Below are positions 1 to 64,000 of a stretch of DNA of 64,000 nt, piece by piece. The stretch spans positions 78,273 through 142,272 of the forward strand of contig NZ_FOLV01000011.1 of the NCBI RefSeq assembly GCF_900112415.1, given 5' to 3'. The translations under genes were made by a program, and so were the position numbers. Under the pieces are notes generated by a model. That model was not told the origin of the DNA, made no database searches, and worked only from the letters and a program-made list of their open reading frames with translations. The DNA comes from Bacillus sp. 491mf. GTDB lineage: Bacteria > Bacillota > Bacilli > Bacillales > Bacillaceae_G. Each line of letters starts with the position of its first letter. Position 1 is the stretch's first letter.

Positions 1-1448
1 ATCGACTTGATAAAGAAAATAAGCCGATTCCAGGGATTGCAGAATCTCATAAAAAGAGTGATGATGGTAAAAAGTATACATTTAAACTACGTAAAGATGC
101 AAAATGGTCAAATGGCGATCCTGTAACAGCAAAAGACTTTGTATTTGCATGGAAACGTCTGTTAGATCCAAAAACGGCAGCTGAATATGCATTCATTATG
201 TATGATTTAAAAAATGCAAAGGCAATTAACGAAAGTAAATCGCCAGTCGATTCTTTAGGGATAAAAGCAGTAGATGATTATACATTAGAAGTAGAATTAG
301 ATAATCCTGTTCCATATTTCCTTAACTTAACTGCATTTACGTCTTTCTTGCCGTTAAATGAGAAAGTTGTAAAAGAACATGGAGATAAATACGGTTTAGA
401 AGCTGATAAGATGGTGTACAATGGACCATTTAAAATGTCAGAATGGAAGCATGAACAAGGCTGGAAATTAGTGAAGAACGACCAGTACTGGGATAAGGCA
501 ACTGTTAAGTTAGAGGAAATTAACTTCAGTGTTGTAAAAGAACAATCTACTCGTGTGAACTTATATGAAAGCGGCCAACTTGATCGTGTTAGTTTAACAG
601 CTGAATACGTGGATAAATATAAAGCGAATAAAGATGAATTTGGAACAACGTTAGATCCATCAACGTACTTCTTGCGTTTAAACCAAAAGCGTAACGGTCA
701 AGATACAGTGCTTAAGAATAAGAAGGTTCGTCAAGCAATTGCAATGGCATTTGATAAAAAAGCATTAACAAATGTAATCTTAAATAATGGTTCTAAGCCA
801 GTCGATTTTCTTATTCCAGAAAAATTAGCTAATGGCCCAGATGGAAAAGATTTCCGAGAAACATTTAAATCTGCAGGCATCAAAACGGATTTAAAGAAAG
901 CGAAACAAGTTTGGGAAGAAGCGAAAAAAGAATTGGGCAAAGAAGAAGTGACAATTGAGTTTTTAAACTATGATTCAGATAATGCAAAGAAAGTTGGAGA
1001 GTACTTAAAAGAACAGCTTGAGAAAAACTTACCAGGTTTAAAAGTGAATATGAAGCTGCAGCCGTTTAAGCAAAAATTAAAATTAGAAACTGCACAAGAT
1101 TATGATCTGACTTATGCGGGCTGGAACCCAGATTATGCGGATCCAATGACATTCTTAGATATGTTCAAAACAGGAAATCCACAAAATGAAATGAGTTATT
1201 CAAATGCGAAATATGATGAAATTGTTACGAAATCTCAAGGTGAATGGTTAACAGATCAGAAAAAACGTTGGGAAGAAATGAGTAAAGCTGAAAAAATCCT
1301 ACTTGAGGATGAAGCAGCACTCGTACCGATGTACCAAAGCGGAGGATCATTTTTACAACGTCCGACTGTACAAAAAGTATACAAGCATAACGTTGGTAGC
1401 CCACTCAGCTTCAAATGGACATATATCACTGAAAAAGAAAGTAAATAG
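1..1448 (+). CDS. Oligopeptide ABC transporter substrate-binding protein (OppA family), 5'-truncated by window edge
   Basis: This is the C-terminal part of an extracytoplasmic peptide-binding protein (SBP_bac_5 family) that would deliver oligopeptides to an Opp-type ABC importer. The reading frame is open from base 3, and ATG 198 is internal, so the real start lies left of the window. The visible part aligns without gaps to residues from about 95 onward of the complete paralogue at 1745-3448. The two share nearly identical stretches plus scattered substitutions. The downstream flank is also shared (hairpin, then a stretch around a conserved CATATGCAGT). Such OppA paralogues usually occur in tandem arrays in B. 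cereus. Family assignment is certain; peptide specificity is unknown. Confidence 0.93.
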   Translation, partial: RLDKENKPIPGIAESHKKSDDGKKYTFKLRKDAKWSNGDPVTAKDFVFAWKRLLDPKTAAEYAFIMYDLKNAKAINESKSPVDSLGIKAVDDYTLEVELDNPVPYFLNLTAFTSFLPLNEKVVKEHGDKYGLEADKMVYNGPFKMSEWKHEQGWKLVKNDQYWDKATVKLEEINFSVVKEQSTRVNLYESGQLDRVSLTAEYVDKYKANKDEFGTTLDPSTYFLRLNQKRNGQDTVLKNKKVRQAIAMAFDKKALTNVILNNGSKPVDFLIPEKLANGPDGKDFRETFKSAGIKTDLKKAKQVWEEAKKELGKEEVTIEFLNYDSDNAKKVGEYLKEQLEKNLPGLKVNMKLQPFKQKLKLETAQDYDLTYAGWNPDYADPMTFLDMFKTGNPQNEMSYSNAKYDEIVTKSQGEWLTDQKKRWEEMSKAEKILLEDEAALVPMYQSGGSFLQRPTVQKVYKHNVGSPLSFKWTYITEKESK

Positions 1449-1454
1449 TCATTT

Positions 1455-1486
1455 AAAAAGAGGATGCGATAGCGTATTCTCTTTTT
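1455..1486 (+). terminator. Rho-independent terminator of upstream oppA copy
   Basis: Inverted repeat AAAAAGAGGAT/ATTCTCTTTTT a few bases after the stop codon, ending in a T run. Nearly the same hairpin follows the second oppA copy. Confidence 0.8.
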
Positions 1487-1744
1487 ACTGTGCACATTTT
1501 GACAAGCGATGAATACATATGCAGTTACATGAAATCGAAGTTTCACTTTATTTTATAGAATAATTATAAAAATTGATGTATTAAAATAATTTTTATAATT
1601 TTTTTAATAATAACACTTTACAAAAAATAAAAAATTTGTAGAATATTAATTAATAGGAATTTTCTGATAACTATATAGAAACATAAAGTTATTAGAAAAA
1701 TTATCATAGTTAATAGCGTACATATAAATTAGGGAGGGTACAAA

Positions 1745-3448
1745 ATGAAAAAGATGAAAAAAATCACAGCTGTAGTAGCACCAGTGTTAGCGATGAGCGT
1801 GGCTTTAACAGCATGTTCTGGGGCTGGGGACAAAAAAGCAAGTACAGAGCCGAAAAGTGGAGACAACAAAACTGAAGCTAAGTTAGCAGCAAAACAAGTG
1901 TTAAACTTAGTAGAAGCAAATGAAATTCCTTCAATGGATGTTTCAAAATCAACCGATACAGTTTCTTCCCTTATTTTGGGGAATACGATGGAAGGGTTAT
2001 ATCGTCTTGATAAAGATAATAAGCCGATTCCAGGGATCGCAGAATCTCATAAAAAGAGCGATGATGGTAAAAAGTATACATTTAAACTACGTAAAGATGC
2101 AAAATGGTCAAATGGAGACCCTGTAACAGCAAAAGATTTCGTTTTTGCATGGCAACGTCTTCTAGATCCGAAAACAGCAGCTGAATATGCATTTATTGCA
2201 TACGATATAAAAAATGCAAAAGCGATTAACGAAGGGAAATCACCAGTTGATTCTTTAGGTGCAAAAGCGGTAGATGATTATACATTAGAAGTAGAATTAG
2301 ATAATCCGGTTCCATATTTCCTAGGCTTAACAGCATTTACATCTTTCTTACCGCTAAATGAAAAAGTTGTAAAAGAACATGGAGATAAATACGGTTTAGA
2401 AGCTGATAAGATGGTGTATAATGGACCATTTAAAATGTCAGAATGGAAGCATGAACAAGGCTGGAAAGTAGTGAAAAACGATCAGTACTGGGATAAATCC
2501 ACAGTTAAGTTAGATGAAATCAATTGGAGTGTTGTAAAAGAACAATCTACACGTGTGAACTTATATGAAAGTGGACAACTTGATCGCGTTGGTTTAACAG
2601 CTGAATACGTTGATAAATATAAGGCAAATAAAGATGAATTTGGCACGCTGTTAGAACCGTCAACGTTCTTCTTACGTTTAAACCAAAAACGTAATGGCCA
2701 AGATACAGTATTTAAGAATAAGAAAGTTCGCCAAGCAATTGCGATGGCATTTGATAAAAAAGCATTAACAAATGTCATATTAAATGATGGTTCTAAACCA
2801 GTAGATGCCCTTATTCCAGAAAAGTTTGCTGCTGGTCCGGATGGGAAAGATTACCGTGAAACATTTAAATCTACAGGCATCAAAACGGATGTAAAGAAAG
2901 CGAAACAAGTTTGGGAAGATGCGAAAAAAGAATTGGGTAAAGAAGAAGTAACAGTTGAGTTCTTAAACTATGATACGGATAGTGCAAAGAAAATTGGTGA
3001 GTACTTAAAAGAACAGCTTGAGAAAAACTTACCAGGTTTAAAAGTGAATATGAAACTTCAGCCGTTCAAGCAAAAATTAAAATTAGAAACAGCGCAAGAT
3101 TATGATTTCTCTTACGCAGGATGGAACCCAGATTATGCGGATCCAATGACATTCTTAGATATGTTCCAAACAGGAAATCCTCAAAATGAAATGGGCTATT
3201 CAAACGCAAAATATGATGAAATTATTAAGAAATCTCAGGGTGAATTGCTAACAGATCCGAAAAAACGTTGGGAAGAAATGAGTAAAGCTGAAAAAATCTT
3301 ACTTGATGATGAAGCAGCACTCGTACCGATGTTCCAAAGTGGAAAATCATTTTTACAACGTCCTACTGTACACAACATTTATAAGCACAATGTTGGTTCT
3401 CAATACAGCTACAAATGGGCATATATCACTGAAAAAGAAGGTAAATAA
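1745..3448 (+). CDS. Oligopeptide ABC transporter substrate-binding lipoprotein (OppA family)
   Basis: Complete 567-residue lipoprotein that binds peptides outside the membrane for an Opp-type ABC importer. The N-terminus has a basic start, a hydrophobic core and the lipobox LTAC, so Cys24 should be acylated and tether the protein. The rest is a typical SBP_bac_5 fold, with the usual family length of about 550 residues. The start ATG follows a strong GGGAGGG ribosome site. A roughly 260-bp AT-rich leader separates it from the previous copy. No permease or ATPase gene is visible, so this is probably an orphan binding protein that feeds a transporter encoded elsewhere (inference). Near-identity with the preceding copy points to recent tandem duplication or gene conversion. 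Confidence 0.95.
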   Translation: MKKMKKITAVVAPVLAMSVALTACSGAGDKKASTEPKSGDNKTEAKLAAKQVLNLVEANEIPSMDVSKSTDTVSSLILGNTMEGLYRLDKDNKPIPGIAESHKKSDDGKKYTFKLRKDAKWSNGDPVTAKDFVFAWQRLLDPKTAAEYAFIAYDIKNAKAINEGKSPVDSLGAKAVDDYTLEVELDNPVPYFLGLTAFTSFLPLNEKVVKEHGDKYGLEADKMVYNGPFKMSEWKHEQGWKVVKNDQYWDKSTVKLDEINWSVVKEQSTRVNLYESGQLDRVGLTAEYVDKYKANKDEFGTLLEPSTFFLRLNQKRNGQDTVFKNKKVRQAIAMAFDKKALTNVILNDGSKPVDALIPEKFAAGPDGKDYRETFKSTGIKTDVKKAKQVWEDAKKELGKEEVTVEFLNYDTDSAKKIGEYLKEQLEKNLPGLKVNMKLQPFKQKLKLETAQDYDFSYAGWNPDYADPMTFLDMFQTGNPQNEMGYSNAKYDEIIKKSQGELLTDPKKRWEEMSKAEKILLDDEAALVPMFQSGKSFLQRPTVHNIYKHNVGSQYSYKWAYITEKEGK

Positions 3449-3455
3449 TGGTTCG

Positions 3456-3485
3456 AAAAGAGGATGCGATATCGTATCCTCTTTT
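3456..3485 (+). terminator. Rho-independent terminator after second oppA
   Basis: Almost perfect palindrome AAAAGAGGAT...ATCCTCTTTT just after the oppA stop, paralogous to the hairpin at 1455-1486. Confidence 0.85.
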
Positions 3486-3603
3486 CTCTGTGCACATTTT
3501 GAAGCTCGATGAATACATATGCAGTACTACAATAAAACGAAACTCTCATCAATATGATATTTGTTTCATTCCATCGCTAAGTATGAGATAGAAGGAGATA
3601 CTT

Positions 3604-4323
3604 ATGAAACAATATTCTTATTTAGATTTCCTTGCAGCATTTGGTATTGGTAGTGCACATCCAGGAGGGTTTACATTAACAAAGCAGATATTAACACAAC
3701 TTTCACTAGGACCATATACAAAGTTATTGGAAATTGGATGCGGAACGGGCAGGACAGCATCTTATATTGTGAAACAATATGGATCGGTTGTAAGTGCAGT
3801 TGAAATGAATGAAACAATGATTGAAAAAGCAAAAAAGAGATGGAATAAAGATGGAGTCAATATTGAGCTCATAAAGGGGAGTGCAGAGACACTACCTTTT
3901 CGTGATGAAGTGTTTCATATTGTGTTAGGAGAATCTGTTCTTGCTTTTACGAATAAAAGGAAAACGATCGATGAATGTTATCGTGTCTTACAACGCGGCG
4001 GGGTCCTACTTGTTATTGAATTGGTAGCTGAGCAACATCTATCAATACATGAGGAAGCGCAGATTATGACTTTATATGGAATGGAACAACTATTAACAGA
4101 GCACGAATGGATTGCACTCTTCCAAGAAGCACAATTTACTACAGTGCGTGTGGTAGGAGGCGGAACGATTGCCGAAACGATATCTTCACACGTAGAACAA
4201 CTAGAGATGGATATATCGGATTTTATTTCACAAGATTTGTATAATGCCTGGAGTGCGCATGAACATATTATACAGCAATATAAGCATAGATTAGGGCACC
4301 GAATTTTTATGTGTCAAAAATGA
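3604..4323 (+). CDS. Class I SAM-dependent methyltransferase
   Basis: A 239-residue soluble Rossmann-fold methyltransferase. The SAM-binding motif I, LLEIGCGTGR, lies at residues 41-50. It is followed by the acidic end of strand 2 (VSAVEMNE), a motif resembling GSAETLPF and the post-III segment YRVLQRGGVLLVIE. This layout is that of the Methyltransf_11/UbiE-like group, which methylates small molecules. The substrate cannot be read from sequence. Start ATG 3604 has AGAAGGAG at a good distance. The gene stands alone, between the oppA terminator and a convergent gene. Confidence 0.88.
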   Translation: MKQYSYLDFLAAFGIGSAHPGGFTLTKQILTQLSLGPYTKLLEIGCGTGRTASYIVKQYGSVVSAVEMNETMIEKAKKRWNKDGVNIELIKGSAETLPFRDEVFHIVLGESVLAFTNKRKTIDECYRVLQRGGVLLVIELVAEQHLSIHEEAQIMTLYGMEQLLTEHEWIALFQEAQFTTVRVVGGGTIAETISSHVEQLEMDISDFISQDLYNAWSAHEHIIQQYKHRLGHRIFMCQK

Positions 4324-4351
4324 AAAAGCCAACGACATGTTGGCCTTTCTT
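4324..4351. terminator. Convergent terminator between methyltransferase and Gly/Cys-rich gene
   Basis: Stem AAGCCAAC/GTTGGCCTT with loop ACAT-like and flanking A and T runs on the two sides, between two convergent stop codons. It can serve both strands. Confidence 0.65.
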
Positions 4352-4743
4352 TATATAAAAAATAAAGCGGCTAATGCAATACCGAAAATGAATCCAAAAC
4401 CAAGTTCAACGGCTCCAAATCCACCAAATCCTCCAAATCCTCCACCAAATCCACATCTACAGTCATCAAATCCACATCTACCGCATCTACGAGATCTACC
4501 AGATCTACAGTCATCAAATCCACAATGGTTACAATTACCTAAACCACCGCAGAAATCACAGCCGAAGCTACCGCCAAAGCCAAACCCGTGGTCAAATCGC
4601 TTACGATGAACGGGTTCAATCCAAACTGATTCATCCGTTATATCAACAATTCTTCCAATATGGATCCTGCCTTTATGGTCTTCAATACGTACGACTCGCC
4701 CATAATAACGCCGACATGTATCGAAATGTTTATGAGAACTCAT
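4351..4743 (-). CDS. Small Gly/Cys/Phe-rich protein of unknown function, possible spore-surface protein
   Basis: A 130-residue protein in two parts. Residues 1-50 are an ordinary globular-looking segment with an SH3/Sm-like feel (YYGRVVRIEDHKGRIHIGRI, then DESVWIEPVHR). Residues 50-110 are a low-complexity array of Phe-Gly, Cys-Gly and Asp-Asp-Cys units with regularly spaced cysteine pairs. A hydrophobic C-terminal tail (about residues 112-130) could be a membrane anchor. Cys/Gly-rich proteins of this kind in Bacillus are often spore coat or exosporium components that cross-link by disulfides; that role is inference here. No named family is recognised. The start has GGGGCAAAAT-type spacing and is the only reasonable ATG. 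Confidence 0.7.
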   Translation of the reverse strand: MSSHKHFDTCRRYYGRVVRIEDHKGRIHIGRIVDITDESVWIEPVHRKRFDHGFGFGGSFGCDFCGGLGNCNHCGFDDCRSGRSRRCGRCGFDDCRCGFGGGFGGFGGFGAVELGFGFIFGIALAALFFI

Positions 4744-4918
4744 ATAATTTTGCCCCTTTCTCTTTCCAGTATTACGATATGATAAAAGGACAAGAGCGGC
4801 TTGTACGTTTGTCTAATCCTTCATAATTACGATGAAAACGGGAATGATAGGAAATGAGTGTTTTCTAGAAATGAAAAATCCGATTTCCTGTTAGATGAAA
4901 TAAAAAGGAGAGATAAAA

Positions 4919-5254
4919 ATGAATCGGTCAGATACGTTCCAAACGTATGAAATGTCATGGGAGGAATTGATAGACGCACTGCGAAAAGAAATGACGCGTC
5001 AAGTTGGATCCGATATTATTGATAGTATTGTTTGTGATTTAAAAGATGGGTTTGAAGTGTATACGTATATACAGGGAGATCTTGCGTTTGAGTATAAAGA
5101 AGCGCTTGAACGAAAATACGGAACAGATAGCAAAATTCCTAACCTACTAACCATCTTATTATTATCAACTATATATGATACGAAAGAAAGTAATATTCGC
5201 CTTCATGCAGACCGAAAAGAAAATCCGGTTGTAGAAGTATATGTGAAACAATGA
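4919..5254 (+). CDS. Hypothetical protein, 111 aa
   Basis: A small soluble acidic/mixed protein with a strong AAAAGGAGAG ribosome site, and terminated by a hairpin that contains its stop codon, so it is a real gene. No signal peptide, membrane helix or recognised motif is seen. The N-terminal helix is amphipathic (SWEELIDALRKEMTRQ), and the rest alternates predicted strands and helices (DLKDGFEVYTYIQGD). It is divergent from the Gly/Cys-rich gene, with about 175 bp of shared promoter region. I do not recognise a family. Confidence 0.7.
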   Translation: MNRSDTFQTYEMSWEELIDALRKEMTRQVGSDIIDSIVCDLKDGFEVYTYIQGDLAFEYKEALERKYGTDSKIPNLLTILLLSTIYDTKESNIRLHADRKENPVVEVYVKQ

Positions 5255-5285
5255 GAGTGCTTATCGATGGCACTCTCATTTTTGT
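5252..5285 (+). terminator. Rho-independent terminator
   Basis: TGAGAGTGC/GCACTCTCA stem followed by TTTTT. The first stem bases are the stop codon of the preceding gene. Confidence 0.85.
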
Positions 5286-5324
5286 TATAATGAAAAGAAA
5301 GAAAATCGAGAAAAAGGTGAGAGG

Positions 5325-5663
5325 ATGAAACGGGTACGACTGAGTGAGCTCGGAATGAAAATTGGAAAATATAATGTTGGTAAATGGAATGCAATTACTG
5401 ATGTGACAGGTGTTTTAGTTGGTCACGTTACTTTGAAAGAAGATATGCATATTCGTACTGGTGTTACAGCGATTTTACCGCACGATGGAAATTTATTTCA
5501 AGAAAAAGTATTTGCTAGTTCATATGTTATAAATGGCTTTGGGAAAACAATTGGAGGTGCTTTTTATATGCATAAATTCTCTGAATCAGAAAAATTAGCT
5601 GCTGTTCAGCGTTATGTAGATGGTGCTTCTTTCGGAAATGCGATAAAGTTTAAAGTAATTTAG
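5325..5663 (+). pseudogene. P1-family peptidase (DmpA-like) N-terminal fragment joined to IS3-type transposase remnant
   Basis: Residues 1-78 match the N-terminus of P1/DmpA aminopeptidases (KYNVGKWNAITDVTGVLVGHV, RTGVTAILPH, GNLFQEK, GFGKT). These are normally about 330 residues long with an autocatalytic Ser near residue 240. Here the family match stops after GFGKTIGG. The frame then runs into MHKFSESEKLAAVQRYVDG (from base 5568), the start of an IS3/IS150-type OrfA helix-turn-helix protein, which itself decays after about 20 residues. The catalytic part of the peptidase is gone. The clean ribosome site (AAAAAGGTGAGAGG) may still drive a 112-residue chimera, but function is very unlikely. 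Confidence 0.75.
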
Positions 5664-6035
5664 TTATGTAAATTAAATTGAATTATAGAGCAGATCTTTA
5701 GTTATTACTATTACATATAAACTCCAAAGCATAAATGTCAGTTTTTTCATTAATATATAGAAACGAATATAAAATTAAATTGGAAAGTAACATATTGTAT
5801 ATAGCATAGGAACTTGAAGTGTACGTCAATGCGAAGTGGTAGAAATATAGGATGAGAAAGAAAATTATGATGGAATTTAGAAGAGAATAAAAAGATTATA
5901 TGCAGTATTTTTAAAATATAGTTTACATAATAATATTATATTTCTATTCGTTTTTCGAAATACAAGTCATATCTTGTATTTCTTTTCATAAGTTTAAACA
6001 TAGGAATTTGTCTACAAAGGTGGCGAAGCTTCAAC
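5664..6035. other. AT-rich intergenic region with one hairpin
   Basis: No coding frame is seen. The rest of the IS3-type element that broke the peptidase gene is not recognisable here. A perfect 10-bp stem GAAATACAAG/CTTGTATTTC followed by TTTT sits at 5957-5986. It looks like a terminator that would insulate the following VWA gene. Confidence 0.5.
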
Positions 6036-8132
6036 ATGTATACTCGAATTATAGCCACATCTATTCTGTTTCTACTACTTATTTGTATGGCCCCTTTTTC
6101 TAGTTTAGCGAAAGGAGAAGAGGGGAGGCAGCGTGTCGTTTCACTTGTGTATGATGATTCTGGAAGTATGCGTAATAACGATCGGTGGAAATACGCTAAT
6201 TATGCACTGCAAAGCTTGATTGCCATGTTAGATGAAAAGGATACGTTTTCTTATGTACCAATGAGTCATCCAGCAGGGGAGAAATCAGTTTCTTTGGAGA
6301 ATAGTAAGCGACAGGGTGAGATTGAGAAAATTCAAACATGGAATGAGCAAGCGAATACACCTTTTCAATCGGTAGAAACCGCAATTCAAGCGATTAAGAG
6401 GGAAGCACAGGTGAATGCCAATCGTGAATTCTGGTTTATTATTCTAACTGATGGTGCTTTTAATGAGTTAGAAAAGCAAGATGAAGGTGAGAAAAAACGA
6501 ATTTCAGAAACGTTAAGTAAGTTTAAAAAAGAAATGGAAGCAAAAAAAGTTTCTTTACATGCGGTATTAATTACGATGGAAGAGAATTTAGGAGCGCAAG
6601 AGCAAATACAAATGAACATCTTTAAAGAAATTTGGAAACAACAAATAAATGGAGTCGTACTACCAACAAGCGGAGAAGATGGTGTTATTCACAGTGTGAA
6701 CCAAGCGGCTGCATTCATCGCAAATCGTGATCCATTTTCATCAGTAGAGGAAGCCGTGAAAACAAATATTGTAGGAAATAAAATTGAAATCTCAACACCA
6801 TTTCCATTAAAACGAATTACGCTCGTTAATCAATTTTCTCAGAACGTACCGTATCGTATTCAAAATATAAAAGGACCACTCCATTTACAATCAAAATTTT
6901 CGATTCAAGCACCGGCAGGAATGGGATTATATGGTGGTATTACACACATTATGTCTAAAAATAATGCTGTAATAGAACCTGGTGCATATATAGTAGATAT
7001 TGATCAAGTAGTTTCAAAGGAAAATATGAAAGTGCTTGTCGAACCAGCACTAGATTATACGATTTCCGCCTATGAAAAAGAACAGAAAAAAACAACAGAA
7101 CAATTTTATGAAGGGCAAACAGCAATTATAGAAGCAAAACCAAGCAATGTTCCAGTAGATCCTTCATATTTTACCGCACAAATAGAAATAAACGGCCAAA
7201 TGTACGAGATGAAGTGGAATGGTGAAAAGAAAGCCTTTTACTATGAAACAAAGGTAGAAAAAGAATCGATACGTGGAAATGTGCACTTGAATATAAAAGG
7301 ATTTTATCGCCAAACAAAAGAATTTTATATTCAATCTGTTTCAATACCAAAACTATCATTACAAGTTATAACAACAAATTATACGGAAAAAGTAACGAAT
7401 TTAAAACATAGCGCACCATTCATCATACAGCCGCTATTAAATGATAAAGCGATGTCAGAAGCGGAAGTAAAGGAATTAATGAAAACAGCTACTGTTACAT
7501 TTCATAAATCTATCAACTATGAGATAAAGCAACATAAAAATCAACTGTACGTCTATCCTCGTCCTTATTACTCCAACACATTTAATTTCACAGAAACTGG
7601 CACCGTTGAGGCTACCATCACATTACAAGATTCACAATTACAAAAAGTAAGCAAACAATTTTCGTTTTCTATTCGTGATGTCCCTTTTTTCGAGCGTTAT
7701 GCAATTATTTTTCAGTTCGTTCTACCGTTTAGTATCATCTTACTTATCGTTGTAATTCTTATAATTGGATGGGTAGTTCGTCCGCGTTTTCATAGAAAGG
7801 CGCTTATATATTATGAATGGGACCAATCAATTGCAGAAGATTGGTTATATAAATCTGAACCAGAACCGTTGCGAACCAAATGGTGGAATCATTATTTTGG
7901 CATTCCATTTCGAGCAGAACGAAAAACGGTACAGTCCGTTACATTTGTAGCAAAGAAAGCTTCAAAATCTATATTTGTGACGAAAGATTCTCAAGTACAA
8001 GGTATGGTAATTGATGGTATGTTTATAACAGACGAAGAAGCAGGGCGTGAGCATAAAACGTTATATCCGAACGAAATGGTTGTCATTGATCGTGGGTATG
8101 GAAAAGAGTTATATAAGTATGAATGTGAATAA
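6036..8132 (+). CDS. VWA-domain membrane protein, partner of the tubulin-like protein
   Basis: A 698-residue protein with an N-terminal signal segment (residues 1-25), a von Willebrand A domain with an intact MIDAS site (D40-x-S42-x-S44; later LTDGAFNE supplies the metal-site Asp), and a long beta-rich ectodomain. One strong transmembrane helix lies at about 555-579, followed by a roughly 115-residue cytoplasmic tail. The VWA domain should bind a ligand or partner through a divalent metal outside the membrane, while the tail faces the cytosol. The downstream gene encodes a divergent tubulin/FtsZ-like protein. This pairing of VWA with a second FtsZ-like family has been predicted to form a membrane-remodelling system (established genome-context prediction); the role in this organism is inferred. 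The stop codon lies in the target repeat of an inserted bcr1 element. Confidence 0.88.
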   Translation: MYTRIIATSILFLLLICMAPFSSLAKGEEGRQRVVSLVYDDSGSMRNNDRWKYANYALQSLIAMLDEKDTFSYVPMSHPAGEKSVSLENSKRQGEIEKIQTWNEQANTPFQSVETAIQAIKREAQVNANREFWFIILTDGAFNELEKQDEGEKKRISETLSKFKKEMEAKKVSLHAVLITMEENLGAQEQIQMNIFKEIWKQQINGVVLPTSGEDGVIHSVNQAAAFIANRDPFSSVEEAVKTNIVGNKIEISTPFPLKRITLVNQFSQNVPYRIQNIKGPLHLQSKFSIQAPAGMGLYGGITHIMSKNNAVIEPGAYIVDIDQVVSKENMKVLVEPALDYTISAYEKEQKKTTEQFYEGQTAIIEAKPSNVPVDPSYFTAQIEINGQMYEMKWNGEKKAFYYETKVEKESIRGNVHLNIKGFYRQTKEFYIQSVSIPKLSLQVITTNYTEKVTNLKHSAPFIIQPLLNDKAMSEAEVKELMKTATVTFHKSINYEIKQHKNQLYVYPRPYYSNTFNFTETGTVEATITLQDSQLQKVSKQFSFSIRDVPFFERYAIIFQFVLPFSIILLIVVILIIGWVVRPRFHRKALIYYEWDQSIAEDWLYKSEPEPLRTKWWNHYFGIPFRAERKTVQSVTFVAKKASKSIFVTKDSQVQGMVIDGMFITDEEAGREHKTLYPNEMVVIDRGYGKELYKYECE

Positions 8133-8268
8133 AGTGAAACTTCCATGAGTGGCGGATTCTTCATCCCACTCATGGAAAGCTCTCACCAATCGGGCTTTTA
8201 TGGGCAGTTATCTCCACCTATCTTCTTTGGTCTCTTGGGGTCTTGCTGCTCACGAATAGCGGGATAAA
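8129..8268. repeat. bcr1-type dispersed repeat inside the VWA/tubulin-like operon
   Basis: 140-bp element flanked by ATAAA at 8129-8133 and 8264-8268. It has the family hallmarks: AAAGTGAAACTTCC, an inner palindrome around the CATGAGTGG/CCACTCATGG motif, CCAATCGGGCTTTTA, GGGCAG and GCGGGATAAA. It is slightly shorter than the 155-157-bp copies elsewhere. It lies between the VWA stop and the ribosome site of the tubulin-like gene, so it is probably co-transcribed. Confidence 0.85.
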
Positions 8269-8284
8269 TAGGAAGGTGATTCAC

Positions 8285-11200
8285 ATGGATTTTCAAGTGC
8301 CGACAATATTAATTGGACTTGGAGGAATTGGCAGCACGATTACGCATGATATTTACCGAAAGCTTCCACTAGAACGGCGCAAAAAAGTAGCGATGCACGT
8401 CTTTGATACAGATATTAATACGTTAAGTCACTTTCAACATATTCGTAAATTTGTGACGCAAACGAGTTCGAGTAAAACACCGCGCGAATATATTGCAGAA
8501 GATCCAACAATTCCAGACTGGTTTCCGATTGATCCAACGATACTAGATAAACCGTTAACAGAAGGCGCAGGCCAGCTTCGGGTTATTTCCCGCTTAGCAC
8601 TTCGCGCAGCAATGAAGGAAGATAAATTAACAGCGTTTTGGCAGGAAATCGAGAAAATTTTTCCGGTCACTAGTGATAAAACAGAGTACGGTATACGGGT
8701 TATTATTATTACATCATTAGCTGGTGGTACAGGTTCAGGGATGTTTTTGCAAATTGCCCTTTATTTACGAGAAATGCTTCGGAAAAAGTTGCAACATCAC
8801 AACATTTTAATTCGCGGCGCTTTCTTGCTTCCTGACGCTCTCGTAAAGACGCGCACAATAAGCGGGAAAGAATTTGAAGCAGTGCAGGCAAACGGTTACG
8901 CATCATTAAAAGAATTACACGCTATTACATTAGGATCTACTGGAGAATTATCACGGCGCGGAGGTGTTACAATTGAGTTAGAATATAGGCCTGATCAAGT
9001 CGATGAAGATGGTCGTACAAATCATACAATTATGCAACATCACTTACCATTTAATTATTGCTTTTTATATGATTATGAAAATTTACATGGGCATCATTTA
9101 AATAGTTTGTCTGACTATATGGAACAAATGACAAATACGATTTATTTACAACTATTTAGTCCAATGTCAACAAGTCATTTCGCGCAGGAAGATAATCAAA
9201 TTCAGCAACTTGCTGATTCAAATGGTAGAGCCCGTTATTGCGGAGCAGGAGTCGCGAAACTTATTTATCCATATGAAAATGTTCTTCGTTATTGTGCTTT
9301 GAAATGGGCTGTGCAAGGGCTAGAGGAATCGTGGCTTCATTTAGATCGACTCTTTTTAGAGAAGAAAAGTCGGTATGAGCAAGATGTTCGCCGCGGTATG
9401 CAACGTGAAAAACTAGAGCGGGGGAAAAGTTTCCTAGAGGATTTAGAACATTTAGCGACTCGTCCAGAACAAGCGCATGTATTTTATAAACAAATGTATT
9501 ATGAAGCACGTGAAGGAGCAGAAGGTGGAAAAATTGGTATATCAAAGGCAAAATTGTTTCTTGATTCGGTAGAAAGTTATGTGCAGCGTACAGTGCAAAA
9601 AGATGAAGAGTTAAACCGGTTGCAGCGAGAGTGTAAAATTTCGGCTGCAAAGTTGAAAATTACGGAGCAAATGAAAGGGGAAGTAGCGCGAGTTGATCAT
9701 GCGGTGCGGTTATATGCGTATGCAATTCCAAGCCGTGTACATGAGCATGTCACAACATTAGTTTATGACATAATTGAAGCAGATCGTTTTACGCCAAGTG
9801 GTTCAGAAGGACAGTCCTATCAATTAAATACGTGGTTTTTGAAGAAAACAGATCCTGTTCATCCTGTAGCTGCAAGGTATATGTTATATGAAATTCGTAA
9901 ATTGTTAACTGAGAAAATGAATCGTTTACACGAAAATAATGAGCAAAAGCGTAATCTCATTCAAAATTATGATAAGAAGTTTAATGTGGGTAATATTGAA
10001 GGAACGGTAACAGCCGTCAGGCGTGTTGAACTCGCACAGCAACAAGGGTGGATTGGAAAGATATTCCATAATGAGCAGCGCTTATTCCGTAAAGAATTCC
10101 AAGATATCGCCACCCAATATGTACACAAGTTAAATGAGTACCGAAAAGAAATGTTGCTAGAACTTGTGTATCAATCATTATATCAAGCTGTAGATAAAAT
10201 GATTCAATATTGGGAACGTTTCTTTGATAATTTACAAGAAACTCGTGAAAACTTATTATTAGACATTCAAAAGCGTAGTAAGGAATTTGAGGGGAAAACC
10301 AATCCAACAAATGTTTACGTATTAGCAGATGAACGAATGCAGGAAGAAATATGGAAAGACATTCATCACCATGTAAACAATGGTGTGCTGCCAAAAGAGA
10401 TATCTACTGAAATTTATATGAGTTTATATCGAGAATATTGTCGGGAAGTAGGGGCGGAGGAAGGGCAATCGCAAAAAGTAGAAGATTTTTATCGAAAACA
10501 TATTTTAACGTATTGTGAAAAAGAACTGCAAGAACGGTACAGAGATAAACTAGAATTAAATATTATTGAAGCACTTCGAAAAGAAGCTGCTATTCAAAGA
10601 CGTGATATAACAGAGTATGTCAGTGAAAAAATAGAAGATTTATTACACCTTGCAAGTCCATTTATACCGAAAGTTTCTCATCACAGGGAATTGCAATATT
10701 GGGGTATTCATCCACTTGTTCAGAAAGAGTTAAATGAAGAAGCGCTTCAAGAGATGTTTCAAGAAAAAGAAACCGTTGATACAGATTTTTCACCGTATGA
10801 AATTGTATGTTATCGTGCACATTACGGGTTATCGCTGCCAGATTTTCCAAAGTTTTCGTCCGGGCATCTTGGAAATGGTAATGCAAACGAGAAGGGAGAT
10901 TACTTTCAGGCGTATTATCGCCGCGTAAATAAATTAAACATTCGTAAATCAAATTTAACGCCGCATCTCGATAAATATTGGCATTTGCCAGCCTTTATGC
11001 CAGATTTAAATGCAACGCAAACGAAGTTAGATTATGAGAAATGTAATCGCGCTTTACTATATGCATATATATATCGCTGGATTAGCCTTGCTGCTGTGGA
11101 TGGTCAGTTCGTTTACCAATATAACGGAGTGGGCCGAAGTTCTCTTATTCAATCGATGGGAAAAAATGTATCGAATGAAGGGTATAAATTGCACCGTGCG

Positions 11201-11647
11201 CTACTTCATAATCCATTTATTTATGAAAATATCATTTCTCGTTTTGAAGAAGAACAGGAAAAAGCATTGCAAAATGGAGGGCATTTATATACACATTCAT
11301 TTGTATTAGGTGCCCAAGATATAAAATGGCTTCGGAAAGAACAAGTTCATAATATTTTAGACATTATATTGATGTATGATAAGGAAGCGAAATATGATCC
11401 AACTTTAGGGGAAACTTCTGATGAGTTATTACGATTACTCGTTGATGAAATTGAACAGTATTTTAAAGCTTATTACGGAGCTGGTGCAGAATCAATGGCC
11501 AAAAAAGAAGCAGCTTTATTTGTAAAGCAACTATGGAATCGCTCATACGCAAAAGAATTTGTCGATTCAAACAGCGCACCATATAAGAAATGGTTACACC
11601 TTCTTAATATCCAAATAGAAGAGGAAGATAGAATCACGAATGATTAA
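8285..11647 (+). CDS. Tubulin/FtsZ-like GTPase family protein (Tubulin_2 type)
   Basis: A 1120-residue soluble protein. The N-terminal glycine-rich nucleotide loop is ILIGLGGIGSTI (G11-G16). The tubulin signature loop follows as LAGGTGSG at residues 146-152, close to the FtsZ/tubulin GGGTGTG/S motif. The spacing is that of the divergent Tubulin_2 family, not of cell-division FtsZ. After about residue 400 there is a long helical, charged region (with stretches such as EELNRLQRECK) unlike FtsZ. Start ATG 8285 is chosen over an upstream frame extension because it follows AGGAAGGTGAT. The extension would be encoded by the bcr1 repeat. Likely role: a cytoskeletal or membrane-remodelling GTPase that works with the VWA membrane protein (inference). 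Nucleotide binding and polymerisation are not shown by sequence alone. Confidence 0.87.
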   Translation: MDFQVPTILIGLGGIGSTITHDIYRKLPLERRKKVAMHVFDTDINTLSHFQHIRKFVTQTSSSKTPREYIAEDPTIPDWFPIDPTILDKPLTEGAGQLRVISRLALRAAMKEDKLTAFWQEIEKIFPVTSDKTEYGIRVIIITSLAGGTGSGMFLQIALYLREMLRKKLQHHNILIRGAFLLPDALVKTRTISGKEFEAVQANGYASLKELHAITLGSTGELSRRGGVTIELEYRPDQVDEDGRTNHTIMQHHLPFNYCFLYDYENLHGHHLNSLSDYMEQMTNTIYLQLFSPMSTSHFAQEDNQIQQLADSNGRARYCGAGVAKLIYPYENVLRYCALKWAVQGLEESWLHLDRLFLEKKSRYEQDVRRGMQREKLERGKSFLEDLEHLATRPEQAHVFYKQMYYEAREGAEGGKIGISKAKLFLDSVESYVQRTVQKDEELNRLQRECKISAAKLKITEQMKGEVARVDHAVRLYAYAIPSRVHEHVTTLVYDIIEADRFTPSGSEGQSYQLNTWFLKKTDPVHPVAARYMLYEIRKLLTEKMNRLHENNEQKRNLIQNYDKKFNVGNIEGTVTAVRRVELAQQQGWIGKIFHNEQRLFRKEFQDIATQYVHKLNEYRKEMLLELVYQSLYQAVDKMIQYWERFFDNLQETRENLLLDIQKRSKEFEGKTNPTNVYVLADERMQEEIWKDIHHHVNNGVLPKEISTEIYMSLYREYCREVGAEEGQSQKVEDFYRKHILTYCEKELQERYRDKLELNIIEALRKEAAIQRRDITEYVSEKIEDLLHLASPFIPKVSHHRELQYWGIHPLVQKELNEEALQEMFQEKETVDTDFSPYEIVCYRAHYGLSLPDFPKFSSGHLGNGNANEKGDYFQAYYRRVNKLNIRKSNLTPHLDKYWHLPAFMPDLNATQTKLDYEKCNRALLYAYIYRWISLAAVDGQFVYQYNGVGRSSLIQSMGKNVSNEGYKLHRALLHNPFIYENIISRFEEEQEKALQNGGHLYTHSFVLGAQDIKWLRKEQVHNILDIILMYDKEAKYDPTLGETSDELLRLLVDEIEQYFKAYYGAGAESMAKKEAALFVKQLWNRSYAKEFVDSNSAPYKKWLHLLNIQIEEEDRITND

Positions 11648-11703
11648 GAAAAGATTGGGAATCCTTAATCTTGGAATGTATTACTTTGAAAAGAGGGATT
11701 CTC

Positions 11704-11844
11704 GTGCCGTTTCTTGGAAGTGTGTACCAAGTATTTGGATTGTATGCAGAAATTTATCACGCAATGGTTTGTATGGAGAATAAAGATACGCAATCTATTG
11801 GTGATGGTAGTAGTAAAGATGAAAATGAAACTGTAGAAGAATAA
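11704..11844 (+). CDS. Small acidic protein, 46 aa, following the tubulin-like gene
   Basis: GTG start preceded by AAGAGGGATTCTC, then 46 codons ending in a strongly acidic tail (SKDENETVEE). It is closed by a terminator right after the stop. The N-terminal half is hydrophobic/aromatic (GSVYQVFGLYAEIYHAMV), so it may lie on or in the membrane. It begins 56 bp after the tubulin-like stop and may be a third component of that operon. A weak hairpin (GATTAAG/CTTAATC) lies between them. No family is recognised; expression is inferred from the ribosome site and terminator. Confidence 0.55.
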   Translation: MPFLGSVYQVFGLYAEIYHAMVCMENKDTQSIGDGSSKDENETVEE

Positions 11845-11846
11845 TA

Positions 11847-11882
11847 AAGAACATGCAGCAAACTGTTGCATGTTCTTCTCGT
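11847..11882 (+). terminator. Rho-independent terminator closing the VWA/tubulin-like operon
   Basis: Perfect stem AAGAACATGCA/TGCATGTTCTT with a 9-base loop, then a T-rich tract. Confidence 0.85.
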
Positions 11883-12182
11883 TTTCTTATAGTTTTACAA
11901 CATTCTTAGGTTTTGACCTCTGTTAACTTGTTTGAATGCAATTTACTGTAACATTACTATCATTTGGTACTTCATACATTCAAATCCTTTTTCACTATTA
12001 AACCATTTTACTGTCCTGATTGTTTTCATATAAAAAACTTTTAAAAAATTCCTAAAGATGTGTTTACTATTTATATGAACCGAGCAAATATAAACATGTA
12101 TTTAAATCTGTTCTCGTTTTTACGTTAAAATGGAAGATAAGAACAGTAAATATTCATTATCGTTTTTGAAACCTCAAAACAA

Positions 12183-12320
12183 CGAAAGCCCTACCTCTCT
12201 TTCGTCCTTACGGCTCCGATGACCGTGCCAGTATGAATCGGGATATCCAAAAACAACGCTTGGATAAATGAACCTCATCGTATACTTAGAAGTATGGGAA
12301 TAAAAAGTGGTGAGAATAAT
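12183..12320 (+). ncRNA. Structured RNA candidate: orphan IS605-type right end or unassigned RNA
   Basis: The roughly 850-bp gap downstream of the acidic ORF holds a compact run of hairpins: CGAAAG/CTTTCG (12183-12204), ACGG/CCGT (12210-12226), TATCCAA/TTGGATA (12244-12266) and ATACTT/AAGTAT (12282-12295). It ends with a GTGGTGAGAATAATTCA segment. GC content is clearly above the surrounding AT-rich DNA. The end resembles the right end/omega-RNA scaffold of the TnpB element at 28.2 kb (AAGTGGTGGGTAGTTCAC), but no tnpB lies beside it. It may be a decayed element end or a stand-alone RNA. I recognise no known riboswitch consensus. Confidence 0.4.
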
Positions 12321-12410
12321 TCATTTAGAGGAAAAAGAATTTTTTCTTAGAGGATAATGTTCCTATAATCAAACCGTATTTGTAATCATACCATATTGAG
12401 GTACATAAAG

Positions 12411-12442
12411 CAAAAAAAACAAAATAGATGTTAGGCTATTTT
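12411..12442 (-). terminator. Terminator of the CarD-like gene
   Basis: On the minus strand the stem AAAATAG/CTATTTT is followed by an eight-base T run (A run at 12412-12419). It is placed about 55 bp after the carD-like stop. Confidence 0.75.
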
Positions 12443-12497
12443 GTCGTTTTAGGTATCTTATATAATTTAAAATCAAATTCAAACCGGATTTCTTTAC

Positions 12498-12974
12498 CTA
12501 GCCGACTTTCGTATTTAACAAATCAATTGCCTGGTTTTCAGTAATTCCTTTAATTAAACTCAATTCACTAATTAAAATTTTTTGTGCGTTGTCTAACATT
12601 TGTTTTTCACTTGTATTAAGTGCTCTTACTTTATTCCTACGTATTAAATCGCGAACTACTTCAGCACCTTCTTGTATTTCACCCGTCTTCATTTTCTCCA
12701 TGTTTTGGGTATATCTTTGCTTCCATGAGAGTGAATGATCTGATTCGCCGTACTGAAAAATAAGTAATACATTTTCTAATGTAAGCATATCGGCAATTAA
12801 TCGTATACGTGCTTGTATCATTTTTTTCATCGGAATCATTACTTCCATATTACTAATTGGTATTCTTATTACATAATATTTTTGTTTTTCTCCTAGGATT
12901 TCTTTTTCTTCTATTGCTTCAATCACACCTGCTCCGTGCATTGGATAAACAATTTTATCGCCAATTTGAAACAA
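12498..12974 (-). CDS. CarD/CdnL-family transcription regulator
   Basis: A 158-residue protein with the CarD RNA-polymerase-interaction (Tudor-like) domain at residues 1-55 (FQIGDKIVYPMHGAGVI, then YYVIRIPISNMEVMIP) and a helical C-terminal half. This is the two-part architecture of CarD/CdnL proteins, which bind RNA polymerase beta and stabilise promoter open complexes. The start is set at TTG 12974, because GGAGG lies 8 bases upstream and the family begins with exactly this FQIGDKIVYP segment. An upstream ATG would add 42 non-homologous residues. Single-gene unit with its own terminator. Confidence 0.87.
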   Translation of the reverse strand: MFQIGDKIVYPMHGAGVIEAIEEKEILGEKQKYYVIRIPISNMEVMIPMKKMIQARIRLIADMLTLENVLLIFQYGESDHSLSWKQRYTQNMEKMKTGEIQEGAEVVRDLIRRNKVRALNTSEKQMLDNAQKILISELSLIKGITENQAIDLLNTKVG

Positions 12975-13141
12975 ATAATCCACCTCCATATATGGTAACC
13001 TATCTAAGTCTATCATATATAAGATAATAAGTAAAATATTATATGTTATCACAAAATGATTATCGTAGTCAATAATTTTTGTTTGATTAGATAAAATCAT
13101 TGTTCCATATTTATAAAACTAAAAAATAAAATGAGTGTATA

Positions 13142-13194
13142 ATAAATTAAAACTCCCATCAGTGGGGAGTTACTGCTCAATAGTGCGGGATAAA
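13142..13194. repeat. Short (53-bp) bcr1-derived repeat
   Basis: Flanked by ATAAA on both sides. It keeps only the outer ends of the bcr1 element (ACTCCCATCAGTGGGGA and ACTGCTCAATAGTGCGGG) and lacks the central roughly 100 bp. A second copy of the same short form lies at 33901-33955. Confidence 0.7.
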
Positions 13195-13233
13195 TAATGG
13201 ATTGAAAAAATGTATGAAAGAGGTTTTCATAAA

Positions 13234-13485
13234 ATGGTGAAATGGAGTTATTTTGTTTTCATTAATATTCTTGCTTTTATAATGATGGGACTAGATAAAA
13301 GGAAAGCAAAGAAGAAACAGTGGCGTACACCAGAGAGTACGTTATTTTTAATTGCAGCAGCAGGGGGAGGTGTTGGAGCTTGGATTGGCATGTATATGTT
13401 TCATCACAAGACGCATAAAAATAAGTTTGTGTTTGGTATTCCATTACTTGCTGCTTTAGGAGTATATGTCTTTTGGATATTATAA
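13234..13485 (+). CDS. DUF1294 small membrane protein
   Basis: An 83-residue integral membrane protein of the DUF1294 family: a first helix (about residues 5-17), then the family signature GLDKRKAKKKQWRTPESTL. A Gly-rich second helix (LIAAAGGGVGAWIGMYMF) and a third helix follow, with the typical HHKTHKNKF motif between them. The function of the family is unknown. Start ATG 13234 is preferred to ATG 13210, because AGAGG is well spaced and homology begins at MVKW. Monocistronic, just before rarD. Confidence 0.82.
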   Translation: MVKWSYFVFINILAFIMMGLDKRKAKKKQWRTPESTLFLIAAAGGGVGAWIGMYMFHHKTHKNKFVFGIPLLAALGVYVFWIL

Positions 13486-13575
13486 AAGGTTTAGATGAAA
13501 AAGTTATGTAGCGGAAAATTGTAATCAAATAGAAGGACACTTTATAATGAAGAAAAAAGAAAAGAGGGGAGTCAA

Positions 13576-14505
13576 ATGGAAGCGCAAAAAAAAGGGATCA
13601 TATATGCGGCAAGTGCATATATGATGTGGGGAATCCTGCCGCTTTATTGGAAATTGATTGACGACGTTCCTGCAGAAGAAATTTTAGCGCATCGCATCGT
13701 TTGGGCATTCGTTTTTATGTTATTCATTTTATTCATTTCTAAACGTTTTGGTCAATTTAAGAACGAGTTTGTACAACTTTTTAAACGGCCTAAATTATTC
13801 ATGTCATTAACGATAGCGTCTATATTAATTAGCGGGAACTGGTTTGTGTACATATGGGCAGTCAATCATAACCACGTCATCGAAGCGAGTTTAGGTTATT
13901 ATATTAATCCGCTTGTTAGTATTTTACTTGGCACGCTTGTGTTAAAAGAAAAACTTAATTTTTGGCAATACATTGCTGTAGGTTTAGCTGCATTTGGAGT
14001 TGCAATTTTGACAATTCGTTATGGATCGATTCCGTGGATTGCAATTTCGTTAGCATGTACGTTTGGATTATACGGTTTATCAAAGAAATTATTAGATTAT
14101 GATTCAATGATTGGGCTGACAATGGAAACGATGATTGTAACACCGATAGCTCTTGTATATTTAGGAATGCTTGGTGCAAAGGGGATTAGTTCATTTGGGA
14201 CAGTATCGATTACATCGACATTACTTCTAGCAGGGGCTGGTATTGTTACTGCACTGCCGCTTTTATATTTTGCAAAAGGTACAAAGCTTATTTCGTTATC
14301 AATGGTCGGATTTTTGCAATATATTGCACCGACAATTAGCCTTGTATTAGGAATTTTCGTCTTTCATGAACATTTTACCAATGCACACATGATCGCATTT
14401 TTCTTTATATGGATTGCGTTATTTGTCTTTTCGATAGCAAAAACGAAATTTATGTTAAATAAGCAGCCGAAATTTATAAAAAATAAATCTGCAAAAGTTT
14501 CGTAA
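13576..14505 (+). CDS. rarD: RarD-type EamA transporter
   Basis: A 309-residue protein with ten predicted transmembrane helices in two EamA repeats. It opens with the RarD hallmark GIIYAASAYMMWGILPLYWK, followed by EEILAHRIVWAF and GNWFVYIWAVN. RarD proteins belong to the drug/metabolite transporter superfamily, and the name comes from chloramphenicol sensitivity in E. coli; the substrate is not established. The start follows AGAGGGGAG. It is followed by its own terminator and then yuiD in the same direction. Confidence 0.9.
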   Translation: MEAQKKGIIYAASAYMMWGILPLYWKLIDDVPAEEILAHRIVWAFVFMLFILFISKRFGQFKNEFVQLFKRPKLFMSLTIASILISGNWFVYIWAVNHNHVIEASLGYYINPLVSILLGTLVLKEKLNFWQYIAVGLAAFGVAILTIRYGSIPWIAISLACTFGLYGLSKKLLDYDSMIGLTMETMIVTPIALVYLGMLGAKGISSFGTVSITSTLLLAGAGIVTALPLLYFAKGTKLISLSMVGFLQYIAPTISLVLGIFVFHEHFTNAHMIAFFFIWIALFVFSIAKTKFMLNKQPKFIKNKSAKVS

Positions 14506-14534
14506 AACGGCATAGTATTATGTATGCCGTTTTC
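14504..14534 (+). terminator. Terminator after rarD
   Basis: AAAACGGCATA/TATGCCGTTTT stem then TCTTTAT; begins at the rarD stop codon. Confidence 0.8.
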
Positions 14535-14583
14535 TTTATAATGAAAGTAAGGATATTCCATTATAAGCGGTGAGGTGCGAATT

Positions 14584-15009
14584 ATGGAAACAATTTTACA
14601 TAACAACCCATTAATGTCTGCAGTGATTGCATGGTTTTTAGCGCAATTTACAAAAGTGATCATCAACTTAGTAAAAAACAGAGAATTTGATTTTGCGAAG
14701 TTTTTTGCATCTGGCGGAATGCCGAGTTCTCATTCTTCCACCGTCACAGCATTAGCAATGGCAATCGGAATTGAAGAAGGAATGTCGAGCTCTCTATTTG
14801 CGATTGCAACGATTTTTGCGATTATTGTCATGTATGATGCATCTGGAGTGAGACTTGCTGTTAGTAAACAAGCAAAAATTTTAAATGATTTTTTCCATGG
14901 AAGACAAACGGATTATAAAAAATTGAATGAACTTGTCGGACATACGCCATACCAAGTCGTTATCGGGGCGCTTTTAGGAATTGTTGTTGCGATTTGTTAT
15001 TGTTCATAA
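14584..15009 (+). CDS. yuiD: Divergent PAP2 family membrane protein (YuiD)
   Basis: A 141-residue membrane protein of the DUF212/divergent PAP2 family. It shows the acid-phosphatase-like motif GGMPSSHSSTVTALA, the segment YDASGVR and four hydrophobic helices. Homologues are thought to act on isoprenoid or lipid phosphates, but no substrate is proven. ATG 14584 is chosen, since GTGAGG lies 8 bases upstream; a GTG at 14575 is too close to that site. The neighbouring cyclase gene 100 bp downstream also handles polyprenyl-derived lipids, a suggestive but unproven link. Confidence 0.88.
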   Translation: METILHNNPLMSAVIAWFLAQFTKVIINLVKNREFDFAKFFASGGMPSSHSSTVTALAMAIGIEEGMSSSLFAIATIFAIIVMYDASGVRLAVSKQAKILNDFFHGRQTDYKKLNELVGHTPYQVVIGALLGIVVAICYCS

Positions 15010-15042
15010 GCAAAGTAAGGAATGAACCTTACTTTGCTTTTT
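15009..15042 (+). terminator. Terminator after yuiD
   Basis: AGCAAAGTAAGG/CCTTACTTTGCT perfect stem followed by TTTTGTTTT. Confidence 0.9.
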
Positions 15043-15109
15043 GTTTTGCGCATATTTACGTATGTTTTTGAATATCGTATATGGATTCAGTGAAGAAGGG
15101 GGGATATCT

Positions 15110-16969
15110 ATGCAATTGTATGACAAAGTAAAATACGAAATGGAGCGCCAGGTTACAGCGTTACGTACGATGCAGCAAAGAGATGGAACATGGCGCTTTT
15201 GTTTTGAAGGAGCCCCGCTTACGGATTGCGCGATGATTTTCTTGTTACGTTTGTTAAGAAAAGAAAAAGAAATCGAACCATTTGTAGCAAGGCTTACTTC
15301 TTTGCAAGCAAATGAAGGAATGTGGAAGTTGTATGAAGATGAGCCAAATGGGAATCTTTCTGCTACCATTCAAGCTTATGTTGCATTGTTAGCTTCTAGA
15401 GAATATAAGAAAGAAGACAGAATTATGCGCCGTGCAGAACAATTTATTCGCGAACAAGGTGGAATTACAAATGCTCACTTTATGACGAAGTTGATGTTAG
15501 CATTGCATGGACAATACAATTATCCTCCATTGTTTCACTTCCCTATGCCTTTTTTCTTTCTACCGGATCATTCCCCGTTCAGTATGTATGAGGTGAGTAA
15601 TACTGCTCGCATTCATTTCGTGCCTACGATTATTTGTATGAATAAGAAATTTGTAGTAGGAGAAATTGACGTTCCTGATTTGAATCATATAGTGGGTGCA
15701 AATAAATCAAATTGGTTTCATTCTCAGCGTTCGTCAGTTTGGCAAACCATTTTATCTGAAGGAAAAAAGCTAATTTCGTATCCGTATACACTTCATCAAA
15801 AAGGGTATAAAGCAGCGGAACGTTTTATGTTAGAACGTATAGAAGGAAATGGAACACTTTACACTTATGCGAGCGCTACTTTTTATATGATTTATGCCCT
15901 CCTTGCTCTCGGTCATTCTATACATTCTCCTATTATCGAGAAAGCTGTATTAGGGATACAGTCGTACATATGGAATACAAAAAATGGTGCCCATTTACAA
16001 AACTCACCTTCAACCGTGTGGGATACTGCTCTTTTAAGTTACGCTTTGCAAGAAGCAAATGTGTCAGAAGAGGATGCGATGATTGAACGAGCAAATCGTT
16101 ATTTATTAAGGAAGCAGCATACCTCTTACGGAGATTGGCATGTTCATGCACCTTCTTTACCTCCTGGCGGATGGGGGTTTACTGATACGAATACGATTGT
16201 ACCAGATTGTGATGATACAATAGCAGCGCTGCGTTCACTTACTTCTATCACAAAGAAAGATAAGAAAGTGAAACGAGCTTGGAATGAAGGGATACATTGG
16301 ATTCTTGGAATGCAAAATAAAGATGGGGGTTGGGGAGCATTTGAGAAGAATGTTGATAAGCATATGTTTATGCATATTCCTCTCGATAGCGCAGAAGATA
16401 TGATTCTCGATCCGTCTACAGCAGATTTAACAGGAAGGGTACTTGAATTTTTTGGAACGTATGCACCGGATGAAATAAACAGTTATGATTTACACCGTGC
16501 AATGCAGTGGCTTTTACGTAATCAAGAACAAAATGGTTCTTGGTATGGAAAATGGGGAGTTTGTTACATATATGGTACATGGGCTGCTGTAACAGGTCTG
16601 CGGGCAAATGGTTTACCAAATAATCATCCAGCAATAGAAAAAGCAGTACGGTGGTTAGAGATGATTCAACATCGTGATGGAGGCTGGGGGGAATCGTGCA
16701 AAAGTAGTAAGGAGAAACGATTTATTTCAACGTCTTTTAGTACACCTTCTCAAACTGCATGGGCTCTAGATGCGCTAATTGCTGTATGTGATATGGAAAC
16801 ACCATCTATTCAAAACGGAATCAATTATTTGTTAGAAAACGCCTTTCATAATATTGAATATCCGACTGGAGTAGGACTTCCCGGAGAGTTTTATATTCGT
16901 TATCATAGTTATCATCGTTTATTTCCTTTACTGACCTTTGCACATTATGTGAAAAAATACAAAAAATAA
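15110..16969 (+). CDS. sqhC: Squalene--hopene cyclase family protein (SqhC-type terpene cyclase)
   Basis: A 619-residue class II triterpene cyclase. The protonating DXDD motif is present as D366-C-D-D369, and several QW repeats are seen (for example QNKDGGWGAFEKN and QHRDGGWGES). In bacilli the homologue cyclises tetraprenyl-beta-curcumene and squalene, giving sesquarterpenes or hopanoid-like sporulenes on the membrane. Which substrate is used here cannot be told from sequence. The start is ATG 15110 after AAGAAGGGGGGATATCT; the longer frame opens within the yuiD terminator. A bidirectional terminator follows. Confidence 0.92.
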   Translation: MQLYDKVKYEMERQVTALRTMQQRDGTWRFCFEGAPLTDCAMIFLLRLLRKEKEIEPFVARLTSLQANEGMWKLYEDEPNGNLSATIQAYVALLASREYKKEDRIMRRAEQFIREQGGITNAHFMTKLMLALHGQYNYPPLFHFPMPFFFLPDHSPFSMYEVSNTARIHFVPTIICMNKKFVVGEIDVPDLNHIVGANKSNWFHSQRSSVWQTILSEGKKLISYPYTLHQKGYKAAERFMLERIEGNGTLYTYASATFYMIYALLALGHSIHSPIIEKAVLGIQSYIWNTKNGAHLQNSPSTVWDTALLSYALQEANVSEEDAMIERANRYLLRKQHTSYGDWHVHAPSLPPGGWGFTDTNTIVPDCDDTIAALRSLTSITKKDKKVKRAWNEGIHWILGMQNKDGGWGAFEKNVDKHMFMHIPLDSAEDMILDPSTADLTGRVLEFFGTYAPDEINSYDLHRAMQWLLRNQEQNGSWYGKWGVCYIYGTWAAVTGLRANGLPNNHPAIEKAVRWLEMIQHRDGGWGESCKSSKEKRFISTSFSTPSQTAWALDALIAVCDMETPSIQNGINYLLENAFHNIEYPTGVGLPGEFYIRYHSYHRLFPLLTFAHYVKKYKK

Positions 16970-16997
16970 ACCGAGACATATTCTCGGTTTATTTTTT
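16961..16997. terminator. Bidirectional terminator between sqhC and the small minus-strand gene
   Basis: Stem AAAAAATAAACCGAG/CTCGGTTTATTTTTT, with A run on one side and T run on the other, overlapping both stop codons. Confidence 0.9.
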
Positions 16998-17138
16998 GTT
17001 TGAGTGACCTTTTTGACGCGCATCTGCAGCATCTGCACGCGCTTGTGCTTCTAAGTCATCTTGATCAGCAAGTTCTCGAGAAAATGCAACATCAATACCG
17101 TCAGATACTTTGTTTTGCTGTACATTCTTATTTTTCAT
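16989..17138 (-). CDS. Small hydrophilic protein, 49 aa, YfhD-like
   Basis: ATG 17138 is preceded by AAGGAGATTGTG. The product has 49 residues with a central SDGIDVAFSRELADQDD segment, followed by EAQARADAADARQK and a Lys-rich end. This strongly resembles the small YfhD-type proteins of bacilli (family match by memory, moderate certainty). It is highly charged and without hydrophobic segments, and is probably a sporulation- or stress-phase protein, although function is unknown. It is convergent with sqhC and shares its terminator, and it is divergent from the fabG-like gene. Confidence 0.68.
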   Translation of the reverse strand: MKNKNVQQNKVSDGIDVAFSRELADQDDLEAQARADAADARQKGHSNKK

Positions 17139-17270
17139 TTCACACAATCTCCTTGTGTTTTGCTAAGTTGCAATTATAGTGTGACACAAATAGACTTTTT
17201 TATACAAAAAGGAAAATGAAATACAAAAGACGAAATATATAGAAAATATATTGGAAAGTAGGGGAGAAGA

Positions 17271-18011
17271 ATGAACTTTTTAGAGGGGAAGACAGCTGTT
17301 GTCACTGGTGCGGCGCAAGGAATTGGAAAAGAAATTGCACGTGTATTTTGCACTTTAGGAGCAAAAGTATTACTAAGTGATATGAATCAAGAAGGTCTAA
17401 ATAGTGCAACATCTGAATTGTTACAGGAAGGATATGATGTAAGGGCGTATGTTTGTGATGTAAGCAGTCATACAGATGCAAAATCATTAATTGAGTATGC
17501 CATTCAAACATACGGTGAGTTACATATTTTAGTAAATAATGCAGGGATTACACGAGATGCAATGCTGCATAAAATGGAAAAAACAGCATGGGAACAAGTG
17601 CTGCAAGTAAATGTAACAGGGGTATTTAATTGTATGCAACCAGCGCTTTTACATATGCGTAAACAAGAATATGGACGCATTATTAATATTTCTTCGATTA
17701 GTTGGCAGGGAAATATTGGCCAAGCAAACTACGCTGCTGCGAAAGCGGGTGTAATTGGATTAACAAAAACAGCATCAAAAGAAGCAGCTGGATTTGGTGT
17801 TACATGTAATGCAATTTGTCCGGGATTCATGGATACCGATATGACGAAAGCTATACCGGACAAAGTAAAAGAAAAGATGATTGCCGCAATTCCAGCAGGG
17901 CGAATTGGAACGCCGCATGACATTGCACATGCAGCTGCCTTTCTAGCGTCAGACTTTGCTTCCTATATTACTGGAGAAGTGTTAAATGTAAGCGGGGGAT
18001 TGCAAGTATAA
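17271..18011 (+). CDS. SDR-family 3-oxoacyl-ACP reductase-like protein (FabG-like)
   Basis: A 246-residue classical short-chain dehydrogenase. It shows the NAD(P) motif TGAAQGIG (residues 12-19), NNAG, and the catalytic Ser...Tyr-x-x-x-Lys as ISSIS...YAAAK. The C-terminal GEVLNVSGGLQV is typical of FabG. It could reduce beta-ketoacyl-ACP, or acetoacetyl-CoA as PhaB does, because it is not located in a fatty-acid synthesis operon. Start ATG follows GTAGGGGAGAAG. A terminator follows immediately, so it is a single-gene unit. Confidence 0.88.
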   Translation: MNFLEGKTAVVTGAAQGIGKEIARVFCTLGAKVLLSDMNQEGLNSATSELLQEGYDVRAYVCDVSSHTDAKSLIEYAIQTYGELHILVNNAGITRDAMLHKMEKTAWEQVLQVNVTGVFNCMQPALLHMRKQEYGRIINISSISWQGNIGQANYAAAKAGVIGLTKTASKEAAGFGVTCNAICPGFMDTDMTKAIPDKVKEKMIAAIPAGRIGTPHDIAHAAAFLASDFASYITGEVLNVSGGLQV

Positions 18012-18050
18012 AGATTGGTGAGCGGTTTGTAGAAGCCGCTCACCAATCTT
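18011..18050 (+). terminator. Terminator after fabG-like gene
   Basis: AAGATTGGTGAGCGG/CCGCTCACCAATCTT perfect stem starting at the stop codon. Confidence 0.85.
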
Positions 18051-18061
18051 ATTAAATGAAG

Positions 18062-18087
18062 AAGGTCTTGCCAATTGGCAAGACCTT
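18062..18087 (-). terminator. Terminator of the aldehyde dehydrogenase gene
   Basis: AAGGTCTTGCC/GGCAAGACCTT with a 4-base loop, directly after the minus-strand stop. It is separate from the hairpin of the convergent gene. Confidence 0.85.
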
Positions 18088-18091
18088 TCTT

Positions 18092-19576
18092 CTAGTTTAA
18101 GTTAATCCAAACGCTTTTTACTTCTGTATAGTTATTTAACGCATAAGAACCCATTTCGCGTCCTAGACCTGATTGTTTATAACCTCCAAACGGAGATGCT
18201 GCATCAAAGACGTTATAACAGTTTACCCATACCGTTCCAGCTCGCAATTTATTTGCGACATAATGCGCATTTTTCATGTTTTCTGTCCACAACCCAGCTG
18301 CTAATCCATATGCTGATTTATTAGCACGTTCAATCACTTCGTCAATGTCATCAAATGGCATTGCAGCAACGACAGGGCCGAAAATTTCTTCTTTTGCAAT
18401 CGTCATTTCATCTTGTACAGCTGCGAAAATTGTTGGAGAAATGTAATAACCATTTTCGAAAGGTTTCGTTCCGCCAACTAATACTTCTGCGCCTTCATTT
18501 TTTCCTTTTTCGATATAGCTCATCACTCGGTTTTGTTGTTCTTCTGATACAAGGGGACCAATTGTTGTTTGCGGATCTAATCCAGCACCCTGTACTAAAC
18601 TTTTGGAATACAAAGCAAGATCTGCGACAACATTATCATACATTTTCTTTGGAATAAATAGGCGAGATCCAGCGCAACATACTTGCCCTTGATTAAACAT
18701 AACGCCCGAAAGTGCAGCTGGGATTGCGCGAGACAAATCAGCATCAGGTAAAATAATATTTGGCGATTTACCACCAAGTTCTAATGTTACACGTTTTAAA
18801 GATTGAGATGCTTCTTTCATAATGTGTTTTCCAACATCAGTTGAGCCTGTGAATGCAATTTTATCGACGAGAGGGTGACTGACAAGAGCTTGACCAGCTG
18901 TTTCTCCGTATCCAGGTACAATGTTAATTACACCTTTTGGAAATCCAGCTTCTTCAATTAGTTCAGCTAAATAGAGTGCGGAAAGGGGAGTTTGTTCGGC
19001 TGGTTTTAGTACAACAGTACATCCAGTAGCTAGTGCTGCACCTAGTTTCCACATCGCCATTAAAAGAGGGAAGTTCCAAGGGATAATTTGACCAACGACA
19101 CCCACTGGTTCATGGCGTGTATAATTGAAGTAATCTCCTGAAACAGGGATCGTTTGACCAACTAATTTTGTTGCCCAGCCAGCATAATAACGCATATGTT
19201 CAATTGCAAGAGGAATATCTGCAGTTGTTGTTTCTTGAATCGGTTTTCCATTATCTAAAGTTTCAAGCTGTGCAAGCTCGTCTTTATGTTTTTCCATTAA
19301 ATCGGCAAGCTTGTACATGAGACGGCTGCGATCAGCACCGCTCATACGTGACCATGGACCTTCATCAAATGCGAGGCGTGCTGCTAAGACGGCTTTATGA
19401 ATATCTTCACGGCCACCTTCGTATACAATCGCTAACGTATCTCCAGTTGCTGGATTTGGTGTTTTAAATGTTTTCCCTGAAGCGCTTTCGATAAAAGCTC
19501 CATTTACATATAACTTTTTTGTTCCTTGCAAAAAATTCTCTACTTTTTCATGAAGGTTCACAGCTAGTTGACTCAT
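18092..19576 (-). CDS. NAD-dependent aldehyde dehydrogenase
   Basis: A 494-residue cytosolic ALDH superfamily enzyme that oxidises aldehydes to acids with NAD(P). The catalytic machinery is complete: the IIPWNFPL segment with the oxyanion Asn, FTGSTDVG (cofactor), TLELGGKSPN (general base Glu) and FNQGQVCCAGSR with the nucleophilic Cys near residue 300. EEIFGPV and the C-terminal PFGGYKQSGLGREMG are as in the ALDH1/DhaS group. The substrate is not determinable. The start has AAGGGGGTTATAC upstream. It is convergent with the fabG-like gene. Confidence 0.93.
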   Translation of the reverse strand: MSQLAVNLHEKVENFLQGTKKLYVNGAFIESASGKTFKTPNPATGDTLAIVYEGGREDIHKAVLAARLAFDEGPWSRMSGADRSRLMYKLADLMEKHKDELAQLETLDNGKPIQETTTADIPLAIEHMRYYAGWATKLVGQTIPVSGDYFNYTRHEPVGVVGQIIPWNFPLLMAMWKLGAALATGCTVVLKPAEQTPLSALYLAELIEEAGFPKGVINIVPGYGETAGQALVSHPLVDKIAFTGSTDVGKHIMKEASQSLKRVTLELGGKSPNIILPDADLSRAIPAALSGVMFNQGQVCCAGSRLFIPKKMYDNVVADLALYSKSLVQGAGLDPQTTIGPLVSEEQQNRVMSYIEKGKNEGAEVLVGGTKPFENGYYISPTIFAAVQDEMTIAKEEIFGPVVAAMPFDDIDEVIERANKSAYGLAAGLWTENMKNAHYVANKLRAGTVWVNCYNVFDAASPFGGYKQSGLGREMGSYALNNYTEVKSVWINLN

Positions 19577-19994
19577 TGTATAACCCCCTTAAAAATATAT
19601 AATGTAAACGCAGCAAAATACTACGTTTATTCCAAATAAAAGAGGAGGTGTCAGATAAACTAGGTGAATGACATCTAATTTCAATCGTAACTTAAAAAAT
19701 CAGAAATTTCAATCTTTATTTACGTTGAAATTGTTAAAAATATGTAAAATTTTTGATGTGAGGTTCATCCCCGTAACATGGAGGTGATTTATTGAAAAAC
19801 GGAACGGAGAGTGGCGACTCCCGCGGAAAGCGTCCACTCGGAGTGGAGTGAACATCTTGTATGTCACCCTGTCTTTTGGTGATAAACCAAAAGTAAGTAA
19901 AATGTTTTTCGGAAAAGGTGTTCATTTTGTTTTTTTGTAGGAAAAACTATACAAAGAATGTTATAATAATACACCGTGGAAGGAGGGGAAAGAA
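19577..19994. other. Intergenic region with a GC-rich repeat fragment
   Basis: No gene seen. Bases 19801-19852 form a GC-rich block containing GGCGACTCCCGCGGAAAGCG and GAGTGGAGTGAACA. This resembles a repeat widely scattered in Bacillus and relatives (recognised by pattern, not searched). The remainder is AT-rich promoter DNA for the divergent aldehyde dehydrogenase and yhdT genes. Confidence 0.5.
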
Positions 19995-20273
19995 ATGAAT
20001 CGACATCATGATGATCCACGTTTTCGTATTGCACATCGTGAAGCTTGGATTGGAATTGGACTTGCTGTTATCAACTTTCTGTTATGGTACGGATTTGCAT
20101 ATGGATTAGGTAGCGGTAATCCAAAAGAGTATACATATGTATTAGGATTTCCAGCCTGGTTCTTTTATAGTTGTATAGTAGGATTTGTTGTAATGGTTTT
20201 ACTTATTATCTTTGTTGTTCGTTTCGTATTTCAAGATGTTTCGTTTGATGAGGAAGAAAAGAGTGAGGAATGA
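19995..20273 (+). CDS. yhdT: YhdT-family small membrane protein
   Basis: A 92-residue protein with two transmembrane helices (about residues 17-36 and 53-75) and a charged C-terminal tail. It matches the YhdT/DUF997 family (HREAWIGIGLAVINFLLWYGFAYGLG, then PAWFFYSC). Genes of this family lie next to panF in many bacteria. Here the stop overlaps the panF start by four bases (ATGA), implying translational coupling. It is probably an accessory subunit of the pantothenate symporter (inference from context). Strong GGAAGGAGGGG ribosome site. Confidence 0.87.
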   Translation: MNRHHDDPRFRIAHREAWIGIGLAVINFLLWYGFAYGLGSGNPKEYTYVLGFPAWFFYSCIVGFVVMVLLIIFVVRFVFQDVSFDEEEKSEE

Positions 20274-21715
20274 AAATGAACTGGTATGTAATTATTCCAA
20301 TGATGTTATCTTTTATCGTTGTATTTTTAATTGGTGTATATGCATCGAGACGTGTGCAAGCAACTGCGCATAACAAATTTTTGCAAGAGTATTTTCTTGG
20401 TGGCCGCGAACTAGGCGGATTATTATTAGCAATGACGATGATTGCCACTTACGGAAGTGCAAGTAGCTTTATCGGTGGACCTGGCATTGCCTACAATATG
20501 GGTCTTGGTTGGGTATTATTGGCGTCTATTCAAGTTGTAACGGGTTATATTGTTTTAATTGTACTTGGAAAGAAATTTGCGATTATTGCAAGGAAAATGG
20601 AAGCTATTACGTTAATTGATTACTTGAAAGGAAGATATAATAATAAAGTTGTTGTTATTTTATCAGCACTATGTATTATTATTTTTTTGTTTTCAGCAAC
20701 TGTTGCGCAGTGGGTTGGCGGCGGAAGATTAATTGAGTCATTAACAGGTATGTCATATACAACGTCCTTATTTCTATTTACGTTTTTTGTACTTGTCTAT
20801 GTTTTAATGGGTGGTTTTCGTGCTGTTGCGCTTTCAGATACAATACTCGGTCTTATTATGTTAGTTGGTACGACAATTATTTTAATTGGTACAATTGTTG
20901 CAGGCGGTGGTATTTCAAATATCATGCAAGAGCTTGTACAAATTAATCCAAATCTTTTAACGCCATTTGGAGCAGATGGTAGTTTAACAAAAGTGTATGT
21001 GTCATCATTTTGGATTTTAATTGGTGTTGGAGTAGTTGGCTTGCCGCAAATTAGTGTGCGTGCTATGTCTTATAAAAATTCAAAAGCGATGCATCAAGCT
21101 TTAATTATCGGTACTGTTGTTGTTGGTACAATTATGATTGGCATGCATTTAACAGGTGTATTCGCTCGTGTCGTTTTGCCAGGAGTGGATGTACCGGATA
21201 AAGTAATGCCGTTGCTTGCGATGAAAGTATTGCCGCCATGGCTCGCTGGTATTTTCTTAGCAGCTCCAATGGCAGCTATTATGTCGACAGTGAACTCATT
21301 ATTGTTACTTGTGAGTTCTTCCATTATTAAAGATATTTATGTAAATTATATAAACGAAAATGCTGCGGATCAAACAGTAAAACGTGGAACACTCTGGATT
21401 ACAGCAATTGTTGGCCTACTTGTTTATGCTGCAGCGATTAAACCGCCTGATTTTTTAATTTGGTTAAATTTATTTTCCTTTGGTGGTTTAGAAGCAGCAT
21501 TTATTTGGCCACTTGTACTTGGATTGTATTGGAAAAAAGGAAATGCTGCCGGGGCACTTGCTTCTATTATTGTTGGAGTAGGTTCTTATATGGGATTTCA
21601 TTTGCTTCTCCCTAATCCTTTTGGTATTCACACGGTCGTATTTCCGGTCTGTTTAGCACTTATTGCATATATTATAGGAAGCATGTTGTTTTCACGTAAG
21701 TTGCAACAAATTTGA
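20270..21715 (+). CDS. panF: Sodium/pantothenate symporter
   Basis: A 481-residue, roughly 12-13-helix member of the sodium:solute symporter family. It contains the family segments EYFLGGRELGG, ATYGSASSFIGGPG and GGFRAVALSDT, as well as PAPMAAIMST-like LAAPMAAIMSTVNS. PanF imports vitamin B5 with sodium for CoA synthesis. The N-terminal region and the yhdT partner fit PanF rather than PutP. It is co-transcribed with yhdT and followed by a terminator. Confidence 0.9.
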   Translation: MKMNWYVIIPMMLSFIVVFLIGVYASRRVQATAHNKFLQEYFLGGRELGGLLLAMTMIATYGSASSFIGGPGIAYNMGLGWVLLASIQVVTGYIVLIVLGKKFAIIARKMEAITLIDYLKGRYNNKVVVILSALCIIIFLFSATVAQWVGGGRLIESLTGMSYTTSLFLFTFFVLVYVLMGGFRAVALSDTILGLIMLVGTTIILIGTIVAGGGISNIMQELVQINPNLLTPFGADGSLTKVYVSSFWILIGVGVVGLPQISVRAMSYKNSKAMHQALIIGTVVVGTIMIGMHLTGVFARVVLPGVDVPDKVMPLLAMKVLPPWLAGIFLAAPMAAIMSTVNSLLLLVSSSIIKDIYVNYINENAADQTVKRGTLWITAIVGLLVYAAAIKPPDFLIWLNLFSFGGLEAAFIWPLVLGLYWKKGNAAGALASIIVGVGSYMGFHLLLPNPFGIHTVVFPVCLALIAYIIGSMLFSRKLQQI

Positions 21716-21748
21716 TAAAAAGAGAATATTATGAAACGTACTATAGAA

Positions 21749-21796
21749 AGAAGAGGCTACTATGTCAAATATGAGGGCATAGTGCCTCTTCTTTTT
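21749..21796 (+). terminator. Terminator after yhdT-panF
   Basis: AGAAGAGGC-x-ACTATG / CATAGT-GCCTCTTCT stem followed by TTTTATAT. Confidence 0.8.
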
Positions 21797-22011
21797 ATAT
21801 TATTTAGTGCATATTCAGTGTTTAGAAAGGTAGTCTATGATGTATAAAATATTAAAGGAACGTATTAGGATTGACAAACAAAGCTTTTTCAACTAATGCG
21901 TGCTTTAATTGAATGGGTTTATATAAGGTAAATGGATGTTTTGCAATTGTATGCAATATGATAGAATAAAATGATGATTATGAAATATTAAAAAGTGGTG
22001 GGGGTTGGAAA

Positions 22012-22299
22012 ATGAAGTTGAATAAAAAGGTATTTGAAATAATAGATTCTGTAGAAAACTTAGATGATGGATTTGAAGATATATTAGAGTTATCCATGAA
22101 ATGTAAGTTTTCTAATTGCACTCATACAACAGAGCCTGGCTGTGCAGTTAAAAAAGCGATTTCTGAAGGCGTTTTCTCAGTGGAAAGCTTTAATAACTAT
22201 TTTAGAGTTAAAAACGAAGCAATATATGTTTCTGAACAAAAGAATAAAACGAAGGCTATTGATTACATGAAGCAACTGAAGTTTTTTCAACGGTCTTAG
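22012..22299 (+). pseudogene. C-terminal fragment of RsgA-type ribosome-assembly GTPase
   Basis: The 95 residues match only the zinc-binding C-terminal domain of RsgA/YloQ. FEDILELSMKCKFSNCTHTTEPGCAVKKAI keeps the Cys-x4-Cys-x-His-x5-Cys zinc site. The OB-fold and circularly permuted GTPase domains (about 200 residues) that should precede it are absent, and no matching frame lies upstream. The start has GGGGGTTGG, so it may be translated. It is either a remnant of an rsgA paralogue or a stand-alone zinc domain. A remnant is more likely, and the true rsgA would be elsewhere. Confidence 0.72.
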
Positions 22300-22568
22300 A
22301 GGCTGTCTAGAAAGGCACATAAATGCCTTTTGAAGCCAGTCTTTTTTTCGTTTTCGACCGTTCTTTGCAATATATCGGCGATTCGACATGAAATAAAGTT
22401 TCACTTTATCGTAGTACTCTACAAAATGATTGTTCCCAAAGCGTCTTTGGCGGATTACCTTTTATTTATAATGTTTTATGTATGAAATTAAAAATGCTTA
22501 TAATTTACTTCTGCATACTTTTCTTTGTTCATATAGTAATAGCAATTGATAGGATGGAGTTGAATGCC

Positions 22569-23501
22569 TTGAAAAAAGTACTGTTTCTTGGAGATCCAGG
22601 TATTGATGATTCATTGGCAATCATTTACGGTTTATTACATCCTGATATTGATATTGTTGGCATTGTGACAGGATATGGAAACGTTACACAAGAACAAGCC
22701 ACAAATAATGCAGCATATTTATTACAAATAGCTGGAAGAGAAGATATTCCAATTATTAATGGAGCAAAGATTCCTTTATCAGGAGAATTTATAACATATT
22801 ATCCAGAAATACATGGGAAAGAAGGATTAGGTCCTATTCGGCCACCTGAAACGGTTAAAGCGAATGTGAGGCCGTTTTGTGAAATATTTGAGATTATTAA
22901 AAGATACAAAGGGGAGCTAATTATCGTTGATGCAGGGCGCTCAACAAGTTTAGCAACGGCTTTTATTTTAGAAAAAGAACTGATGAAAAGTGTAAAAGAG
23001 TATTACATAATGGGGGGAGGGTTTCTTGTCCCAGGCAATGTTACTCCTGTTGCAGAAGCAAATTTTCACGGAGATGCGATTGCTTCAAATTTAGTAATGC
23101 AATATGCTGAACATGTTACGTTAATCCCGCTAAATGTAACGAATGAAGCAATCATTACGCCTAATACTGTTATATATATCGCAAAGAAGACAAAAACAAA
23201 TTTTAATGAATTGATTGAACCCATTTTTAATTATTATTACGCTGCTTATAAAAAATTAAATCCTAAAATAGGAGGAAGTCCGATTCATGATGTTGTCACA
23301 ATGATGGCTGTTGCGAATCCTTCTTTGATGGAATATGTATATCGTCGTGTTCAAGTTGACGTAGATGGTCTTGCAAAAGGGGAAAGTATTGCTGATTTTA
23401 GACCGAAGCCAAGTGCAGAGGCGATGAAAAATTGGGTGAGAATCGGCTGGAAGTTACACTATAAGAAATTTCTTGAAGATTTTATTCGGATAATGACATA
23501 G
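22569..23501 (+). CDS. Inosine/uridine-preferring nucleoside hydrolase family protein
   Basis: A protein of about 310 residues that cleaves the N-glycosidic bond of nucleosides (family function). The calcium-binding N-terminal motif is GDPGIDDSLAI (canonical DTDPGxDDA). Later segments include VTGYGNVTQEQATNNAAYLL, VDAGRSTSLATAF, IMGGGFLVPGNVTPVAEANFHGD and the C-terminal HDVVTMMAVANP. The start is set at TTG 22569, with GGAGT 9 bases upstream and the family beginning with KKVLFLGDPG. ATG 22554 is the alternative; a further upstream extension would add a spurious hydrophobic segment. It stands alone between hairpins. Confidence 0.87.
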   Translation: MKKVLFLGDPGIDDSLAIIYGLLHPDIDIVGIVTGYGNVTQEQATNNAAYLLQIAGREDIPIINGAKIPLSGEFITYYPEIHGKEGLGPIRPPETVKANVRPFCEIFEIIKRYKGELIIVDAGRSTSLATAFILEKELMKSVKEYYIMGGGFLVPGNVTPVAEANFHGDAIASNLVMQYAEHVTLIPLNVTNEAIITPNTVIYIAKKTKTNFNELIEPIFNYYYAAYKKLNPKIGGSPIHDVVTMMAVANPSLMEYVYRRVQVDVDGLAKGESIADFRPKPSAEAMKNWVRIGWKLHYKKFLEDFIRIMT

Positions 23502-23523
23502 ACAATGAGCAAGTTTACAAGTT

Positions 23524-23560
23524 ACAATAGAGGCAATCTACAGATTGCCTCTATTGTTTT
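23524..23560 (+). terminator. Terminator after nucleoside hydrolase
   Basis: Perfect 16-bp stem ACAATAGAGGCAATCT/AGATTGCCTCTATTGT with a two-base loop and TTTT. Confidence 0.9.
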
Positions 23561-23613
23561 GAATATGAATTATATAATAGATTAAAAGAGAAAATTTAGG
23601 AGAGGAATTCCAT

Positions 23614-24723
23614 TTGAGAACAATTGGATTGTGTGTGGGGATAATTGGTTTATTCGCATTTATTATCTCGGGTAATTTTTTAACAAAAAAAGTATGGAGT
23701 TCAAATTATGATGATGCACAGTATGTTGCGTCATTTGTAGAAGAAAATAAAGAGCAAAAAAACAGCGCATTGTTAGTAAAACGAAATGATAAATTGGTGT
23801 ATTCTGTAAATTCTAATGTTGTATTACCTGTAGCGAGTACGATGAAGCTTATTGTAGCATTAGAATTTACAAAACAAGTTGGAGAAGGAAAAATTGATCC
23901 AAATGAGCTTGTATCATTGGCTGATGTAAATCATTATTATATACCAAAGACAGACGGCGGTGCCCATGAAAGATGGCAGAAAGTTTTAATGAAAAAAGGT
24001 CTTATAGAGGAAAATGCTGTTACGCTAGAAGAAATTGCAAGAGGAATGATGAAATTTAGCTCAAATGCAAATACAGAGTATTTAATGGATCGTCTTGGTA
24101 TTGACAATATTAATGCAAATATAAATAAACTAGGATTGCCATCACATCAGCCGTTATTTCCAATCGTTGCATCTTTGTATATTCCGGGATATTTACACAA
24201 GGAATTGCATGTTCCGAAACAGCAACTAGAAAGTAAGTTGAAAAATATGTCGCAAGAAGAATATCGTAAATATGCGATGTTAATGCATGAGCGTTTAAAG
24301 AAAAAAGGCTCGCAGTTGGAAAATGAAATTCCACTTTTCTTAGGAGAAAAGTATGAAAAAATATGGTCAGATAGATTTCCGGCCGCTTCTGCGAATGACT
24401 ATATGATTTTATTAGAGAAAGCAAATCATAAGAGGAATCTTACAAAAGAAGAAGAGAAAGAATGGGCACAACTTGTAGAATCAGATATGCAAGGGAAAAA
24501 GTATCGCCAAGTTTTTCGACATGCTGGTCAAAAAAACGGCTATACACCATGGGCATTATCTAAAGCTGTATATGCTACAGATAAACAGGGGAACTGTACA
24601 GAAATTGTCTTTTTGGCAAATGATGTAAATGAAGACGACAGTGCTGAATTACGTAAACATTTACTTAATTTGCATTTTCAGATATTACAAAGCGACAAAT
24701 ATAAAGCAACTATTATTAAGTAA
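23614..24723 (+). CDS. Membrane-anchored serine hydrolase of the beta-lactamase/PBP superfamily
   Basis: A 369-residue protein with an N-terminal hydrophobic segment (residues 5-25) acting as signal anchor or signal peptide. A class A beta-lactamase-like domain follows. The SxxK motif is STMK near residue 79, and the second motif is SSNAN (S-x-N) about 75 residues on. The third K[ST]G element is not clear, and the helical insert of about 100 residues is large. It is therefore more likely a D-Ala-D-Ala-processing or other serine hydrolase than a true beta-lactamase (inference). The TTG start is supported by AGGAGAGGAATTCCAT. Terminator directly after. Confidence 0.8.
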   Translation: MRTIGLCVGIIGLFAFIISGNFLTKKVWSSNYDDAQYVASFVEENKEQKNSALLVKRNDKLVYSVNSNVVLPVASTMKLIVALEFTKQVGEGKIDPNELVSLADVNHYYIPKTDGGAHERWQKVLMKKGLIEENAVTLEEIARGMMKFSSNANTEYLMDRLGIDNINANINKLGLPSHQPLFPIVASLYIPGYLHKELHVPKQQLESKLKNMSQEEYRKYAMLMHERLKKKGSQLENEIPLFLGEKYEKIWSDRFPAASANDYMILLEKANHKRNLTKEEEKEWAQLVESDMQGKKYRQVFRHAGQKNGYTPWALSKAVYATDKQGNCTEIVFLANDVNEDDSAELRKHLLNLHFQILQSDKYKATIIK

Positions 24724-24751
24724 AACCGATGTGTATGCATCGGTTTTTTTT
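24722..24751 (+). terminator. Terminator after serine hydrolase gene
   Basis: AAAACCGATG/CATCGGTTTT stem followed by a further run of T. Confidence 0.85.
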
Positions 24752-24825
24752 CTTTGGATAAACACATTATTTTAAGTAGCTGGGTATGATGATTAATAAT
24801 CAATAGACGAGGGGAGCTATTTGAA

Positions 24826-26334
24826 ATGCAGGAGGGGAGAGAGAAGCTTTTGCAACGGGAAGGAGTAGTCTTTCCTGGTAAGACATATGCAGATTGTATA
24901 CTGCAAAACATATTCTATTTTCAGAGAAATTATTTGTTAAATGACATGTTTCGTATACATCATGCACATGTCATTATGTTGGAAGGAGAAGGTTTGTTAA
25001 AAAAACAAGATGCTAAAAAAATTGTAATGGCAGTAGAAAAAGTAAAAGCGATCCCATTAGACAAGCTTGTATATAGTAAAGAGCATGAAGACCTCTTTTT
25101 TTTAGTTGAGCATCTGATTCAAGAAGAAGCAGACAGTGATTGTATTAGCAATATGCATATTGGGAGAAGTCGAAATGACATGGGAGTGGCGATGTATCGG
25201 ATGAGCTTACGACGTTATTTACTCCGATACATCGAACATTTTATGTTACTGCAAGATGGTATTCTAGAGCAGGCCGATGAGCATATGGAAACGATTATGC
25301 CAGCATATACGCATACACAGCCAGCACAGCCAACAACGTTTGGACATTATTTACTTGCCATCTATGATATGATGGGGCGTGATACGGAGCGTTTATGGAG
25401 CGCGTATCGTGCTGTAAATCAATCTCCTTTAGGGGCAGCGGCGCTTGCTACAACGAGTTTTCCAATTAACCGAAAGCGCGTTGCGGATCTTCTTGGCTTT
25501 TCGAAGGTAATTGAAAATTCATATGATGCAATTGCAAGTACTGATTATTTATTAGAAACAAGTAGCGCACTTATGATAATGATGACAAATACAAGTAGAT
25601 GGCTCCAAGACTTTTTATTATTGGCTACGAAAGAATATAGCGGCATTACAGTTGCAGATCCTTATGTGCAAATTAGTAGTATTATGCCGCAAAAACGAAA
25701 TCCAGTATCTATTGAACATGCTAGATCTCTCGCGAGTAGTATTTGGGGAGAAGCGTTTACAGTTTTTCAAATGATTCATAATACCCCGTTTGGAGATATA
25801 GTCGATACAGAAGATGATTTACAGCCTCATTTATATGAAGGGTTTGAGAAAGCTATTCGAGTTGTTTCTGTAATGAATGCGGTCGTACGTACAATGACAG
25901 TTGAAAAGGGGATTTTACAAAGTCGCGCCAATAGGCATGCAATTACGATAACTGAATTAGCTGATTCATTAACTCGGAAGTATGATGTTCCATTTCGCCG
26001 TGCTCATCAAGCAGCTAGTTATATAGCAAAATTTTCAGAAGAACAGAAAAAGGATTTGCATGAACTAAACTTTGCTGATATTAATGTGTATTTACAAAAA
26101 GAACTGCATGTTGTACTAGCAGAAGATGAGTGGAAAGAAATGATTTCACCTCATTCTTTTGTTGCAAAGAGAAACGTATATGGAGGACCGAGCCGCGAAC
26201 AAATGCAACGGATGATTAGAGAAAGAAAAGTGAATGTCGCAAACCAAAAACAAACGTTAGAAGATGTGAAAAAGCGGCTTAGCGAAGCTGAAACACAAGT
26301 GAATGCAATTGTTAGAACGATTGTAAACTCATAA
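24826..26334 (+). CDS. Argininosuccinate lyase-like enzyme (fumarase/aspartase superfamily)
   Basis: A 502-residue member of the ASL/aspartase superfamily. It keeps SRNDMGVAMYRM (conserved region 1), YTHTQPAQPTTFGHYL (region 2, with the catalytic His) and the signature SSIMPQKRNPVSIEHAR containing the flexible catalytic-Ser loop. It is argH-like, but no argG or other arginine gene is adjacent. The N-terminal and C-terminal regions differ from housekeeping ArgH. It may be a second argininosuccinate lyase or act on a related argininosuccinate-like adduct (inference). Start ATG is preceded by GGGGAGCTATTTGAA. A bcr1 element begins 2 bp after the stop. Confidence 0.82.
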   Translation: MQEGREKLLQREGVVFPGKTYADCILQNIFYFQRNYLLNDMFRIHHAHVIMLEGEGLLKKQDAKKIVMAVEKVKAIPLDKLVYSKEHEDLFFLVEHLIQEEADSDCISNMHIGRSRNDMGVAMYRMSLRRYLLRYIEHFMLLQDGILEQADEHMETIMPAYTHTQPAQPTTFGHYLLAIYDMMGRDTERLWSAYRAVNQSPLGAAALATTSFPINRKRVADLLGFSKVIENSYDAIASTDYLLETSSALMIMMTNTSRWLQDFLLLATKEYSGITVADPYVQISSIMPQKRNPVSIEHARSLASSIWGEAFTVFQMIHNTPFGDIVDTEDDLQPHLYEGFEKAIRVVSVMNAVVRTMTVEKGILQSRANRHAITITELADSLTRKYDVPFRRAHQAASYIAKFSEEQKKDLHELNFADINVYLQKELHVVLAEDEWKEMISPHSFVAKRNVYGGPSREQMQRMIRERKVNVANQKQTLEDVKKRLSEAETQVNAIVRTIVNS

Positions 26335-26335
26335 A

Positions 26336-26490
26336 ATAAAGTGAAACTTTAATCAGTGGGGGGTCTTTATCCCCCACTGATTATTAGTTGAACCAATCGG
26401 GCTTTTACGGGCAGTTTATCTCCCGCCTAACTTCTTTGCTTGTGCTGTATTTTGAGGCGGGAGTATTACTGCCCGTTAATGCGGGATAAA
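26336..26490. repeat. Full-length bcr1-type repeat
   Basis: Exactly 155 bp between and including flanking ATAAA repeats. The structure is AAAGTGAAACTT, a palindrome CAGTGGGGG/CCCCCACTG, GAACCAATCGGGCTTTTACGG, a second inverted pair TCCCGCCT/GAGGCGGGA, ACTGCCCGTTAATGCGGG. Size and TTTAT/ATAAA target repeats agree with the published bcr1 element of the B. cereus group (recalled knowledge). Confidence 0.88.
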
Positions 26491-26597
26491 GAAGGATTTC
26501 TCTTTTAAATCGCCAATATATCACTATATATTTAGGAAAGAGAGAAGAGATTATAGTGATACGACTCCATATATATACAAACTTTACCCAATTTAAC

Positions 26598-28240
26598 AAC
26601 TTTCCGAAAAGAAGTCCCCTTCCTCAAGGAGCGAGAGGGGCGTAGCCCAGCGAGTAGGCGGGGGATGAGATCGCCTACATATGTTCTTTGTATGTACTTT
26701 TGAGACTATGCGATATAATAAATATGAAAATACGAAAGAAAGGAGAATGTATATGGCAACCACAAAAGAGGGTGTACATATAAAAGGAACAAAAAAGTCG
26801 TTACCGGATGGATGGTCTACCTATGCATTTCGATACGCTATTTTTCCCACATCTGAACAAGTAACGAAATTAGAAAAATCGTTTGGGTGTGAACGAAAAG
26901 TGTATAACGAATATGTATCTGGTTTGTATGAATATTTAGAATCTATGGGTTTTGAAGGTGGATTTATTCATTATAAAATTCCGAATTATACAGCGATTAC
27001 AACCAGATATGATTACTTAGATAAAAGTAATGATTCTTTTGTTTATAATGACGCAAAAATGAGATTCCAGGCAGCCATTAAAAAATATAATGAAACCTAC
27101 GCGAAACAACCTATCCAATATAAAAAGTCAGTTCGTAAAAAGATGCAAACAATAGGGTATGTTCCTACGTTAAAAGACATAAAAGGTATGCCTAAATTCC
27201 ATAGTAAAAAACAGGGGAAATTAAGCTATACTACCAATCAGACCAACGGAAACATAAAAATCACAAAAGAAAACGGTTCGTATTTTTTATGTATTCCAAA
27301 GTTTCAAGAAGGTATTTCTATTCATCTACATCGAGAATTACCGATTGATGGAACCATAAAAAAAGCAACAATTAAACGAGAAGGAACAAAATATGTTGTT
27401 TCTCTTTCTGTTGATTATTTTTGTCCAAATGAAAAACAAGTAGAATTAGTGAATGCTGACGAAGTAATTGGACTAGATTACAGTCAAAGCGAATTGTATG
27501 TAGACAGCGAAGGACGAACAGCTCAGTACAGTCGGTATAACAAAATCATAGAAAAAAGGCAGCGAAGAATAAATAAATCCTTAGCTCGCAAGAAGAACAA
27601 TGCAAAAACAGATGAAACAGGAAATATCGTATATAGTAAAAATTATGAAAAGCAAGTGAAAGAATATCAAAAAGTAACAACAAAAGCAAAAAAACAAAGA
27701 AAAGATTTTCTACACAAGAAAAGTAATCAGATAACCAATGATTATCACGCCATTGTTGTAGAAGATTTGAACTTAAGTAACCTTGCCCAATGTCTGAGTT
27801 TAGGGAAAAAGCTGCATGATAATGGATTTGGTATTTTTCGAACGATGTTACAGTACAAATCTAAGAAAAAAGGCAAACATTACATCATTGCGGATCAGTA
27901 TTTTGCATCGAGTAAATTATGCAGTGAGTGTAATCACAAAAAAGATAAGTTGAAATTATCTGAAAGAATCTATACGTGCGATCATTGTGGCACGAAAATC
28001 GATAGAGATTACAATGCGGGTCGTAATCTAAAATATTATGGCATTCGTGTTCTGCGCGAACAAAATCTAATCGCGTAGTTTGTATCGATTTTATTAGCGG
28101 TAGGGACGCCGCGAATTCAAGGCTTTGGACATGAGCCGCTAGGCTTATGGATGAATTAGCAATAAAAGAGAAGGTCTTTTGACTTTTGAAGCCCCCACTT
28201 CAAACAGATCGTAAGGTCGTTAAGTGGTGGGTAGTTCACA
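26598..28240 (+). mobile_element. TnpB-only IS200/IS605-type element
   Basis: Boundaries are inferred from restoring the acetyltransferase frame. The left flank ends in TTTAAC (26592-26597), a target/TAM sequence type known for IS605 elements. The left end carries GGGGCGTAGCCCAGCG and the GGCGGGGGATGA motif. The right end carries the hairpin CCCCCACTT/AAGTGGTGGG and ends ...TAGTTCACA. There are no target duplications, as expected for this family. Only tnpB is present, with no tnpA HUH transposase, so movement would need TnpA in trans. End positions are uncertain by one or two A residues. Confidence 0.8.
26753..28078 (+). CDS. tnpB: TnpB RNA-guided endonuclease of IS200/IS605 element
   Basis: A 441-residue TnpB. 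The RuvC triad is complete: D242 in VIGLDYSQSE, E337 in IVVEDLNLS and D419 in DRDYNAGRN. A four-Cys zinc finger (CSEC...CDHC) lies between E and the last D. TnpB uses an RNA from the element's right end to cut DNA matching the sequence next to the element (established for this family). ATG 26753 is chosen because AGGAG is 7 bases upstream; ATG 26747 is too close, and earlier Mets lack a ribosome site. It appears catalytically intact. Confidence 0.92.
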   Translation: MATTKEGVHIKGTKKSLPDGWSTYAFRYAIFPTSEQVTKLEKSFGCERKVYNEYVSGLYEYLESMGFEGGFIHYKIPNYTAITTRYDYLDKSNDSFVYNDAKMRFQAAIKKYNETYAKQPIQYKKSVRKKMQTIGYVPTLKDIKGMPKFHSKKQGKLSYTTNQTNGNIKITKENGSYFLCIPKFQEGISIHLHRELPIDGTIKKATIKREGTKYVVSLSVDYFCPNEKQVELVNADEVIGLDYSQSELYVDSEGRTAQYSRYNKIIEKRQRRINKSLARKKNNAKTDETGNIVYSKNYEKQVKEYQKVTTKAKKQRKDFLHKKSNQITNDYHAIVVEDLNLSNLAQCLSLGKKLHDNGFGIFRTMLQYKSKKKGKHYIIADQYFASSKLCSECNHKKDKLKLSERIYTCDHCGTKIDRDYNAGRNLKYYGIRVLREQNLIA

Positions 28241-28260
28241 AATGATGTTCTTCCTTTTTT
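28079..28260 (+). ncRNA. Predicted omega RNA scaffold and guide of the TnpB element
   Basis: The segment after the tnpB stop is GC-richer and folds into hairpins (AGCGGTAGGGACGCCGC region; GAGCCGCTAGGC; final CCCCCACTT/AAGTGGTGGG). It ends at the element's right end. In known IS605 TnpB systems the RNA covers this right end and continues about 16-20 bases into the flank as guide. Here that guide would be 28241-28260, which is part of the interrupted acetyltransferase gene. Exact 5' end is unknown and may lie within tnpB. Confidence 0.65.
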
Positions 28261-28587
28261 AGAAACATATGAGCAAGAGAATAATTTAATACTGGGTGTG
28301 TTACGATCCTCTCAGCTTCCATTATTCATGGCAACAGCTATAAAAGAGGAAAAGCTTGTGTTCGTCATGCTTCAAACACATAAGCGACAAGTTATTGTCA
28401 CAAATTCTGCACCTTTAGAAAAAGATGAGAATTCTGTATCGGCACTGAGCCAACGTATGTTGGACAATGGATATGAAATGACTTCATTATACACTGATTT
28501 AGCCAATCCTACATCGAATAAAATATATAAAGAAATTGGTTGTGAATTAATAATGGAGTCGGTTCTATTATTTTTAGAATCCAAACA

Positions 28588-28622
28588 TTAGAAAAAACTC
28601 GTTAATAACGAGTTTTTTCTAA
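28588..28622 (+). terminator. Terminator after the split acetyltransferase gene
   Basis: TTAGAAAAAACTCGTTA/ACGAGTTTTTTCTAA-type perfect stem including the stop codon. Confidence 0.85.
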
Positions 28623-28744
28623 TGTTCATTAATACGTATAATATAACCATGATTGAAGTTTCACTTTATAAGCGAAACGAAACTGAACGAAATAATTACC
28701 CCTACATACAATAAAGTAATGCATTGTTTTGAGGGGGAATAGAT

Positions 28745-29200
28745 ATGTACTATGTAAATCCTAATTCGTATTATCAATTTTATCGAGTAAATGAAGGCAC
28801 TAATAAACAAGTATCGCAAGCGATTTTAGAGGCGATCCAAGGCGAAGCTGCCGCAATTGATTTTTATAGCCGACTCGTAAACGAAGCGCCAAATGCGAAA
28901 CATAAGAAAGATATTTCACATGCATTAGAAGATGAAAAAGTTCATTTACAGCAGTTTATACAATTGTTTACAACATTAACGGGGCAACAGCCAACGTATC
29001 AAGTAGTACAAACGCAATATTCTTCTTATAAAGAGGGATTAGAACGTGCGTATGAAGATGAATTAGAAGCGTATGAAGATTATCGGAATGCCTATTTGCT
29101 AACGCAAAACTTAGCAGTTCGAGATGTTTTTTTTCGAGCGATGACAGATGAAATAGAGCATGCTATACGTTTTGGTTTTTTACGATCTTCCTTATCCTAA
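28745..29200 (+). CDS. Ferritin-like domain protein
   Basis: A 151-residue all-helical protein. The ferritin/rubrerythrin-like metal ligands are in place: EGEAAAIDFYSRL (first helix Glu), EDEKVHLQQF (E-x-x-H), AYEDELEAYEDYRNAY and MTDEIEHAIRFGF (second E-x-x-H). This is the four-helix diiron layout, so iron or oxygen chemistry is likely, possibly in spores (the B. subtilis YhjR family has this form). No export signal. Start ATG after GAGGGGGAATAG; its own terminator follows. Confidence 0.85.
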   Translation: MYYVNPNSYYQFYRVNEGTNKQVSQAILEAIQGEAAAIDFYSRLVNEAPNAKHKKDISHALEDEKVHLQQFIQLFTTLTGQQPTYQVVQTQYSSYKEGLERAYEDELEAYEDYRNAYLLTQNLAVRDVFFRAMTDEIEHAIRFGFLRSSLS

Positions 29201-29227
29201 AACTAGACGAGGTTGTCTAGTTTTTTT
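29199..29227 (+). terminator. Terminator after ferritin-like gene
   Basis: AAAACTAGAC/GTCTAGTTTT stem with six-base loop and a T run; starts in the stop codon. Confidence 0.9.
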
Positions 29228-29297
29228 ATGTCAACTATTCGAGGGCAGTAAAATCATTATCTTAAGATTGGACCCACTAATGGAAGTTTTACTTTAT
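29225..29297. repeat. Deleted bcr1-derived repeat (73 bp)
   Basis: Flanked by TTTAT at 29225-29229 and 29293-29297. It contains diverged outer ends (AACTATTCGAGGGCAGTAAAA and CCCACTAATGGAAGTTTTAC). The middle is reduced to a short AT-rich linker. It abuts the T run of the preceding terminator, suggesting insertion into TTTAT there. Confidence 0.6.
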
Positions 29298-29363
29298 CAA
29301 TGAATGAAGTTGTTGAAAGAGGTAGAAATAGAAAAAATAATATTATGAGGAGATGTTATAAGA

Positions 29364-29765
29364 ATGCGAGATCGAGGCGCAGCAATTATTACACAAGAAG
29401 GAAAACTAGCTCTTATAAAAAGGATTCGAGGTAAAGATGTTTAATATGTGTTTCCAGGCGGTGGTATTGAGGAAGGAGAAACCTCAGAAGAAGCAACAGT
29501 TAGAGAAGTATATGAGGAACTTGGGATACATATACAAATTACGCGACTTGCCAAGAAGGTGAGCTACAATGGGACACAATATTTTTATGAAGCAATCATT
29601 GTAGGTGGTACGTTTGGTAATGGAAAGGGTGAGGAATATATACAAAATGGCAGGGACCGAGGCGAATACATTCCGATATGGGTACCGATAAAGGATGTAC
29701 TAAACATAAACATTAAACCGTTAGAAGTCGGGGAGTATGTATATCGTTTATATGGAAATATGTAA
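29364..29765 (+). pseudogene. NUDIX hydrolase interrupted by an in-frame stop
   Basis: Translation from ATG 29364 (after GAGGAGATG) reads MRDRGAAIITQEGKLALIKR...GKDV. It meets TAA at 29442-29444, then continues in the same frame as YVFPGGGIEEGETSEEATVREVYEELG. That is a complete NUDIX box (GX5EX7REVXEELG). The family has an aromatic pair (YYVFPGGG) here, so TAT/TAC to TAA is the simplest change. The rest of the domain is normal to its end. Inactive unless the stop is suppressed or translation restarts at an internal codon, which would lose strand 1-2. Confidence 0.85.
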
Positions 29766-29850
29766 TTTGTGTGAATGTATTAAAAAAGATTGACAGTACC
29801 TTCTGATTTCAGTATTGTATTCAAGTATGTGTTTAAATCAGGAGGGTATT

Positions 29851-30468
29851 ATGGAAAAGCAAACTACACATCATGTGAAAATGACAACAGCAGATCCGTC
29901 TGCACTAGGTTTATTTGGACTTGCAATGGTTACACTTGTTGCGTCCTCACAAAAACTTGGCTTAACAAGTGGTATTTCATTTGTATTGCCATGGGCGATC
30001 TTCTTAGGAGGTTTTGCTCAATTATTTGCTTGCATTAACGATGCAAAGCACAATAATACATTCGGTACAACAGCGTTTGGTGGATTCGCATTATTTTGGT
30101 TTGGTGTTGGTACTTCATGGCTAATTCAGCTTGGCGTATTTGGTGGAAAATTAGCAGCAAGTGTGGATCCAAAACAACTTGGAGTAGCATTTGTTGGTTA
30201 CTTAATTTTTAGCTTGTTTATGACAATTGGCGCAATGGAAACACATAAAGTATTATTTACGATTTTTGTACTTATTGATTTCTTATTTATAGGCCTTTCA
30301 TTTAGTACTTTAGGTGTTATGCCACATGCAATGCATAAATTAGCAGCAATTTCTGAACTGCTTATTTCACTGCTTTCATTCTACGGATCAGCAGCTGCAG
30401 TATTAAATACACATTTCGGAAACATTGTATTACCGGTTGGTAAGCCATTCGGTATCTTCAAAAAATAA
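29851..30468 (+). CDS. Acetate uptake transporter family protein (GPR1/FUN34/YaaH)
   Basis: A 205-residue membrane protein with six helices. It matches the AceTr family: the first-helix motif ADPSALGLFGLAMVTLV (canonical NPAPLGL), WAIFLGGFAQLFACI and FGTTAFGGFALFWFG. Homologues (E. coli SatP) carry acetate and succinate with protons. ATG 29851 follows AGGAGGG; the longer frame has no site. It probably stands alone and is convergent with the next gene through a shared hairpin. Confidence 0.87.
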   Translation: MEKQTTHHVKMTTADPSALGLFGLAMVTLVASSQKLGLTSGISFVLPWAIFLGGFAQLFACINDAKHNNTFGTTAFGGFALFWFGVGTSWLIQLGVFGGKLAASVDPKQLGVAFVGYLIFSLFMTIGAMETHKVLFTIFVLIDFLFIGLSFSTLGVMPHAMHKLAAISELLISLLSFYGSAAAVLNTHFGNIVLPVGKPFGIFKK

Positions 30469-30493
30469 AATATAGCAGTATGAATGAAATAGA

Positions 30494-30534
30494 AAAGAGC
30501 AGCTACGTATCTGTGAGATACTTAGCTGCTCTTT
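30494..30534. terminator. Bidirectional terminator between acetate transporter and phosphodiester glycosidase genes
   Basis: AAAGAGCAGCTA-GTATCT / AGATAC-TAGCTGCTCTTT stem. It contains the minus-strand stop codon and has T-rich tract on the plus side and A-rich on the other. Confidence 0.85.
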
Positions 30535-31634
30535 GTTTTGTTAGAAGCAACAGCAGATGTTCCTGTAACTTCCGCAAGCTTCGAAGTTTCTGCCGGGTGA
30601 CCGTCAATTGTAACATCCACTTTTTGATCTTTATTAGTAGTTACAACCCAACAGTTTGGAAGATAGCGAGACTTATGAGATAAAGTAGAAGGGATATTTA
30701 ATATATCTCCTAAGGCATACATAGTTGCAGAAGAGCCGCCATCCATAGCCATCGCGTTGTCAGCGCCCTTGTCATATAAAAGGTCCTGACAATCTTTTAA
30801 AGAAGCGCCAATACTGTGAGGTTGTCTACCATCTACGATAAGAAACATAATTGAGCCATCTTTTTTTTGAGCCATGATGCTTCGCGGGCCATATCCCCAG
30901 CCACCGTCATTCGTAAGCATTTTTTCACCATTTACGATAAGTTGGGGCATAAAACCAGCTGCAGAAACAACATTTTTATTCAACAATTGTTGTGCAGAGT
31001 AGTCGCCTGTTATCATTTGCCCATATTTTGTTAAACCCGTGATAATAGCTGGTGTATTATCATTTTGAGGTGTATGAATAACTTGTCCGTTTTCAATCAC
31101 AATGCCTAGACCAACTTTACCGCCACCATGTCCTGTTTCATCCGAAAACCCACTTGCATTTACCGCAGCAAGTGCATGATTCCGCTTCGCCATCACGTAA
31201 ATTTTTTCACCAACATCGTTACCTTGTGTACCTTGCTGTGTTACAAGCTTTACATTAAAAGGATTACTAATTGTCATGAGTTTGCCTTCAAAATAATGAT
31301 CCGCATACTTTTTTTGAACGGTTTCGATTTTCACATGAAGGGGCATATGTTTTTTCGCTTCTAATTGTTGTTTTGTAAGTTTTTGAAGACCACCGGATTG
31401 GCTATTTTTCCATTTTGGATTATTAATTGAATTCGAGATATCCTCCAGTTCTTGTTGTGATAAAAAAGTGAATTTTGCCAAATCACGATGTTGTGAAGTT
31501 AGAATACTTTCCGCAGCAATTACACGTAATTTATGTCCATACGGAGTACCAAACAAAACACCAGCACCAATTACAATGAAAACAAGTAATAAAATGGAGG
31601 ATATTTTTATTGCTTTTTTTAGATACTTTTTCAT
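30522..31634 (-). CDS. Membrane-anchored phosphodiester glycosidase (NAGPA) family protein
   Basis: A 370-residue protein with a basic N-terminus and one transmembrane helix (residues 8-30), placing the domain outside. The C-terminal half is a NAGPA/phosphodiester glycosidase domain: AVNASGFSDETGHGGG, GWGYGPRSIMAQ, FLIVDGRQ and the hallmark NAMAMDGGSSATMY. The family removes sugar phosphodiester caps or acts on exopolysaccharide, and the bacterial substrates are mostly unknown. The start is ATG 31634 (AGAGGAG upstream), since the nine extra codons lack a site. A cell-envelope glycan role is inferred. Confidence 0.87.
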   Translation of the reverse strand: MKKYLKKAIKISSILLLVFIVIGAGVLFGTPYGHKLRVIAAESILTSQHRDLAKFTFLSQQELEDISNSINNPKWKNSQSGGLQKLTKQQLEAKKHMPLHVKIETVQKKYADHYFEGKLMTISNPFNVKLVTQQGTQGNDVGEKIYVMAKRNHALAAVNASGFSDETGHGGGKVGLGIVIENGQVIHTPQNDNTPAIITGLTKYGQMITGDYSAQQLLNKNVVSAAGFMPQLIVNGEKMLTNDGGWGYGPRSIMAQKKDGSIMFLIVDGRQPHSIGASLKDCQDLLYDKGADNAMAMDGGSSATMYALGDILNIPSTLSHKSRYLPNCWVVTTNKDQKVDVTIDGHPAETSKLAEVTGTSAVASNKTKSS

Positions 31635-31680
31635 TCTGAAAACTCCTCTTATATAATTCAACTTTTATATACCAATTAAA

Positions 31681-31760
31681 AACCCGACATAAAACCCCTT
31701 TTTTTTAGTGAGATGAGAGCATCTGGCCATGCATAGAAACGGTCAGAGCTAGACAAAGAT
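31681..31760. repeat. Dispersed repeat family, copy 1
   Basis: AACCCGACATAAAACC, a T run, then GAGAGCATCTGGCCATGCATAGAAACGG and TCAGAG. Related copies lie at 40761-40840 and 49123-49190 in this window. A ninefold T run is followed by a GC-richer half in all three. Confidence 0.55.
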
Positions 31761-32063
31761 GTCGAAAAAACCAAATAGACATATATGGTTTTTGGTGCAA
31801 TCACTGCTTTTTTATAGCGTAGATTCCTATACAATAAGATGGTATGAATAATTTGGCAAGAGAAAAATATGAAGGTGTATTGTTAAATCACAATAAAAAC
31901 GGTCAGATTCATAATGATAGGAAAAATAAGTGAATCTCATTTAGAAAGAAATAGACAAAATAGAGGAAAACAATAAAACAAAGTTTGTGATTCGTTCAAG
32001 TCATGGGCTATATGAAGTAAAGGGTGTTAAGGTACACTTTACATAAATTTTAAAAATAAAAAT
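31761..32063. other. Non-coding AT-rich region upstream of the cold-shock leader
   Basis: No gene is seen. A stem AAAAACCA/TGGTTTTT occurs at about 31767-31796 and could stop transcription from either side. The remainder is AT-rich without clear signals until the promoter at 32064. Confidence 0.4.
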
Positions 32064-32092
32064 TTGCATTTATGTTAATAAAGGTGTATAGT
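32064..32092 (+). promoter_or_regulatory. Sigma-A-type promoter upstream of the csp leader
   Basis: TTGCAT (32064-32069), 17-base spacer and TATAGT (32087-32092). The expected transcription start is at about 32099, giving a leader of roughly 165 bases before the cold-shock gene. Confidence 0.55.
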
Positions 32093-32137
32093 GAGGTTAA
32101 ACCATTTTACTTTTAATACCATAGAGATTTAAATAAG

Positions 32138-32192
32138 CTGTAACTTCAGAGGGGATAGCAATGTTAAATCTTCTCTTGGTTACAGTTTTTTT
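32138..32192 (+). terminator. Long hairpin plus T run in the csp leader: attenuator or sRNA terminator
   Basis: Outer stem CTGTAAC/GTTACAG and inner stem AGAGGGGA/TCTTCTCT, followed immediately by TTTTTTT. Transcripts from the promoter at 32064 would either end here as a roughly 95-base RNA or read through into csp. It may control csp expression. Confidence 0.65.
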
Positions 32193-32265
32193 ATCTGATG
32201 ATTATTTGTAAAATGGTAGAAAATGGACATGTACATTAAGGTACATATTTTAGGAGGATTTTTTC

Positions 32266-32466
32266 ATGCAAAACGGTAAAGTAAAATGGTTTAACGCTGA
32301 CAAAGGTTTCGGTTTCATCGAAGTTGAAGGTGGAGAAGACGTATTTGTTCACTTCTCAGCTATCCAAGGCGACGGCTTCAAAACTTTAGAAGAAGGTCAA
32401 GAAGTTACTTTCGAAGTTGAACAAGGTAACCGTGGACCACAAGCTACTAACGTAACAAAAAAATAA
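32266..32466 (+). CDS. Cold-shock protein (CspA family)
   Basis: A 66-residue single OB-fold cold-shock domain with both RNA-binding motifs, KGFGFIEV (RNP1) and VFVHF (RNP2). It is an RNA chaperone that melts structured mRNA. Codon use is strongly biased (many GTA/GAA/AAC), as for a highly expressed gene. Ribosome site AGGAGGA is 8 bases upstream. The long leader with a terminator-like hairpin (32138-32192) suggests regulated read-through. A strong terminator follows. Confidence 0.95.
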
Positions 32467-32474
32467 TTGAAGTG

Positions 32475-32503
32475 AAAGAGAAGGGAACTCCCTTCTCTTT
32501 TTT
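32475..32503 (+). terminator. Terminator after csp
   Basis: AAAGAGAAGGGA/CCCTTCTCTTT with T run. Confidence 0.9.
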
Positions 32504-32587
32504 AATACCTTAAATATGAGTAATTGTTAATACATATTGGAAATAAGGGATATACTGTTAAGAAGTGATAAGGAAGAGGTATGTGGT

Positions 32588-33436
32588 ATGTATGAACCAA
32601 AATATTATATTGTATTTGATATTGAGCGGAATTTTAGACCTTATCAATCAGATGCTCCGACGGAAATAGTTGATATCGGAGCCGTCAAGATTGAAGCAAG
32701 TACAATGAGCATCATCGAAGTTTTTTCGTCATTAGTGAAACCAACGGCATCCCTATCTCGTCATACAACAAAATTAACAGGAATTACAAAACAAGATGTA
32801 AAAGGTGCAGAAAAATTCCCGAAAGTAATTGAGCGCTTTCGTAAGTTTTTGGAAGAAGATTACATGTTTGTAACGTGGGGAAAAGAGGATTATGGATTTC
32901 TAACAGAAGATTGTGCACGATATAATGTGAAATGTCCTAATCTTGAGAAAGAAAGAAGATTTGATTTACAGAGATTTGTATTTCATGCATATAAAGAATT
33001 ATTTGTAAATCCACCTAGTTTGAAACTTGCAGTAGCACAATTGGCTTTAGAATGGGAAGGAAAACAACATCGCGCCTTTGACGATGCCAAGAACACGGCA
33101 AATATTTTTCTTACAGCAGTTAAACAAAAAGACATTCGTAAACGTTATAAGAGAAATGTGGAGCTAGTCCTTGTGAAAAGTGGCTCTTTGACTGATAAGG
33201 GTAGAAAGAAAATGAAGAGATGGGTATTTAAAGAGGTAAAGAGAAGTGGACATTGCCGCTTGACATGGAATACATTCATGAAGAGTAAGACATGGGAGAA
33301 TGTGTTAGAACAATATCATTTTGATAATCCGACCTTACGTCTGTTGCAAAATTATTTTCATACTGCTTTAAAGAAAGCTAAACAGCAACTTCAAGTATTA
33401 GCAGCAATGAATAACCAAGAAAATAAAACAAAATAG
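32588..33436 (+). CDS. 3'-5' exonuclease, DEDDh family (KapD/ERI1-like)
   Basis: A 282-residue protein with a DEDDh exonuclease domain at residues 5-180. ExoI is FDIERN (Asp and Glu), ExoII is around TWGKEDYGFL and ExoIII is HRAFDDAKNTANIF, with its His and Asp. It resembles Bacillus KapD, an inhibitor of the KinA sporulation pathway, and eukaryotic ERI1 exonucleases. A basic C-terminal roughly 100 residues (YKRNVELVLVKSG..., KKMKRWVFKEVKRSG) may bind nucleic acid and is not part of short KapD proteins. ATG 32588 has AGGAAGAGG 8 bases upstream. Confidence 0.83.
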   Translation: MYEPKYYIVFDIERNFRPYQSDAPTEIVDIGAVKIEASTMSIIEVFSSLVKPTASLSRHTTKLTGITKQDVKGAEKFPKVIERFRKFLEEDYMFVTWGKEDYGFLTEDCARYNVKCPNLEKERRFDLQRFVFHAYKELFVNPPSLKLAVAQLALEWEGKQHRAFDDAKNTANIFLTAVKQKDIRKRYKRNVELVLVKSGSLTDKGRKKMKRWVFKEVKRSGHCRLTWNTFMKSKTWENVLEQYHFDNPTLRLLQNYFHTALKKAKQQLQVLAAMNNQENKTK

Positions 33437-33474
33437 ATGCGATAAGAAAAGCGAATGTTTCGAGATGAAGTTTT

Positions 33475-33715
33475 CCTTTCTGTTTGTGCACGTGTTTTTG
33501 GTACGTATAAAGTTGATTTTCATTCATGATTTCAATATGTACTTGTAATGTGTAGAGAACTTCTTGTTATTGAGTAGCTGTATACACTTGGCGAATATAG
33601 AGTTTGTTGTATTGTAGAGATTTTTTGCGTTTTGACATATTTCTAGGAAGTAAGGGTATAATTTATCACCTCTTTTGATCTCAATTTGATAGGCTGCATA
33701 TTCTTTCTTCATCAT
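33475..33715 (-). pseudogene. TnpB N-terminal fragment, frameshifted
   Basis: From ATG 33715 (GGAGG upstream) the frame reads MMKKEYAAYQIEIKRGDKLY, then FLEICQNAKNLYNTTN, the conserved TnpB N-terminus. After NTTN the family sequence (YIRQVYTATQ) continues in another frame, showing a one-base deletion. The second frame later reads LYTLQVHIEIMNENQLYTYQK before the remnant ends near 33475. The RuvC domain is gone. Confidence 0.75.
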
Positions 33716-33857
33716 TTTCACCTCCTTCTTTCCTTTATGATACTACAAAATACTAAAAAGAACATACATTCGCCTAGGTGCGAAAATACTTTTACGAATG
33801 TGATGGCAATTCATCCCCACCTTAAACTGGGCTATGCCCTGCGTGTTTTAAAGGTGG
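33475..33857 (-). mobile_element. Decayed IS200/IS605-type TnpB element with preserved left end
   Basis: On the minus strand the left-end segment GGGCATAGCCCAG, then GGTGGGGATGAATTGCC, closely parallels the left end of the intact element at 26.6 kb (GGGCGTAGCCCAG, then GGCGGGGGATGAGATCGCC). It includes a stem CCACCTTAAAC/GTTTTAAAGGTGG at 33817-33857. A tnpB start follows and then breaks off. The right end is not recognisable. Confidence 0.65.
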
Positions 33858-33900
33858 TTTTTTCTTATTCATTTTTCAATAAATATCAACGAATCCCCGT

Positions 33901-33955
33901 TTATCCTGCTATACGTGAGCAGTAAGATCCCCACTGATGGAAGTTTCACTTTATT
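33901..33955. repeat. Short (55-bp) bcr1-derived repeat
   Basis: TTTAT at both ends. The inside is CCTGCTATACGTGAGCAGTAAG joined to CCCCACTGATGGAAGTTTCAC, the two bcr1 termini with the central part missing. It is the same short form as at 13142-13194. Confidence 0.75.
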
Positions 33956-34312
33956 GAACGTAGCAAATAACCACTGAAAATGATTTAGTCAATAAGTGAA
34001 TGGAATGAAAACGACGAAACCTTTCTATGAATATTCCAATACTAGAAAGAATGAATAGAATGATTTTTTTCTATTTTACGTTTGATAAAACACTATTACC
34101 TAGTTTAATTATAAGAATATAATAAAAATAGTTAATAGTACCCCGCTTGTTAAAACAGAGGCATTCCATCACGTATCAACTACTAATCATTTTTCAATTG
34201 AATTAAATTATAAAAATATATATTAATCTAGGGTACATTTGCGAGTGAAGAATCATAGAATATGAGATGAAGGGATTACAAAAATATGAAATCTAGATTA
34301 AGGAGAAATGAA
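33956..34312. other. AT-rich intergenic region
   Basis: No coding frame, repeat or clear hairpin is seen; presumably it holds the promoter of the kinase-like gene. Confidence 0.5.
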
Positions 34313-34861
34313 ATGAAATCATACTTTAATACAAGAAGAGTAAGTAGAGGAGATATAGAAAAATATAAGCTCATTGGAGATGGGAAGGATGGGGAAGTAT
34401 ATCAAATATCCCATAATAAATGTGTGAAAGTATTTTTTCTAGAAAAAACGCAAAAACAAGAGTTGGAAGCTCTTAAAGTTGGACAATCATCACCTATTAT
34501 TCCACGACTGTATGAATATGGAGACAATTATATTGTTATGGAGTATGTACAGGGAATATCACTTGCACGTCATTTGAAAAGAGAAAAAAAATTTACAGAA
34601 GAATTAACTGGAAAAATAATACTAATGTTGGGCGAATTGAAAAAATTAGGATTTACTAGATGGGATACGGAAGTGAGACACGTTTTAATAAATGAAGAAG
34701 GACAGCTAAAAGTCATTGATCATAAAAGAGCCTTTACTTCAAATAGTAAAGTGCCTACTAAGTTATTAAAAGGATTTCAAAAATTTGGGCTGGATCAGGA
34801 ATTTTTAAGAGGTGTGAAGAAAGCACATCCTTCCGTATACAATTCATGGATGAAGTACTAA
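34313..34861 (+). CDS. Protein-kinase-like protein (YrzF type)
   Basis: A 182-residue small kinase-fold protein. A glycine loop IGDGKDGEVYQI is followed by the lysine CVKVFF, the hinge YIVMEYVQG, a catalytic-loop region TRWDTEVRHVLINEEG and a DFG-position IDHKRAF. The loops deviate from Ser/Thr kinases (no HRD), as in RIO/Kdo-kinase-like and Bacillus YrzF proteins. Activity or pseudokinase status cannot be decided. ATG 34313 has AGGAG 7 bases upstream; ATG 34286 is possible but has a weaker site. It precedes the sugar operon by 290 bp and may or may not belong to it. Confidence 0.75.
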   Translation: MKSYFNTRRVSRGDIEKYKLIGDGKDGEVYQISHNKCVKVFFLEKTQKQELEALKVGQSSPIIPRLYEYGDNYIVMEYVQGISLARHLKREKKFTEELTGKIILMLGELKKLGFTRWDTEVRHVLINEEGQLKVIDHKRAFTSNSKVPTKLLKGFQKFGLDQEFLRGVKKAHPSVYNSWMKY

Positions 34862-35150
34862 TAAAAAACGAATTGTCAGGGGGTTATCACTTTAATATGA
34901 AAGCCATTTCTGGTTTTTGATTCTTGCTTTTCTAAAATATACGGCCGATACCTGTTTGTGTATAGCTAATTGCTAAGATATTCACATTGGTGATAAAAGG
35001 TGCTCTTTATCTCATAGGGAGAAATACACATGTATTTATATAGCTGAACCATTGGTTATTAGTAATAAATAAAAACAAGTTTTCCGCTAATGACAGTTTC
35101 TTTTTGTGGTACTAATCATAAATTAGGTAGTACAAGGAGTGAAAATACTA

Positions 35151-35807
35151 ATGAAAGAGTGTATATTAGTCATTGGCGCACATCCCGACGATGAGTTATT
35201 AGGATCTGGCGGGACTTTAAAAAGATTAGTAGAAGAAGGCCATCAAGTAATTTCAATCATTACTGCTCTAGGAAGAAAAGAGCAAGCTCATCACATACAG
35301 CAATTAGGCAGGTGTGCAAACAAGGAGATTGGTATTGAAGAGGTGATATTCCTCGAGCACAGTAATTTAGAGTTGGAACTAATTCCACTGCACCAATTAA
35401 CGAAAGAAATTGAACAATTAATAAATATCTATAAACCAAGCAAAATCTTTACCCATCATTATGGAGACCTCAATAAAGATCACTACGTTACTTTTCAAGC
35501 GGTTTTGACTGCGACACGTCCCCTATCAAACCAACAACCAATCGAATTGATTACATTTGAAACCGTTTCCTCAAGCGAGTGGAATATCCACACGAATGAT
35601 AAATCTTTCAAACCCAATTATTTTGTGAACATTACCGATCAAATAGATTCGAAAATTGCTGCGCTTAAACATTACGATGTAGAAATGAGAGATTTTCCGC
35701 ATCCTCGTTCATACGAAGGGGTTCAATATTTAGGAAGAGTAAGGGGAATGACGGTCGGTGTACCATATGCCGAGGCATTCGAAGTGATAAGGAGGGTTTG
35801 GAAGTGA
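35151..35807 (+). CDS. PIG-L family N-acetylglucosamine deacetylase-like enzyme
   Basis: A 218-residue zinc-dependent deacetylase. AHPDDE at residues 10-15 gives the metal-binding His/Asp pair. The segment HHYGDLNKDH supplies the second half of the site, as in BshB and MshB, which remove acetyl from GlcNAc conjugates. ATG 35151 is used, since AAGGAG lies right before an in-frame GTG (35139) and at proper distance from the ATG. First gene of a five-gene operon, it overlaps the next gene by four bases. Likely role: deacetylation of an N-acetylamino-sugar intermediate made by the operon's glycosyltransferase (inference). Confidence 0.87.
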   Translation: MKECILVIGAHPDDELLGSGGTLKRLVEEGHQVISIITALGRKEQAHHIQQLGRCANKEIGIEEVIFLEHSNLELELIPLHQLTKEIEQLINIYKPSKIFTHHYGDLNKDHYVTFQAVLTATRPLSNQQPIELITFETVSSSEWNIHTNDKSFKPNYFVNITDQIDSKIAALKHYDVEMRDFPHPRSYEGVQYLGRVRGMTVGVPYAEAFEVIRRVWK

Positions 35808-37135
35808 AAAAGAGATTTGAGTTTCCTTATTCTTATGTAATTAAAACATTAGATAAGTATTATGGAGTTCATGCATACTCGATGCAAAAAAAGAAGGATA
35901 CAGTGGAAGAGCGTAATATAAATAGAGAGTCAAAGACTTATAAAAAGAAAAAGCTCTCAATATTAATTGCTACATTTTGGGATTATCCTCATATTGGGGG
36001 GTTATCAAATTATATTACGGCACTTAGTGAAGGGTTAAGAAAACAAGGCCATCACGTAGACATCGTATCTCCTAATCAATTTTCTAAAAGTAGAGCCGAA
36101 AAGATGCGTCAAGCGGTTGTTCCGGAATTAAAAAGTTTTTTTAATACACGATATGGAAGTTCTAATAGCACAATTATTAGAAATCAAAAAAATATGTATA
36201 TTTACGAAAGAATGCTGCTCGAAAATATTAACTTTAAAAAATATGATATCTTTCATGCGCAAGATATATTTACAGCTAATATATTAGGAAGAATCAATGA
36301 ACAGTATGGAAAAAGATTAATATTCACACCTCATGGTATGTTTACTTTTAATCGTATAAAGTTCGGCATATTTAAAAAGGGTTCGCTAGAAGAGTTTTAT
36401 CATATGGTCTTAGAAAAAAAGGCAATTGATAATGCAGATCATATTATTATTCTCAGCGATTCATTTCGCCGTCCATTAATGAAGTTAGGGGCAAAACAAC
36501 AGAATATGACAACTGTATTAACTGGCATTGATTATCCCCATAAGTATCATACTGAAAATACATCATCATCACATAAGAAAATCGTCATTACATGTGTAGC
36601 TAGATTAGGTCCAAGAAAAGGCCATAACATATTACTTGATGCTCTTTCACAAATCGGAAAGAAATACACAGATAATGTAAAAGTTCTCATTGTCGGAGAC
36701 GGTGAGATGAGGCATTCGTTAGAGGATCAAGTTAATCATTTGAATCTTTCCATGGTAGAGTTTTTAGGGCAAAGAAATGATGTTCCAGATATTTTAAGTA
36801 AAACTGATATTTTTGTACTTCCAACTTTAAACGATAGCCTACCTATTTCTATTATAGAGGCAATGCATAGTGGAGTTTGTGTCATTTCTACGCCATCGGG
36901 AGGTATACCTGAACTTGTTCGCCATTCTAAGACAGGTATTCTTGTTGAGGGAGGAGATGCAATAGAACTGGCACGGGCATTAAAATATGTCATTGTAAAT
37001 AAACAGGAACGAGAGCAATTAGGGAAAAATGCAAGAATATTCGCTAAAAAGTATTTAACTAGAGAGACAATGATAGCGAATATCGAACAAATCTACAGAG
37101 AGCGTTTTGATAAGGAAGGATTCTATGAATCATGA
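35804..37135 (+). CDS. Glycosyltransferase family 4 protein (first copy)
   Basis: A 443-residue GT-B enzyme using a nucleotide sugar. After a roughly 45-residue N-terminal extension (FEFPYSYVIKTLDKYYG), the acceptor domain has GGLSNYITALSEGLRKQGH and FTPHGMF. The donor domain has VARLGPRKGHNILLDAL, VLIVGDGEM and the EX7E region SIIEAMHSGVCVISTPSGG. GTG 35804 follows AAGGAGG by 8 bases and overlaps the previous stop as GTGA. It is clearly paralogous to the GT4 at 39401, including the N-terminal extension. GT4 enzymes such as BshA/MshA start GlcNAc-based thiol pathways, which makes the pairing with a PIG-L deacetylase notable. Confidence 0.88.
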   Translation: MKKRFEFPYSYVIKTLDKYYGVHAYSMQKKKDTVEERNINRESKTYKKKKLSILIATFWDYPHIGGLSNYITALSEGLRKQGHHVDIVSPNQFSKSRAEKMRQAVVPELKSFFNTRYGSSNSTIIRNQKNMYIYERMLLENINFKKYDIFHAQDIFTANILGRINEQYGKRLIFTPHGMFTFNRIKFGIFKKGSLEEFYHMVLEKKAIDNADHIIILSDSFRRPLMKLGAKQQNMTTVLTGIDYPHKYHTENTSSSHKKIVITCVARLGPRKGHNILLDALSQIGKKYTDNVKVLIVGDGEMRHSLEDQVNHLNLSMVEFLGQRNDVPDILSKTDIFVLPTLNDSLPISIIEAMHSGVCVISTPSGGIPELVRHSKTGILVEGGDAIELARALKYVIVNKQEREQLGKNARIFAKKYLTRETMIANIEQIYRERFDKEGFYES

Positions 37136-38300
37136 ACATGCAGCGGTCGTGTTGGATTTAAGTGCCAATGGGATTGGGATTATTAGAAGTTTAGCGAGAA
37201 AAGGAATTCGTGTTTATGCATTTGATGTAGAGAAACCATATAAAATAGGGAAGTCACGCCTTGCTTCATGCGGAATATGCCCAAGTCCTTTATCTGAAGA
37301 AAAATTATTACTAGTTTTTCTAATTGACTTCGCTAAAAAGTTAAATTTGAAACCTGTTTTGTGTACAGGTGCTGATGACTATGTAATATTCATTTCAAAA
37401 TATCGAACGGAACTGTCTAAATATTATTTGTTTTTATTTCCTGAACATTCGTTGATTGAAGAAACATTAAATAAGCAAAAAATGCATGAGCTGGCAACAA
37501 AGCATAATATTCCATGTCCTAAAACGTATGAGATTAAGACAAATAAACAATTGGAAGAAGCGATATCGAACCTAGATTTCCCGTGTATATTAAAGCCGGT
37601 TTTAGGACATGAGTTTCGAAAAAAGATAAACCAAAAGGCAATTCTTATACAAAATCCAGATCAACTTAGAAATGAGTATAAATCGTATCGACAGCACGGG
37701 AAGCTAATTCTTCAGGAAATCATTCCTGGTGATAATCAATGTTTTTATAAAGTTGCCACATTTTATGATGATAACATGAATTTATTGGCATTATTTTCTT
37801 TACAAAAGAATCATCAGTTCCCAGCTGAATTTGGAACAGGAGCTCACATTGTTAGTAAAGAAGTTCCAGAATTAGTAGATATATGTCTACCTTTTTTTGA
37901 GAAGATTAAGCTTAAAGGTATTGCTATGGCAGAGTTTAAAAAGGATCCTCGAGATGGCGTTTATAAGTTTATTGAAATAAACCCTCGTTTTTGGTTAACT
38001 CACAGTCTGACAGGAGCTGCTGATATTGATTTTGCTTACATGTATTATTTATATTTAACGAGGCAAAATCCAACTCCAAGACTTAAACAAGTAGACGGTA
38101 TCAAATGGATTTATCTTGTGCGATATTATTTAACATTCTGCACTAAGAAAAAAAGGGCAGAAATGACGTGGAAAGATTTTTATAAAGGGTTACGCGGTAA
38201 AAAAGAATATGCTTTGTTTGCATGGGATGACCCAATGCCGTTCATTAGAAGCGCATACTCTCACTTGATAAACGCCTGGAAACGAAAACGAAAGGAATGA
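37125..38300 (+). CDS. ATP-grasp carboxylate-amine ligase-like protein
   Basis: A 391-residue protein with the ATP-grasp layout. The N-terminal Rossmann-like part is AVVLDLSANGIGIIRSLARKGI. The central part is KQKMHELATKHNIPCPKTYEI (lid helix typical of the fold), then FPCILKPVLGHEF with the ATP Lys and LILQEIIPGD. The C-terminal metal site is FIEINPRFWLTHSL (E-x-N). Such enzymes join a carboxylate to an amine with ATP; the pattern resembles predicted ATP-grasp proteins of glycan and peptide-conjugate clusters. ATG 37125 with AAGGAAGGA overlaps the preceding gene by 11 bases. Substrate unknown; it may add an amino acid to an amino sugar (inference). Confidence 0.85.
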   Translation: MNHEHAAVVLDLSANGIGIIRSLARKGIRVYAFDVEKPYKIGKSRLASCGICPSPLSEEKLLLVFLIDFAKKLNLKPVLCTGADDYVIFISKYRTELSKYYLFLFPEHSLIEETLNKQKMHELATKHNIPCPKTYEIKTNKQLEEAISNLDFPCILKPVLGHEFRKKINQKAILIQNPDQLRNEYKSYRQHGKLILQEIIPGDNQCFYKVATFYDDNMNLLALFSLQKNHQFPAEFGTGAHIVSKEVPELVDICLPFFEKIKLKGIAMAEFKKDPRDGVYKFIEINPRFWLTHSLTGAADIDFAYMYYLYLTRQNPTPRLKQVDGIKWIYLVRYYLTFCTKKKRAEMTWKDFYKGLRGKKEYALFAWDDPMPFIRSAYSHLINAWKRKRKE

Positions 38301-39361
38301 ACACATTGTACGAAGTAAAAACATTATCCCGTTTAATTGAAAAGTTAAGAATTACAGAAAAACTCTCTTATTCAATGAATAAGAGAGTTGCAATTGATTA
38401 CGGTAAAATAGAATGTTTAAAATCTACAAGAAGAAGTAGCATTTACAAATTATTTATTACATCAGGAGCTAATAATGTTCCGATTGTTTTAAAAGTATAT
38501 AATTCAACAGATTACAAAAATGAAGTAGAAATTAATATATACGATACAGCTTATCCTGTATTGAAAGAATTTCTTCCTGAAATATATCATATTGAAAAAA
38601 ATGGAGACGAGACCTGGATATTTATGGAGTTTGTACGCCAAATACGCGGTCAGATAACTTTTCTCCCTAAACATTTTGACTATATTATTCCCGCTGTTGC
38701 TAAACTTCATGCGCGTACATTTGAAGACAATAGTAAAAAACATAAAGATGTTTGGAAATCTTGGTTACCTATTTATGAATCGAGCCGCATGAGAAATGAT
38801 CGGACGAAACAAATTGAAAAGACGATTGATTTTCTCAATGACGGAATGAAAGACGATCGGATAAGCGGGATTATTAAGCCTTATTATAAATCACTTATAA
38901 AACTATGTAATAAGGGACCGGATCTTTTTCCGGAATTATTTCAAAATGGTTCATCGATCACGCATGGAGATCTTCATTTGCAAAACATTTGCAGTAATAA
39001 TGTGACACTACATGCACCGTGGAATATCCAGTTTATCGATTGGGAGTCAACTAAATATGCACCTGTCTGGTTTGATATGGTTGTTCTAGTTGAAATCTTA
39101 ATGGGATTTAGGAAAGATTGGCAGAACAGAGCCGAAGAAATTCGTACACATTGTGTGGAAGTCTATGCAAAAGAAATGCAGAAGAATGGCATAAACTTTA
39201 AAACAAAGCCAATTGACCTTTATAAGATGGCGTATTTGCAGAGAACATTAGAAAAAGGGTTGCATACTCAGCTGCGAAGAATATTTGATAACCGTGGCGG
39301 TGAATTATTGCCATATCACCTTGAAAAAATTTCTACCTGGGGAAGTGAACTAGGTTTATAG
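38297..39361 (+). CDS. Aminoglycoside-phosphotransferase-like kinase
   Basis: A 354-residue kinase-fold protein. It has a clear Brenner motif THGDLHLQNI (catalytic Asp and metal-binding Asn) and the DFG-equivalent FIDWES. The ATP-binding N-lobe has VLKVYN and the hinge WIFMEFVRQ. These features define the APH/choline kinase group, which phosphorylates small hydroxylated molecules. It overlaps the ATP-grasp gene by four bases (ATGA). It could phosphorylate the sugar product or protect the host (inference). An antibiotic-resistance role is possible but not supported by its position inside a biosynthetic operon. Confidence 0.82.
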   Translation: MNTLYEVKTLSRLIEKLRITEKLSYSMNKRVAIDYGKIECLKSTRRSSIYKLFITSGANNVPIVLKVYNSTDYKNEVEINIYDTAYPVLKEFLPEIYHIEKNGDETWIFMEFVRQIRGQITFLPKHFDYIIPAVAKLHARTFEDNSKKHKDVWKSWLPIYESSRMRNDRTKQIEKTIDFLNDGMKDDRISGIIKPYYKSLIKLCNKGPDLFPELFQNGSSITHGDLHLQNICSNNVTLHAPWNIQFIDWESTKYAPVWFDMVVLVEILMGFRKDWQNRAEEIRTHCVEVYAKEMQKNGINFKTKPIDLYKMAYLQRTLEKGLHTQLRRIFDNRGGELLPYHLEKISTWGSELGL

Positions 39362-39400
39362 TATATATGCTATTTTTATCATTAGCTGAGTTAGGAGGAG

Positions 39401-40729
39401 ATGCTTCTGAATACAGCAAAGGAGAGACGAAGTGAATGTAATTATCCTTTCCATACGAGCCTACTAAAAATCATGGATGAATACTACCAAATAGAAAATC
39501 AAAAGGATCATATAATCGAACCGTTTCAAACGTTTGGAATCAAAAATGATAGCACGTTAAGTAAAACAAAAAAATTAAAAATTCTTTATGTAACATTTTT
39601 GAAATACCCTAATACAGGGGGATTATCAAACTATATTACTTCGTTAAAAACAGGCTTTGAAAAGTATGGTCATGATGTAGATGTCATCTCTCCTACTCAA
39701 ATGACCGCAGTTCATATAGAGCAAGAAGTTCCGAAGGCTGCGAAATACACAAGAGATTTTATGTTACAACGTTATGGTATAGTAAATGAAAAAATTATTA
39801 AAAACACGAGTTTTTTGAATGTTTTTAAGTCTTATTTAAGAGAAAAAAGCCTAGAGCAATATGATATCTTTCATGCACAAGATTTATTCGCTGCTTTTTT
39901 ATTAGGACAACTAAACCTAGAATATAAGAAACCACTTTTTTTTACACCACATGGGCATTTTACAAAAAGTCGATTGAAATTTGATAAAATAAAAAAAGGA
40001 TCGATTGAAGAAGCGTATTTTAGTGAAATTGAAAAACAGGGAATAAGAGCGGCTGATCAAATCATAACAATCAGCAATTCCTTTCATACTCCTTTAAAAG
40101 AATATGGGGCAAAGACAGAACAATTGATTACTGTTCATACAGGTATACACTTTCAGCAAGATTTTATACCTAAACAGGATTGTAATAATAATCTAGTAAT
40201 TTCCTGCATTTCCCGCCTTTCTCCTAGAAAAGGTCATGACATTTTTTTAAAAGCACTTTCACAAATTCAACAAGATTTATCAAATGTAGAGGTATGGATT
40301 GTTGGAGATGGTGTTATGAGAGAAAGGCTTGAAAATCAAGTGATACAGCTTGGTCTTGACAGGATTAAATTTTGGGGAAGAAGAACAGATATACCAAAAA
40401 TTCTTTCTTCTTCCTCAATCTATGTTTTACCTACCATTAACGATAACTTTCCAATTTCCATTATTGAAGCTATGCTTTCTAGTCAAGCTATTATTACAAC
40501 AAATTGCGGTGGAATACCAGAAATGATTCAAAACGGAAAAACAGGGATCATTTGTGAACCGGGCAACGTTCAACAACTTTCTGAGGCTATTAAATTGCTG
40601 TTAACGAATAAGAGTCTTCGTGAGCAATTGGGAAAAGAGGCACAGAATTATTCACAGCAACATTTAACTCAGGATGTAATGGTTTCAAAGATTGAAAGAG
40701 TATATTACTCTTTTATGAATAATATGTAG
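39401..40729 (+). CDS. Glycosyltransferase family 4 protein (second copy)
   Basis: A 442-residue GT-B enzyme, paralogous to the GT4 at 35804. It has the shared N-terminal extension (PFHTSLLKIMDEYYQI), GGLSNYITSLKTGFEKYGHDVDV, FTPHGHFTKSRLKFD, ISRLSPRKGHDIFLKAL and SIIEAMLSSQAIITTNCGG. The start is uncertain: AGGAGG ends only two bases before ATG 39401, while the in-frame CTG at 39407 would have ideal spacing. Homology to the paralogue begins after that point. Two related GT4s suggest two sequential sugar additions or two acceptors. Last gene before the operon terminator, 39 bp after the APH-like gene. Confidence 0.86.
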   Translation: MLLNTAKERRSECNYPFHTSLLKIMDEYYQIENQKDHIIEPFQTFGIKNDSTLSKTKKLKILYVTFLKYPNTGGLSNYITSLKTGFEKYGHDVDVISPTQMTAVHIEQEVPKAAKYTRDFMLQRYGIVNEKIIKNTSFLNVFKSYLREKSLEQYDIFHAQDLFAAFLLGQLNLEYKKPLFFTPHGHFTKSRLKFDKIKKGSIEEAYFSEIEKQGIRAADQIITISNSFHTPLKEYGAKTEQLITVHTGIHFQQDFIPKQDCNNNLVISCISRLSPRKGHDIFLKALSQIQQDLSNVEVWIVGDGVMRERLENQVIQLGLDRIKFWGRRTDIPKILSSSSIYVLPTINDNFPISIIEAMLSSQAIITTNCGGIPEMIQNGKTGIICEPGNVQQLSEAIKLLLTNKSLREQLGKEAQNYSQQHLTQDVMVSKIERVYYSFMNNM

Positions 40730-40760
40730 AACCTATATAGAATGCTTTTATAATTTAAAA

Positions 40761-40840
40761 ATCAAAAAATGACAGAAAATCTGCTTTTTTTAGTAGGACA
40801 AGAGCATCTATCCGCGTATAGAACCAGAAGTTGATTTGGA
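40761..40840. repeat. Dispersed repeat family, copy 2
   Basis: ATGACAGAAAATCTGC, T run, GTAGGACAAGAGCATCTATC, CGCGTATAGAACC. It is aligned by eye with copies at 31681 and 49123; this one is the most diverged at its right side. Confidence 0.5.
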
Positions 40841-40861
40841 ACTAGAAACATTATGAGGAAA

Positions 40862-40896
40862 GAGTGCGTGTATTTATGACATGCACTCATTTTTTA
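40862..40896 (+). terminator. Terminator of the five-gene sugar operon
   Basis: GAGTGC-TGT/ACA-GCACTC stem with a small bulge followed by TTTTTT, about 130 bp after the last glycosyltransferase. Confidence 0.7.
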
Positions 40897-41086
40897 TTAA
40901 CAGGGGAATCCTGTTACAAGATAAAGAACTTATTTTGGCCACTAGGGGAAGGTTAGATTTTGTTTACTTATTTTGCTCTAAAGTCCCCTAGTTTGCTTCA
41001 CGGAAAAGGGGGTCTATAGATGATGCCGGACGATTTTTCGTTACTTTGCTACTGTTGTGGCTCAGCCCAGCTTGGAACTTTGTAAG

Positions 41087-41485
41087 TTAATCAAAAAACA
41101 CGATGGAATGAATCGCAGTTAAAGTTTCTTTCAGCGTTATATTTGCTTGATTAGAAGTAGGACAAGAGCACATTACCACTTCCCAATATTGCGCTCCTGT
41201 TCTTTGAAGATGGGTAATTGATACTCTACATCCACCTTTGTTTCCTGCAACTTCTGATCTCGTAAGCACTACACCGGAGAAACCTTTTTGCCTCAATTTG
41301 TCCACTATAGCTCTTTTATGGTCTGCAAGGGTGTGTTGACCCATATCCCTGATCCTAGTGTCAAACGTAAGTGCACAACCTTGACGACTATCCATAGGAA
41401 AAGGTTGTTTATCTAACATATACGGGTAATTATATTGATGATGATAAGGATTATATTGGTATTGTCCATTTGATTGCCAATACAA
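41087..41485 (-). CDS. Hypothetical protein, 132 aa, Tyr/Asn-rich N-terminus
   Basis: Residues 1-35 are low-complexity with Tyr, Asn, Gln and His (YWQSNGQYQYNPYHHQYNYP), as in several Bacillus spore-coat proteins. Residues 40-132 look globular, with one segment DKLRQKGFSGVVLTRSEVAG and four cysteines (CALTFD, GGCRVSI, VMCSC). It has no signal peptide and no family I recognise. A spore-surface role is only a guess from the N-terminus. Ribosome site AGAGGTG precedes ATG 41485. An exact 23-base stretch of the coding region recurs 300 bp away in the intergenic DNA upstream. Confidence 0.65.
   Translation of the reverse strand: MYWQSNGQYQYNPYHHQYNYPYMLDKQPFPMDSRQGCALTFDTRIRDMGQHTLADHKRAIVDKLRQKGFSGVVLTRSEVAGNKGGCRVSITHLQRTGAQYWEVVMCSCPTSNQANITLKETLTAIHSIVFFD
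41312..41334. repeat. 23-bp direct repeat, unit 1 (inside the 132-aa gene)
   Basis: TCTTTTATGGTCTGCAAGGG plus TGT, identical to 41612-41634; flanking bases differ on both sides. Confidence 0.8.
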
Positions 41486-41916
41486 AATAAATCACCTCTT
41501 TGTTAACTTGATTCCCTTTAGGTTATGTAAGTGTTTGTTTGAAAGTTCTGATTAAAAATTTTACGATTAGATTTAGTATTGTTATATGAAATGGATCTAA
41601 TTTAGTTAAGTTCTTTTATGGTCTGCAAGGGTGTCCGTATGACAAACAAGAAGTTTACATAGAAGAAAGTAGAGGGGATTTTGACCGGTCAGCGATGTAA
41701 GTGTCGAAAAATAAGGCGATTTGGTATCTGTATATTCCCTACCAAGAAATCCTTAAATAAAAGGAGCGCTCACTAAAAGCGCTCATAATAACTAAGAGGA
41801 ACCGTTTGTTAATTGATTAGTTGTTGACTTTTATACAATATCGTAAATGTGAATTATATAATAAGACGGTACTAAATTTGTCACTTTAATTATAAGTCAC
41901 TTTTATCCAGGATATG
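41486..41916. other. Intergenic region with repeat unit 2 and a terminator
   Basis: No complete gene. It contains the second 23-bp unit (41612-41634). A short open stretch after it reads YDKQEVYIEESRGDFDRSAM and ends at TAA 41699; this may be a remnant, family unknown. The hairpin GAGCGCT/AGCGCTC at 41764-41784 could be a terminator for transcription from either side. Confidence 0.5.
41612..41634. repeat. 23-bp direct repeat, unit 2
   Basis: Exact copy of 41312-41334, offset by exactly 300 bp, outside any recognised gene. Confidence 0.8.
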
Positions 41917-42996
41917 CTAGTCCTGATAAGGGCTTGAACCCTTTTTCATAATCTTATCAACTACTTCATGTAAATCGTCTGGTTTTAGGAATTCTATCGG
42001 TGAAAAACCTTGTTCGAAAGTTAAGGTATCGGCTTCTATCATTAAAATGTAACGACCATTAACTTTAGCGATGTGTACCGATTCACCGAAGTCAGATAAT
42101 AAACTCTTGATTCCAATATGGTCTGCCTTTAACTTTAACTCTATCTCAGGGGTATGCTCCACAATTTGCGCTGTAGCTTCCATAACCTCTTCCGTTGTGA
42201 AATGTTCCATAATTTCACGCTTTGGACTCGCAGCCCATACTTCCATCGCTTGGTCAAATTGTTCTCGTTCTTCTGTACCTTCTTCAAAGACGTCTTCGAT
42301 TTGGTCGTATACCATATCCATAACTTGTGTTTTCATAATTTCTGGCATGGAACGCTCGTATTCTACGAATTTTAAGAAGTCTTCGAAGTAGCGGGCATGT
42401 GATGCTTGGTGGATTTTTAGTTCGCCAACTTCCACGATGCCTTCTTCTGGCATATAGGGGTATTGAATCGACTTCATATTTTTCGTTGTGATGGCCATTT
42501 CAACATTTCGAATTAGCGTTGCCTCATCAGAAATAGAAGCAACCTTTGGCTCGAAGTCACATTTCATTACAAAGACGAACGGATCGTCGAAGTATTTACG
42601 AAGTTTTGCTTGGACAACGAGAAATACACCGCCGCGTACAGCGCTTGTATCAATATAGGTATAGACGAGTGGTTCATTTGTATCTTTAAATGTTTCTTTC
42701 GTTTCTGCAAAACGAATACGATTAAAAAGGTTGTAGTTCGGGTTTGAATCAAATTCGTGCCCAACTTCAACAATGAATCGGCCAATTTTTGTCGGGACTT
42801 GTTCACTTTTTGGGTGACGGTCTACTTTTCGTTTCGAAATTTTTAATAATTCACCGTCTAGAAAGTCTTTTAATGGACTATCTTCGTATTCTTCAGTATC
42901 TAATGTTTGAAAATGTTTATAACGCTTGTCTGCTTGTTCACCTTGGCCGTCTACTTGTACGACGTAAAAGGAAAGAAAATTTATTTCAAAATCCAT
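41917..42996 (-). CDS. DUF3900 family protein
   Basis: A 359-residue soluble acidic protein matching the DUF3900 family of the B. cereus group (recognised from FEINFLSFYVVQVDGQGEQ and the long helical middle part). No catalytic motif is apparent. The first half is beta-rich (VYTYIDTSAVRGGVFLVVQAK) and the second half helical, ending in a strand pair (IAKVNGRYILMIEAD). Such nucleoid/phage-associated or KwaB-like architecture is conceivable but not claimed. ATG 42996 has AAGGTGAT upstream. Function unknown. Single-gene unit. Confidence 0.75.
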   Translation of the reverse strand: MDFEINFLSFYVVQVDGQGEQADKRYKHFQTLDTEEYEDSPLKDFLDGELLKISKRKVDRHPKSEQVPTKIGRFIVEVGHEFDSNPNYNLFNRIRFAETKETFKDTNEPLVYTYIDTSAVRGGVFLVVQAKLRKYFDDPFVFVMKCDFEPKVASISDEATLIRNVEMAITTKNMKSIQYPYMPEEGIVEVGELKIHQASHARYFEDFLKFVEYERSMPEIMKTQVMDMVYDQIEDVFEEGTEEREQFDQAMEVWAASPKREIMEHFTTEEVMEATAQIVEHTPEIELKLKADHIGIKSLLSDFGESVHIAKVNGRYILMIEADTLTFEQGFSPIEFLKPDDLHEVVDKIMKKGSSPYQD

Positions 42997-43425
42997 GATT
43001 ATCACCTTGTTTCATTTCGTTAACTCTTTTCAGTATAGAGATGGAGAAAACATTCGTCAATTTACTAACAGTGGTGTTTTCATTCGTGTGGGTGATGGGC
43101 ATTTTTGGATAATACATTTTATTTTTTTTTTAGAGTCAATTTTTATTACATTTTTAAGCAATATTGGTATAATAAAATATCGAATGTATAAAAATTGTCA
43201 CTATGTATTTTTTGGTATATACTGGGTGATGAAGGGGATTGGATTTTTAAAGCGATTAAGAATGTTTAAGGAAATATATGTAGACTTTTAGGGAAGAAAA
43301 GAGTAACTTAGGATATGGTGTAAATATGCTAGTAATACATAAAAGTTATGTTGAAAGGTAATGTTATTATACATACATAGAATTGTTTGAAATGGAAAAA
43401 GATTGAGAATAAAGGAGAGAGTAAT
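42997..43425. other. AT-rich divergent intergenic region
   Basis: Upstream of both the DUF3900 and VanW genes. It contains long A/T tracts and no clear hairpin or repeat. Presumably it holds two promoters. Confidence 0.5.
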
Positions 43426-44331
43426 TTGTTGCGTAAGGTTCGAATTTTAGTCGTAGGAGCACTCTGCTTAGGTGTAGTCAGTGGTTGCGGTACGAAAGCT
43501 AGTGAAGTTGCATTAGTGAGTGGTGTGGGTGAAAAAGCTGTAGAAGCAAAAGCTGAGGTAAATAAAAGTATTAGTTTAGTAGATGGTAGAAATGGAAAAG
43601 AAGTAAAAAAGATCGATTTAGCGAGTTTAGGTTATTTTGAAGATGAAAAAACATTTAAAAAGGAAGTCTCTAAGGTAGTTAGCGAGATTGCAAAGAGTGT
43701 AGATACAAAGATGGTTCCTTCTCGTATGAAGGATGGTACATGGGTAGAAGGCAAACCTGCTTACGAATTAATGGAAAAAGAGTTAGTAGATAAGTTGACG
43801 AATGTTGGGATGTGGGATTCTACTTATCAGTTGCCAATTGTAGAGAAAAAGCCTGTTGCTACAGCAGAAGCTGGAAATGGTAATGGACCAGTAATAGGGA
43901 GATATGAAACGAATCTAGGTGGTTCTACTGGTGGTAGAATAGAAAATATTCGTTTGTCTGCAAGCACTGTCAATGGAGTTGTATTAGGTAAAGGAGATCG
44001 ATTTTCCTTTAACGCTTTAATAGGAGATACAACTCCTGACAAGGGCTATCAATTAGGGAAAGAGATTGTAGATGGTAAATTAGTAGATGGATATGGCGGA
44101 GGAGTATGTCAAACTTCTTCCACATTGTTTAATGCTGCAGATCAAGCTGGATTAAAAATGGTAGAGAGATCAACACATTCTAAAGAAGTAGGTTATGTAC
44201 CTAAAGGCAGAGATGCGACGATTGCATATCCATATTTAGATTTAGTATTTGAGAATGCAAGTGAGAACCCAGTAAAGCTTGTCATGTACTTAGATGGTCA
44301 GAAATTAGTGGCAGAGGTACGTGGTGTATAG
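43426..44331 (+). CDS. VanW family lipoprotein
   Basis: A 301-residue exported lipoprotein. The signal sequence with lipobox (VVSGC) lies within the first 24 residues. The C-terminal half is a VanW domain: RLSASTVNGVVLGKGDRFSFN, then GYQLGKEIVDGKLVDGYGGG, then GVCQTSSTLFNAADQAGL with the conserved Cys. VanW proteins are associated with cell-wall/glycopeptide loci, but their activity is unknown. The TTG start 43426 is 8 bases after AAAGGAG. Alternative ATG 43387 would put charged residues before the signal. Followed by a terminator. Confidence 0.87.
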   Translation: MLRKVRILVVGALCLGVVSGCGTKASEVALVSGVGEKAVEAKAEVNKSISLVDGRNGKEVKKIDLASLGYFEDEKTFKKEVSKVVSEIAKSVDTKMVPSRMKDGTWVEGKPAYELMEKELVDKLTNVGMWDSTYQLPIVEKKPVATAEAGNGNGPVIGRYETNLGGSTGGRIENIRLSASTVNGVVLGKGDRFSFNALIGDTTPDKGYQLGKEIVDGKLVDGYGGGVCQTSSTLFNAADQAGLKMVERSTHSKEVGYVPKGRDATIAYPYLDLVFENASENPVKLVMYLDGQKLVAEVRGV

Positions 44332-44387
44332 GCATAGGCATTGCATTTTTTTAGGGAACTTCTAAATAGATAAATAATGATAAATGT

Positions 44388-44418
44388 AAAAAGGTGCTTC
44401 TTATGAAAGCACCTTTTT
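44388..44418 (+). terminator. Terminator after vanW-like gene
   Basis: AAAAAGGTGCTT/AAAGCACCTTTTT stem with T run. Confidence 0.85.
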
Positions 44419-44515
44419 GTATTAACAGTCTACTTTATTTAAGTTTTGTGTAGTTCAAATCCAAAATGACGCCGAGGCAATCTTTTTCCTGTTCATACAT
44501 ATTATTTTACACCGT

Positions 44516-44959
44516 TTATTCGCCGAATATTTGTTTGAAATGATGGTTCATATGGTCAATATAATCAGTAAATAGCCACTCCAATGTTACAATGTCTTGA
44601 TCCTCCGTTTTACATGGGAGCAGCCACTGTTTTTCTGTAACATTAGATAAAAGGTTTACGATTCGTTTGTTTAGTGAAATCCATAAATGTAGTATTTCTT
44701 CAGTTGAAAATGTATGTTGATAATTATGGACTTCTACCCATAAATCTTGGTTATAGCTATGTATTGTTATGGGTTGATTTGAAATGAGAATATCAACAAA
44801 ACGCTTATGATTTACACTTCCAGAATCACATAGATGACCCAATATTTCTTTTTTTGACCATTTAGATGGATGAGATTTATGCTCTATATCTGAAAGAGCG
44901 CTAAATTGTTTTGGGATATTAGAAATTATATTTTCTAGTTGAGATACTAATGTAGACAA
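44516..44959 (-). CDS. DinB family protein
   Basis: A 147-residue four-helix DinB-like protein. The metal-binding His positions appear as SKKEILGHLCDSG (first His), NHKRF (second) and DYIDHMNHHFKQI (third). DinB_2 proteins are often thiol-dependent (bacillithiol-type) metalloenzymes; bshB2 is present in this window. The activity here is unknown. Ribosome site AAGGAGG precedes ATG 44959. It may be co-transcribed after the acetyltransferase at 45014-45532, 54 bp upstream on the same strand. Confidence 0.83.
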   Translation of the reverse strand: MSTLVSQLENIISNIPKQFSALSDIEHKSHPSKWSKKEILGHLCDSGSVNHKRFVDILISNQPITIHSYNQDLWVEVHNYQHTFSTEEILHLWISLNKRIVNLLSNVTEKQWLLPCKTEDQDIVTLEWLFTDYIDHMNHHFKQIFGE

Positions 44960-45013
44960 ATGAATTCCTCCTTAATTAAAGAATTTTGTATAGATGTATC
45001 GTTACATCATGCG

Positions 45014-45532
45014 TTATAGTTCAATCAAATATCTTTTTACGACATTTCCATCTTCTTCAATGTAATTTGAATCATGTATACCGCCATTTTTAATAATCGT
45101 TTTTTCAGAACCGATATTACTCTCGTCACAGACCACAAGTGCTTTTTGAATGCCTAGTTCTTTCGCTTTTTCTAATGCTAATTTTAAAAGAATAGTAGCA
45201 TATCCTTTCTGTCTTTCAGAAGGGCGAATGCCATAACCGATATGCCCGCCGCAATGTAATAATTTTTCTGTTAATTGATGGCGTATATTTACAGCACCAA
45301 CCACTATTTTCTGTTCGGTAATTAACCAATAAGTAGAATCAGGTACCCAACCTTTAGGGAGATTTACACCTTTCTCTGAGTCTATTAGAAACTGCACCAT
45401 TTTATGAAAATCTGAAGGATCTTTACTAATGACCCATGGTACCATATTTTCACAGCTATCTTTCCATTCTTGATAGAAGCTTATGTATTCGTTTTGTAGT
45501 TCAAGTGCAGGTTTTACTAATGAAACATTCAT
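45014..45532 (-). CDS. GNAT family N-acetyltransferase
   Basis: A 172-residue GNAT. It shows VGAVNIRHQLTEKL (beta-4 region), the acetyl-CoA loop YGIRPSERQKGYATILLKLALEKA and the closing VVCDESNIGSEKTIIKNGG. Substrate unknown. ATG 45532 is preferred, because AAGGAG lies 7 bases upstream; the in-frame ATG at 45538 is too near. It lies upstream of dinB on the same strand and is likely the first gene of a two-gene unit. Confidence 0.86.
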   Translation of the reverse strand: MNVSLVKPALELQNEYISFYQEWKDSCENMVPWVISKDPSDFHKMVQFLIDSEKGVNLPKGWVPDSTYWLITEQKIVVGAVNIRHQLTEKLLHCGGHIGYGIRPSERQKGYATILLKLALEKAKELGIQKALVVCDESNIGSEKTIIKNGGIHDSNYIEEDGNVVKRYLIEL

Positions 45533-45796
45533 GTTCATGCTCCTTTTTATTTGAATATTTATAATAATAATACAATTCAACTGTTATATAGTGTGAATTT
45601 TAAATGATATTATCCTTTTTTGAAGCGAAAGTGTATAGTTATGTGAATAATAAATTTAAAAATATTCTCTTTTTCTAAGAAATTATTGAGAAAATCTTTC
45701 CTTTGTTAGGTTTATATAAAATAGAAAGGTAAAATATTCCCTCCTCTAGAATTACTTGTACATTCGAAATAATTCTAAAATAGGAGAGTGATAGTT

Positions 45797-47299
45797 TTGT
45801 TGAAAAAAGTTGTCACAGTTGCTACCGTAATTCCATTAATTTTTGGTATGATGCATACTGTTTCAGCAGTAGAAGAGACACAAAGAATGGTCCAAAATGT
45901 TTCACTACAAGACAAGGCAACCGAATATTTAAAAGCGAATGCGGCGCAGTACTCTTTGAAATCGGATATATCAGATTTACAATATATTTCTACGACAGAT
46001 ACAGAGGTGGCATCTTATGTTAGGTTTCAACAAACAGTGAATGGATTTCCTGTATTCTCCAGGCAATTAACCGTAACGCTCAATAAAGGAGGGCAAGGTG
46101 TACTAGCAGTATCAGATTACCTTCCCGTGCAGAGCGTCAAGGAAATGAAGCAAAAGCTAAGTGAAAAGGAAGCGGAAGATAAGTCTATCCAAAATCTTGA
46201 AGCTGATGATAAGACTTTATGGGCTCCGACTACGCGTGAGTTTGGATATATAATCGAAGAAGGTGTGGCAACTCCTGTGTATCGAGTTGTTATTCATTCT
46301 CAAAAGCCGTTTGGTGCTTGGGAAACATTTATTGATGCGGAAAACGGGAAATTGCTTAAGAAAAAAGACTTAAACCGAAAAGTAGAAGGGCAAGGGAAAG
46401 TGTTCCTGCCAAATCCTGTAGTAACGAGTGGAAGCTTGGCTGGATTGGTTGACAAAAATGACGCAGATTCTACTGCATTGAATAACCAATTGAAAACGGT
46501 CACTTTAAAAGGTCTCAATGGGTCAGGGTATTTGGCTGGTGATTATGTGACGATTGCGTCGAAAGTAAAAACGTATTCTGCCTCTTTTCAATATAATTAC
46601 ACACGTTCAAATGATAGGTTTGAAGATGTTATGGTGTATTATCACATTGATACTTTGCAACGATATATACAACAGCTCGGCTTCAAAAATATTAATAATC
46701 GCTCTATTAAAGCGAATGTAAATACATCTACAGCTGATAATTCTTTTTATTCTCCTTCAACTAAGGCGCTGACATTTGGTTCCGGCGGAGTTGATGATGC
46801 GGAAGATGCAGGGGTGATCGCTCATGAATATGGTCATTCTATTCAAGATAATCAAGTTTCTGGATTTGGGAACTCACAAGAAGGCGGAGCTATGGGAGAA
46901 GGGTTTGGAGATTTCTTAGGAGCTACTTATGAAGATGCTGTATCAGATACAGGTTATGGAAAAGCATGTATTGGAGAATGGGATTCGACTTCTTATTCCA
47001 GTACGAATCCAACTTGTCTTCGTAGATTAGATAATAATAAAGTGTACCCAAAAGATATAGTAAATGAAGTTCATGACGATGGTGAAATTTGGTCGCAAGG
47101 TGAGTACGACATGGCGCAAACTTTTGGCCGAGATATTGCGACAAAAATTATTTTACAATCGCATTGGTCGCTTACTCCTAACGCTACATTCCGTGACGGA
47201 GCTAGAGCGATTAAGCAAGCAGATGCCCTTCTTTATGGAGGACAGCACGGTGCAGAAATTGATCGTATTTGGACAGCACGGGGGATCAGTACAAATTAG
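45797..47299 (+). CDS. Secreted M36 (fungalysin-type) zinc metalloprotease
   Basis: A 500-residue preproenzyme: signal peptide (about residues 1-24, ending SAVE), an FTP/PepSY-like propeptide (to about residue 200), then the catalytic domain. The zinc site is H343-E344-Y-G-H347, and the third ligand Glu lies in GAMGEGFGDFLGATY, as in fungalysins. The following segment VNEVHDDGEIWSQGEYDMA is also M36-typical. TTG 45797 is the likely start (AGGAGAG 8 bases upstream). An extracellular protein-degrading role is expected. It resembles fungal and a few bacterial M36 proteases and is distinct from the M4 bacillolysin at 59045. Confidence 0.9.
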   Translation: MLKKVVTVATVIPLIFGMMHTVSAVEETQRMVQNVSLQDKATEYLKANAAQYSLKSDISDLQYISTTDTEVASYVRFQQTVNGFPVFSRQLTVTLNKGGQGVLAVSDYLPVQSVKEMKQKLSEKEAEDKSIQNLEADDKTLWAPTTREFGYIIEEGVATPVYRVVIHSQKPFGAWETFIDAENGKLLKKKDLNRKVEGQGKVFLPNPVVTSGSLAGLVDKNDADSTALNNQLKTVTLKGLNGSGYLAGDYVTIASKVKTYSASFQYNYTRSNDRFEDVMVYYHIDTLQRYIQQLGFKNINNRSIKANVNTSTADNSFYSPSTKALTFGSGGVDDAEDAGVIAHEYGHSIQDNQVSGFGNSQEGGAMGEGFGDFLGATYEDAVSDTGYGKACIGEWDSTSYSSTNPTCLRRLDNNKVYPKDIVNEVHDDGEIWSQGEYDMAQTFGRDIATKIILQSHWSLTPNATFRDGARAIKQADALLYGGQHGAEIDRIWTARGISTN

Positions 47300-47358
47300 A
47301 AAATAAATCGTTGTAAAATAGTGAATTTAAAGGGAATAGATTTAGAAATATAGAAGGT

Positions 47359-47390
47359 AAGAGGATATTGACATTTGTTGATATCCTCTT
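47359..47390 (+). terminator. Terminator-like hairpin after M36 protease
   Basis: AAGAGGATAT/ATATCCTCTT perfect stem; the T tract after it is interrupted by A. Confidence 0.7.
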
Positions 47391-47470
47391 ATATATGTTT
47401 GGATTGGAAAAATATCGGGTAATTTTATTGACAATAAATATTATTGTAACTAGAATGATTACATCTTGTT

Positions 47471-47750
47471 TTTATCCCGCTATTCGTGGGCAGTAATACT
47501 CCCACCTCAAAATTCGGCGAAAGCATAGTCCAGCTCTAGCGGCTAGAATCTCCGGTCGTTTCGCCCCCTCGGACGAGGCCAAAAGCGCCTCTTTGTCGGG
47601 GGCTCCAACGTCCTACGATTCTGAACGAGCCGCTTCCGCTTTTCTTAAGAAGTTAGGTGGGAGATAAACTGCCCGTAAAAGCCCGATTGGTGAGGGCTGA
47701 TAATCAGTGGGGGATGAAGAAAACCCCTACTGATTAAAGTTTCACTTTAT
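47471..47750. repeat. bcr1-type repeat carrying a nested GC-rich repeat
   Basis: TTTAT at 47471-47475 and 47746-47750 bound a 280-bp copy. The ends match the other bcr1 copies. The middle (about 47515-47645) is replaced or extended by a GC-rich block with AGCTCTAGCGGCTAGAATC and GAGCCGCTTCCGCTTTTC. This resembles a repeat found in many Bacillaceae genomes. Confidence 0.8.
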
Positions 47751-47876
47751 TCTAAATTCTTGTCAAGTGATGCAGGTGAAAGGGATATATGTAATTTGAA
47801 GTATAAAACGAAGCTTCTAGAAAAGGGAGTTCGCTTCATTCTGCACGCTAATAAGGGAGAAAAAGGGGTTATATAA

Positions 47877-49091
47877 TTGCAAACAGAATTACAAATGAAA
47901 ATACAAGTCGCAAAAGATAAACGAATCATTTTAGCAATTATTCTCGGAAGTTTATCTGCGATTGGACCGCTTTCTATTGATATGTACCTTCCTGCTTTTC
48001 CGGCTTTAACAGACGATTTGCATGCGACAAGTGCACTTACACAGTTAAGTTTAACTGCATGTTTGTTAGGGATTGCGTTAGGACAATTGTGGGTCGGCGC
48101 TTGGAGTGATCGTCAAGGAAGGAAAAAACCGCTTATAATTGGTCTTGTTATTTATGCAGTTACTTCATTCTTTTGTGCACTAACACCGTCTGTCTGGATA
48201 CTTATTGTATTACGCTTTATTCAAGGGGCAGCTGGTTCAGCGGGGATTGTACTTTCACGTGCGATTGTGAGAGATTTATACACGGGTTCAGAGCTTACGA
48301 AATTCTTTGCTGCTTTAATGTTAGTGAACGGAGCTGCTCCAATCTTCGCACCTATTATTGGGGGACAAATTTTAAGCTTTGCTTCTTGGCACTGGGTATT
48401 CATTGTATTAAGTATAGTAAGTGGGCTTATGTTGTTAAGTGTTATTTTTATATTGCCAGAAACGTTGCATGAAGAAAAAAGAACCGCAGGTGGATGGGGA
48501 GAGAGTTTATCACATTATAAACGCTTACTACAAGATCGTATATTTATGGGCTATGCACTTTCGCAAGGATTTATTACAGCAGCGATGTTTGCTTATATTT
48601 CAGGTTCACCGTTTGTCATTCAAAATATTTTTGGTGCTTCGCCGCAATTATATAGTTTATTTTTTGCAATTAACGGTTTTGGGATAATCATGGCATCGCA
48701 AGTCACAGGGCGTTTAGCAGGAAAAATGAAAGAACGTACCTTATTAGTAACAGGACTTCTTTTGGCTTTATTCGGGGGTACAATGCTACTTCTGGTTATT
48801 TTGCTGGTCCCTTCTTTAATAGGAGTATTAATCTGCTTCTTTATGATTGTTTCTAGCGTAGGGATTGTTGGGACAACTGGATTTACGTTAGCGATGCAAA
48901 ATCAGCAAAAAGCGGCGGGAAGCGCTGCAGCTCTATTAGGACTGTTACCTTTTATCTCTGGCGCTGTAGTAGCACCTTTAGTTGGCATTCAAGGAGAGCA
49001 GACAGCTGTACCAATGGGAGTAACAATTGTTTGTTGTCATATTGGTGCGATGCTTAGCTTTATCATTTTAACGAAACGAACAAAAAATTAA
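47877..49091 (+). CDS. Bcr/CflA family multidrug efflux MFS transporter
   Basis: A 404-residue 12-helix major facilitator. It has the DHA1 antiporter hallmarks: SIDMYLPAFPAL in helix 1, the motif-A loop GAWSDRQGRKKPL and the helix-5 antiporter motif GAAGSAGIVLSRAIVRDLY. Bcr/CflA members export drugs such as bicyclomycin and chloramphenicol using the proton gradient; the substrate here is unknown. TTG 47877 follows AAAAAGGGG. ATG 47895 is a possible shorter start. Monocistronic. Confidence 0.9.
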   Translation: MQTELQMKIQVAKDKRIILAIILGSLSAIGPLSIDMYLPAFPALTDDLHATSALTQLSLTACLLGIALGQLWVGAWSDRQGRKKPLIIGLVIYAVTSFFCALTPSVWILIVLRFIQGAAGSAGIVLSRAIVRDLYTGSELTKFFAALMLVNGAAPIFAPIIGGQILSFASWHWVFIVLSIVSGLMLLSVIFILPETLHEEKRTAGGWGESLSHYKRLLQDRIFMGYALSQGFITAAMFAYISGSPFVIQNIFGASPQLYSLFFAINGFGIIMASQVTGRLAGKMKERTLLVTGLLLALFGGTMLLLVILLVPSLIGVLICFFMIVSSVGIVGTTGFTLAMQNQQKAAGSAAALLGLLPFISGAVVAPLVGIQGEQTAVPMGVTIVCCHIGAMLSFIILTKRTKN

Positions 49092-49122
49092 AAAACTTAG
49101 TAACTACTCAGTCACTCTATGA

Positions 49123-49190
49123 AAAAAACGACAGAATAGCATTTTTTTAATGGCCTGGGAGGGACTGGCTATGGATAGGAGCGGTCAGAG
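49123..49190. repeat. Dispersed repeat family, copy 3
   Basis: AACGACAGAATAGC, T run, GGGACTGGCTATGGATAGGAGCGG minus spacing and TCAGAG, paralleling the copy at 31681. Confidence 0.5.
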
Positions 49191-49248
49191 TTTTTTCCTG
49201 CCACGCGCACAGTTTTAAAACAAAGAAAGGTAACAAGGTGTAGGTCCA

Positions 49249-49389
49249 CCCTTACCCAGCTATTCGTGGGCAGTAAGACCCCTACCTTAGGATTGAGAGA
49301 GAAACGAAGAAGATAGGTGGGGGCAACTGCCCGGAAATGACGAAAGACGCCAATGGGTAGAATAGGTACTGTCGGATTAAGACTTTACT
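49249..49389. repeat. Degenerate bcr1-type repeat
   Basis: Recognisable CAGCTATTCGTGGGCAGTAAG, CTACCTTAGGATTGAGAGAG and GATAGGTGGGGG, followed by CAACTGCCCG. The far end has decayed (GGATTAAGACTTTACT instead of AAGTTTCACTTTAT) and the flanking TTTAT is lost. Confidence 0.7.
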
Positions 49390-49476
49390 TAAGCTGGACT
49401 AAATAGATAAGGGAAATAATTTTTTACATTTCAAAGAGTAATATAATAAAAGTGGAAACGCCATCATGTGAGGATG

Positions 49477-49512
49477 AATCAACATAGTGAGTATGTTGAT
49501 TTATTTTTATTT
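49477..49512 (+). terminator. Terminator-like hairpin in the ilvA upstream region
   Basis: AATCAACATA/TATGTTGATT with a 5-base loop and TTATTTTTATTT behind it. A TATAAT-like box sits just upstream (about 49442). It could end a short transcript or attenuate ilvA. A second TATAAT box lies downstream at about 49544. Confidence 0.5.
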
Positions 49513-49594
49513 GAACAACGTTTTAAAAATTTAGATTATTCTGTATAATGTAAAGCAAAACTTTTTTAAATTATACAGTGAGGCGGTCAAAGAT

Positions 49595-50854
49595 ATGAAA
49601 AATGTGAAAGAAATGATCAAAATTGAAGATATTCTCGTAGCTTATAATACGCTAAAAGATGTGATTCGAAATACGTCTTTAGAACGTGATCCCATTTTAT
49701 CTGAGAAATATCAATGTAACGTCTATTTAAAACGAGAGGACTTACAGGTTGTTCGTTCTTTTAAAATACGAGGTGCCTATAACTGTATTAGTAGTTTACC
49801 GATAGAAGATTTAAAAAAAGGGATTGTCTGCGCTAGCGCTGGTAATCATGCACAAGGCGTAGCTTATACATGTCATAAATTACAAATTCCAGCAAAGATT
49901 TTTATGCCAAATACAACACCAAGTCAAAAGGTATCACAAGTACGCTTTTTCGGTGGAGATTACGTAGAAGTAATATTGCAAGGAGATACATTTGACAGCT
50001 CATATAGGCAAGCTGTCAAATATTGTGAAGAGTTTGGATTAACATTTATTCATCCGTTTGATGATCCAAGGGTTATTGCAGGACAAGGAACGATTGGTGT
50101 AGAAATTTTACATGATACGGATTGTACGATTGATTATATGTTTATGGGAATTGGCGGAGGAGGCTTAGCAGCGGGAGTTGGAACATACATAAAAGGGATT
50201 AGTCCTTTAACGAAAATTGTTGGAGTGGAACCAGAAGGAGCGGCTTCGATGACAGAGGCATTTGCACAAGGAGAGGTTGTTACGCTTCCACACATTGATT
50301 CATTTGTGGACGGAACAGCGGTTAAACAAGTTGGTCATCTTACATATGAAATTTGTAAACGCATATTGGATGATATTGTTGCTGTACCGGAAGGGAAAGT
50401 ATGTACAACATTACTTGAACTTTATAATAAAAATGCGATTGTAGCAGAACCATCTGGTGCATTGCCAATTGCGGCGCTTGATTTATACAGAGATGAAATT
50501 CGCGGAAAGACAGTTGTTTGTATCGTAAGTGGCGGCAATAATGATATTGATCGGATGCAAGAAACAAAGGAAAGATCTTTAATTTATGAGGGATTAAAGC
50601 ATTATTTTATTATTAATTTCCCGCAGCGGCCCCGGGCGTTACGTGAGTTTCTAGATAACGTACTCGGACCACATGATGATATTACTCGTTTTGAATATAC
50701 GAAGAAGAATAATAAAGATAATGGTCCGGCACTAGTTGGAATTGAGTTACAGCAGAAAGAAGATTATGAGCCTCTTATTAGAAGGATGGAAGAAAAGGGA
50801 ATACATTATATGGAAATCAATCACAATCCGACATTATTTAATCTATTAATTTAA
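49595..50854 (+). CDS. ilvA: Threonine ammonia-lyase (biosynthetic)
   Basis: A 419-residue PLP enzyme that deaminates threonine to 2-oxobutanoate for isoleucine synthesis. The PLP lysine lies in VVRSFKIRGAYN. The phosphate loop is GGGGLAAG, with the Ser/Gly region CIVSGGNNDIDR. A C-terminal ACT-like regulatory domain (HYFIINFPQRPRALREFLD, from about residue 325) is of the single-domain Bacillus type. The product usually feeds the ilv operon, which is not in this window. Start ATG after GAGGCGGTC. The 15-bp gap to the next small gene suggests co-transcription. Confidence 0.93.
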   Translation: MKNVKEMIKIEDILVAYNTLKDVIRNTSLERDPILSEKYQCNVYLKREDLQVVRSFKIRGAYNCISSLPIEDLKKGIVCASAGNHAQGVAYTCHKLQIPAKIFMPNTTPSQKVSQVRFFGGDYVEVILQGDTFDSSYRQAVKYCEEFGLTFIHPFDDPRVIAGQGTIGVEILHDTDCTIDYMFMGIGGGGLAAGVGTYIKGISPLTKIVGVEPEGAASMTEAFAQGEVVTLPHIDSFVDGTAVKQVGHLTYEICKRILDDIVAVPEGKVCTTLLELYNKNAIVAEPSGALPIAALDLYRDEIRGKTVVCIVSGGNNDIDRMQETKERSLIYEGLKHYFIINFPQRPRALREFLDNVLGPHDDITRFEYTKKNNKDNGPALVGIELQQKEDYEPLIRRMEEKGIHYMEINHNPTLFNLLI

Positions 50855-50868
50855 AAGGAGTCTTGAAA

Positions 50869-51096
50869 ATGAATTTAGAAAAAAGGAAGTCAGCTGAAGA
50901 AGAAATTGTAGAACTAAAGGAGCTTGTGAAAGAGTTGCATGGTTCTATTCATCAACTCCAAGCAGAGGTGCAGCAACTGCGGCATGAAAGGCCAGTTGTG
51001 CAAATGAAAAAAGGAATCGAATGGACACCAAAAATGGTTGGAGAAGTTGGAGGCTTAATTTTAGGTGCTCTTGCAATTATCGGTATCTTTTGGTGA
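50869..51096 (+). CDS. Small coiled-coil membrane protein, 75 aa
   Basis: An N-terminal coiled coil (EEEIVELKELVKELHGSIHQ, then LQAEVQQLRHE) of about 40 residues, a short basic linker and one C-terminal transmembrane helix (VGEVGGLILGALAIIGIFW). Probably tail-anchored with the coiled coil in the cytosol. ATG 50869 is 8 bases after AAAAGGAG. It starts 15 bp after ilvA and ends before a bidirectional terminator. No known function or family. Confidence 0.75.
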   Translation: MNLEKRKSAEEEIVELKELVKELHGSIHQLQAEVQQLRHERPVVQMKKGIEWTPKMVGEVGGLILGALAIIGIFW

Positions 51097-51101
51097 AAAA
51101 G

Positions 51102-51133
51102 AAAGGTTTGCAGCTTATGCCGCAAACCTTTTT
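51102..51133. terminator. Bidirectional terminator between the coiled-coil gene and the permease
   Basis: AAAGGTTTGC/GCAAACCTTT stem with A run before and TTTTT after, between convergent genes. Confidence 0.9.
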
Positions 51134-52457
51134 ACATTAAATAACGTAAATAAATATATGCATGTGATAAAAGTAGTGCAACAATTGTTAGTGGTAACCC
51201 AATTTTTAAGAAATCCATGTAAGAGAAACCGCATCCTTCACGTTTGGCAATTCCTGCTACAACGACGTTGGCAGAAGCACCAATTAGCGTACCGTTTCCT
51301 CCTAAGCAAGCTCCAAGTGATAACGCCCACCATAATACTTCGACTTGCGGAGAATCTGCCCCGAGTCCAAGCCCGCTTGCTAAGTTTTGAATAAGCGGAA
51401 TCATTGTTGCGACAAATGGAATGTTATCAATTGTGGCAGAAGCGCCGCCGGATACCCATAAAATTAAGATAGATGCGTAGCCGATATCTCCATTTGTTAC
51501 GTCCAATACTTTTTTGGCAAGTGAGGAAATAAGCCCGATATCAACAAGTGCACCGACAAGAACGAATAAACCTGCAAAGAAGAAAATCGTTACCCATTCA
51601 ATATGCGCAAATACATTTTCTATTTCGTGCTCTTTTACACCGATTAGCATTAAAAGGACAGCGCCAAGTAGAGCGATAACGGCAGCATCAACATGAATAA
51701 TAGAATGGAAAATAAATCCAAGTATTGTGAGTCCTAAAATGGATAAAGACTTAACGAGTAAAGTGCGATCGCGAATATATTCAGTTTCGTTTAAAGACAT
51801 CAGTTTCTGAATTTGTTCGTCTGTTGTTTTTAATTTGTTACGATACATGAAATATAAAATAAGTAACGTAACGGCAGAAATAATAGCAACAATCGGTGCT
51901 AAATTCAGTAAAAATGCATTAAAATCAAGATGCTTATTTGCAGATCCAATCATAATGTTTGGAGGATCCCCAATAAGCGTTGCTGTTCCACCGAGATTAG
52001 AAAATATTATTTCTGAAATTAAAAACGGAACAGGAGGTACCTTTAACATACGTGTAATTGATAATGTAACAGGCACAACTAATAAAACCGTCGTTACATT
52101 GTCTAAAAATGCAGACCCAACTGCGGTTAAGAGGGATAGAAGTAGTAAAATTCGAATTGGCTTTCCGCCCGCAGCTTTAGCAGCTTTAATTGCTACATAT
52201 TCAAAAACACCAGATTGACTTGTAATATGTACGAGAATCATCATTCCAATTAACAGTGTGATCGTTTCCCATTGAATATGTGTAGTAAAGGCAGTATGTA
52301 AGTCTACAATTCCCATAATTACCATAATGGCAGCGCCAAGTAAAGCAATGACAGCACGATTGATTTTTTCAGAGATAATAAAACCGTATGTAATTAAAAA
52401 TACAGCAATGGCAAAATAGTATTGCCAGTTTGCTAATTCATGTGCTGAATGATCCAA
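51132..52457 (-). CDS. ArsB/NhaD-type ion transporter
   Basis: A 441-residue, roughly 12-helix protein of the ion transporter superfamily (ArsB/NhaD/SLC13-like). It contains the repeated signatures SAFLDNVTTVLLVVPV with GGTATLIGDPPNIMIG, and later SGGASATIDNIPFVATMIPL with GGNGTLIGASANVVVAG. These inverted-repeat motifs form the ion path. The substrate (arsenite, sodium/proton or anions) cannot be decided. TTG 52457 is preferred, with AAGAAGGTG just upstream; the longer frame contains no good site. It stands alone. Confidence 0.87.
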   Translation of the reverse strand: MDHSAHELANWQYYFAIAVFLITYGFIISEKINRAVIALLGAAIMVIMGIVDLHTAFTTHIQWETITLLIGMMILVHITSQSGVFEYVAIKAAKAAGGKPIRILLLLSLLTAVGSAFLDNVTTVLLVVPVTLSITRMLKVPPVPFLISEIIFSNLGGTATLIGDPPNIMIGSANKHLDFNAFLLNLAPIVAIISAVTLLILYFMYRNKLKTTDEQIQKLMSLNETEYIRDRTLLVKSLSILGLTILGFIFHSIIHVDAAVIALLGAVLLMLIGVKEHEIENVFAHIEWVTIFFFAGLFVLVGALVDIGLISSLAKKVLDVTNGDIGYASILILWVSGGASATIDNIPFVATMIPLIQNLASGLGLGADSPQVEVLWWALSLGACLGGNGTLIGASANVVVAGIAKREGCGFSYMDFLKIGLPLTIVALLLSHAYIYLRYLM

Positions 52458-52726
52458 TGTGTTCACCTTCTTTTTAAGTATCCTATACATAGTTGTGTAT
52501 AAAAATGTCGAAATGTATCCCTCTGCATAAATTTTATTGTAGCAAATTCGCATACAGAAAGAAATGAAAATGCTAAACACATAAAAAAAAGGTGGATAAT
52601 TTCACATACTGTATTAAAAATAAAATAAAAAAGCAAAAAATTATGCAAAGTAAACATTGTCCACTATTATAAGAGATAGCAATTCATATTATTTTTTCGT
52701 AAACTGGTTAAAAGAGGTGAAATTCG

Positions 52727-53077
52727 ATGGAAATAATTACAGATACTTCTGTCGTACAAAGTGAAATTGAACGTTTTCTAAATCAAGAGGTATACCTTCA
52801 TTTAGAAACGACAAATGGTGCATATGCTTCGCATGTAAATGAAAAAACGATGACAGTTGGGGCGTTCATCCGTAATGCAGTGATTCGTTTTGAACGCGGT
52901 AAAATTACAGGAACGAATCCATATCGTATAGGTTTAAAAATGGAGCATGGCTGGGTGTATGCAGAAGGTGTGACACATTGGGAAAAAGATGAGAAAAATC
53001 GTCTTTTATTAGCAGGCCATGATGAAAAAGGGCGTCTTGCAGTTGCACTGCAATTAAGTTTAACGCCATTTGCATAA
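52727..53077 (+). CDS. yojF: YojF family protein, bacillithiol deacetylase partner
   Basis: A 116-residue protein of the DUF1806/YojF family (YLHLETTNGAYASH, AFIRNAVIRFERGKI, YRIGLKMEHGWVYAEG). It is almost always found immediately before bshB2 (yojG). The biochemical function is unknown. It starts with AAGAGGTG. The gap to bshB2 is 12 bp, so the two are one operon. It may assist BshB2 (context inference). Confidence 0.9.
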   Translation: MEIITDTSVVQSEIERFLNQEVYLHLETTNGAYASHVNEKTMTVGAFIRNAVIRFERGKITGTNPYRIGLKMEHGWVYAEGVTHWEKDEKNRLLLAGHDEKGRLAVALQLSLTPFA

Positions 53078-53089
53078 GGAGTGGAGATT

Positions 53090-53755
53090 ATGGAAAGACA
53101 CGTACTTGTAGTATTTCCGCATCCAGATGATGAATCATTTGCGGCGGGAGGAACAATTCGTCAATATCGAAATAATGGAGTCCCTGTTACGTATGCTTGT
53201 GGAACACTTGGTCAAATGGGACGGAACATGGGGAAAAATGTATTTGCCAATCGCGAAACGATTCCGTGCATTCGTAAGCGTGAATTAGAAGAAGCATGCG
53301 AAGCAATAGGAATTGAAGATTTACGTTTACTTGGCTTTCATGATAAAACGTTGGAATTTGAAGACGTTGATTATGTAGCAGATAAAATTGAAGAAGTAAT
53401 TCGTGATGTAAATCCGTCTTTAATTATCACATTTTATCCTGAGCACGGTGTACATCCCGATCACAATGCATTTGGACGCGCAGCTGTTCGCGCAGTAGAA
53501 CGTATGCAAAAAGAAGAGCGTCCAGTTATTCATGCGGTGGCTATCACGAAAAATCGTGAGGAAGTATTAGGAAAGCCAGATGTAGTCAACGATATAAGCG
53601 ATGTATTACCGCAAAAATTCGCGGCGCTTCGTGCGCATCGTTCGCAAACAGAAGCGATGTTAGAAGAAATGGAAGCAAATCTGAAAAAGCAGGACCCAGC
53701 GACGACAAAACGGTTGCAAATTGAGCAATTTTGGACGTATAAATGGAAATTATAA
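53090..53755 (+). CDS. bshB2: Bacillithiol biosynthesis deacetylase BshB2
   Basis: A 221-residue PIG-L deacetylase. HPDDE at residues 11-15 and the second metal segment HGVHPDHNAFG are intact. BshB2 deacetylates GlcNAc-malate, the second step of bacillithiol synthesis, and may also work on bacillithiol conjugates (established for the family). ATG 53090 follows AAGGAGTGGAG; an upstream in-frame GTG is too close. Its operon partner is yojF. A second, distinct PIG-L enzyme lies at 35151. Confidence 0.92.
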   Translation: MERHVLVVFPHPDDESFAAGGTIRQYRNNGVPVTYACGTLGQMGRNMGKNVFANRETIPCIRKRELEEACEAIGIEDLRLLGFHDKTLEFEDVDYVADKIEEVIRDVNPSLIITFYPEHGVHPDHNAFGRAAVRAVERMQKEERPVIHAVAITKNREEVLGKPDVVNDISDVLPQKFAALRAHRSQTEAMLEEMEANLKKQDPATTKRLQIEQFWTYKWKL

Positions 53756-53790
53756 ACTAGAAGAGACAAACCTTCTAGCTTATGAAACAT

Positions 53791-53829
53791 AACGAGATGC
53801 TGAAAATGATGGCATCTCGTTTCTTTTTT
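53791..53829 (+). terminator. Terminator after yojF-bshB2
   Basis: AACGAGATGC/GCATCTCGTT with a TCTTTTTT tail. Confidence 0.85.
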
Positions 53830-53895
53830 AGATAGGCACATCTAGCTAATTCCTTTCATACAATACAAACGAATTGTAGAAAGAGGGGGATCATA

Positions 53896-54156
53896 ATGGA
53901 TTATTCAAACGAAGATGTGTACGGAGATTTTCGAAATGGCTATAAGTTGAGCGGAGAAATGGTTTCTAGTGTTGATCCATATGTTGTGCAAACGTTACAA
54001 ATGATTGTTGGGAAAAATGTTGTTGTCGACACAATGCGTGGCAGCTTGCAGGGGATGTTAAGGGCTGTTAAACCAGACCATATTGTAATTGAAGAGGAAG
54101 ATACACCGTTCTTTATTCGGATGCAGCAAATTGTTTGGATCACGCCGGAAGAATAG
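53896..54156 (+). CDS. DUF2642 family protein (YuzF type)
   Basis: An 86-residue small soluble protein. It has a ten-residue polar start, then a DUF2642 core with Sm-like strands (VVQTLQMIVGKNVVVDTMRG, LRAVKPDHIVIEEEDTPFFI, RMQQIVWITPE). Related small proteins in bacilli are often sporulation-expressed or coat-associated. Function unknown. Ribosome site AAAGAGGGGG. Confidence 0.8.
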   Translation: MDYSNEDVYGDFRNGYKLSGEMVSSVDPYVVQTLQMIVGKNVVVDTMRGSLQGMLRAVKPDHIVIEEEDTPFFIRMQQIVWITPEE

Positions 54157-54254
54157 TGTGGATGAAAGAATCTTTAACTTTTATACATTAGTAATGATGG
54201 TAATAACCAAGAATTCTGCTAAGTTGTAATGTAGGTTTATAAAAAAGTTTGATA

Positions 54255-54297
54255 AAAATCACCTCGTGAGATATTACTATCTTAAGAGGTGATTTTT
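54255..54297 (+). terminator. Terminator downstream of DUF2642 gene
   Basis: AAAATCACCTC/GAGGTGATTTT stem with a long loop and a T run; about 100 bp beyond the stop. Confidence 0.75.
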
Positions 54298-54498
54298 TGT
54301 TTAATAGAAAAAGGGTAACGATGTGGAATAATTTCTTTAATTTGTTGAGTATTGAACATGAATCCCTCTCCCTTATACTTTCACAATTAATTATTTAATA
54401 ACCATTATTTTCATTTTAAATGATTGACATAAATTGGTATGTGGTACTAATATTAGATTATAATATCAAGTGTGAAAATAGTAAAGGAGGACAAACAA

Positions 54499-55509
54499 AT
54501 GAGGTCAAAAGCAAGAATTACAGCTATTGGTACCTATGTACCTGAAAAGAAATTAACAAATTTTGAACTTGAGCAAATGGTTGAAACAAATAATGAGTGG
54601 ATTATTCAAAGAACAGGAATTCATGAACGCAGAATAACTCGTCCTGATGAATTTACTAGTGATTTATGTGTATCTGCCGTAAAAGATTTAATGTACAGAT
54701 ATAATAAAAAAGTCGAAGATGTAGATATGATTATTGTGGCTACTAGCACACCAGATTTTCCGTTCCCATCTGTCTCCAGTATAATACAGGACCAATTAAA
54801 TATATCCCAAACTGGTGCCATAGATTTAAGTGCAGCGTGTGCAGGGTTTGTTTATGCATTGCATACAGCAAACAGTTTAATTTCTTCTGGGCTCCACAAA
54901 AAGGTGCTAGTTATTGGAGCAGACACAATCTCAAAAATTACGGATTATACAGATAGAAGTACATGTGTTTTATTTGGTGATGGTGCTGGCGCGGTATTAG
55001 TTGAAAGGGATGAACAATCAAAAAGCTTTATTGGATTCCACCTAGGAAGTGATGGGAGAGGAGCACAACATGTATATCGTCCTGGACTATCAAAAAAGGT
55101 CAATGGAATTGAATTAATCGATACTCAATATCTTGTACAAAATGGTAGAGAAGTTTTTCGATGGGTTGTAAGGAATGTTCCAGATAGTATAATACAAATT
55201 TTAGAAAAAACGCAAACGAGTTTAGATCAGGTTGATTGGTTTATACCTCATAGTGCTAACTTACGGATAATAGAACCGATTTGCGAAAAATTAGAATATC
55301 CATTGGAAAAAACCCTTTATAGCTTAGTTAACTTTGGAAATACCTCTGCTGCAACAATTCCTTTAGCTCTTGATCTTGGAATCCGTGAGGGAAAAGTCAA
55401 AAATGGAGATCGAGTTCTTATGTACGGTTTTGGATCCGGTTTAGTTCACGCTGGACAACTTTTAGAATTAAATTTTGATGAACAAATTAATACTCCTACA
55501 CCGTTGTGA
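54499..55509 (+). CDS. Beta-ketoacyl-ACP synthase III (FabH family), extra copy
   Basis: A 336-residue KAS III with the complete triad C114 (SAACAGF), H251 (IPHSANL) and N281 (NFGNTSA). It condenses acyl-CoA with malonyl-ACP to start fatty acids or polyketide-like chains. It is not next to fabF or other fatty-acid genes, so it is probably a paralogue of the housekeeping FabH enzymes, perhaps for branched or specialised starters (inference). ATG 54499 has AAAGGAGGA upstream. Its 3' end overlaps the tail of a broken acetyltransferase on the other strand, pointing to a rearrangement junction. Confidence 0.9.
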   Translation: MRSKARITAIGTYVPEKKLTNFELEQMVETNNEWIIQRTGIHERRITRPDEFTSDLCVSAVKDLMYRYNKKVEDVDMIIVATSTPDFPFPSVSSIIQDQLNISQTGAIDLSAACAGFVYALHTANSLISSGLHKKVLVIGADTISKITDYTDRSTCVLFGDGAGAVLVERDEQSKSFIGFHLGSDGRGAQHVYRPGLSKKVNGIELIDTQYLVQNGREVFRWVVRNVPDSIIQILEKTQTSLDQVDWFIPHSANLRIIEPICEKLEYPLEKTLYSLVNFGNTSAATIPLALDLGIREGKVKNGDRVLMYGFGSGLVHAGQLLELNFDEQINTPTPL

Positions 55510-55804
55510 TATATACCCGATAATCAGTTAGCAAAAGCCTTCCCATTCCTTTATTGCGATAGTTGGCGTCAACTATAAAGGCAATTCCAGCAGCATAAAT
55601 TTCGTTTTGTGTATAAAGAAAATCAGTATGAAATCCAATCATTCCGATAATCTTTTTGGTATAACTAGGAGTATAGAGACTAGGAATAGCTTGAATACTG
55701 TTCAATCTAACTTGCATTTGTTCGATAGAAGTTAGATAACCGAGTTACTTCATTAAGTTTGCTAATTTAGGTATATCACTTGAAATAACTTGTCTAACTA
55801 TCAT
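55496..55804 (-). pseudogene. GNAT acetyltransferase, nonsense-mutated and 3'-truncated
   Basis: From ATG 55804 (GAGGAGG upstream) the frame reads MIVRQVISSDIPKLANLMK and then TAA at 55745-55747. It continues in frame with LGYLTSIEQMQVRLNSIQAI, then IGMIGFHTDFL, then YRNKGMGRLLLTDYR, the acetyl-CoA loop of GNATs. The family has Glu at the stop position, so GAA to TAA is likely. After LLLTDYR the sequence diverges and ends within the end of fabH, so the last helix and strand are lost. Confidence 0.8.
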
Positions 55805-55906
55805 TTGAGCCTCCTCTGAATAAATAATTTATTTATTCTTAATTTTGCTTCTAGTATAATCGATTTAGTTGTTATTATGAAATAAAATTCAGAGGAGGGG
55901 TTGTTT

Positions 55907-56341
55907 TTGAAAAGAGTGAATGTAGTTTCAGCTTTCATTTATGATAATAATGAAAATATATTAATCGTTAAAAACATAAAGGGGGATTCTTTTTATTGGG
56001 GTCTTCCAGGCGGAGCGGTTGAAGGAGAAGAGACTTTAGAACAGGCAGTAATTCGCGAAGTAAAAGAGGAAACAGGATATAATATTGCTGTGGATAGATT
56101 ACATTCTGTTAGGGAAATGCTCTTTGAAGAGAGAGGCCATCATGCTTTAATCATTACTTTTTATGCAAAGATTATTGATGGTGAAATAAACATTAATGAT
56201 CCAGATCATGATATTGTTGAAGTTAGATGGGCAAATGGTGAAACCGTAAAGGAATTGATGCCGTCTTTATTTGAGATGTTAAAAATGAATTGTGATAAGG
56301 ATAACATACAGGCTTTTTATGCATTTGAAGGTATCCGATAA
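55907..56341 (+). CDS. NUDIX hydrolase
   Basis: A 144-residue NUDIX enzyme. The box reads GGAVEGEETLEQAVIREVKEETG, a perfect match to GX5EX7REUXEEXGU, preceded by FYWGLPGG. It hydrolyses nucleoside diphosphate-linked compounds; the substrate is unknown. The start is TTG 55907, 8 bases after GAGGAGGGG. The two-codon longer TTG 55901 sits too close. Intact, unlike the NUDIX at 29364. Confidence 0.85.
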   Translation: MKRVNVVSAFIYDNNENILIVKNIKGDSFYWGLPGGAVEGEETLEQAVIREVKEETGYNIAVDRLHSVREMLFEERGHHALIITFYAKIIDGEININDPDHDIVEVRWANGETVKELMPSLFEMLKMNCDKDNIQAFYAFEGIR

Positions 56342-56401
56342 AATCAAGAAAAGGTTTTATTATTGATAACAGAGTAGAATACATAGTGAAAATTAGCATT
56401 T

Positions 56402-56882
56402 ATGTATACGCTTGTCGTAAGTGTGAATGAGATATCCACGCCGATTGTAACAGCCAATATGCCAGCTCCTATCTTTCCTAAAAGTATCGCTTCTCCGTCG
56501 ATTATGGCATATATTATGACACAAAAATATGTAGAAGGATTGCCTCTTTATCGTCAGGAAAAGCATTTTGAACGAATGGGGATCTTCTTATCACAGCAAA
56601 CTGTGGTTATACCGTACAGGAGATATCCCTATCGTTCTCTATGACTATCAACCTACAAGAGCAGGGGAACATCCGAAACATTTTTTAACTGGTTTTCAAG
56701 GGTATTTACAGGTAGATGGATATAGTGGTTATCATCAAGTACTGGATGTCACCCTTGTGGGATGTTGGGCGCATGCCAGACGGAAGCTTGATGAAGCCTT
56801 AAAAGCTTTATCCGAATCACAGAAGGGGAAAAAAAGTGAAGTAAACAAAAATAACTCCAAAATCAACTTAAGAATTTTATAA
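56402..56882 (+). pseudogene. IS66-family transposase remnant
   Basis: The first frame (56402-56644) contains [20 protein letters not shown] and [20 protein letters not shown], a classical IS66 TnpC segment. After a deletion/frameshift the second frame (to 56882) gives [33 protein letters not shown] and GCWAHARRKLDEAL, from the DDE domain. The N-terminal and C-terminal thirds are missing, so the element is dead. No inverted-repeat ends were recognised. Confidence 0.85.
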
Positions 56883-56885
56883 CGC

Positions 56886-56942
56886 ACCCAAAACGAAAAA
56901 ATGTACATCTCCAGATGAAAATGTACGTTTTTTTGTTTTGGG
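56886..56942. terminator. Long AT-rich hairpin downstream of the IS66 remnant
   Basis: CCCAAAACGAAAAA-GTACAT / ATGTAC-TTTTTT-GTTTTGGG stem with T run. It looks like a bidirectional terminator. Confidence 0.6.
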
Positions 56943-57003
56943 ATACTTGCTTTTCTTATCTTGATAGTGATGTGGTGAGACCCTTTAATTGTAATCATCA
57001 TTT

Positions 57004-57018
57004 TGATAATCGTTATCT
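57004..57018. promoter_or_regulatory. Fur-box-like operator, apparently orphan
   Basis: TGATAATCGTTATCT matches the 7-1-7 Fur consensus TGATAATnATTATCA at 13 of 15 positions. It sits between the IS66 remnant and the 3' end of the DUF1657 gene, in front of no recognised gene. Confidence 0.45.
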
Positions 57019-57071
57019 AAGCTGAGCACTCTTCTATGTGGACGATATTCTATGTGAAAGGTATTATGTTA

Positions 57072-57272
57072 TTACTTGTACTGAGGCTCTTCTTGTTCAA
57101 TTTGCTTAAGACGAGGATTTAAAGATTCAATAATTTCTTGAGTTTGTTGTGCTGCACCTTTATATAATTGTTTTGCTTGCTGGTTATCAGTATCAAGAAC
57201 AAATCCTTCTAGGCATGCTTGAGCACTCTTTAATCCAGCGATAGTTTGTTTAAGTTTAGTGCTTACTGTCAT
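57072..57272 (-). CDS. DUF1657 family small protein
   Basis: A 66-residue all-helical protein typical of DUF1657. It has an alanine/glutamine-rich helical hairpin (LKSAQACLEGFVLDTDNQQA, then LYKGAAQQTQEIIESLNPRL) and a conserved C-terminal EEPQYK. Such proteins are found near spoVA-type genes in bacilli and are probably sporulation-linked; the function is unknown. Ribosome site AAGGAGG. Confidence 0.87.
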   Translation of the reverse strand: MTVSTKLKQTIAGLKSAQACLEGFVLDTDNQQAKQLYKGAAQQTQEIIESLNPRLKQIEQEEPQYK

Positions 57273-57609
57273 GTAGTATTTCCTCCTTGTAAATGTACTT
57301 CAAAATATAGAATGTCTATTTTGTTATCATAGTACGATTTCCAATTTTAGGGTTATGTGAATGAGAAATTTTACATTTAATTATTCGAAGGAGGATTTTT
57401 TTAGCTAATAGCTACATGGAATACCGTTAAGTGGTGTTATGTTAACCTAACGTGAATAGAATATTCATAAGAAAAATCTACCATGTAAGAACGTAATTTA
57501 TTTATGTATTCTATGGTAAAGATTAGCTTCATGGATGGATATGGAATAGTTTTGTCCCGATAACAAAAACTAACAGAAAGAACACGATAATATATAAAGG
57601 AGATTAAAT
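57273..57609. other. Divergent intergenic region
   Basis: AT-rich sequence between the DUF1657 and phospholipase-D-like genes. No repeat or gene is seen. Presumably it carries both promoters. Confidence 0.5.
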
Positions 57610-58836
57610 ATGTTGAAAAAGATAGGGAAAACTTTCCGGGTACTCCTCTTTGTATTTATCGGCGTATGTTTTGTTTTGTTTGTTTGGGATGAAATTGACA
57701 GAACAGCAGCTGAAAAAATTGGGAGATTTGGCCGGCAGCCTAGCCAATACCCTATTCGTCAAAGTGATATTACTATGTATACAGACGGGAAACAGTTAAA
57801 CAATCAATTATTCTCAGATATAAAGAAAGCAAAACATTACGTGCATATTAACTTTTTTTCTATTGCTGATGATAAAGTAAGTCATCAGTTTCTAGAGTTA
57901 TTGAGGCAAAAAAGTCAGGAAGGTGTAGAAGTATACTATGCAGTGGACAGGCTAGGTGGAATTTTACTAAAGAAAAAGGAAAGAGAATTATTAGTTAAAA
58001 AAGGAGTACATTTTACGTATTACAATAAGCCTGCTTTCCCTTATCTTTCTGCTTCTTTGGATCATCGGAATCATCGTCGTATTTCAGTTATTGATGGAAA
58101 GATTGGGTACATTGGCGGATTTAACATTGGCAAGAAGTATTTAGGAGAAAAAGAAAAACTTGGCTACTGGAGAGATTATCACCTTCAAATACGAGGAGAA
58201 GGAGTCCAAGATCTAGAACACCAATTTGTGTTAGATTGGAAGAAAAACTCAGAGAAACCGATTCCGATACATAGTGCGATAAAGGAAAAGGGAGCAACCT
58301 CGCATCGATTTACTGCATATTATAGCGGAGAAAAACTTGGGCAAGATTATGCAATGCTGTTTCAACAAGCAAAAGAGTCCATCATTATATTAACACCTTA
58401 TTTTATACCAAATGACAGAACGATTTGGAACGCATTAGTAGATGCAAGAAAGAGGGGAGTCCGTGTCAAAATTTTGTTCTCACCTCATTCGGATGCACTG
58501 TTAGTTAAAGAAGCAGCGTATCCATATATCCGAAAAGCATTAAAACAGGGAATAGAAGTATATGGTTATAAAAAGGGAGTGTTACACGGTAAAGTATTTT
58601 TGATTGATGAAAAAGTATTGATGGTTGGAACCGTGAATTTTGATTCGCGCTCGTTTCATTTAAATGAAGAAATGAACTGTTATATCCATGACCCTGTCTA
58701 TATTTCGAAAATAAAGCCAGTCATTAATACAGACTTACAAAATTCAAAGCGAGTAACATCCTCTGACGTCAATAAATTATCTATAAAAGAAAAAATGAAA
58801 GAAAAGGTTGCAAAAATGTTTGAGTATTATTTGTAA
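57610..58836 (+). CDS. Phospholipase D/cardiolipin synthase-like membrane protein
   Basis: A 408-residue protein with an N-terminal transmembrane helix (residues 9-29) and two PLD domains. The first motif is degenerate: HRRISVIDG with Arg where HKD normally has Lys, then IGYIGGFNIG. The second is canonical: HGKVFLIDEKVLMVGTVNFDSRS. The architecture is that of bacterial cardiolipin synthases, which transfer phosphatidyl groups. At about 400 residues it is shorter than ClsA (about 480), with only one N-terminal helix. The substrate is uncertain. ATG after AAAGGAG. Confidence 0.85.
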   Translation: MLKKIGKTFRVLLFVFIGVCFVLFVWDEIDRTAAEKIGRFGRQPSQYPIRQSDITMYTDGKQLNNQLFSDIKKAKHYVHINFFSIADDKVSHQFLELLRQKSQEGVEVYYAVDRLGGILLKKKERELLVKKGVHFTYYNKPAFPYLSASLDHRNHRRISVIDGKIGYIGGFNIGKKYLGEKEKLGYWRDYHLQIRGEGVQDLEHQFVLDWKKNSEKPIPIHSAIKEKGATSHRFTAYYSGEKLGQDYAMLFQQAKESIIILTPYFIPNDRTIWNALVDARKRGVRVKILFSPHSDALLVKEAAYPYIRKALKQGIEVYGYKKGVLHGKVFLIDEKVLMVGTVNFDSRSFHLNEEMNCYIHDPVYISKIKPVINTDLQNSKRVTSSDVNKLSIKEKMKEKVAKMFEYYL

Positions 58837-58977
58837 AAACAAAGTATTTTTATATTAAGGAGTAGTAAACTGTATTTTATTAGAATAAATTAAATTACTG
58901 ACACAAGCAAAGAGGTTTATCTTGTGGATTTTCGATTAAGTGAGAATCCTGGTATCATTAAATTTGTACCTAGAGAT

Positions 58978-59022
58978 GAAAGAGGCTGATCCAAAAGTGA
59001 AACTTTTGGATCAGCCTCTTTC
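58978..59022. terminator. Strong bidirectional terminator between PLD-like and npr genes
   Basis: GAAAGAGGCTGATCCAAAAGT/ACTTTTGGATCAGCCTCTTTC perfect 21-bp stem with a 3-base loop. Confidence 0.9.
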
Positions 59023-59044
59023 GCTATATAAAGGGGAGAGGAGC

Positions 59045-60757
<1,713 letters not shown>

Positions 60758-61003
60758 TTAAGTTTTCAATATTAAAATACTGAAAATTCAAATAGTTTTT
60801 TTCTCAAGATTTTTTGAGTTTTAATAAACAATTTAAACCGTTTGGATATTCGACAGTATGAATAATGTTCCTTCATCTCAAAAGAAAAAATCTGTCGAAT
60901 TTGATAAGAAATAAAAAGAATGCGTTAGGACTAAATAGGAATCTTTGGACGTTTTGTAGAATATTCCAACATACTTTTATTTTTTATTGAAGGAGATGTT
61001 GTC

Positions 61004-61510
61004 ATGGAAGTAACTATTCGTCCCGTTCAAATACAAGACGCTAGTGCAATTCATCGAATTTGTATACAAGGTGCTGTTTTGCCATATATGGTTTTTCTGC
61101 CGAGTATGCGGGTAGATGCTATGGAAAATAGGATTCGCAATTTAGGACCCAATCAATTTGAATTTGTCGCAGAGCTTGATGGGAATGTTGTTGGATTTGT
61201 AGGTTTAACGCAAGGGCAAGGCCGAAGATCACATTCCGGAGATCTATTCATTGGTGTAGATAGTGCATATCATAAAAAAGGAATTGGGAAAGTATTACTC
61301 ACAAAAATTCTTGATCTTACAGACAATTGGCTCATGCTTGAAAGGGTAGAACTCGGTGTTCTTGAAACAAATCCTGGTGCGAAAATATTATACGAAAAAT
61401 TTGGATTTCGAGAAGAAGGTATAAAGAAGGGAAGTTTGAAGGCGAACGGTAAATTTGTTGATGAAATTATGATGAGTCGTTTTCGTCCGAATGGTTTGAT
61501 TCTTGTGTAA
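61004..61510 (+). CDS. GNAT family N-acetyltransferase
   Basis: A 168-residue GNAT. It has IRPVQIQDASAIHRI at the N-terminus, VGFVGLTQGQG (beta-4), the acetyl-CoA binding loop YHKKGIGKVLLTKI and VLETNPGAKILYEKFGFREEG. The overall pattern is like RimI/L-type or PhnO-like enzymes; the substrate is unknown. ATG 61004 has AAGGAGATG upstream. It is divergent from the protease. Three 20-bp tandem repeats start 10 bp after its stop. Confidence 0.87.
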   Translation: MEVTIRPVQIQDASAIHRICIQGAVLPYMVFLPSMRVDAMENRIRNLGPNQFEFVAELDGNVVGFVGLTQGQGRRSHSGDLFIGVDSAYHKKGIGKVLLTKILDLTDNWLMLERVELGVLETNPGAKILYEKFGFREEGIKKGSLKANGKFVDEIMMSRFRPNGLILV

Positions 61511-61520
61511 TAAAGGTGTG

Positions 61521-61580
61521 AATTCAAAAGAAAGTAGTACAATTCAAAGCAAAGTTATACATTTTAAAACAAAGTGGTAC
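61521..61580. repeat. Three imperfect 20-bp tandem repeats
   Basis: Units start at 61521, 61541 and 61561 and share the pattern AATTCAAA-AAAGT-GTAC (consensus by eye). Unit 1 and 2 differ at four positions, and unit 3 is more diverged. No spacer lies between units. Confidence 0.7.
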
Positions 61581-61677
61581 ATTGAGGAATACATTCGTTG
61601 TGTAATTAAATGAAGATTGTAGAATTTATAACTATAAACTTATTGTGAAGTTAAGAGAAAATAATACATAAAAGTAA

Positions 61678-61709
61678 AAAAAGCATGATATATAATTGTC
61701 ATGCTTTTT
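61678..61709 (+). terminator. Terminator-like hairpin
   Basis: AAAAAGCATGA/TCATGCTTTTT, about 170 bp after the acetyltransferase gene. Confidence 0.8.
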
Positions 61710-62110
61710 ATTATGCTCAGTGTGGTTTTAAAACAAAGATTGATAATATGTAAAAAAGTTTGATCAAAATCCTATGTTGATGTGCAGGATTTTTCCTTAT
61801 TCAGCAATCGGGCCATATTCTTGAATAAGGAAAGAATTTATATGAATAATCTTTAAATTGTAATTTGTTCCAGAAAAAGTCATCGTTGTTAAATACGTTG
61901 TTGAATAAGGTACAAATATATAGCCCAACCAGTACGTGCCTATTATGTAATTCACTTAAAGGATATAAAGAATAAAAAGGCTCTAATATTGAATAAGAAT
62001 ATAAAGGGTATAACTTATTTGAATGTTTTTAAAAATTTGTACTTTTAGGTGATTATTAAAACTAATTGATAGAGCTCATCAATATTTTTGTCAAAAGAGG
62101 AGGAGTTAAA
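61710..62110. other. AT-rich intergenic region
   Basis: No coding frame and no strong signals. A weak hairpin ATCCTATG...AGGAT lies near 61770. Presumably it is upstream DNA of the broken hydrolase gene. Confidence 0.4.
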
Positions 62111-63021
62111 ATGAAGAGAGATGATAACAAGATTGGTCACTTTACATCTAAAGAAGGGAAGGAAGACTTTCAAATTGCTTACGATGAATCAATGGCACTT
62201 CTTCCAAAGCCTAACGAAACGAAAGATATAAAAACGAAATATGGCACAGTTCGTGCTTATTACTTTACTAAAGAGGAAAACAAACATAAAGACCCACAAT
62301 ACTCTTACTCCCTGGCCGTGGTGCATCTACTCCAATGTGGGGACCGAATTTAGAAGGACTAAGGGGGGAAAGACCAGTTTACACGATGGATTTACTTGGT
62401 GAACCTGGTATGAGTGTGCAAATGAAGGTGATTGAAAACCAAAAGCAGCAAGCAGAATGGTTAAATGAAGCGATTGAAGGATTAGGTTTAGAAAAAGTGC
62501 ATATCGTGGGTGTCTCAGTTGGTGGTTGGACAACAATGAATTTGGCCAGGTATAATCCAGAGCATATTGCTTCGGCTAGTTTATTGGACCCAGTCTTTGT
62601 ATTTGCACAAATGCCCATAAAGATGATTCTTGCATCTATTCCAGCTTCTGTACCTGTTGTACCTAAGTTTATAAGAGAAAAGATGTTAAGCTATGTTTCT
62701 GGAGGAGCAAAAGCAAATGACGATGAGCCTATTGCTAAATTAATTGAGTCGGGTATGCGTAATTATAAACTTAAAACCCCAGCGCCTGATCTATTTACTA
62801 AAGAGGATTTAAAGAATATCAATGTTCCAGTTCTTGCATTAATGGCTGAAAAAAGTACAATGCACGATTCAGCAAAAGCAGTTGAAACTGGGAAAAAATA
62901 TGTTAAAGATATCGATATCGTTAACTGGAAAAATGCATCTCACGCAATCAATGGTGAGTTCTCTAACGAAGTTAATGCTAAAATCCTTGATTTTGTAGAA
63001 CAACATTCTAATAACAACTAA
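62111..63021 (+). pseudogene. Alpha/beta-hydrolase gene with a single-base frameshift
   Basis: ATG 62111 follows AAGAGGAGGAGT and encodes KRDDNKIGHFTSKEGKEDF, then TKYGTVRAYYFTKEENKHKD. Near 62292-62296 the frame changes; in the third frame the sequence continues PTILLLPGRGASTPMWGPNL, the oxyanion-region segment of alpha/beta hydrolases. The nucleophile elbow is GVSVGGW, and the C-terminal His is in KNASHAINGEF. Insertion of one base would restore about 300 residues of a normal hydrolase. Either a genuine recent mutation or a sequencing error. Confidence 0.85.
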
Positions 63022-63146
63022 GTTGAAAGTGGCAATATGTTGTAATAACAGCTTACATTATCACTTTTTTTTAATAATCGGAGTAAAAAATATACAGATA
63101 TCCACTGTACGATTAGATTCTTTATTCAACAAACGGGCGCTATTCT

Positions 63147-63303
63147 TTTATCCCGCATTAACGGGCAGTAAGACCCCCACCTCAAGATTCAAAGAGAAGC
63201 GAGGAAGATAGGTGGGGGATAACTGCCCGTAAAAGCCCGATTGGTTCAACTAACCATCAGTGGGAGATGAAAAAACTCTCCACTGATGGAAGTTTCACTT
63301 TAT
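63147..63303. repeat. Full-length bcr1-type repeat
   Basis: 157 bp with TTTAT at 63147-63151 and 63299-63303, oriented opposite to the 26336 copy. It has CCCGCATTAACGGGCAGTAA, CCCACCTC/GGTGGGGG, TAAAAGCCCGATTGGTTCAA and CCACTGATGGAAGTTTCAC. Confidence 0.88.
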
Positions 63304-63467
63304 AGAGAAAGCGTCTTTTTCTTGTATTTCAAGTGTTCTCATGGTTAAGTAATTTTTTGTTTTCTACGATTGTTGAATAACTAGCGTATAAAAGAGACTC
63401 TCCTTGAATATAATGGAATCTAGATTAATTGATTTATAGAATGGGAGCGTGAAGAATAATGTTATGA

Positions 63468-63644
63468 TCTGAGGCCTGGAAACAGTATCAATTACGTCAC
63501 AGCTATGCTACACATATGATTAACAACAGTGCGCCATTTGAAGTGATACAAAGCTTACTTGGTCATGAGAAGAGTGAAATCACGAGAATATATGCTCAGC
63601 TGAGTGGAAAGTTGAGACACGATTTTTATATTAAATATTTTTGA
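63468..63644 (+). pseudogene. Tyrosine recombinase C-terminal fragment
   Basis: The last roughly 58 residues of a phage-integrase-family enzyme: YQLRHSYATHMINNSAPFEV, then LGHEKSEITRIYAQ. It retains the catalytic Arg (LRHS), His (LGH) and the nucleophilic Tyr (RIYAQ). There is no start codon or N-terminal domain, and a stop precedes the frame. A relic of an integrated or transposed element. Confidence 0.8.
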
Positions 63645-63926
63645 AAGCTACTGAAATTAATCTTTAATCAAAATCGAGGCGTGCATATAAAAAGACGTAT
63701 CTTTTTGAATTGGGTCATTTAATGGAATTAGGATACTAACATGCAAGGACGATGTTGAATTAAATTTTCTGTGGTGAAGAATCTATCATATCTTTCGAGA
63801 GGACTCCTACCTCTAAACATATGTGAAGGTGGTGAGGTGAATCGAAAAAATATTTTATTTTCAAGTAAATAAATAGAAACGTACGTTCTTGTTTTGGTAT
63901 AATACCCTTAACAAGGAGGTGAAAAA

Positions 63927-64000
63927 ATGACAACGGAAAATCAAATACATTATAAAACTCTTCAGATTTGGATTAAAAAAGGACATCGTATGTATTCTTA
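63927..64000 (+). CDS. TnpB-family protein, N-terminus only (runs off window)
   Basis: ATG 63927 with a strong AACAAGGAGGTG site. The visible 24 residues (TENQIHYKTLQIWIKKGHRM) resemble the N-terminal strand/helix of IS200/IS605 TnpB (compare EYAAYQIEIKRGDKLY in the relic at 33.7 kb). The upstream GC-richer block around 63795-63845 may be the element left end. The rest lies beyond the window, so the assignment is tentative. Confidence 0.55.
   Translation, partial: MTTENQIHYKTLQIWIKKGHRMYS

Follow-up and report, generated by a model that had tools for sequence, protein, structure and literature searches.

The window analysed here, a stretch of 64,000 nucleotides from Bacillus sp. 491mf, holds five open reading frames at 35151..40729, all on the + strand in the ORF list of the window, that form one operon (Table 1). 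Gene starts chosen by ribosome-binding sites give overlaps of 4, 11, and 4 bp between neighbouring genes and a final gap of 39 bp, in agreement with the spacing given by an earlier reading of this DNA without database searches (the sequence-only reading); for GT4b the choice of 39401 is less certain, as the ribosome-binding site lies right against its ATG. The single operon proposed before is supported, and Pfam matches to PIG-L, GT4 (twice), a divergent ATP-grasp, and a kinase bear out the families, though the supposed APH-kinase fits EcKL (PF02958, 6.3e-8) better than APH (2.8e-6). The earlier count of five genes also stands, but it passed over sporulation, the promoters, a protein-kinase-like gene at 34286-34861, and a GalE-like epimerase present in 19 of 35 related loci. 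In the scanned flanks of the operon lie an exonuclease, the protein-kinase-like protein, and one unknown protein. A search of literature listings, with subscription journals mostly outside its reach, turned up no paper on the five-gene set and no description of its product; the sequence-only reading likewise knew of no named product.

Table 1. Genes and predicted promoter elements of the operon and the linked kinase-like gene (window coordinates).
Feature	Coordinates	Strand	Remarks
Predicted sigma-K promoter of kinase-like gene	34235..34262	+	AC (34235) - N17 - CATAGAATA (34254-34262)
Protein-kinase-like protein, linked sixth member	34286..34861	+	PF00069 32.1 bits against a cut-off of 31.7; start probably ATG 34313
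Conserved upstream element GCTAnTGnCnGTTTC	35086..35100	+	ends 16 nt before -10
Predicted sigma-K -10 box CATAAATTA of operon	35117..35125	+	motif conservation upstream of PIG-L
PIG-L family de-N-acetylase	35151..35807	+	PF02585 E 8.6e-20; likeliest start ATG 35151 by ribosome-binding site
GT4a, family-4 glycosyltransferase	35804..37135	+	PF00534 E 5.7e-40; likeliest start GTG 35804, ORF opens TTG 35798
ATP-grasp protein	37125..38300	+	CPSase_L_D2 23.8 bits, cut-off 19.8; likeliest start ATG 37125
EcKL/APH-type kinase	38297..39361	+	PF02958 E 6.3e-8; likeliest start ATG 38297
GT4b, paralogous family-4 glycosyltransferase	39401..40729	+	PF00534 E 2.7e-39; start uncertain

Catalytic motifs of these enzymes are conserved among their relatives. 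The PIG-L proteins share invariant AHPDDE and HHYGDxNxDH motifs (26 sequences), and their closest solved relative is diacetylchitobiose deacetylase (E 2.1e-14). GT4a and GT4b are 43% identical, and a midpoint-rooted tree with 26 sequences of GT4a and 21 of GT4b separates them into two clades (support 0.947 and 0.999), in line with the paralogy claimed earlier for the second glycosyltransferase. E, I, N, and R of the IEINPR motif are invariant in 27 sequences of the ATP-grasp protein, residues of the ATP site are conserved, and its AF2 model (mean pLDDT 82.8) shows the ATP-grasp fold in full. Foldseek matches of this model (2pn1 with TMt 0.79, but also PurK, biotin carboxylases, and the L-amino acid ligases 3vot and 4wd3) take in carboxylases as well as ligases, and the protein may be a carboxylate-amine ligase; relatives on plasmids carry the annotation “carbamoyl-phosphate synthase”. 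The EcKL kinase (AF2 mean pLDDT 84.1) has conserved HGDLHxxN and DWE motifs (27 sequences) and weakly matches 4-hydroxytryptamine kinase (E 0.0085). With catalytic motifs conserved and the ATP-grasp fold complete, the previously suggested logic of glycosylation, de-N-acetylation, and ligation appears plausible.

The set is common to many spore-forming bacteria of many genera. Beyond the window, GT4a and EcKL adjoin the ATP-grasp gene in 35/35 loci and PIG-L does so in 34, while GT4b follows EcKL in 25 and the GalE-like epimerase is found in 19; all 35 loci were fetched through the ATP-grasp gene and several are close relatives. A contig search with an alignment gave 21 loci, and a single-protein scan of genome contigs gave 8 pattern matches and no relative. 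Two distant ATP-grasp-only loci (L060 and L064; 38-40% identity, other genes of the set absent from the examined DNA, IEINPR lost in L060) and one repeat genome were dropped from the locus counts. The grouping recurs in 35 loci elsewhere and is not due to chance; the search for the same set in other genomes that the sequence-only reading had proposed thus shows it to be conserved as a unit. On plasmids, EcKL served as an independent anchor, and the 38 records that contain it coincide with the 38 that have the best ATP-grasp matches. Distances correlate among all six families (Mantel r 0.865-0.976, reached by 0/999 permutations), which partly reflects shared descent. In Bacillus ectoiniformans, GT4a and ATP-grasp are fused in one 826-aa ORF, and in Jeotgalibacillus the set is split into PIG-L with GT4b and the kinase-like gene with GT4a, ATP-grasp, and EcKL. 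The best match to the exonuclease neighbour of the window lies in genome G389 (71% identity); two genomes of the same genus gave no ATP-grasp match at 1e-60 and no match to the gene at 41917 at 1e-40, empty answers that prove no absence.

The sigma-K -10 consensus is CATAnnnTA, and, counting the window, a perfect match precedes PIG-L in 27/35 loci, against a mean of 2.8 and a maximum of 8 after shuffling. In 24 of these 35 loci the box comes together with the conserved upstream element, a partly circular count, since the first loci served to define that element. Among 10 loci fetched after the motif had been seen, which include one repeat genome and two near-identical loci, 7 contain CATAnnnTA, 4 of them together with GTTKC at the expected spacing. 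Across both strands of the 64-kb window, GTTKC-N16-18-CATAnnnTA occurs a single time, at 35096. CATAnnnTA is absent before PIG-L in 8/35 loci, or in 5/18 once look-alikes are removed, and patterns for sigma-E and sigma-A are not enriched there (1/35 each). The AC signature of the -35 region is rare before PIG-L, found 14-18 nt upstream in 10/35 loci; the GTTKC element occupies that place. As a mark of a large regulon the upstream element was rejected, with 28 matches to GTTTC-N16-18-CATATANTA in 27 genomes versus 19 for the reversed control and 5 of the 28 being this operon. In Jeotgalibacillus, GT4a is preceded by CATATTGTA, with a copy of the upstream element that has two mismatches lying 17 nt before it, and CATAnnnTA is absent before the separate pair of PIG-L and GT4b.

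The kinase-like gene is present in the examined DNA of 30/35 loci (window excluded), 15 of which carry it in the same orientation as ATP-grasp and at most 3.3 kb upstream, and its K, E, RxD, RH, and DxKRA residues are invariant in 25 sequences. It was not found in G037 and is located away from the operon in some other genomes. CATAnnnTA lies upstream of it in 21/31 loci (shuffle mean 1.73, max 6) and, with look-alikes removed, in 16/25 (shuffle mean 1.38, max 6), with AC 14-18 nt upstream of the -10 in 14/31. Even where the gene stands apart from the operon (G010 and G087), CATAGAATA is still found at -39. The promoters of both the operon and the kinase-like gene thus look like the sigma-K type of late sporulation, suggesting sigma-K control.

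Directly next to the window operon, no structural spore gene could be recognised. On Priestia plasmids, CotX-domain coat proteins lie near the cassette by Pfam (L001), neighbours are annotated “spore coat protein” (L002, L004, and L005), and “exosporium protein D” is annotated nearby (L002 and L005). A Rossellomorea locus (L013) has a neighbouring collagen protein with a BclA_C match below cut-off, a Cytobacillus locus (L003) has an annotated stage II sporulation protein P, and Ser/Lys-rich and acidic low-complexity proteins flank the set in several genera. Genome-wide, CotX-domain proteins are no commoner with the cassette (7/23 ATP-grasp-positive genomes versus 142/397 overall), and an association of this kind was rejected. 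spoIVA is encoded in every one of the 27 genomes in which ATP-grasp has a match, a distant one in two cases, a count with no baseline for this order. In Priestia megaterium QM B1551, where the cassette spans BMQ_RS26615 to BMQ_RS26630 and the kinase-like gene is BMQ_RS26640, the cassette sits on pBM600, which is missing from all five exosporium-less derivatives of this strain, while a role for pBM500 cannot be excluded by the same study (PMC4674009). Because many genes lie on pBM600 and other plasmids disappeared along with it, exosporium loss need not be due to the cassette. Taken together, the sigma-K-type promoters, the coat proteins and collagen-like proteins near the set in Priestia and Rossellomorea, and the location on pBM600 point to spore-surface glycosylation.

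We therefore regard the locus as a probable spore-surface sugar-conjugate operon and, with a probability of roughly 0.65, as part of the late mother-cell (sigma-K) programme that makes a covalent sugar decoration of the outer spore layer (exosporium or crust). Working in the cytoplasm of the mother cell, the two GT4 enzymes would assemble a short glycan that contains HexNAc on an acceptor of the spore surface. A flippase or polymerase would then not be needed, and none is among the five genes. PIG-L would take off an N-acetyl group to expose an amine, to which the ATP-grasp protein may join a carboxylate activated with ATP. EcKL would add phosphate to a hydroxyl of the sugar or of the side chain, and the kinase-like protein, expressed from its own sigma-K-type promoter, may act on coat proteins or regulate the enzymes. 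We infer the chemistry and sigma-K control as well as the order of reactions, the substrates, the acceptor, and attachment to protein, and the product of this mother-cell pathway would probably be a de-N-acetylated, amide-capped, and perhaps phosphorylated glycan on the spore surface. More tentatively, at somewhat below even odds, these sigma-K genes of Bacillaceae and Priestia exosporium plasmids may define a new class of spore-surface glycoconjugates in which a hexosamine is de-N-acetylated, receives an amino acid or a carboxylic acid in place of the acetyl group through the ATP-grasp enzyme, and is then phosphorylated by EcKL. Assignment to a spore-glycan cluster had been set beforehand as refuting an undescribed pathway; the operon does look like such a cluster, but for the cluster itself we found no description.

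Sigma-K-type sites fit protein-bound and free products alike, and a free amino-sugar conjugate made in the mother cell might be packed in or on the spore in the manner of dipicolinate, whose synthesis is itself under sigma-K control. Such a free small molecule could be a substrate of PIG-L and ATP-grasp, EcKL and ATP-grasp enzymes commonly have small-molecule substrates, and GT4 and PIG-L are distantly homologous to BshA and BshB, whose pathway proceeds from GT4 and PIG-L deacetylase to bond formation. We nevertheless consider a small molecule unlikely, given the coat or collagen-like neighbours in Priestia and Rossellomorea, the two glycosyltransferases and the epimerase (19/35 loci) that suit a glycan better, and the nearest known spore cluster, which the available part of its description ties to coat proteins (PMC2860764). 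A free bacillithiol-like molecule is likewise disfavoured as the default by the sigma-K-type promoters, these neighbours, and the pBM600 location.

A vegetative thiol or other redox cofactor of the bacillithiol/mycothiol type, to which the sequence-only reading had drawn an analogy, seems very improbable. The GT4 and PIG-L proteins do belong to the BshA/BshB superfamilies, but the GT4s reach only 108.3 and 98.7 bits for BshA (TIGR03999, equivalog cut-off 273.7) and 89.7 and 72.1 bits for MshA (TIGR03449, cut-off 462.5), and PIG-L 51.9 and 37.8 bits for BshB1 and BshB2 (cut-offs 182.5 and 195.25). A scan of eight proteins from the operon and its near flanks gave no BshC or MshC match, the operon is preceded by late-sporulation-type promoters, and the true bshB2 lies at 53081-53755 (TIGR04000, 338.9 bits, cut-off 195.25), so this is indeed not the bacillithiol operon, as stated before. 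The glycosyltransferase pair and GalE-like epimerase would also suit a polymeric spore-surface polysaccharide, of a sort for which clusters are known in Bacillus subtilis, with PIG-L and ATP-grasp only decorating the repeat unit. The absence of polymerase, flippase, and exporter from the five genes and from the annotated recurrent neighbours (a minority of neighbour clusters) makes this improbable. Hardly credible is an aminoglycoside-like secondary metabolite with its resistance kinase: membership of the kinase in the EcKL/APH families would allow it, but conserved sigma-K-type sites and Priestia coat-protein neighbours do not fit, and the scanned flanks hold just the three proteins named above.

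The outermost spore layer governs the sticking, spread, and recognition of spores, and to our knowledge its sugars are known for few species. Under the preferred reading as a spore-surface decoration, a defined gene set across many genera with a recognisable promoter is now in hand, and ATP-grasp and EcKL enzymes gain a likely substrate class. In the laboratory host Priestia megaterium QM B1551, exosporium loss already coincides with that of the cassette-bearing plasmid, and the question of which pBM600 genes build this layer becomes directly testable.

Among known systems, the bacillithiol pathway BshA-BshB-BshC shares GT4 and PIG-L with the operon, which differs by its extra kinase, second GT4, sigma-K-type sites, and lack of a BshC match. 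The closest logic is that of cotS/ytaA with cotSA/ytcC, yet by sequence comparison the genes are not orthologous. The window EcKL has no NCBIfam match at 1e-3 and that of G037 reaches 34 bits for the CotS family (TIGR02906, cut-off 172.7), and the GT4s are 22-26% identical over 183-255 residues to a pair in L079 that we take to be of the CotSA/YtcC type, partly from adjacent CotS-family kinases. Both systems, cassette and CotS type, occur together in the genome G037. According to the available part of its description, the sporulation cluster of Bacillus subtilis and relatives comprises cotS/ytaA, which encode bacterial spore kinases, together with cotSA/ytcC and ytdA/ytcAB (PMC2860764). It resembles our operon in its related GT4 pair (47% identical there versus 43% here), choline/aminoglycoside-type kinase, nucleotide-sugar enzymes, sporulation, and patchy presence among species, and the operon differs by the addition of PIG-L and ATP-grasp. 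The spore-coat protein kinase CotH is reported to phosphorylate the serine-rich coat protein CotB (PMC7821199), a possible parallel to the kinase and to the Ser/Lys-rich and acidic low-complexity proteins that flank the set in several genera. In the type B flagellin glycan of Clostridioides difficile, the peptidylamido terminal sugar requires an ATP-grasp protein, CDR20291_0245, annotated as carbamoyl-phosphate synthetase (PMC5207246). Though it concerns flagellin rather than spores, and the available part of that paper makes no mention of PIG-L or EcKL, this protein glycan in need of an ATP-grasp enzyme is a precedent for the operon.

The sequence-only reading described five tightly packed genes and, as the product families, a PIG-L de-N-acetylase, a GT4 glycosyltransferase (GT4a), an ATP-grasp protein, an APH-type kinase and a second GT4 (GT4b). 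This observation is confirmed: by Pfam the products fall, in gene order, into PIG-L, GT4, ATP-grasp (a weak match), EcKL/APH kinase and GT4, and the spacing holds with overlaps of 4, 11 and 4 bp plus a 39-bp gap when GT4a starts at the GTG at 35804. It was also right that this is not the bacillithiol operon: NCBIfam matches to BshA, BshB1, BshB2 and MshA are all sub-cut-off, the EcKL kinase of the window has zero NCBIfam matches, and the true bshB2 lies elsewhere in the window (Table). The PIG-L motifs AHPDDE and HHYGDxNxDH are invariant and IEINPR (ATP-grasp), HGDLHxxN and DWE (both EcKL) are invariant or nearly so; we take all of these to be active-site motifs. In a fold search, the predicted model of the ATP-grasp protein (mean pLDDT 82.8) hit structures with the complete ATP-grasp fold, including 2pn1 (TM 0.79 by target) and the L-amino acid ligases 3vot and 4wd3. 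As PurK and biotin or pyruvate carboxylases are matched too, the modeled fold does not fix the substrate.

Table. Coordinates of features in the window and in related loci (L numbers) from other genomes or plasmids
Feature	Position (strand)	Remarks
Squalene-hopene cyclase	window 15041-16969 (+)	TIGR01507 above cut-off
Small protein	window 28745-29200 (+); region 28687-29200	AC-N16-CATAnnnTA upstream, -10 at 28705
Exonuclease	window 32537-33436 (+)	upstream of operon; NF005226 equivalog, 395 bits (cut-off 290)
Kinase-like ORF	window 34286-34861	~290 bp upstream of PIG-L; PF00069 just above cut-off
GTTKC-N16-18-CATAnnnTA	window 35096	one occurrence in window, both strands scanned
Five-gene operon	window 35151-40729 (+)	
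132-aa protein	window 41087-41546 (-)	downstream of operon; no Pfam or NCBIfam match
bshB2	window 53081-53755	
Single 826-aa open frame of GT4a and ATP-grasp	L018 7696-10176	Bacillus ectoiniformans
Inverted repeat with element	L013 6919-6953	equivalents in L012, L014, L015, L017
Low-complexity pair	L003 5137-7918; L013 3162-6918; L076 6641-8530	divergent, one acidic, one Ser/Lys-rich; adjoin PIG-L in several genera

The genes are conserved as a unit, as assessed in 35 loci beyond the window (26 + 9; L060 and L064 were left out as distant and L071 as a repeat of the genome of L022). GT4a and EcKL adjoin ATP-grasp in 35/35 of these loci, PIG-L in 34/35 and GT4b in 25/35, and a GalE-like epimerase follows the set in 19/35, counts that are conditional on ATP-grasp and not independent events because the loci were selected via that gene and several are close relatives. 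Genome contigs scanned with an alignment of ATP-grasp proteins gave 21 loci (Priestia, Jeotgalibacillus, several Bacillus, Fictibacillus, Halobacillus, Rossellomorea, Pontibacillus and Sporosarcina), and 12 further loci were added after the first set. An ATP-grasp match at 1e-60 is present in 23 of 397 genomes sampled from the order of Priestia taiwanensis, two of these matches being distant, with the other cassette genes absent from the available DNA; a class-level sample had 7 of 378, five already counted. Among plasmids, tblastn located EcKL in 38 records, 37 from Priestia and one from Cytobacillus, of which five were retrieved; the ATP-grasp has these same 38 as its best records, with 51 weaker ones beyond. 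In Jeotgalibacillus soli the set is split over two contigs, the first with PIG-L and a GT4b-like gene, the second with the remaining four genes. The flanks of the set are conserved in Bacillus sp. ISL-51, B. nakamurai, B. siamensis and B. velezensis (L008, L009, L010, L020), the genes on either side resembling rplI and dnaC.

A kinase-like gene is a linked sixth member, and across the six families pairwise distances are correlated (r 0.865-0.976). Its lysine, glutamate, RxD, RH and DxKRA are invariant in 25 sequences. It lies within the available DNA in 30/35 loci, in 15 of them on the same strand and at most 3.3 kb upstream of ATP-grasp; genome G037 gave no copy at 1e-5. CATAnnnTA, the sigma-K -10 consensus, precedes it in 21/31 loci, in the window as AC-N17-CATAGAATA. 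The copies located away from the operon in Pontibacillus yanchengensis (G010) and genome G087 retain CATAGAATA 39 nt upstream.

The same consensus lies at most 200 bp before PIG-L in 21/26 loci (shuffles: mean 2.4, maximum 5) and at most 150 bp before it in 27/35 (window included, L007 and L071 excluded), or in 13/18 with look-alikes removed (shuffle mean 1.39, maximum 5). Among 10 later loci with PIG-L (L071 repeating L022's genome, L061 and L065 near-identical), seven have CATAnnnTA and four of these also GTTKC at the right distance. This second element, GCTAnTGnCnGTTTC, stops 16-18 nt upstream of CATAnnnTA, and GTTKC-N16-18-CATAnnnTA occurs in 24/35 loci and in 11/18 without look-alikes (shuffle means 0.00 and 0.01), a count that is partly circular because the pattern was derived from the first loci. 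Genome-wide, the element looks specific to the operon, since its short form is about as frequent outside it as a reversed control (23 vs 19 in 27 genomes). In Rossellomorea and relatives it belongs, as one arm, to a near-perfect inverted repeat of 15 bp, a possible operator or terminator; no such repeat was found in the window. In Jeotgalibacillus, the gene group that lacks PIG-L still has CATATTGTA ahead of GT4a, together with a two-mismatch copy of the element, whereas the separate PIG-L and GT4b pair has no CATAnnnTA upstream.

The squalene-hopene cyclase of the window is probably of the sporulene type, and the small protein, without NCBIfam match at 1e-10, resembles ferritin-like spore proteins. 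AC-N17-CATAACCTA, which is sigma-K-like, lies ~34 bp before the start of the 132-aa protein gene. The exonuclease also resembles KapD (78 bits, below the cut-off of 169), described in PMC11736430 as a spore-crust RNase in Bacillus subtilis.

All 27 tested genomes with an ATP-grasp match encode spoIVA (only carriers were counted, two with distant matches). On Priestia plasmids, CotX-domain coat proteins lie a few kb from the set (by Pfam in L001, by annotation in L002, L004 and L005), a YncE-like propeller is nearby and exosporium protein D is annotated in L002 and L005; in Rossellomorea (L013), ~6 kb separate the set from a collagen protein whose BclA_C match is sub-cut-off. Manetsberger and colleagues (PMC4674009) report that five of five exosporium-less derivatives of Priestia megaterium QM B1551 were without plasmid pBM600, which we find to carry the cassette, and that a strain without pBM400 and pBM700 kept its exosporium; a possible role of pBM500 remains in their account, and the passages available from that paper do not discuss the cassette genes. 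Against a spore-surface role, CotX-domain genes are not commoner in ATP-grasp-positive genomes (7/23 vs 142/397 overall), and no structural spore gene was recognized beside the window operon. Low-complexity Ser/Lys-rich and acidic proteins flank the set in Rossellomorea, Halobacillus, Cytobacillus and Jeotgalibacillus; they share a short domain with an 'LGDxxxV...GTF...W.D.DG' stretch that no Pfam family explained in the three scanned, and are possible acceptors or kinase substrates.

We conclude that enzymes of known families form a well-conserved and apparently so far unreported unit, probably of late sporulation and probably a new form of spore-surface glycosylation. In the mother cell, a short hexosamine glycan would be built first and then de-N-acetylated, after which the freed amine may be capped via the ATP-grasp protein and the glycan phosphorylated; both order and substrates are our proposal. 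A literature search, with most subscription journals outside its scope, found no description of this gene set. The nearest logic is that of the cotS/ytaA-cotSA/ytcC cluster, which according to PMC2860764 combines a glycosyltransferase pair, kinases and nucleotide-sugar enzymes; membership in it was rejected on the kinase model and glycosyltransferase similarity, and a single genome, G037, carries both this cassette and a cotS-type system. A protein glycan with amide chemistry has a precedent in clostridial flagellin, whose peptidylamido-sugar is reported to require an ATP-grasp protein (PMC5207246).
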